A stretch of DNA of 21,238 nt, from positions 1 to 21,238 of IMG/VR virus record IMGVR_UViG_3300025300_000114. One strand, written 5' to 3'. The notes below the pieces were generated by a model that saw nothing but the letters and a program-made list of their open reading frames with translations, made no database searches and was not told the DNA's origin. Within the stretch, counting starts at the first letter, position 1, and every line of letters begins with the position of its first letter. Shown piece after piece: positions 1 to 21,238 of this stretch. The translations under genes and the position numbers were made by a program. The stretch comes from a virus.

Positions 1-60
1 AAAGATGAGGGCTTGCCCATGCGTACAAAATCATTACAGGAATGGATGTTTAATAGATAA
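1..60 (+). CDS. C-terminal end of upstream gene, possibly terminase large subunit (partial)
   Basis: Frame 1 is open from the first base and reads KDEGLPMRTKSLQEWMFNR before a TAA at 58-60. The stop overlaps the portal ATG at 60 (TAATG), the same coupling used throughout this window. In tailed phages the gene just before the portal is usually the large terminase subunit. That is the only basis for the suggestion, since 19 residues carry no diagnostic motif. The gene is cut by the window edge. Confidence 0.6.
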   Translation, partial: KDEGLPMRTKSLQEWMFNR

Positions 61-2069
61 TGCCCATACCAGAAGACCCAAGAGCAAAGTTAAATAAAGA
101 ATTATTCCAGCAATGGAGAGATTCCCGAGAAGATTGGGATGAAGAAGCCAGAACAGACCTTGATTTCTTTCTTGGTAACCACTTTACTGCTGATGAGTCC
201 TCAGACCTTTCAAGCCGCAATCAGGCTGATGTTCCCATGGATAGGATTGCTCCTGCCGTTGACAAGCTTAAAAGCATGCTTACGGCAAAACCACCCATAT
301 TTACAGCTATACCCAGAGAAGATTCTGATGTAAAGATGGCCAATATATGGCGAACCATTCTTGGTTATGTCTGGGATGTGTCTGATGGGGACACCCAGAT
401 GAAACAGGCCATTCAGGATTATGCTGTTACAGGGCTTGGATATTTATACGCCTATATTGATGGCGAAGCAGACTTCGGTAGGGGTGACGTCAAGTTCACA
501 CACGTCAATCCGTTTCGTGTTTATGTTCCACCTGATTGTCGGGACAGGTGGTTTACTGATGCCGAGGGCATCATTCTTTCTACCATACTGACTGGTGAGC
601 AGGTCGTTAACCTCTACCCTGAATTAGGAGATCAATTAAACCCAGAAACCGGAGAAGTTATTCCGGGGGTCATCAATGAACTGTCTACGGTGATGGACGA
701 AGACTTTCCCGATTCATCAAACCGTAATACCATTAAGGCTTTTACACCGGCAGAGACCAAAGATAGTGACTGGTGGCATCGACAGAAATACCAGATACTA
801 GAGAGATTCTTTCCTGCTTCAGTGCCTTTTTACCGTGTAGTGGACTCCAGAACAAATCAAGAAAGTATCATGGATGAGGAAGCTTTCACTACTATGTTGG
901 ATAAGAATCCCGGTGCTGTGGAGCGTGGATTCTTGGAGTTTGAAGAAATCCCCCAAACAAGAATAGGGGTATCTGCTTCTATTGGGGAAATTTCTTTATA
1001 TGAGAATATTTTAAACATTGATACCTATCCCATTATTCCTATTCCAAATATTTGGACAGAGACCCCATATCCTAAGTCAGATGTATCACGTGCAAGGCCA
1101 ATGCAGAAGCTTTTAAACAAGCTTTGGTCTTTAGCTCTATCGCATGCACAGGCATCAGCCGGACTGAAGCTTATTGTGCCTATGGGATCGGTTCCCAATA
1201 TGGAAGACCTTGAGCGGGACTGGTCAAACCCCAATGCTGTCATTGAAGTAGATACTACACAGGGAGAGCCTCATTACCCGGCACCACAACCTCTTGCGGG
1301 AGAGTTTTATCGTCTTATCCAGCAATGTGAGTTCTATATAGACTTCACATTCGGACTTCCAGAGATGATGCACGGTGTACCGGATAAGGCACCGGAAACA
1401 GTACGTGGTACAGAACGTATGATTGCAATGGGTTCCGAAAGACCCAAATCCAAGCTTAGGGATATTGAATTTAGTGTGAATCGGTTAGGTCGTATCCTAT
1501 ATGGACTGTCTAAGGGGCACTATACTTTTGAAAAGATGTTTGCTCTTGCACAGCCCAACAACGACTTGACGGATGTTACTATCAATATGTATGACGATAT
1601 AACCCGACCGGTGAATGATATTTTTAAGGACAGGTTAAATATCGGTCAACATGATGTTAGGATACAACCCGGCTCTACTTTGCCAGAAAGTAAGTGGGCA
1701 ACATATAATGTTTATTTAGAAGCATTTCAATTAGGGTTAATTGACAGGATGGAAGTATTGAAAAAGAATCCGGAAATATTTGACAAGGAAGGTGTCTTGG
1801 CCAGACTTAGCGATTATCAGCGTTATGAATCACAGATTCAGGGTCTACAGAGCCAAGTCAAAGAATTATCGGGTGACCTGCAAACCGCACGTCGTGAATC
1901 TGTTCACGATAGGATGCGTGTAGAGGTCTCCCAGTTTGAGAATAAACTTTCTGATATTGCATCCAAAAGTGATGCAGATAGAAAAGTTAGAGCCGCAAAG
2001 CTGGATACCGCTGTCAAGCTCGGTGAGCGTGACGTTAAAGATGCGATAGAAGGCATAAAAGGCGACTAA
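60..2069 (+). CDS. Portal protein
   Basis: Predicted 669-residue portal (head-to-tail connector), which forms the dodecameric ring at the capsid vertex through which DNA is packaged and ejected. Length, position before scaffold and capsid genes, and texture fit podovirus-type portals: an acidic, aromatic N-terminus (residues 1-60), a mixed alpha/beta core, a helix-rich stretch around residues 365-480 containing SAGLKLIVPMGSV and FGLPEMMHGVPDKAPETVRG, and a charged C-terminal coiled coil from about residue 590 to the end. The last part is rich in Gln, Glu, Arg and Lys, as expected for a crown or barrel extension. The ATG overlaps the upstream stop. A smaller open frame at 139-333 is a shadow. 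The family assignment is from memory of portal sequences, not from a search. Confidence 0.88.
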   Translation: MPIPEDPRAKLNKELFQQWRDSREDWDEEARTDLDFFLGNHFTADESSDLSSRNQADVPMDRIAPAVDKLKSMLTAKPPIFTAIPREDSDVKMANIWRTILGYVWDVSDGDTQMKQAIQDYAVTGLGYLYAYIDGEADFGRGDVKFTHVNPFRVYVPPDCRDRWFTDAEGIILSTILTGEQVVNLYPELGDQLNPETGEVIPGVINELSTVMDEDFPDSSNRNTIKAFTPAETKDSDWWHRQKYQILERFFPASVPFYRVVDSRTNQESIMDEEAFTTMLDKNPGAVERGFLEFEEIPQTRIGVSASIGEISLYENILNIDTYPIIPIPNIWTETPYPKSDVSRARPMQKLLNKLWSLALSHAQASAGLKLIVPMGSVPNMEDLERDWSNPNAVIEVDTTQGEPHYPAPQPLAGEFYRLIQQCEFYIDFTFGLPEMMHGVPDKAPETVRGTERMIAMGSERPKSKLRDIEFSVNRLGRILYGLSKGHYTFEKMFALAQPNNDLTDVTINMYDDITRPVNDIFKDRLNIGQHDVRIQPGSTLPESKWATYNVYLEAFQLGLIDRMEVLKKNPEIFDKEGVLARLSDYQRYESQIQGLQSQVKELSGDLQTARRESVHDRMRVEVSQFENKLSDIASKSDADRKVRAAKLDTAVKLGERDVKDAIEGIKGD

Positions 2070-2185
2070 TGTACAGTAGGCAAAAAAGGGAGCCCCAACA
2101 AGGGGCGCTAGGGCCACCCTTAACAGGTGAAGTCATGGCATGGGAAATCCAATGTGGGTTATGCCCAAATACCAAGGACATCTAG
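2069..2185 (+). CDS. 38-residue microprotein between portal and scaffold
   Basis: A short frame starts at an ATG overlapping the portal stop (TAATG) and ends with TAG at 2183-2185, where the AGGAGG ribosome-binding site of the next gene begins. The product begins MYSRQKREPQQGALGPP and later has MAWEIQCGLCPNTKDI, with a CGLC pair. Its exact fit between its neighbours, using the same overlap as known genes, supports it being translated. It has no domain I recognise. The stretch also contains a GC-rich hairpin (2092-2106), so it could instead be a structured spacer. Confidence 0.5.
   Translation: MYSRQKREPQQGALGPPLTGEVMAWEIQCGLCPNTKDI
2092..2106 (+). other. Short GC hairpin between portal and scaffold genes
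   Basis: GCCCC (2092-2096) and GGGGC (2102-2106) form a perfect 5-bp stem with an AACAA loop. There is no downstream U-run, so it does not look like a simple rho-independent terminator. It may instead set translation or mRNA stability between portal and scaffold. Confidence 0.4.
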
Positions 2186-2195
2186 GAGGTGAATT

Positions 2196-2927
2196 ATGGC
2201 AGAAGCAACTACACAAGAGGTGACTGAATATCCCGAAATTGAAGGCGTGGATATGGATTATGTTGCCGGTAACGAAGAAGCTGAGTTTTCAAGTGTGGAC
2301 TATGAGTCTGAGGCTAAGAAGTTTCAGTCCATGTATGACCGGGCACAGTCTCGGAATGAGGAGCTGGAGAAATACCAGCCACTCGTAGACCTATTGGAAA
2401 CCAGACCTGATCTGGTGCAAACGCTCCAGCAGGCAATAGCCGGTGGACAGCCTATTCAGGCACAAAACCTTCAAATGACGGAGGATGAGTTTAGCCCTTG
2501 GAAGGCCTTCTTTGATCCCGGTTCAGAATCTTATCAACATGTTCAAAAACAGGTGAATGAGGCTGTGGATCGGGGAGTGCAACAGCGAATGGCTGTTGTG
2601 CAGGAACAAGTGTTTATGAATGACCTTAGAAAGGATTTGAAGGATTCATATAAGTTTGATGACGAAATGGTCGAAGACTTTGTGAAATTCTATTCAACCC
2701 CGAAAGAGGATTTACCATTTGAGACGCTTGTTGATGTTTATCTGAAGACAAATGGAAGAGAGGAAAGGTCGAAGCCTTCTTCGTCTTTAGATATTGTTAG
2801 GGCAAATAAACAAGCCCCCAGAACACCCGGCAGTGTGCAGGGTACAGGTGCCACACCTAAGACTGAAGAAGAAAAGGTGTGGGATAACATCAAGAATGCT
2901 GGTGGGTTTGGCAATAGATTGCCCTAA
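2196..2927 (+). CDS. Scaffold-like protein
   Basis: Predicted 243-residue protein directly upstream of the major capsid gene, the usual place for a capsid assembly scaffold. The N-terminal third is strongly acidic (MAEATTQEVTEYPEIEGVDM and the following Glu/Asp-rich stretch). Residues about 35-90 look helical or coiled coil with Gln and Leu repeats. The C-terminus is flexible, with Pro, Gly, Thr and charged residues. Acidic, helical and low in cysteine is typical of scaffold proteins, whose sequences diverge quickly, so the call rests on position and composition. A strong AGGAGG site at 2184-2189 precedes the ATG by six bases. I see no protease motif, so a fused scaffold-protease is unlikely. 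Confidence 0.7.
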   Translation: MAEATTQEVTEYPEIEGVDMDYVAGNEEAEFSSVDYESEAKKFQSMYDRAQSRNEELEKYQPLVDLLETRPDLVQTLQQAIAGGQPIQAQNLQMTEDEFSPWKAFFDPGSESYQHVQKQVNEAVDRGVQQRMAVVQEQVFMNDLRKDLKDSYKFDDEMVEDFVKFYSTPKEDLPFETLVDVYLKTNGREERSKPSSSLDIVRANKQAPRTPGSVQGTGATPKTEEEKVWDNIKNAGGFGNRLP

Positions 2928-2951
2928 GTAGCTTAAAAAGGAGATAAGCAA

Positions 2952-4319
2952 ATGGCTTATTATACTGGACAGCTAAAAAGTAGCAATGTTACTGCGGCCG
3001 CAACCACCGCTGGTGTCGGACAAGCTCCGGATCAACGACGGTTATATGACTTTAGTGACAGAGTTGCTGAGTTAGCTCCAGAAGAATCTCCATTTTTTGT
3101 GTATCTTAGTAAGGTAGCAAAAGTACCTACAGACGATTCTGTGTTCAGGTTCCTTGAGAATCGTTCACGGGTTGACTGGACAAACCGTAGCCTAGTTGCT
3201 GATAGCGCTCTTAGCTCTTTAGCGGCTGGTGTAAGTGGACAGATTGATTTTGACGATGGGTCTGGTTCCTCAATTAGTTGGCTTGTCAAAGGTATGGTTG
3301 TAGCTGTTGAAGTGGTTGATGGCAAATCACATGCCATTTTCCGTATTGACAGTGTGAGTGAGCAAGGCAGCACTGAAACTCGTTGCGATGTAACCTGTAT
3401 GAGCGTTGGTAATTCTAGCGAATCTGGTTATGATGCAGTGGCTGACGGTGACAAAGCTCAGATTATTGGTACGGCGTTTGCCGAAGGTTCCGGTTCTCCG
3501 GACGTATGGTCTAAATCATTGGAAGATGATTTTGGTTATACTCAAATCTTCAAAACGGCGGCCGAGCAGAGCAATACCTCTATCGCAACTCGTTATCGTG
3601 GATATGCAGACGAATGGACTCGTATCTGGAATCTCAAGCTACGTGAACATAAGGTCGATATTGAAAGAGCAATGTTGTTTGGTCAACGTGGAAGATCAAG
3701 CGGGATTCAGACCACTGAAGGGCTCGTAGGTCATATTATCGTTAACCGTCAAGCAGGAACGCCCGGTTCTATTTCGTATAGTTCCGGTGCTCCGTATTTT
3801 GCGGCAGCGGCTTCAACGGCAATTACCTATGATACTTTCTTGTCTGATTTCGAGGTCTTCTTTGATCCTGCCCGTGGTGGCAGCAATAATAAACTGGCGC
3901 TTGCTAGTCTACCTGTAGTCTCTTACTTTAATAAGTTGGGGCCGGGTTTTGTGACTACAAGTTTGGAAACTGCTGGAGAAACTGAATCTCAATCTAATAT
4001 GTACAACTTTCAAGCTGTACAGAGAGAAGGTGCCTTCGGTCACAATATCATGCAATTAAATACTGTTCATGGCGATATGTCTATCGTCAGGGAACCTCTG
4101 TTTAGAGGCATGTCTGCTGGAATGCTTTTGCTTGCTGACATGAAGCATTGTTCATACCGTCCTCTCGTAGGAAACGGTGTCAATAGAGATACTCACGTTG
4201 TCACGAATGTACAACAGGGCGATGAAGACTTACGGAAAGACATGATCCTCACAGAGGCTGGTCTTGAAATAACGATTCCTGAAACTCACATGTTGTATTC
4301 GATGACTGATCTTAACTAG
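2952..4319 (+). CDS. Major capsid protein
   Basis: Predicted 455-residue major capsid protein that builds the icosahedral head. It follows the scaffold gene after 24 bases with a good ribosome-binding site (AAAGGAGAT). Residues about 30-75 (YDFSDRVAELAPEESPFFVY, then a Lys/Val segment and FRFLENRSRVDWTNR) and the middle (near residue 237, IERAMLFGQRGR followed by a GL-GHI segment) resemble the SU10/DUF5309-type major capsid family. These are HK97-fold proteins without a long cleaved N-terminal arm. The C-terminus ends in a beta-rich segment (LTEAGLEITIPETHMLYSMTDLN, positions 4251-4316). The family is named from memory of its motifs. Capsid function is well supported by synteny, length and composition. 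Confidence 0.85.
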   Translation: MAYYTGQLKSSNVTAAATTAGVGQAPDQRRLYDFSDRVAELAPEESPFFVYLSKVAKVPTDDSVFRFLENRSRVDWTNRSLVADSALSSLAAGVSGQIDFDDGSGSSISWLVKGMVVAVEVVDGKSHAIFRIDSVSEQGSTETRCDVTCMSVGNSSESGYDAVADGDKAQIIGTAFAEGSGSPDVWSKSLEDDFGYTQIFKTAAEQSNTSIATRYRGYADEWTRIWNLKLREHKVDIERAMLFGQRGRSSGIQTTEGLVGHIIVNRQAGTPGSISYSSGAPYFAAAASTAITYDTFLSDFEVFFDPARGGSNNKLALASLPVVSYFNKLGPGFVTTSLETAGETESQSNMYNFQAVQREGAFGHNIMQLNTVHGDMSIVREPLFRGMSAGMLLLADMKHCSYRPLVGNGVNRDTHVVTNVQQGDEDLRKDMILTEAGLEITIPETHMLYSMTDLN

Positions 4320-4330
4320 GAGTAGGGAAG

Positions 4331-4777
4331 ATGCGTAGTGATATTATAAATGAGAACAGTAGCTATTCTAAAACGCTCAAAAAGGTCAAGCACGTTACCG
4401 AGGCAATGACTCTGACACCAGAGGACTCGGGAACTGTTTTCCTTATTGATCAGGGTGCGGCTTATGCTATTACACTGCCTGATTGTGCGAGCAAAGACAA
4501 TGAGATGCTTGGATGGAATGCAGAATTTATTGTGCATACCGTAGCATCAAATGCTGTTACTATTAACGCCAGTACCGATGATGGAGATAACATCCATGGT
4601 CATGGTATTGATGGTGAAGATGGTGCGGCTCAAACAGTGACTGAAGGTACCGGTGTTGACGTTATCACTTTTATTAGTGGCGCAACAAAAGGTGACCGAG
4701 CTAGTCTTGTTTGTGACGGCGACAGCTATTATGTCTTTAGTTTAGCGGCTGACAAAGCTCATATCACGTTTAGCTAA
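4331..4777 (+). CDS. Virion protein, probable head decoration or beta-sandwich structural protein
   Basis: A 148-residue protein right after the capsid gene. A TAGGAG ribosome-binding site overlaps the capsid stop. After a charged N-terminus, residues about 25-148 look all-beta, with many Val, Thr, Ile and Gly residues and the patterns TLTPEDSGTVFLIDQG and AYAITLPDCASKDNEMLGWN. This layout (a value constrained to zero or one, an 'ITLP' strand, then a turn) is often seen in phage decoration and fibre-tip domains. Position after the capsid gene favours a head decoration protein. I cannot assign a named family. Confidence 0.6.
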   Translation: MRSDIINENSSYSKTLKKVKHVTEAMTLTPEDSGTVFLIDQGAAYAITLPDCASKDNEMLGWNAEFIVHTVASNAVTINASTDDGDNIHGHGIDGEDGAAQTVTEGTGVDVITFISGATKGDRASLVCDGDSYYVFSLAADKAHITFS

Positions 4778-4788
4778 AAATCTGAAGT

Positions 4789-4806
4789 TCGGGGATAGAA
4801 TCCCGA
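4789..4806 (+). other. Upstream RNA hairpin before zinc-ribbon gene
   Basis: TCGGG (4789-4793) pairs with CCCGA (4802-4806), and AT with AT after one bulged G, leaving an AGA loop. It lies in the 73-base gap between two virion genes. No U-run follows. Confidence 0.4.
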
Positions 4807-4816
4807 TATAAGGATC

Positions 4817-4848
4817 AGGTGGCTGGGGGGTCAAACCCCCTTCCACCT
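4817..4848 (+). promoter_or_regulatory. Strong two-part hairpin ending two bases before the zinc-ribbon start
   Basis: AGGTGG (4817-4822) pairs with CCACCT (4843-4848). After a small CT/TT internal loop, a run of G (4825-4830) pairs with CCCCC (4836-4840) around a TCAAA loop. The ATG follows at 4851. AGGTGG is the only sequence near this start that resembles a ribosome-binding site, and it would be locked in the stem. The hairpin could therefore lower translation of the next gene, or act as a processing or partial termination signal. The lack of a U-tract argues against a classical terminator. Confidence 0.5.
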
Positions 4849-4850
4849 CT

Positions 4851-5132
4851 ATGAAAACTTGTATGCATTGTGATAAACCGAATCCGGACGGCTGGTTTTA
4901 TTGTAAAAACTGTCATCAACCGGCGTCTCCACGGAAGTATACGGTTAATACGGTGATGAGGGAATCGCCTTGGGCTCCGGCTATTCGGCGTGATTTAATA
5001 GACATTAATATGATATCAATGGATAAGGATATTGAAAATAAGGCGGTAGAGAGACATCAGCATCTCCATAGCAAGATATTCCCAAAGAATAAGAAGCAGG
5101 CGAGTATAAAGATTAATAGTGCAGGAAATTAA
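4851..5132 (+). CDS. Small zinc-ribbon protein
   Basis: A 93-residue protein with a clear N-terminal four-cysteine zinc-binding motif: CMHC at residues 4-7 and CKNC at 18-21, spaced by DKPNPDGWFY, as in zinc ribbons. The rest is basic and probably helical (VERHQHLHSKIFPKNKKQAS near the C-terminus) and could bind nucleic acid or a protein partner. ATG 4851 is the first start after an in-frame TAA at 4809. It has no free ribosome-binding site, because the candidate AGGTGG is inside the preceding hairpin. It sits among virion genes, so it may be a minor virion or morphogenesis protein. Its function is unknown. Confidence 0.7.
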   Translation: MKTCMHCDKPNPDGWFYCKNCHQPASPRKYTVNTVMRESPWAPAIRRDLIDINMISMDKDIENKAVERHQHLHSKIFPKNKKQASIKINSAGN

Positions 5133-5144
5133 GGAGAAATAGCT

Positions 5145-5261
5145 ATGCCGAGAAAAGGTAAAACTACTAAGTACGGTGGCAAGAAAAGAAAACATAAAAC
5201 TGTTAAAGCCGCCAAAAAATATAGTGCAAAAATGAAGAAAAAGAAGAAAAAGAAGAGGTAG
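5145..5261 (+). CDS. Extremely lysine-rich 38-residue peptide
   Basis: An AAGGAG ribosome-binding site (5131-5136) precedes ATG 5145, and TAG 5259-5261 lies two bases before the next ATG. The product starts MPRKGKTTKYGGKKRKHKT and ends in a run of Lys interrupted once by Met. Half of its residues are lysine, and it has no acidic residue. Good start signal and tight packing between genes make it a likely gene. Such a peptide should bind DNA or RNA; packaging with the genome or shielding charge inside the head are reasonable ideas but only inferred. Low-complexity lysine codons mean database matches would not be very informative. Confidence 0.7.
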   Translation: MPRKGKTTKYGGKKRKHKTVKAAKKYSAKMKKKKKKKR

Positions 5262-5263
5262 TA

Positions 5264-5623
5264 ATGGCTAACGAACTAAGAATTGAAGCTCAATTAGAAT
5301 ACAGCAAGAGCGGTGTCAAAGAGAGTAAGCATGACTCTACCTATATTGATGTGTCTGGCGAGTCTTATAACAAAAGCATACAGGTAATAGGAACGAGCAA
5401 TGAGCAAATAAGCGTAGCCTCTGATATTGGGACGTATGGATATATGTTCTTTAAGAATTTAGATTCAAGTAATTATATCGAGATTGCGGATGAAGATGAC
5501 ACTAATTACTTCTGCAAGTTAAAAGCGGGAGAGTTTGCCATGTTCCGTGCCGCAGATGCTGATTATTGGGCTAGGGCAAATACAGCAAGTTGCAACTTGG
5601 AAGTGACGGTGATTGAAGACTAA
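5264..5623 (+). CDS. Small beta-rich virion protein
   Basis: A 119-residue protein, probably an all-beta virion component. It has alternating polar and hydrophobic strands, for example STYIDVSGESYNKSIQVIG, then GYMFFKNLDSSNYIEI, and near the end LKAGEFAMFRAADADYW. The 'KNLDSSNYIEI ... KLKAGEF' pattern (residues about 68-95) is familiar from short phage head or tail accessory proteins, but I cannot name a family with certainty. Its stop overlaps the next start (TAATGG at 5621-5626), so it is cotranslated with the connector-like protein downstream. Confidence 0.6.
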   Translation: MANELRIEAQLEYSKSGVKESKHDSTYIDVSGESYNKSIQVIGTSNEQISVASDIGTYGYMFFKNLDSSNYIEIADEDDTNYFCKLKAGEFAMFRAADADYWARANTASCNLEVTVIED

Positions 5624-6294
5624 TGGCAACATTCCAAGTACAGGTAGAGGATATGGTTGGTACAGTAGGTGGTGATTCTTCTGATACCACAGCACTTACA
5701 TCGTTTTTGACAGATGGTGCTAAGGATGTAATTAACCACATGCCACTGTCTCTTTTGAGGTTATGCTCCAGCGAGGTAACATTTACACCACAGGCTGTGG
5801 GTAGTGAGAGTTCAGCCTCTACGTTAAATACGGCTAAGGTTTATAACATTAGGCGCAATGATGGGACGATTGACCAGCAATGTCGTTTGATACGTACTTC
5901 ACTTAAAGGCCGTGCTTCTGATTCTGATGATATGGATTACGCTACGGCAACTGATCCTGTGTATTACATTGAAAGTAATTTTCTTAATATTTTACCGTCA
6001 TCATCATCCGCTGTGGGTAAATATTCAGAGGTTCAGTATCCGGCGGTGGCGTATGGTGATAGTGCCATTACTCTTTTCCCCGATGAGTTGGAATCACTTG
6101 TAGTCCTTTATGCGGCAATGAAAGGGATAGAAAGAATTATTACAGATACCGTTGGTACCGATGAAGATATTGAGCTTGGACAGGCTAGAAAGGATCAATA
6201 TACATGGCTTCTTAACCAGTATAATGCTGGTATACAGAATATGATGGGGGTACCGGCTGGTGGTGGTGGTGGTGCCGCAAGGGGTGCAAGATGA
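5623..6294 (+). CDS. Head-tail connector / tail-adaptor-like protein
   Basis: A 223-residue protein. It begins with a segment typical of head-completion or tail adaptor proteins: a 'DFLTDGAKDVI'-like helix appears as LTSFLTDGAKDVINHMPLSL at residues 26-45. A beta-rich middle follows, then a helical C-terminal half with FPDELESLVVLYAAMKGIER (about residues 152-171), a motif class shared with adaptor proteins that count subunits at the portal. It ends in a flexible Gly/Ala/Arg tail (VPAGGGGGAARGAR). Position after capsid genes and before fibre genes supports a role joining portal and tail. The next gene overlaps its end by four bases (ATGA at 6291-6294). Confidence 0.6.
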   Translation: MATFQVQVEDMVGTVGGDSSDTTALTSFLTDGAKDVINHMPLSLLRLCSSEVTFTPQAVGSESSASTLNTAKVYNIRRNDGTIDQQCRLIRTSLKGRASDSDDMDYATATDPVYYIESNFLNILPSSSSAVGKYSEVQYPAVAYGDSAITLFPDELESLVVLYAAMKGIERIITDTVGTDEDIELGQARKDQYTWLLNQYNAGIQNMMGVPAGGGGGAARGAR

Positions 6295-6587
6295 CATTTA
6301 AACAGATATTATCACGGATTAGGAAGGTACACCCAGATGCTGGGGAAACGTATGTGAAGGCACTTATTAATGATGCACTTCTTGACCTTCGCAAATACAA
6401 GGTTGTAAGAAAGCATGCCAAAATAGATACAGTAGAAGATCAACGCTGGTATAACGTGGGAGACAGAAACTCTGATCTCCGTGTAGATAAAATTTATTCC
6501 GTTGCTTACAAGGACTCTGATGGTGACTACCGAAAGATTCCAAGGCTAACGGATCATTATAGTATTGTAAATGTGGATGAAAAATAA
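6291..6587 (+). CDS. Small virion/connector-region protein A
   Basis: A 98-residue protein coupled on both sides: ATGA overlap with the upstream connector gene and TAATG overlap with the next. The N-terminal half is basic and helical (MTFKQILSRIRKVHPDAGET, then ALINDALLDLRKYKVV). The C-terminal half is beta-like and includes RWYNVGDRNSDLRVDKIYSV at about residues 52-71. The next protein carries the same WYNVGDR heptapeptide. It is probably a tail or neck component; no family recognised. Confidence 0.6.
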   Translation: MTFKQILSRIRKVHPDAGETYVKALINDALLDLRKYKVVRKHAKIDTVEDQRWYNVGDRNSDLRVDKIYSVAYKDSDGDYRKIPRLTDHYSIVNVDEK

Positions 6588-6964
6588 TGGCTTATAATTA
6601 TCCAGAAGAATATCTTGCTTGGTATAATGTGGGTGACAGGATCGCTCTTGTAACCAGTAAGAATACATCGAACAAGAATGCATTTGAATCAATAGACGAA
6701 TCCACGAGTAATGGATTGCTCATTGAATACAGTGCCCAGCCAAGGGAGATCAAGAATCTCTCAGATGTGCCAGAGGTAGATGACACATTACATCCAGCAT
6801 TGGTGAATTACGTTAATTGGAAACTTTTTGAGGACAGATTGGACGAAGTTAGTGCCGCTTCCGCTGTGAAGTATCGAGCACTCTGGGAAACCACGGTGCG
6901 TCAGGAAGCTGGCAGAGACAAAGTAGGTGGCCAGAGAGCCATTGTCCCGTTTGCATTTAGATAG
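6587..6964 (+). CDS. Small virion/connector-region protein B
   Basis: A 125-residue protein whose ATG overlaps the stop of the previous gene. It has WYNVGDR at residues 12-18, a beta-rich segment (GLLIEYSAQPREIKN) and a helical segment with HPALVNYVNWKLFEDRLDE (about residues 69-87). That segment resembles the C-terminal part of phage connector or gateway proteins, where an Ala/Leu/Val helix packs against the ring. It ends in a positively charged Arg/Gln/Lys stretch. The shared heptapeptide and adjacent position suggest that proteins A and B are functionally linked. Confidence 0.6.
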   Translation: MAYNYPEEYLAWYNVGDRIALVTSKNTSNKNAFESIDESTSNGLLIEYSAQPREIKNLSDVPEVDDTLHPALVNYVNWKLFEDRLDEVSAASAVKYRALWETTVRQEAGRDKVGGQRAIVPFAFR

Positions 6965-6966
6965 AT

Positions 6967-7050
6967 ATGCCCATGTCAGAGTATCTCGGGCGGAAAGGCA
7001 TACATAATAAAAGGAGATTAAATTATGGCAACAGATTCCCCAGCGGATAG
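6967..7050 (+). CDS. Possible 27-residue leader peptide
   Basis: Frame MPMSEYLGRKGIHNKRR and ten more residues, ending at TAG 7048-7050 inside the next gene. Its codons 3-9 encode MSEYLGR, and the corresponding leader at 7518 encodes MSNSFGR then a stop. It may be a small translated leader, or only part of the repeated untranslated leader described separately. It has no ribosome-binding site that I can see. Confidence 0.25.
   Translation: MPMSEYLGRKGIHNKRRLNYGNRFPSG
6971..7016 (+). repeat. Repeated leader element, copy 1
   Basis: CCATGTCA (6971-6978), seven bases, then TCGGGCGG (6986-6993), followed downstream by AGGAGATTAAATTATGGC around the start at 7025. Copy 2 at 7516-7538 has the same two blocks with the same seven-base spacing and the same start-site block. 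This looks like a duplicated intergenic leader. Confidence 0.55.
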
Positions 7051-7366
7051 TCATAGATATACTGTTGTAGAACAGGGCAACATCACACTAGGTCAGGCAG
7101 GTGTTGGATTTTTAGCTGACACAAGCACGTACACACCACCGACCGGTCTGGTGGTAGTGGCAATACAGTTTACAGAAGACACTTTATTTGATTCTAGTGA
7201 TGCGACAACGGCTGAGTCAGATTGGCCAACGGATGCACAGGGAGGCTCCGGTACCAATAGCGATGCTATTAACCAGACTACCATGCCACAGGGCATGACG
7301 ATCTATGGTAGGTGGAAGACAGTAGCTTTGGATTCTGGTTCTGCATTCCTGTACTTAGGGCCTTAG
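7025..7366 (+). CDS. Small virion protein, fibre- or tail-associated
   Basis: A 113-residue protein with AGGAG eight bases before its ATG. It is low in charge and rich in Gly, Thr, Ser and Asp. Likely beta strands include YTVVEQGNITLGQAGVGFL (residues 12-30) and GLVVVAIQFTEDTLFDSS (about residues 42-59), and it ends in an aromatic strand, MTIYGRWKTVALDSGSAFLY. The composition is like single-domain phage fibre or tail proteins, and it lies just before the fibre genes. No family recognised. Confidence 0.6.
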   Translation: MATDSPADSHRYTVVEQGNITLGQAGVGFLADTSTYTPPTGLVVVAIQFTEDTLFDSSDATTAESDWPTDAQGGSGTNSDAINQTTMPQGMTIYGRWKTVALDSGSAFLYLGP

Positions 7367-7369
7367 ACC

Positions 7370-7501
7370 ATGCCACGGTTAGGAATACAGCTTGGTATCA
7401 GTAATATTGTACACCAGACTGCACGTCTTGCAAGAGACCTTTGGAATAGTGTGAAAGATACATGGCAGAATGAACAACGTGAATGGCAAAAGATTGTTTA
7501 A
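7370..7501 (+). CDS. 43-residue helical microprotein
   Basis: Starts at ATG 7370, three bases after the previous stop, and ends at TAA 7499-7501. The product begins MPRLGIQLGISNIVHQTARL and is amphipathic, with three Trp residues in its charged second half (LWNSVKDTWQNEQREWQKIV). The frame is clean and fills an otherwise empty gap, so it is a plausible gene. It could be a membrane-surface or virion-associated helix. No ribosome-binding site is obvious, so it may depend on coupling with the upstream gene. Confidence 0.45.
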   Translation: MPRLGIQLGISNIVHQTARLARDLWNSVKDTWQNEQREWQKIV

Positions 7502-7515
7502 AGATTTTATCGCAA

Positions 7516-7572
7516 CCATGTCAAATAGTTTCGGGCGGTAAGTTGCGAGTTTGAACAAGGAAACTTTAGGAG
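7516..7572 (+). repeat. Repeated leader element, copy 2
   Basis: CCATGTCA (7516-7523), seven bases, TCGGGCGG (7531-7538), then AGGAG at 7568-7572 followed by ATTAAATTATGGC. It matches copy 1 in both blocks and in their spacing but has a longer distance to the start codon of the fibre gene at 7581. Confidence 0.55.
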
Positions 7573-7580
7573 ATTAAATT

Positions 7581-8822
7581 ATGGCGACTTTATCAGGAAA
7601 TACGATTGCCTCAACATTTGGATTATTATTAAAAATAGATTCAACTGGACTTGATAGCACTCTAAGGGAAGTAGAAGATGGTGATGCTACAGCCTCACCT
7701 CTATATCTATCAACCGCAGATGTTGCGGTAGCAAATGGTGCTGGTTTAATAGTTGGTAGTACCACTGTACAGGAAACAGTGTCCATCGGAGATGGTAGTA
7801 CCGATATGGTACCAGAAGTACAGGTACTTGGCACAGCGGCGGCTGATTCTTCAATGCTATTGGCGGCCTTTTCAACTACAGCTACAACGGCTGGAGCACC
7901 CAATGTTTGTCTGGTTAAAGGTGGTAATGCTACTATCGGTTCTCACACAGTTGTAACTGATGGTGAAGAACTTGGCAATATTATTGCTTTTGGAGATGAC
8001 GGTACAGACCTTGAGGCCGTAGCGGCTCAGATACAATTCGAGGTTGATGGAACACCGGGTACGGGAGATATGCCGGGAAGGATTATCTTAGCTACTACCG
8101 CCGATGGCGCTGAAACCGCAACGGAGAGATTAAGAGTCACCGCTGGGGGCGATGTACATATAGCAAATGGGGGCGGTCTTCTTGTGGGTCATACCGCACA
8201 AGAGACAATTTCTATCGGAGATGGTGCTACTGATCTTATTCCAGAAGTTCAAGTGCTTGGTACAGGACAGGTAGATTCTACTTTAATGTTAGCTTCTTTT
8301 TCTGCCACTGCAACCTCAGCAGGTGCTCCAATGTTAGCTCTTGTAAAGGGTGGTAACGCTAGCATTGGTTCTCATACCGTTGTTACAGACGGAGAGGAAT
8401 TGGGTAACATTATTGCATTTGGTGATGATGGTACAGATTTAGAAGCTCCGGCGGCTATGATTCAATTTGAAGTAGATGGTACGCCCGGAACTGGTGATAT
8501 GCCGGGAAGAATCATTTTTGCTACGACTACAGATGCAGGTGAAACTCTTACTGAGCGTGTAAGAATTAGTGCGGCTGGGCTGGTAACAGTAACGGGGAAT
8601 ATTGTACCAGAAGCTGATGGAACAAGAGACCTTGGCTCTGCATCGTTACAATGGCAAAATGTATACACTGAAGACTTGAATCTTAATAATACTGGCAGAG
8701 ATGGTAATGAGGTCGACGGAACTACTGGTCATTGGGTCATTCAAGAGGGTGACGAAAACCTGTTTTTACTTAATCGTGGAACTGGTAAACAATATAAATT
8801 TAGTTTAGAGGAGATAGTATAA
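7581..8822 (+). CDS. Tail fibre protein with internal duplication
   Basis: A 413-residue protein, probably a trimeric tail fibre. After a short N-terminus (residues 1-49), a unit of about 143 residues occurs twice (about 50-192 and 194-331). Each copy has an 'ANGxGLxVG ... QETxSIGDG ... PEVQVLGT' start and a highly conserved centre. A C-terminal module follows: EADGTRDLGSASLQWQNVYT (residues 344-363), then HWVIQEGDENLFLLNRGTGK (residues 384-403). The 'DLGS-xxxW-NVY' motif and the 'EGDENLF' ending are common in phage fibre tips and appendage proteins. AGGAG precedes the start. The stop overlaps the next ATG. Confidence 0.75.
   Translation: MATLSGNTIASTFGLLLKIDSTGLDSTLREVEDGDATASPLYLSTADVAVANGAGLIVGSTTVQETVSIGDGSTDMVPEVQVLGTAAADSSMLLAAFSTTATTAGAPNVCLVKGGNATIGSHTVVTDGEELGNIIAFGDDGTDLEAVAAQIQFEVDGTPGTGDMPGRIILATTADGAETATERLRVTAGGDVHIANGGGLLVGHTAQETISIGDGATDLIPEVQVLGTGQVDSTLMLASFSATATSAGAPMLALVKGGNASIGSHTVVTDGEELGNIIAFGDDGTDLEAPAAMIQFEVDGTPGTGDMPGRIIFATTTDAGETLTERVRISAAGLVTVTGNIVPEADGTRDLGSASLQWQNVYTEDLNLNNTGRDGNEVDGTTGHWVIQEGDENLFLLNRGTGKQYKFSLEEIV
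7728..8156 (+). repeat. Fibre repeat unit 1
   Basis: First copy of a protein-level duplication (fibre residues about 50-192). Across the most conserved 26 residues the encoded protein is identical to copy 2, yet many third codon positions differ. The duplication is therefore old and the protein has been kept by selection. Confidence 0.75.
8160..8573 (+). repeat. Fibre repeat unit 2
   Basis: Second copy of the unit (fibre residues about 194-331). The offset between equivalent residues is 143 codons. Confidence 0.75.
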
Positions 8823-10207
8823 TGGCTTTTATACAGGATGCAAGTACTTTTGATACTTTATGGGGGACTGGTGCTGACAGTGCGGTGGATACAGGTAGTG
8901 ATAATATAGCATCAGGTAATTACACAACTTGGGGAGCGAGTACCGCTCAGACTCCTGCTTCTGGTATTATTGTACGCTGTACAAGCACTTTTGAAAATAC
9001 TGGTGCTACATTTACAGTTGATGCACAGAGTGGGCTTGCAAGAAACGGATTACATCCAGATACTCATGGTGCACCCGGAGTACCAGTAGGTGCTATTATT
9101 GGTTCTATTGGTGGTGTTTTACCTGTCCCGTTTAGAGATGGTGGCGATGAGGCAAGTAAATGTGGCGGCAATATACAAATACTAGCTAAGGGAAATGTTA
9201 CTATTGGTGCAGCGATGACCGCAAATGCGGCTGCCGCAGGCTCTGGCAAGGGCGGTCAAAGTGGCGGATGTATAGTGATTGTTTCCGCAGGAGAAATATC
9301 AGGCAGTGCTGCAATTAGTGTTGCTGGTGTTGCTGGACACGCTACGGCTGGTACAGTAGGTGGTGGTGGCGGATATTCTGGTGAGCCGGGAGGTAACGCT
9401 GGGTTTGGTGGCTCAGGCGGTGGAGGTTGGAACGGTGGTGCTGCCGGTGCAGGATATGTTCCCGGGCAAGCTGGTGGTAATAGTACTGCTAATTCGGCTG
9501 GCGGAGGTGGCGGCTCGATAGAGAATGCTGGTGCTAATGCTTCTGGTGATAATGCTGGAGCTGGTGGTGCTCGAACTGGTCAAATAATAAATATAATGAA
9601 GTCATTCGCTGATGCGCCTACTGCGGCTACCGCAGGTTCGGGAGATTCAGTAGGAAGCCATGGAGCCGCAGGAGCTAATGGCGGTGGTGGTGGCGGTGGT
9701 GGAAAAGGCGACACCGCCGGCACTGAAGGAGGCACTGGAGGAAATGGTGGTGATGCTGGTTCAGGTGGTGGGAGTGGAGCACGTACTGGTTCTGGTTCGA
9801 CTCACGGTTCTGGAGGAGCCGGTGCTGATGGGAGTGCAAACATGTATGTACCAAGTTCTTTATCTCTATATGCTGGGGCTTCTGGTGGTCAAGGTGGTGG
9901 CGGTGGTGGTAGTAGGTATGGTGAAGGCGATGCACCAGCCTCTCTTGGTGCCGTAGGCTCAGGAGCGTCCGGGCAAAGTGCCACATCAAACTCAGGTGCT
10001 GGTAATGGTGGTGCTGGAGCTGACGGAACTCAAGGTAGTTCCAATAGTACTGGAGGAGCTGGGGGAGGTGGCGGTAATGGTGGCGGGCCAGCAGGAATAT
10101 GTATAATGATTGCTCCCACTGTTTCTTATAGTGGTAACGTAACTGGAAAACACGTTGTAATCTCAGGTACTGCTGCTCATGAGATTATCAGAGGATATTG
10201 GAGTTAA
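8822..10207 (+). CDS. Glycine-rich fibre or adhesin
   Basis: A 461-residue protein. Residues 1-175 form a conventional, probably beta-rich domain. Residues about 178-425 are dominated by Gly runs (GGGGGYSGEPGG, then many GG/GGG/GGGG blocks) with Ala, Ser and Asn, a composition that can fold as bundles of polyglycine II helices, as in the tail-tip adhesins of some T-even-like phages. The end returns to a beta-type sequence (ICIMIAPTVSYSGNVTGKHV). It is probably a host-recognition or fibre-tip protein. Its ATG overlaps the fibre stop, so it is made with that fibre. The long frames in other phases over this region, including a His-rich one on the minus strand, are artefacts of the GGN codons. 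Confidence 0.7.
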   Translation: MAFIQDASTFDTLWGTGADSAVDTGSDNIASGNYTTWGASTAQTPASGIIVRCTSTFENTGATFTVDAQSGLARNGLHPDTHGAPGVPVGAIIGSIGGVLPVPFRDGGDEASKCGGNIQILAKGNVTIGAAMTANAAAAGSGKGGQSGGCIVIVSAGEISGSAAISVAGVAGHATAGTVGGGGGYSGEPGGNAGFGGSGGGGWNGGAAGAGYVPGQAGGNSTANSAGGGGGSIENAGANASGDNAGAGGARTGQIINIMKSFADAPTAATAGSGDSVGSHGAAGANGGGGGGGGKGDTAGTEGGTGGNGGDAGSGGGSGARTGSGSTHGSGGAGADGSANMYVPSSLSLYAGASGGQGGGGGGSRYGEGDAPASLGAVGSGASGQSATSNSGAGNGGAGADGTQGSSNSTGGAGGGGGNGGGPAGICIMIAPTVSYSGNVTGKHVVISGTAAHEIIRGYWS

Positions 10208-10220
10208 TTAAAGACTTAAT

Positions 10221-10279
10221 TAGGGGCTTGGTTTTTTGGTTTAGGTTCCACCACCACGCTTAAAAGCCAAGATTCCCTA
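10221..10279 (+). other. Long inverted repeat between fibre and oxygenase genes
   Basis: TAGGG (10221-10225) plus CTTGG (10227-10231) pair with CCAAG (10267-10271) plus CCCTA (10275-10279), giving a ten-pair stem with one small internal loop. The 35-base apical loop contains a run of six T (10232-10237). It lies in the 79-base gap between the adhesin and the oxygenase gene. It could be a transcription attenuator or a processing site. It lacks a 3' U-run. Confidence 0.4.
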
Positions 10280-10286
10280 TTAATGG

Positions 10287-10940
10287 ATGACAATAGAAAT
10301 GAATGAATCATTAACAGCAGTTCCTAACGCTGAGTTGCAATACAATATTCTTCCTTTATTCAGCATGCCTGTAATAATCTCCCAAGAAGAATACAAGTTC
10401 AACAAAAAAGAATTGAAATTTGTTAAAAGCTTGGCAAAGAAACCAAACATGCTGAATAATTATTCCCAAAATACCGAAGTATTGAATAGCCCAGAATTAA
10501 GTCAGTTGAAAGACTATTTACAAAAATGGGTGAATATCTATGCTCATAATTTTTTGAAAATCAAAAACTCGGTAACAGAATTTTATATTACTCAATCATG
10601 GTGCAATTATAATATTAAGGGAGAGGGACATCATTTTCATAATCATCCGAATAGTTTAATTAGCGGAGTTTTTTACATTCAAGGGGAAAATTCTCCGATA
10701 GAATTTAAGAGGAATGAAAAAATCTTTCCATTTGATTTTGTTTATGATTCATTTGATTTGTATAACTCAGCATCATATTGGGTTGATTTAGAGGTTGGTA
10801 AATTATTTTTATTTCCGTCTAGCTTGGTTCATTCGGTACGTGAAAATATGTCAAAAAAAACAAGGATAAGTCTTTCTTTTAATACCTTCACCAAGGGCGT
10901 GTTGGGTGAAAAAGAAAAGCTAACTTTAGTACATATATAA
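10287..10940 (+). CDS. 2-oxoglutarate/Fe(II)-dependent dioxygenase-like protein
   Basis: A 217-residue protein with the hallmarks of the putative 2OG-Fe(II) oxygenase family found in many phages. W105 and N107 start the core. HHFHNHPNSLISGVFYIQ (residues 115-132) holds the likely metal-binding histidines and a conserved SGVFY strand. H182 is the distal metal-binding His, and R193 in TRISLSFNTF is the candidate 2OG-binding Arg. Such enzymes hydroxylate or oxidise proteins, nucleotides or small molecules; the substrate here is unknown. The gene is visibly more AT-rich than its neighbours and Lys/Asn/Phe/Ile-rich, suggesting separate acquisition. ATG 10287 is preferred over 10299. No clear ribosome-binding site is seen. 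It interrupts structural genes as an accessory gene would. Confidence 0.75.
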   Translation: MTIEMNESLTAVPNAELQYNILPLFSMPVIISQEEYKFNKKELKFVKSLAKKPNMLNNYSQNTEVLNSPELSQLKDYLQKWVNIYAHNFLKIKNSVTEFYITQSWCNYNIKGEGHHFHNHPNSLISGVFYIQGENSPIEFKRNEKIFPFDFVYDSFDLYNSASYWVDLEVGKLFLFPSSLVHSVRENMSKKTRISLSFNTFTKGVLGEKEKLTLVHI

Positions 10941-10964
10941 TGGTTACAATCGTTAGGAGGTAAC

Positions 10965-11165
10965 ATGGTATTAACATTAGAACAGGTAAATGAAAGACTC
11001 GAAAAGATTCCACAACAGATAGCAGCAATAACCTCTGAACAACATCAGTTGCTGGGATATAAACAGGCATTGGAAGATATTGAGGCTGAAGCCACACCTA
11101 AGAATGGTGAGGTAATGCCGCCTCCGAAGAAAGAGAAAAAATCCAAAGTTGCTAAAGCCGCTTAA
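10965..11165 (+). CDS. Small coiled-coil protein with basic tail
   Basis: A 66-residue protein with an excellent AGGAGG site (10955-10960) four bases before the ATG. Residues 1-44 form a predicted coiled coil (LTLEQVNERLEKIPQQIAAI, then EQHQLLGYKQALEDIEAEA). The tail is Pro/Lys-rich (PPPKKEKKSKVAKAA). The pattern is seen in small phage proteins of unknown role next to lysis genes. It overlaps the downstream lipoprotein frame by 17 bases if that protein starts at TTG 11149. Confidence 0.65.
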   Translation: MVLTLEQVNERLEKIPQQIAAITSEQHQLLGYKQALEDIEAEATPKNGEVMPPPKKEKKSKVAKAA

Positions 11166-11616
11166 ATGGATTCTTCCACTCACACTTCTTGGATGTCAAT
11201 TGGAGCCAGAGGTAATGTATATCCCAGAGATATACGAAATCAGAGATACGCTCTATGTCCATGATACTTCGTATGTCCAAAGTGAAGCATCTTTTGGGGT
11301 TACATCAGATGCCACGCTCTATCCGTATGGTACAGACAGCTTGGAACTCGGCTACTGGTATGCTGTCACGAAACTGGATTCAACTCCTGTTGATTCTGTT
11401 TTTCTTACTGGTCGCATCATTAAGTGGAACGATGATATGAATTGGGGCGATGTAATGGATAAGACACATTATGTTCCATGGCCTGATAACGCAAGAGATT
11501 GGATTCTTCCATTTAGCTATAGTCATGGAGAGTTTTTCTCCAAACAGAGATGGGCAATAGATGATTGGCCTACAGATGCTGTAGTGTCATATACAATGGA
11601 ATTGGAGTATAAGTAA
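11149..11616 (+). CDS. Probable phage lipoprotein (TTG start)
   Basis: The 155-residue frame opens with TTG and encodes MLKPLKWILPLTLLGCQLEP: two lysines, a hydrophobic core and a lipobox-like LLGC with the lipidated Cys at residue 16. This is a convincing bacterial lipoprotein signal. The first in-frame ATG, at 11215, would remove the whole signal, so the TTG start is preferred even though it overlaps the previous gene by 17 bases and has no strong ribosome-binding site. The mature part is rich in Asp, Tyr, Trp and Thr, with aromatic strands such as ELGYWYAVTKLDSTPVDSVF. It is larger than classical outer-membrane spanins. It could be a spanin-like lysis protein, a superinfection-exclusion lipoprotein or something else. 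Confidence 0.65.
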   Translation: MLKPLKWILPLTLLGCQLEPEVMYIPEIYEIRDTLYVHDTSYVQSEASFGVTSDATLYPYGTDSLELGYWYAVTKLDSTPVDSVFLTGRIIKWNDDMNWGDVMDKTHYVPWPDNARDWILPFSYSHGEFFSKQRWAIDDWPTDAVVSYTMELEYK

Positions 11617-11846
11617 TGGATGCCGAATCTGTATTAGGTTTAATGGAACAATATGGGCTTCCCGTTATTCTTTTAGGGGCGGCAATCTATGCACTTTACA
11701 GGTTCATAGTATTCAGCCTGTACGAGGTTAAGAATGAATTTGGTAGACGACACGAAGACAATGCTAAGGCTATGTCAGAAGTAAAAGTTTCTTTAGGTGA
11801 GATTAAATCTGACCTAAGACTTTTAGTTGGGTTGATGACTAAGTAA
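11616..11846 (+). CDS. Small TM plus coiled-coil protein, holin-like (1)
   Basis: A 76-residue protein whose ATG overlaps the lipoprotein stop. One TM segment at about residues 14-35 (GLPVILLGAAIYALYRFIVF) is followed by a charged helix with heptad character (KNEFGRRHEDNAKAMSEVKV and onwards). The N-terminal TM plus charged helix resembles the BhlA/UviB type of small phage holin-like proteins. Its position in a run of small membrane proteins ahead of an endolysin supports a lysis role, but other functions are possible. Confidence 0.6.
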   Translation: MDAESVLGLMEQYGLPVILLGAAIYALYRFIVFSLYEVKNEFGRRHEDNAKAMSEVKVSLGEIKSDLRLLVGLMTK

Positions 11847-12100
11847 TGTTGGGAGCGTATGCAGAATGGGGAGCAATAGGAGTTATTATTCTCTTATTTG
11901 CCGGACAACTTGTTTGGATGCAAAAGATGTTGACAAAGAAATTGGATGATATTCAAGGAATATGTGTCAAGCTCATAGACAGGTGGAACAGGTCGGATGA
12001 GACTAGAGATCGTAGGCATGAACAGATAATTCAAGAAATGAATGACGTAACCGACGAAATAAATTTTATAAAGGGAAGGATTAATGGCGGAAGTCGATGA
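11846..12100 (+). CDS. Small TM plus coiled-coil protein, holin-like (2)
   Basis: An 84-residue protein. A TM segment at about residues 8-25 (WGAIGVIILLFAGQLVWM) leads into a long basic and acidic helix that ends GRINGGSR. It has the same architecture as the upstream protein, with which it overlaps by one base, so the two may be paralogues or partners. Its TGA at 12098-12100 overlaps an ATG at 12097 (ATGA), the start of the next candidate. The sequence contains no catalytic motif. Confidence 0.6.
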   Translation: MLGAYAEWGAIGVIILLFAGQLVWMQKMLTKKLDDIQGICVKLIDRWNRSDETRDRRHEQIIQEMNDVTDEINFIKGRINGGSR

Positions 12101-12332
12101 AAGACCCAGTAATGGCGTGTGCGATTGCAGTTGTAAGTGCCATGATACTGGTATCGGTAAAACAGGTAGCACCACACGTATTCTGGGGAGTACTTATAAC
12201 TCTATTGATTTATACGTGTCAACTCCTGCTAAAACAAAGTGGATTTTCGTGGAAGATGTGGAACAAGAAGTGAGTACTAACTTCCCAGATGGTTGGACTT
12301 ATTGTGGACAAGACACAGATGAACAATGCTGA
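12084..12332 (+). CDS. Competing 82-residue frame with CxCxCxC motif
   Basis: This frame starts at ATG 12084 (GGAAGGA three bases upstream) and ends at TGA 12332. It contains CDCSCKCH at residues 13-20 and later FPDGWTYCGQDTDEQC. Its codons look protein-like (mostly purine-first), and its second half reads like ordinary protein. It fully contains, in another phase, the 58-residue two-TM frame at 12097-12273, and one or both could be translated. Its Cys motif resembles the 18-residue Cys peptide at 12833 but may be the frame-shifted image of hydrophobic codons. Confidence 0.4.
   Translation: MAEVDERPSNGVCDCSCKCHDTGIGKTGSTTRILGSTYNSIDLYVSTPAKTKWIFVEDVEQEVSTNFPDGWTYCGQDTDEQC
12097..12273 (+). 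CDS. Small two-TM protein nested in another frame, holin candidate
   Basis: A 58-residue protein whose ATG overlaps the upstream stop (ATGA, 12097-12100). It has two hydrophobic segments, VMACAIAVVSAMILVSV at residues 5-21 and VFWGVLITLLIYTCQLLL at 28-45, and ends in basic residues (KQSGFSWKMWNKK). Two TM segments with a charged tail and a position in the lysis region are what a class II holin would look like. It lies entirely inside the competing frame 12084-12332, in a different phase. Confidence 0.5.
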   Translation: MKDPVMACAIAVVSAMILVSVKQVAPHVFWGVLITLLIYTCQLLLKQSGFSWKMWNKK

Positions 12333-12540
12333 ATTGACTGAGTGGAGAGAAAGCTTAAAATCTGATTTATCCGTCGTACGTAATGATGTCGAATGGATTA
12401 AGGAAAATCTTGGACGAATGGATGTGCGACAAGCTGACCTTACGAAGCAAGTATCGTGGCTTCGGGGGTTGGGTTCGGTTGTTGGCGTTATTCTTGGTAG
12501 TGTCCTTGCTCTGGTTAGTAGTGTAGTATTTGGGAAATGA
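12289..12540 (+). CDS. XhlA-like small membrane protein
   Basis: An 83-residue protein. The N-terminal part is a charged amphipathic helix (ELTEWRESLKSDLSVVRNDV and onwards), and the C-terminal part is a single TM (residues 60-80: GLGSVVGVILGSVLALVSSVV) ending FGK. Helix first, TM last is the XhlA-type layout. In Bacillus phages XhlA acts with a holin in lysis. An internal ATG at 12319 (MNNAELTEWRES) is an equally good start and fits best if the 12084 frame is real. It overlaps the next gene by four bases (ATGA at 12537). Confidence 0.6.
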   Translation: MVGLIVDKTQMNNAELTEWRESLKSDLSVVRNDVEWIKENLGRMDVRQADLTKQVSWLRGLGSVVGVILGSVLALVSSVVFGK

Positions 12541-12818
12541 CTAGTCTCAATGATAGTCTTCATGTCAACATCAATATCAAGTGGCTTATACAGATTATCA
12601 CAGCTTCTGTTTTGCTTACGGCTTCTTATTTTAAAGTCAGTAGCACACTTGATGACCACGGGACTAGGATAACGCAGATACACGATGAGATAGTAGGGAT
12701 ACAGATGAGGCTAGACCAGATGGAAAAAGAGCATGTAGAAGAGATTGAGCATCATAACGAAGAGCTTATACAAGAGAATAAATCTTTATTGGAAAAAATT
12801 GGAATAAGAAAACGATAG
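12537..12818 (+). CDS. Small TM plus long coiled-coil protein, spanin/holin-like
   Basis: A 93-residue protein. One TM segment at about residues 15-32 (KWLIQIITASVLLTASYF) is followed by an unusually strong coiled coil (about residues 40-90), rich in Glu, His and Gln. An N-terminal TM followed by a charged periplasmic coiled coil is the inner-membrane spanin layout, but similar designs occur in other lysis proteins. No separate outer-membrane spanin is obvious next to it. The lipoprotein at 11149 is the only candidate partner. Confidence 0.55.
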   Translation: MTSLNDSLHVNINIKWLIQIITASVLLTASYFKVSSTLDDHGTRITQIHDEIVGIQMRLDQMEKEHVEEIEHHNEELIQENKSLLEKIGIRKR

Positions 12819-12832
12819 GAAATGTAATTAAA

Positions 12833-12889
12833 ATGACTAATGAATGTGATTGTGAAAATTGTGAATGTGAGAATTGCGAGTGTAAGTAA
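12833..12889 (+). CDS. 18-residue Cys/Glu peptide with CxC repeats
   Basis: ATG 12833 to TAA 12887-12889 encodes MTNECDCENCECENCECK: six Cys in 18 residues, spaced C-x-C-x2-C-x-C-x2-C-x-C. The stop overlaps the next ATG (TAATGG). A TAGGA stretch lies about twelve bases upstream. The CxC spacing is that of metal-thiolate clusters in metallothioneins. The frame is too short for gene finders, but the Cys pattern, the precise coupling and the lack of an alternative in this gap support it. Confidence 0.5.
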   Translation: MTNECDCENCECENCECK

Positions 12890-13140
12890 TGGAAGATTGG
12901 CGTAAAGGATTAAAAGAATGGGCTGATACTACTGGGGCTTTTGGCAATATGTTCGGTGGGTTCTTAGGTATGTTTGGTGTCTTTGTTATCATTATGTTCT
13001 TTTACGAAGGGTGTAAATGGAGGAGTGAAAATGGGCCAGACAACATCATTAACCCCAAAGAAGAAGAGCAGGCTCCAAACCCAAATAACAATTTCACCGA
13101 GTATGAAAGTACTTGGACTTGGATATTATTTAAAGACTAG
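12889..13140 (+). CDS. Small TM protein with flexible acidic tail
   Basis: An 83-residue protein. A charged helix (MEDWRKGLKEWADTTGAFGN) leads into a hydrophobic segment at about residues 20-39 (NMFGGFLGMFGVFVIIMFFY). A polar, Pro/Asn/Glu-rich tail follows, with EEEQAPNPNNNFTEYESTWT near the end. Its ATG overlaps the stop of the Cys peptide. A membrane-anchored protein with a flexible tail fits the lysis region. I do not recognise a family. A second frame with a good ribosome-binding site starts inside it at 13031. Confidence 0.6.
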   Translation: MEDWRKGLKEWADTTGAFGNMFGGFLGMFGVFVIIMFFYEGCKWRSENGPDNIINPKEEEQAPNPNNNFTEYESTWTWILFKD

Positions 13141-13267
13141 TTGGAGTGCTCATGTGGGAAACAGTATTTATAGCAAGTATGTGGACTTATTGGTTCAGCG
13201 AGGGATGTACAGAGGGATACACTTTTGCAAACTCGGACAGAAGAAAAGAAAACAAACTTATTTGTGA
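13031..13267 (+). CDS. Possible nested gene (78 residues) in a shifted frame
   Basis: ATG 13031 has a near-perfect GGAGGAG site (13019-13025) five bases before it, better than most starts here. The frame runs to 13267 and overlaps the ends of both neighbouring genes in another phase. The product is basic (MGQTTSLTPKKKSRLQTQIT and onwards) with a protein-like centre (LGLGYYLKTSWSAHVGNSIY). It may be a genuine overlapping gene, or the site may be a by-product of the WRSEN codons of the host gene. Confidence 0.3.
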   Translation: MGQTTSLTPKKKSRLQTQITISPSMKVLGLGYYLKTSWSAHVGNSIYSKYVDLLVQRGMYRGIHFCKLGQKKRKQTYL

Positions 13268-13580
13268 GCATAAAGGTAAGGGTGAAGGAGTACTAGATTA
13301 TCATGCTTGGCGACTTGGAGAGAATATTGGCACGGTTGGTGCCGTTGCCGGTGCATATATGATTTCATCTGAGCCACTAAATTTTGCCATGATATTAACG
13401 GGGTCGTGGCTTACGGGAACTTGGATATATGAAAGAGCATTGAACTATGTGTTTTCTAATGACCTATTTCCACAGAAAGGCCCGTATAGTTTAATGGGAT
13501 TAGAAATCCCTCGTAATCAGCTTGTGGAGGGAATCCTCACTGCTGGTATTGGAACAGCATTAATTGTAGGAGGTCTATAA
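13152..13580 (+). CDS. Multi-TM membrane protein of unknown function
   Basis: ATG 13152 is preferred over GTG 13146 because TTGGAG ends five bases before it. The 142-residue product is Trp-rich at its N-terminus (MWETVFIASMWTYWFSEGCT), has a short basic loop with RRKENKLICEHKGKG, then hydrophobic segments around IGTVGAVAGAYMISS, NFAMILTGSWLTGTWIY and, at the end, EGILTAGIGTALIVGGL. It is probably a polytopic inner-membrane protein. Its stop overlaps the next start. Holin, antiholin or another membrane role are all possible. Confidence 0.6.
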   Translation: MWETVFIASMWTYWFSEGCTEGYTFANSDRRKENKLICEHKGKGEGVLDYHAWRLGENIGTVGAVAGAYMISSEPLNFAMILTGSWLTGTWIYERALNYVFSNDLFPQKGPYSLMGLEIPRNQLVEGILTAGIGTALIVGGL

Positions 13581-13732
13581 TGGACTATATGATGGGTAAC
13601 TGGGAATATATAATGATTGCCGTTATGGTGGTCGACAAAATCGTGGCCATGTCGCCTAGTAAGATGGACGACCTTGTTTGGACATCTGTCAAAAAAGTTT
13701 TGATGGGTGTAAGGGTAATGAAGAAAAAATAA
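13580..13732 (+). CDS. Short TM protein before the endolysin
   Basis: Fifty residues between two TAATG overlaps. It starts MDYMMGNWEYIMIAVMVVDK, with a TM helix at about residues 8-24. A hydrophilic Ser/Pro/Lys segment (AMSPSKMDDLVWTSVKKVLM) and a basic end (RVMKKK) follow. Similar short TM proteins with a 'DKIV-SP/TP-K-DD' core lie next to endolysins in other phages, so a holin or regulator role is likely. The name rests on this resemblance only. Confidence 0.6.
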   Translation: MDYMMGNWEYIMIAVMVVDKIVAMSPSKMDDLVWTSVKKVLMGVRVMKKK

Positions 13733-14205
13733 TGCCGTTTTATCAGGAGATAAAAAAGGTTATTGACCGGGAAGGTGGTTATGTAAACGACCCAGACGAC
13801 CCCGGTGGAGAGACCAAATACGGTATTTCCAAGAAGGCGTATCCGAATGTTGATATTAAGAACCTGACAGTGGATGATGCTGTGGAGCTGTACAAAGATG
13901 ATTACTGGTTACCCGCCAAGATTGAGAGGTTGCCCGACAAACTACAGGGTCAGTACTTTGACATGGTAGTTAATCAGGGTATAGCGAAGTCCGCCAAGAT
14001 ACTTCAACGTGCATGTAATGGGAAGAACAAAGACAAGATTAAAGTGGATGGTAAAGTGGGGCCAAACACAATTAAAGCGACTGTAAAATTAGAGCCTGAT
14101 AGATTGAGAGCGTACAGAATTATGGAATATGCCAGATTAGCTATGACAAGGCCTGAGCTGGAAAAATATTATTATGGTTGGGTAAAGAGAGCAACGCATG
14201 CCTAG
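13732..14205 (+). CDS. Endolysin, GH108-type N-acetylmuramidase
   Basis: ATG 13732, overlapping the stop of the TM protein (TAATG), is preferred over ATG 13678, which would overlap that gene by 55 bases and add no domain. The 157-residue product has the GH108 signature REGGYVNDPDDPGGETKYGI (residues 13-32), with E14 the catalytic acid. YWLPAKIERLP (residues 58-68) and QYFDMVVNQGIAKSAKILQR (residues 74-93) complete the catalytic domain. A peptidoglycan-binding segment, KVDGKVGPNTIKA, follows. It cleaves the cell-wall glycan during lysis. No signal peptide is present, so it should depend on a holin, and several candidates lie immediately upstream. It overlaps the next gene by eight bases. Confidence 0.85.
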   Translation: MPFYQEIKKVIDREGGYVNDPDDPGGETKYGISKKAYPNVDIKNLTVDDAVELYKDDYWLPAKIERLPDKLQGQYFDMVVNQGIAKSAKILQRACNGKNKDKIKVDGKVGPNTIKATVKLEPDRLRAYRIMEYARLAMTRPELEKYYYGWVKRATHA

Positions 14206-16918
14206 AGCGTTTTATAACATGAACGACTTCTCCGGCGGTTTAAACGACGCTGTTGATCCACGTGATATCGGCGAGAACGAAATCTCGGAGGTTAACAATG
14301 CGGTGATGGACAAAAGGCGCTCCATCAGACCCATGGGTGGGGATGTAGCCCATAGTGATGTTCCCAGTGATACGGCTGGACATGTAACACCCGGCTATGG
14401 TTCTTTTGTGTTTGGGTCAGATCATGAGAATGTTCCAGCATTGGCGCCTACGTTTGTTACAAACAAGTTAGCTTTTTCACAGGCTGGCGATAACGATACT
14501 ATAGTAGATGATGATAGCACTTTTGTTTCATTGGGCTTTCAGGCTGGAGATATTATTAGCATTACTGGCTGTACAGACGAAACTGGAAATAACCTAGCAG
14601 GTTTGACAATTAAAAGTGTGACAGTTAACACAATCACACTTGAAGAAGATGGTGTGTTTACCAATGACGCTAACGAGGCGGGAACGGTTACCATTACAAG
14701 GATAGGCGGAGGTTTGGACACTGGTGAGAACTGGCTGGCGGTCATGGACTCAAAGACTGCTACAGTTGATCTGTATGATCTGAAGGGAGATGCCTTTACC
14801 GCTGGGGCTATAGACCTAGGAACTGTTACATCTAAAAGCTACTCCGCTAATAATCTTGCTTTCAATGACAACTCTGGATCAGACGCCAAGGATACCATTG
14901 TATCAGATGCCGGGGTACAGACTTTTCTTTCCTCTGGCTTTAGAAAGGGTGATATACTTGGTATTGCTGGGTGTGTTGACGAAAATAAGGCTAACAACCT
15001 AAATGCGGTTAGGGTGTTCAATGTAGCAAATCATACCATTACATTAGACCATAGTGGTCTTATGACTACAGACGCTAACGAATCCGGTACACCATCTATT
15101 ACCAAGCTAACACAGGGTGTATTTTATTTCGCTGATGAGGCTCTTAGGGTCGCTGATGCGTCACTTGGAGCGGCTACGGAGCCTCGCTGGTATGGTTTCG
15201 TACAGAGACAGCATTTTGGATCACTAAGACTTACAGCTAATACAAGATTTAAAAACTGGTATGACAACTCAAATGACCTTGCGGCACCTTCAACCCTTGC
15301 TATTACTTCTGGATATCCCAGTCTTGTTAGTAGTGAGGCGGTTGGCTTTAACCTTACCGTTGCTGATGTAACATCTGGCGGTACTTATGAAGCGGTAGCC
15401 TATCAGATAGCCGCTAGTTTTATATATGATGGCAATCAAGAGTCTTTACTCTACGTTCCCACATCCAATAATACCCATACACCGGGTGGTAACAATTATA
15501 CACTTTCAGTTAGTGTAAGAGCTACAGCTCCTTTTAATGAGAGGGTAAGTGGTGCAAGGATATATATACGTAAAGATGACACTGATGATCCTTGGGCATT
15601 ACTGATGGATATTGATCTTGCAGACGGTGTTCGGGCGGAAACATCAGGTGATTACGCCGCTTGGGCATTAAATAGCGGGGATCAGGTTCATGTCAATACG
15701 GTTAAATCACTATCTCCAAGCCTTGAGACCTATGAGATTCTAAATGGATTCTCTCATGACGAGAAGAAGATAACTATATCCGGTGTGGGTGAAGGGTACA
15801 AGACGGCCGTGGTGGCTAACAGGCGATGTTTTGTAGCCAATGTAAAGACCCAGAATGAGGAGGGTCAGACTGTGCAGATGCGTGATCGGCTCATGTACAC
15901 ACCTATCGGCAAATTTGATACATTTCCCAGAAGTTTCTTTGTGGATGTTGTGAAGGGTGATGCTGAGGAGTTTACCAGCCTTCAGGAGTTTTCAGACCGA
16001 TTACTGGCTTTCAAGAACAAGAAGATGTATATCATTAACATAGCTTCCCCATCCCCAGCTAACTGGTATGTGGAGGATATTAAAGATTTTGTGGGTGTGG
16101 AACATCCCTATGCTACCACCAAGACAGAGTTCGGGATCGCTTGGTGCAACAAGTTTGGTGTTTACCTGTATGACGGTCGTGAAGTGAGGAACCTGTTGCT
16201 GAACCGTGTTGATGAAGCCACATGGCAGTCTTTCTTTCAGCGGGATACTCTCATCGGGTACAATCCTAAAAAGTATTATCTGGTCATATTAAAAGATGCA
16301 TTTGCCAGTAGTGGTGATGTGTATGTATATGACTTCCGTACCAACTCATGGACATACGGGCAATCAGCCTTTGGTGACAACTTTAACCGAACCAACATGG
16401 TACATGACTGGAACGGAAATATGGTCACGGTCTATTCAAACAAGACCACAGGTGATCTAGTCTGGAACGGTGTACAAACAAACTGGGACGACATGACCGG
16501 TGGTAACGACTGGAATGCTGTTGCTGATGCTTACAATGTAAAAGAATGGTCAGATGCTCTAAGGGATGTGGCTACTACCAAGTTTGCAGTGGTGACAAAG
16601 GACATTGATTTTGGTGAGCCGGGTAGAAAGAAGAAGGTTTATGGCGTAACGCTTACATATAAGAGTGATAATGACCAGACACAGCCAGTATACTATGCTA
16701 CTGATGGCGGTACAAGCTTTTCAAGTCAGCTTACAGGCAATTTCACTGGTACTGGCACCGGCTGGAAGAAGGTTCGGGCCAGACCCAGTAGTCCTATATC
16801 CTGTCAAAGCATAAGATTTAAGATTCTGAATCCCTCAGACGCCACAGGGACTTCAGAGGGTGTTCAGATCAACGACATGGCAGTGGAATACAGACCACTG
16901 TACACGAGGGTGAGCTAA
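14198..16918 (+). CDS. Large tail structural protein (tail-nozzle / minor tail class)
   Basis: A 906-residue protein. The N-terminus (MNDFSGGLNDAVDPRDIGEN, then EISEVNNAVMDKRRSIRPMG) is a signature found in phage tail-tube or nozzle and minor tail proteins. It contains a tandem duplication at about residues 89-172 and 217-306, each copy with a 'DTIV', 'SxGFxxGD', 'C-DE', 'ITL' and 'ANExGT-xIT' series. A beta-rich middle follows, then a C-terminal half that looks like a beta-propeller or tail domain (MYTPIGKFDTFPRSFFVDVV, and later a PVYYATDGGTSF segment). It probably forms part of the tail below the connector. It is cotranslated with the endolysin. Confidence 0.7.
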   Translation: MPRAFYNMNDFSGGLNDAVDPRDIGENEISEVNNAVMDKRRSIRPMGGDVAHSDVPSDTAGHVTPGYGSFVFGSDHENVPALAPTFVTNKLAFSQAGDNDTIVDDDSTFVSLGFQAGDIISITGCTDETGNNLAGLTIKSVTVNTITLEEDGVFTNDANEAGTVTITRIGGGLDTGENWLAVMDSKTATVDLYDLKGDAFTAGAIDLGTVTSKSYSANNLAFNDNSGSDAKDTIVSDAGVQTFLSSGFRKGDILGIAGCVDENKANNLNAVRVFNVANHTITLDHSGLMTTDANESGTPSITKLTQGVFYFADEALRVADASLGAATEPRWYGFVQRQHFGSLRLTANTRFKNWYDNSNDLAAPSTLAITSGYPSLVSSEAVGFNLTVADVTSGGTYEAVAYQIAASFIYDGNQESLLYVPTSNNTHTPGGNNYTLSVSVRATAPFNERVSGARIYIRKDDTDDPWALLMDIDLADGVRAETSGDYAAWALNSGDQVHVNTVKSLSPSLETYEILNGFSHDEKKITISGVGEGYKTAVVANRRCFVANVKTQNEEGQTVQMRDRLMYTPIGKFDTFPRSFFVDVVKGDAEEFTSLQEFSDRLLAFKNKKMYIINIASPSPANWYVEDIKDFVGVEHPYATTKTEFGIAWCNKFGVYLYDGREVRNLLLNRVDEATWQSFFQRDTLIGYNPKKYYLVILKDAFASSGDVYVYDFRTNSWTYGQSAFGDNFNRTNMVHDWNGNMVTVYSNKTTGDLVWNGVQTNWDDMTGGNDWNAVADAYNVKEWSDALRDVATTKFAVVTKDIDFGEPGRKKKVYGVTLTYKSDNDQTQPVYYATDGGTSFSSQLTGNFTGTGTGWKKVRARPSSPISCQSIRFKILNPSDATGTSEGVQINDMAVEYRPLYTRVS
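14462..14713 (+). repeat. Tail-protein domain duplication, copy 1
   Basis: About 84 residues starting at KLAFSQAGDNDTIV. Copy 2 begins about 128 codons later. The copies share the order of the DTIV strand, SLGF/SSGF turn, AGD/KGD, GCTDE/GCVDE, ITLEE/ITLDH and DANEAGT/DANESGT motifs. Confidence 0.65.
14846..15115 (+). repeat. Tail-protein domain duplication, copy 2
   Basis: About 90 residues beginning NLAFNDNSGSDAKDTIV, matching copy 1 motif by motif at protein level with clear divergence. Confidence 0.65.
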
Positions 16919-17142
16919 TGCCTTTAACAGCAGAGGAAAGAAGATTAAAGAACAGTACCCAGAGTCCTATCTCTATTTCAGAGCATCCACCATCACTAAG
17001 TCAAATGGCTGATGGTGAGCGGAGATACGCACGTTTACCGGGGAAACATCTCCGGCTCTATTTACGTCTGGGTGCCAAGCTATACTATTCAGAGTTCCTA
17101 CCCGTAGAAGTGAGTGGGAGCAACTGGGAAGATTTAACATAA
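16918..17142 (+). CDS. Small protein between large virion genes
   Basis: A 74-residue protein. The ATG overlaps the stop of the 906-residue gene. It begins MPLTAEERRLKNSTQSPISI, has a Pro/Ser-rich stretch, then a basic beta-like end (GKHLRLYLRLGAKLYYSEFL, then PVEVSGSNWEDLT). It is probably a small virion or tail protein because of its position and coupling. The fold is not recognised. Confidence 0.6.
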   Translation: MPLTAEERRLKNSTQSPISISEHPPSLSQMADGERRYARLPGKHLRLYLRLGAKLYYSEFLPVEVSGSNWEDLT

Positions 17143-17154
17143 GGAAGTTTTATT

Positions 17155-18321
17155 ATGCCAAGCATGTTTGAAGCAATGAAGACATCTTTTGAGACACAAC
17201 AAGACCTTGTTGGTACTAAAGGTAGGACAGCGGCTAGTCTTAAATACACTCAAGAGAAAGAAAATATTGAAGACGAGATTGCCAGACTGGGACAGCAAGA
17301 GATAGCGTCAAAAGCGGCATACGCTAAAGCTGGACGAGGAGCTAAAAAGGAGTCTACTAAAAAGTTTTGGGGCGATTTGTTAAAAACCGTAGCATTTGAA
17401 ATAGCGTTAAATGTCGCAACTGGTGGCGCCGGGACGGCCTTTAAAGGTCTTAAAATTTTTACGGAGGGTGGTAAGCTTGCAAAGTTAGGAAAAGGTTATC
17501 AAACCTTAAGAAAAACAAAAACAGGTAAAAACGTACTGCGGGCCGCAATGCTTGCGAAGGCTGCATCGGGTGCAACTAAGGAAGGTCGAAAAACATTAGC
17601 CACAGAGCTGGAGCAAGCCCCCGGAGAGTTCGAGTTTATAGAAGAGCCGGATGCTGAGTTCTTAAAGCAAGAACGGAAACGCTCTGAAGAAGCGGCGGCA
17701 GGTCTTGAAAGGGGACGGAAAACCATGAAGGACGTGATGGAAGGTGTATACGAAGGCGTTGGTCGTGCAGATTTCCTTTCTCCTTCCGGTATAAAACAGA
17801 TGATAAGCGGGGCACAGGCTTTTGCCGCCGCAGATACACTTGTCAATATGGCTGATTTTGCCAAGTTATTTGGCTCAAAACAGTCTGAGGTTGGTGAACA
17901 GGCGCTTAGTAAGGCATTGAGCTTGGATGTCCCAATACCAGAAGAACTAGCTACGGGTGCTTTGGAATTACCCGCCCCACCTAGCGGGCTAAGTCCGTAT
18001 GGAGCTGGTAAAGAAGCATTCGCTCTTAAACCCGAGGGCGGTATTCCGGACTTAGTTTATCAGGCGGCACCTACTGCTGGACAGGCCGCAGGAGCAGGAG
18101 CGGCTCTGCCAAGTATGTCACAGATGTTTGGAGGTGGACTTGGAGGTGTTCAACCATCGCTGGGTCAGGTGGGATCATACATGCCCTTTCAATCTCTAAG
18201 TGGTCAAGGGCAAAGTAAGGCACTACAGATAGGTCAAAAGTTTAATCTTTATAAGAAACCCTCATCTTATGTAGGGAGTTTCCCGTGGTCTTCACCATCA
18301 GCGGCGATATCGAGAAGTTGA
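17155..18321 (+). CDS. Probable internal virion / ejection protein (Ala/Gly-rich)
   Basis: A 388-residue protein with an AGGAAG site eleven bases before the ATG. Residues 1-60 are charged and helical. Around residues 72-100, WGDLLKTVAFEIALNVATGG and GAGTAFKGLKIF form an amphipathic to hydrophobic segment, followed by basic Lys/Ala stretches. From about residue 270 it is Pro/Gly/Gln-rich and flexible, ending in a Ser/Gly tail (SSYVGSFPWSSPSAAISRS). Helical, basic, partly membrane-like proteins just upstream of a very long coiled-coil gene are typical of virion internal or ejection proteins. This is inference from composition and position. Confidence 0.55.
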   Translation: MPSMFEAMKTSFETQQDLVGTKGRTAASLKYTQEKENIEDEIARLGQQEIASKAAYAKAGRGAKKESTKKFWGDLLKTVAFEIALNVATGGAGTAFKGLKIFTEGGKLAKLGKGYQTLRKTKTGKNVLRAAMLAKAASGATKEGRKTLATELEQAPGEFEFIEEPDAEFLKQERKRSEEAAAGLERGRKTMKDVMEGVYEGVGRADFLSPSGIKQMISGAQAFAAADTLVNMADFAKLFGSKQSEVGEQALSKALSLDVPIPEELATGALELPAPPSGLSPYGAGKEAFALKPEGGIPDLVYQAAPTAGQAAGAGAALPSMSQMFGGGLGGVQPSLGQVGSYMPFQSLSGQGQSKALQIGQKFNLYKKPSSYVGSFPWSSPSAAISRS

Positions 18322-18330
18322 GTTTCCTAA

Positions 18331-18366
18331 ATGCCACTACGTAAATTTCAGAGAGGACAAAACTAA
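18331..18366 (+). CDS. Possible 11-residue leader peptide
   Basis: ATG 18331 to TAA 18364-18366 encodes MPLRKFQRGQN. The last A of the stop is the A of the start codon of the giant gene (TAATG), the coupling used by real genes here. It is probably either a coupling leader or a coincidence in the 44-base gap, which also holds GAGAGGA for the next start. Confidence 0.25.
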   Translation: MPLRKFQRGQN

Positions 18367-21238
18367 TGCCAAGATGGGGTAAAAGTCCTCCCAATAGCTT
18401 TCTTGCAGACATGCGGAGGCAAATGCCTCTTTCCGGTAATGTACCCGGTCAGTTTACAGGACAACAGGATACAGTCACAGCCCGACTAACACCCGGAGAG
18501 TTCGTTGTGCCACGCAATGTGGCTCAACAGCTATCACCAGAACAGAAGCAATCATTACTTGGCGGTCAGACCCCCAATGGGCAAGCTGGTACCAATGCGT
18601 GGTCTTCTCCACTAATGCCTCAACTAAACACAACAAATCAATCCCCAGCTAGATATCAGGAGGGTGGGGATGTATTAGGAGATGCTGGACAGATGGATTG
18701 CCGTACAAACGGATGTCCACCGGGACAGAACTGTGTACCCGGCCCAATGGGAAGTTATGTCTGTGAGCAGTCTACCGAACCTCTTGAAGGGACACGCACA
18801 CTACAAGACCTTCTAGATGGTGAGGGACTTGGTGATTTCTCTGAATTTGCTGATCTATTTGGTGAGGATGCGGGCAAAGCCCTTGCTGAAAAATTTGGTG
18901 TCAGCGAAGATGTTGCCAAGAAATATGTACTTCCATTTGAAAAGGATCGTTTTAATAAACTGTTGGCTGAAATTCCCAAATGGAAACAGGAAGAGGTTTT
19001 CAACATTACTAAAGATTTTCAGATGCGTGTCGCCCGTAAAAACGAAGAGCAGGCACGTGTTACCGGTCAGGCTGACATTGCAAAGCAACGTACCGATGAA
19101 ATGGATGCACAGACCCTTGCCATGTTCGGCAAGGAAATGACCTCAGATCAATATGCTAACCTTGATTCTACACAGCAGGCACAGTATTTCAATATGGTGG
19201 AGGAGACACTTGGTGAAACAGTTACCATTGGTGGCTTATCTGGTAAGCAATTATCCGCAGAACGGAGACGGTTAGAAGCTGAGTTTGGGGAGAGTCCCGG
19301 TGAACTCGGTGGATTGCTTGGAGCAGAGTTTGAAGAAGCAAAACTACAAACCGAGGCAATGTATGGTGAGGAAGAAGCAAGAGAAACTGTCATTGAAGGT
19401 GCTGAGGCAGTAGGTGGATTTGAGGGAGCAAGACTAAAAGAGATTCGCAAACAGCTTGAGTATCGTTATGGAGCAGATTTAGCCGCAGAGGGCTTAACTG
19501 GTGGAGCCGCCTCAAGAAGATTGGATGAGATGGCTCAACAGATTAGTGAAGAATACGGTGACCAAGAGGGAGAGCTTGCTGGGCTTAAGGGTGAGGAACT
19601 TACCGAGCGTCAACTCCGCATTACCAACCAACAGACAGAAACAGAAAAACGTCTAGAAGCCCAATATGGTAAAAAGGATGTAGTAGACCCAGAGACCAAT
19701 GAGATTATAACATCCATTGGCGGGACAGTTGCCAAAAAATTAGATGTTGCAGAAGACAGGCAAACAGAGCGTCAGCGCCAACTGACTGCACGGACAGAGG
19801 AAGAAACGGAAAGATTAGAAGCACAGTACGGTGAAGGTGAAATAGATCCCATAACCAAACAACCAGTTTCAGCCCTAGCAGGAATTACTGGGCAGCAGAT
19901 TCAAGAACGGGCAAGGTTGGCAGAAGAAGCGTCTAGGCGTGAGTTTGTAACTGGAACACAGGGACTTCGTGAGAGCATGTTACAACAGTCTATGCAACAA
20001 CGCATTGCTGGCCCTCAGACCCGTGGTTTTGCTGCGGCTGGTGGGCAGTCTTTCATGCAACAGATGCAAAAGCAAAGAAGTGATGAAGCTTATACCAATC
20101 TAAGGTCTAGTTTGGCCGCCAGTGCGGATGAAATACAATCAACACGTGATATTCAAGAACGTCAAGCGGAAGAAGCAAGAAGACGTGGCTATGCAAGTGT
20201 GGAAGAAGCACGTCTAGCAGGTGAGTCTGGTCTTGATATTGCAAGGTCTGAAATGGACATAGCCAAGGAAGAAGCAGAAGAAGCAAAGCGTGCCGGATTC
20301 GCCAGTACCGAAGAAGCGGCTAGGACAGGTACACGTGCTGTAGAACTGGCTGAAGATGCGGCACTATTACAGGCTAGAAGGGAAAGGGCTTCTTACACAG
20401 AAGAAGAATTACAGGCCGAGGAAATGAAAAGGGCTGGTAAAGAGTCCTTACTTCAGCAGGTCGGTCGTTCTGGGGAAGCCGCAAGAGCCGCTGAACAAGC
20501 AAGGGTCTTACGTGAGAACCGTGCAATAGAAGCGGCAAGAGCTGGTCGTGAAGGGATTGGATTAAAAGCTTTAGAGGCCACAGAGCGTCAACGACAAGCT
20601 GGTGAGCAGGCTGACATTGCACGTTCGGTAGCTGAGGAAGCTAGGAGAGCAGGTCAAGCGGGTGTAGACCTTACAGAACTGGAGATGAAGGAAGCCAAAA
20701 GGAGAGCAGAGGCTGGTTTAGAGTCAGAAGAAGAGCGTAGGTATGCAGAAGTTGAAGGCTTTCTAAGCGATTATATTAAAGGCTCTCAAGCCACCGCTTT
20801 AAGACTGCTAGAAATGGGTTATAAGACTGATGAAGACGAAGAAGATGATCCACTCGTAAAGGGTGATGTTGGTCAAGAGTGTTTCAGAACCTGTGATGAA
20901 AATCATGCTAGCGGTAGTGCGGCACATCAGACATGTTATGATGCCTGTGGTGGTGAGGACACAACTGACACAACCAATGTGTGTGATCCTCCATGCACGG
21001 GAACACAAGAATGTGTTAATGGGGAATGTGTGGAAAAAACAACCGCCCCACCCGTCCAATCTTGCGAGTTTTGTCTTGCTAAGAACCCAGCCGATCCAAG
21101 TGTATGTTATGGTGAGGGTGCACCTTGTGGGGAAGAAACTGCTAAAGGTGATTGCACTACAGAAGGATGTCCACCGGGGGAAACCTGTGTAAGAGGAAAA
21201 CATGGTGGATATGCTTGTCGCAAAAATGGTGGAGACGC
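18366..21238 (+). CDS. Giant helical virion protein with repeated cysteine modules (3' end cut by window)
   Basis: Open from ATG 18366 to the window end, at least 957 codons with no stop; GAGAGGA lies nine bases upstream. Residues 35-48 read DTVTARLTPGEFVV, a motif known from phage tape-measure proteins. Residues 112-133 hold a four-Cys module (C-x4-C-x5-C-x9-C, with CPPGQNC and GSYVC). Residues about 150-830 are Glu/Ala/Arg/Gln-rich, mostly helical, with repeats such as RLEAEFG (302-308) and RLEAQYG (429-435 and 483-489), then Glu-Ala-Arg blocks with GYAS/GFAS turns. Residues 839-951 contain 16 Cys, ending with a second copy of the four-Cys module with identical spacing. It is probably a tape-measure or internal virion protein. 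The Cys modules suggest an extracellular or disulfide-bonded part. The C-terminus is missing. Confidence 0.7.
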   Translation, partial: MPRWGKSPPNSFLADMRRQMPLSGNVPGQFTGQQDTVTARLTPGEFVVPRNVAQQLSPEQKQSLLGGQTPNGQAGTNAWSSPLMPQLNTTNQSPARYQEGGDVLGDAGQMDCRTNGCPPGQNCVPGPMGSYVCEQSTEPLEGTRTLQDLLDGEGLGDFSEFADLFGEDAGKALAEKFGVSEDVAKKYVLPFEKDRFNKLLAEIPKWKQEEVFNITKDFQMRVARKNEEQARVTGQADIAKQRTDEMDAQTLAMFGKEMTSDQYANLDSTQQAQYFNMVEETLGETVTIGGLSGKQLSAERRRLEAEFGESPGELGGLLGAEFEEAKLQTEAMYGEEEARETVIEGAEAVGGFEGARLKEIRKQLEYRYGADLAAEGLTGGAASRRLDEMAQQISEEYGDQEGELAGLKGEELTERQLRITNQQTETEKRLEAQYGKKDVVDPETNEIITSIGGTVAKKLDVAEDRQTERQRQLTARTEEETERLEAQYGEGEIDPITKQPVSALAGITGQQIQERARLAEEASRREFVTGTQGLRESMLQQSMQQRIAGPQTRGFAAAGGQSFMQQMQKQRSDEAYTNLRSSLAASADEIQSTRDIQERQAEEARRRGYASVEEARLAGESGLDIARSEMDIAKEEAEEAKRAGFASTEEAARTGTRAVELAEDAALLQARRERASYTEEELQAEEMKRAGKESLLQQVGRSGEAARAAEQARVLRENRAIEAARAGREGIGLKALEATERQRQAGEQADIARSVAEEARRAGQAGVDLTELEMKEAKRRAEAGLESEEERRYAEVEGFLSDYIKGSQATALRLLEMGYKTDEDEEDDPLVKGDVGQECFRTCDENHASGSAAHQTCYDACGGEDTTDTTNVCDPPCTGTQECVNGECVEKTTAPPVQSCEFCLAKNPADPSVCYGEGAPCGEETAKGDCTTEGCPPGETCVRGKHGGYACRKNGGD

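Follow-up and report, generated by a model that had tools for sequence, protein, structure and literature searches.

We show that an uncultured podovirus encodes a rod protein whose cysteines are confined to small four-cysteine modules at its ends, and that the C-terminal array of these modules is a recombination hot spot: modules change their order, are gained or lost, and pass from relative to relative and from one end of the protein to the other, while the rod is conserved. The window, that is, the whole stretch of DNA analysed here, is 21,238 nt long and comes from IMG/VR record IMGVR_UViG_3300025300_000114. Its gene order favours an internal or ejection role for the protein. We give a probability of roughly 45% to the reading that it is a virion rod protein of a SU10-like ejection block, with modules that would stay reduced in the cytoplasm, become oxidised after release or delivery, and serve as swappable knobs for binding or locking.

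Results

The rod protein gene spans positions 18366..21236 (plus strand, as for all features of the window whose coordinates are written with two dots). It reads for 957 residues and is open at the contig end, and its relatives suggest that about 60-90 further residues are missing: the full-length relatives in contigs L002 (1,016 aa) and L004 (1,043 aa) go on into a Pro/Thr linker, followed by GSFLND(V/M)L and a short Gly/Arg tail. The protein opens with an N-terminal extension (residues 1-110, 18366..18695) that holds the motifs NSFLADM and D-T-V-x-A-R-L-T-P-G-E-F-V-V-P, and its LTPGEFV stretch has a weak likeness to tape-measure proteins of phages (E 0.0037 against PHROG, about 0.5-1 by tblastn). 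The SFLADM peptide (residues 11-16, 18396..18413) recurs in the form (S/T)F(L/M)x(D/E)(M/I/V) near the C-terminus of L002, L004, L034 and L044, and thus in both clades described below. This FLxDM-type peptide is repeated N-terminally in the window's group, and the L011 protein has GSFLDD there; it is a plausible candidate for a tag that docks the protein to another virion component.

The window protein has 20 cysteines, four in residues 112-133 and 16 in residues 839-951, all of them within modules. The intervening 705 residues (134-838, 18765..20879) contain none and are rich in Glu (15.9%), Ala (13.8%), Arg (9.3%) and Gln (7.9%). The first-pass annotation had described a coiled-coil protein with a long Glu/Ala/Arg/Gln-rich helical region; the composition is as described and the region is predicted to be mostly helical, but the full-length model does not show a coiled coil. 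As that prediction is poor (mean pLDDT 45), we did not use the rod fold as evidence.

The same annotation had reported one motif, C-x4-C-P-P-G-x2-C-V-x-G-x2-G-x-Y-x-C, at both ends of the protein. This motif, which we call module A (Cys spacing 4-5-9), indeed occurs at residues 112-133 (18699..18764) and 930-951 (21153..21218), its only two exact matches in the open reading frame. The two 24-mers share 14 of 24 residues, and their local alignment score of 102 was unreached in shuffled sequences (maximum 66, n=2,000), even with every cysteine held in place (maximum 70, n=2,000), so the likeness goes beyond mere cysteine spacing. Modules share only short exact DNA repeats; the one common to both copies of A, for example, is 14 nt long. 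Outside the rod protein family, a scan of the viral collection for the exact four-cysteine motif returned just unrelated or stop-containing frames.

The placement of the two copies fits the earlier description only in part. The first stands at the N-terminal end, though behind the 110-residue extension, whereas the second lies at the end of the contig, not of the protein. Since 12 more cysteines, in three other four-cysteine modules, immediately precede the second copy, the C-terminal region is an array rather than a single knob. Its four different modules stand in the order C, B, D, A: module C (residues 839-861, 20880..20948), with twin CX3C pairs and a predicted helical hairpin; module B (residues 873-888, 20982..21029), with Cys spacing 3-5-4 and the sequence CDPPCTGTQECVNGEC; module D (residues 900-921, 21063..21128), with Cys spacing 2-10-6; and module A. 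The picture of two knobs joined by a rod thus gives way to one N-terminal module and a variable C-terminal array.

Structure prediction for module A in isolation (38 residues, five sequences) gave the compact fold that had been anticipated, with one helical turn, a β-hairpin and a pLDDT of about 85; both copies show the same elements in the full-length model, at low confidence. The top Foldseek matches were mostly small disulfide domains (granulin, EGF, BM-40, follistatin, psalmotoxin), all with E>1, and the VIA Z score was about 2. The suggestion that the module is EGF-like did not hold: membership requires six conserved cysteines paired 1-3, 2-4 and 5-6, and module A has four. No Pfam EGF family reached its cut-off, the best of the TILa, FOLN and granulin profiles was TILa at 18.2 bits (cut-off 27), and the best hit in a PDB profile search was a granulin at E 0.2. 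Module A, predicted to be a compact turn and β-hairpin with close-set cysteines, may in this resemble granulin, EGF-like, FOLN and TILa domains; those domains have six or more cysteines. The granulin-, EGF- and follistatin-like similarity is therefore a hint at the level of the fold, and the models support a small disulfide-type fold rather than membership of these families. The four-cysteine units, the even cysteine totals and the cysteine-free remainder of the protein lead us to infer that the cysteines are oxidised.

Eleven other viral contigs carry the gene, whole or in part. The window groups with L002, L003, L004 and L005. L011 is intermediate, encoding a protein of 745 aa with about 40% identity, and a second clade, found through its nozzle-like neighbour, comprises L033, L034, L035, L036, L041 and L044, with complete proteins of 724-787 aa. 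Searches of cultured phages with the protein and its parts gave no match (the weak ones all lay above E 0.1), Pfam, PHROG and NCBIfam returned no family for it, two scans across genomes of bacteria and archaea brought up neither relatives nor a host, and no tRNA genes were found that might hint at one. Homologues without the cysteines had been named as evidence against the proposal. For the N-terminal module L011 is such a homologue, with the rod present but this module and the entire N-terminal extension absent, so the paired module is not obligatory; it still has one four-cysteine module, unrelated to A, at its C-terminus.

The rod lacks cysteine in all seven distinct sequences, while the C-terminal array holds 4 to 38. 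Total counts are 20 in the incomplete window protein, 20 in L002, 22 in L004, 4 in L011, 32 in L034 and 42 in L044, even in each of the five complete proteins. The window has the module order C-B-D-A, L002 has B-C-A'-D, L004 has E-B-C-D, and L011 has E alone. In the second clade L034 has E2-D-F-F-E2-AB-C, and the array of L044 is longer, built from E2, D, AB, C and further units. Among members of the window's group, DNA identity is 93-95% for the rods but only 45-63% for the tails, which align in pieces out of order; between the window and L002, modules C and B are 94.7% and 86% identical as DNA with their order swapped (C before B in the window, B before C in L002). The divergence is abrupt between L033 and L044: their 1,314-nt rods agree at 99.1% (12 differences in about 1,397 nt), but from a point inside the array onwards no similarity is left.

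Modules also change ends. Proteins of the second clade start with an A'-type module whose first cysteine is residue 4 (MADCRTDGCPEGQECVVIGGGETGSAGDLVYGC in L034). This module is 84% identical as DNA to the C-terminal A' of L002 (71% as protein over 42 residues, E 1.7e-15), although the rods of the two are only about 31% identical as protein. This likeness across ends, despite divergent rods, indicates that the two ends draw on one common pool of modules, which is why a single module type can stand at both.

Four separate assemblies contain one and the same 2,175-nt gene, array included, and in L004, L034 and L044 the array stays in frame up to a stop codon, with the same small gene coming directly next; both observations suggest recombination rather than assembly error. 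Four of the 12 contigs (the window, L003, L005 and L033) break off within the gene, which is what local diversity would lead one to expect. In L003 (4802-7162), the first about 600 residues match the window's gene and the remainder matches the L002 version, which makes it a recombinant or a chimeric contig. We did not find RVT_1 (reverse transcriptase) in six related records, which are fragments; within these, a diversity-generating retroelement is not indicated.

A scan of the viral collection with module B recovered, besides the rod protein family, Cys-rich proteins from other viruses that are unrelated to it. In those encoded by contigs L018, L022, L023, L025, L026 and L027, polyproline linkers accompany a module B-like unit of the type CDPPCGACQDCVNGVCV; such arrays may be wider among uncultured phages. 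The 787-aa protein of L044 (2256-4619) has a two-cysteine unit, GCMDSTANNYNADATEDDGSC, inside its array; this unit is reminiscent of ones in secreted proteins of marine bacteria.

Judged by its SU10-type major capsid protein (2952..4319, PF17236, E 2e-28) and P22-like portal protein (60..2069, PF16510, E 3.5e-38), the window derives from a SU10-like podovirus. Two open reading frames that overlap by one base, 6291-6587 and 6587-6964, match columns 1-74 and 116-188 of the SU10-type adaptor family PF24175 (E 0.0037 and 5.7e-5; neither reaches the curated cut-off). The adaptor is seemingly split in two, and the layout is conserved in contig L014 (11187-11483, 11483-11860). A 2OG-Fe(II) oxygenase gene (10287-10940; PF13759, phrog_81) lies between a glycine-rich open reading frame and small open reading frames.

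Upstream of the rod gene lie a 906-aa protein in the nozzle position (14198..16918), assigned by gene order and the look of its N-terminus only, with no sequence match to SU10 gp17, and a 388-aa protein without cysteine in a T7 gp14-like position (17155..18321). In L004, L034, L041 and L044 the order is a nozzle-like protein, a 74-75-aa protein, a 246-388-aa protein, the rod protein, and proteins of 66-68, 485-544 and 1,353-1,426 aa; the record of L011 has a 469-aa S74 protein in place of the 74-aa one. The 246-388-aa, about 500-aa and 1,353-1,426-aa neighbours are free of cysteine. The rod gene thus follows the nozzle-like gene and precedes a very large open reading frame, the position of a podovirus ejection protein by comparison with SU10 gp17-gp24. 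Profile comparison of the rod protein with SU10 gp23, and of the large neighbour with gp24, gave no match, so the placement in an ejection block follows from gene order and not homology.

The 66-68-aa protein encoded directly after the array gene carries an invariant H-R-x-C-G-x-C-Q-x-R-W (L004 7824-8030, L011 8331-8531, L034 8156-8356, L044 4631-4831). Its gene overlaps the array gene by ATGA in L004, and its conservation of 65-67% is above that of the rod protein; it is possibly a small redox or zinc protein.

Discussion

Podovirus ejection genes form a small block in which a gp14-like gene adjoins a gp15-like gene and then a larger gp16-like open reading frame, with gp15 ranging from 431 to 982 aa (PMC8954989). 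In SU10 the ejection proteins are gp20-24 (PMC9509320), a series that ends in a 1,473-aa protein. The genes described here share with T7 gp14-gp16, P22 gp7/gp20/gp16 and SU10 gp20-gp24 a post-nozzle block that ends in a very large protein, and the rod protein, predicted to be helical, resembles these proteins in being rich in Ala, Glu, Gln, Arg and Lys, with a size near the gp15-like range. Mosaic domain swapping is also a known theme in podovirus ejection proteins. Sequence and profile searches gave no match to known ejection proteins. The ejection role accordingly leans on the order of the genes and on an N-terminal motif that weakly resembles tape-measure proteins.

What sets the family apart is its cysteine. 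Its members have 4-42 cysteines, against none in the 2,956 aa of SU10 gp20-24, none in T7 gp15 and gp16 and one in T7 gp14, and no sequence similarity to such proteins was found; the first-pass view that such modules are out of place in a normally Cys-poor class of phage protein is supported. Ejection proteins are thought to pass through the narrow tail partly unfolded (PMC10172136, PMC12633501), a need with which their poverty in cysteine agrees, and a block member with up to 42 cysteines is therefore unexpected.

We propose that the rod protein sits in the virion, in the ejection (internal core) block of a SU10-like podovirus. Each module would be a small disulfide-closed fold, kept reduced in the host cytoplasm and oxidised only after release or after delivery to the periplasm. 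An envelope-spanning rod might then carry the modules at its tip as exchangeable knobs that bind or lock, and variable partners in the host envelope could drive their swapping. The more specific version, in which the ejected protein passes through the tail reduced and unfolded, and its shuffled disulfide micro-modules, up to about ten of them, fold once they reach the oxidising envelope, is possible but doubtful. Against the proposal as a whole, known ejection proteins of this position are free of cysteine, disulfides made before ejection should impede passage through a narrow tail, and exposed adhesins are the more usual place for hypervariable tips and for Pro/Thr or Gly/Asn linkers.

These last features would fit an external fibre, whisker or tail-tip component, whose array would be a hypervariable receptor-binding tip folded by disulfides outside the cell after lysis. 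Variation restricted to the tip of a conserved shaft is the pattern of receptor-binding proteins, the linkers are of low complexity (TTPPATTPP, GNGNGN), and exposed disulfide-rich virion parts exist in phage Milano (PMC10491603). Set against this are the gene order of an ejection block, the location of fibre-type genes (S74 chaperones or fibre matches) elsewhere, the resemblance of the N-terminal motif to tape-measure proteins, and a low-confidence model in which no β-rich fibre shaft is predicted. We consider an external location unlikely, if the strongest of the alternatives.

Less probable still is that the modules are zinc-binding knuckles that fold in the reducing cytoplasm and serve assembly or nucleic-acid contact. 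Each has four cysteines, those of modules B, C and D include CxxC or CxxxC pairs, and the gene directly downstream encodes a small CxxC protein. But the spacings of modules A (4-5-9) and E (6-9-6) are unlike those of usual zinc ribbons, there is no conserved His, and the structural look-alikes of module A, all weak, are disulfide folds. That the array is instead a neutral, low-complexity Cys-rich appendage, with no folded or binding function, seems to us very unlikely: L011 manages on one module, yet the units are strictly four-cysteine, their spacing recurs in two clades, cysteine totals are even, and modules resemble one another strongly beyond cysteine placement. Chimeric metagenome assembly over repeated modules, which the contigs broken inside the gene might bring to mind, is hardly credible as the source of the variation given the short exact repeats between modules and the in-frame arrays with the same gene next, and the array found identical in four separate assemblies led us to reject it as a sole cause.

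The individual elements of the proposed ejection-block rod have precedents. Agrobacterium phage Milano is likewise a tailed phage with unusually Cys-rich, cross-linked virion proteins, but it is a myophage with cysteines across its capsid, neck and tail proteins and largely inter-subunit bonds, and shuffled four-cysteine micro-modules are not described in the available text of that report (PMC10491603). Phage tail fibres likewise combine a conserved shaft with a recombining hypervariable tip, whereas in the rod protein tiny Cys modules make up the tip, and its gene lies in the ejection block. In the literature searched, we found no earlier case of a Cys-rich ejection protein or of an EGF-like domain in a tailed phage. 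Mosaicism of ejection proteins, hypervariability of fibre tips and an abundance of disulfides in virions are each known, but the databases and literature searched yielded no shuffled array of four-cysteine micro-modules on an ejection-block protein.

If the rod protein is ejected and folds in the envelope, it would be a fast-evolving, redox-gated anchor of a trans-envelope channel, a type of ejection protein not described before, and oxidation on arrival would provide a simple one-way switch for channel building. If it is exposed on the virion, it would represent an unusual class of hypervariable phage adhesin made of tiny disulfide modules. On either reading, the module-swapping tip could mark host-range differences among these uncultured phages.
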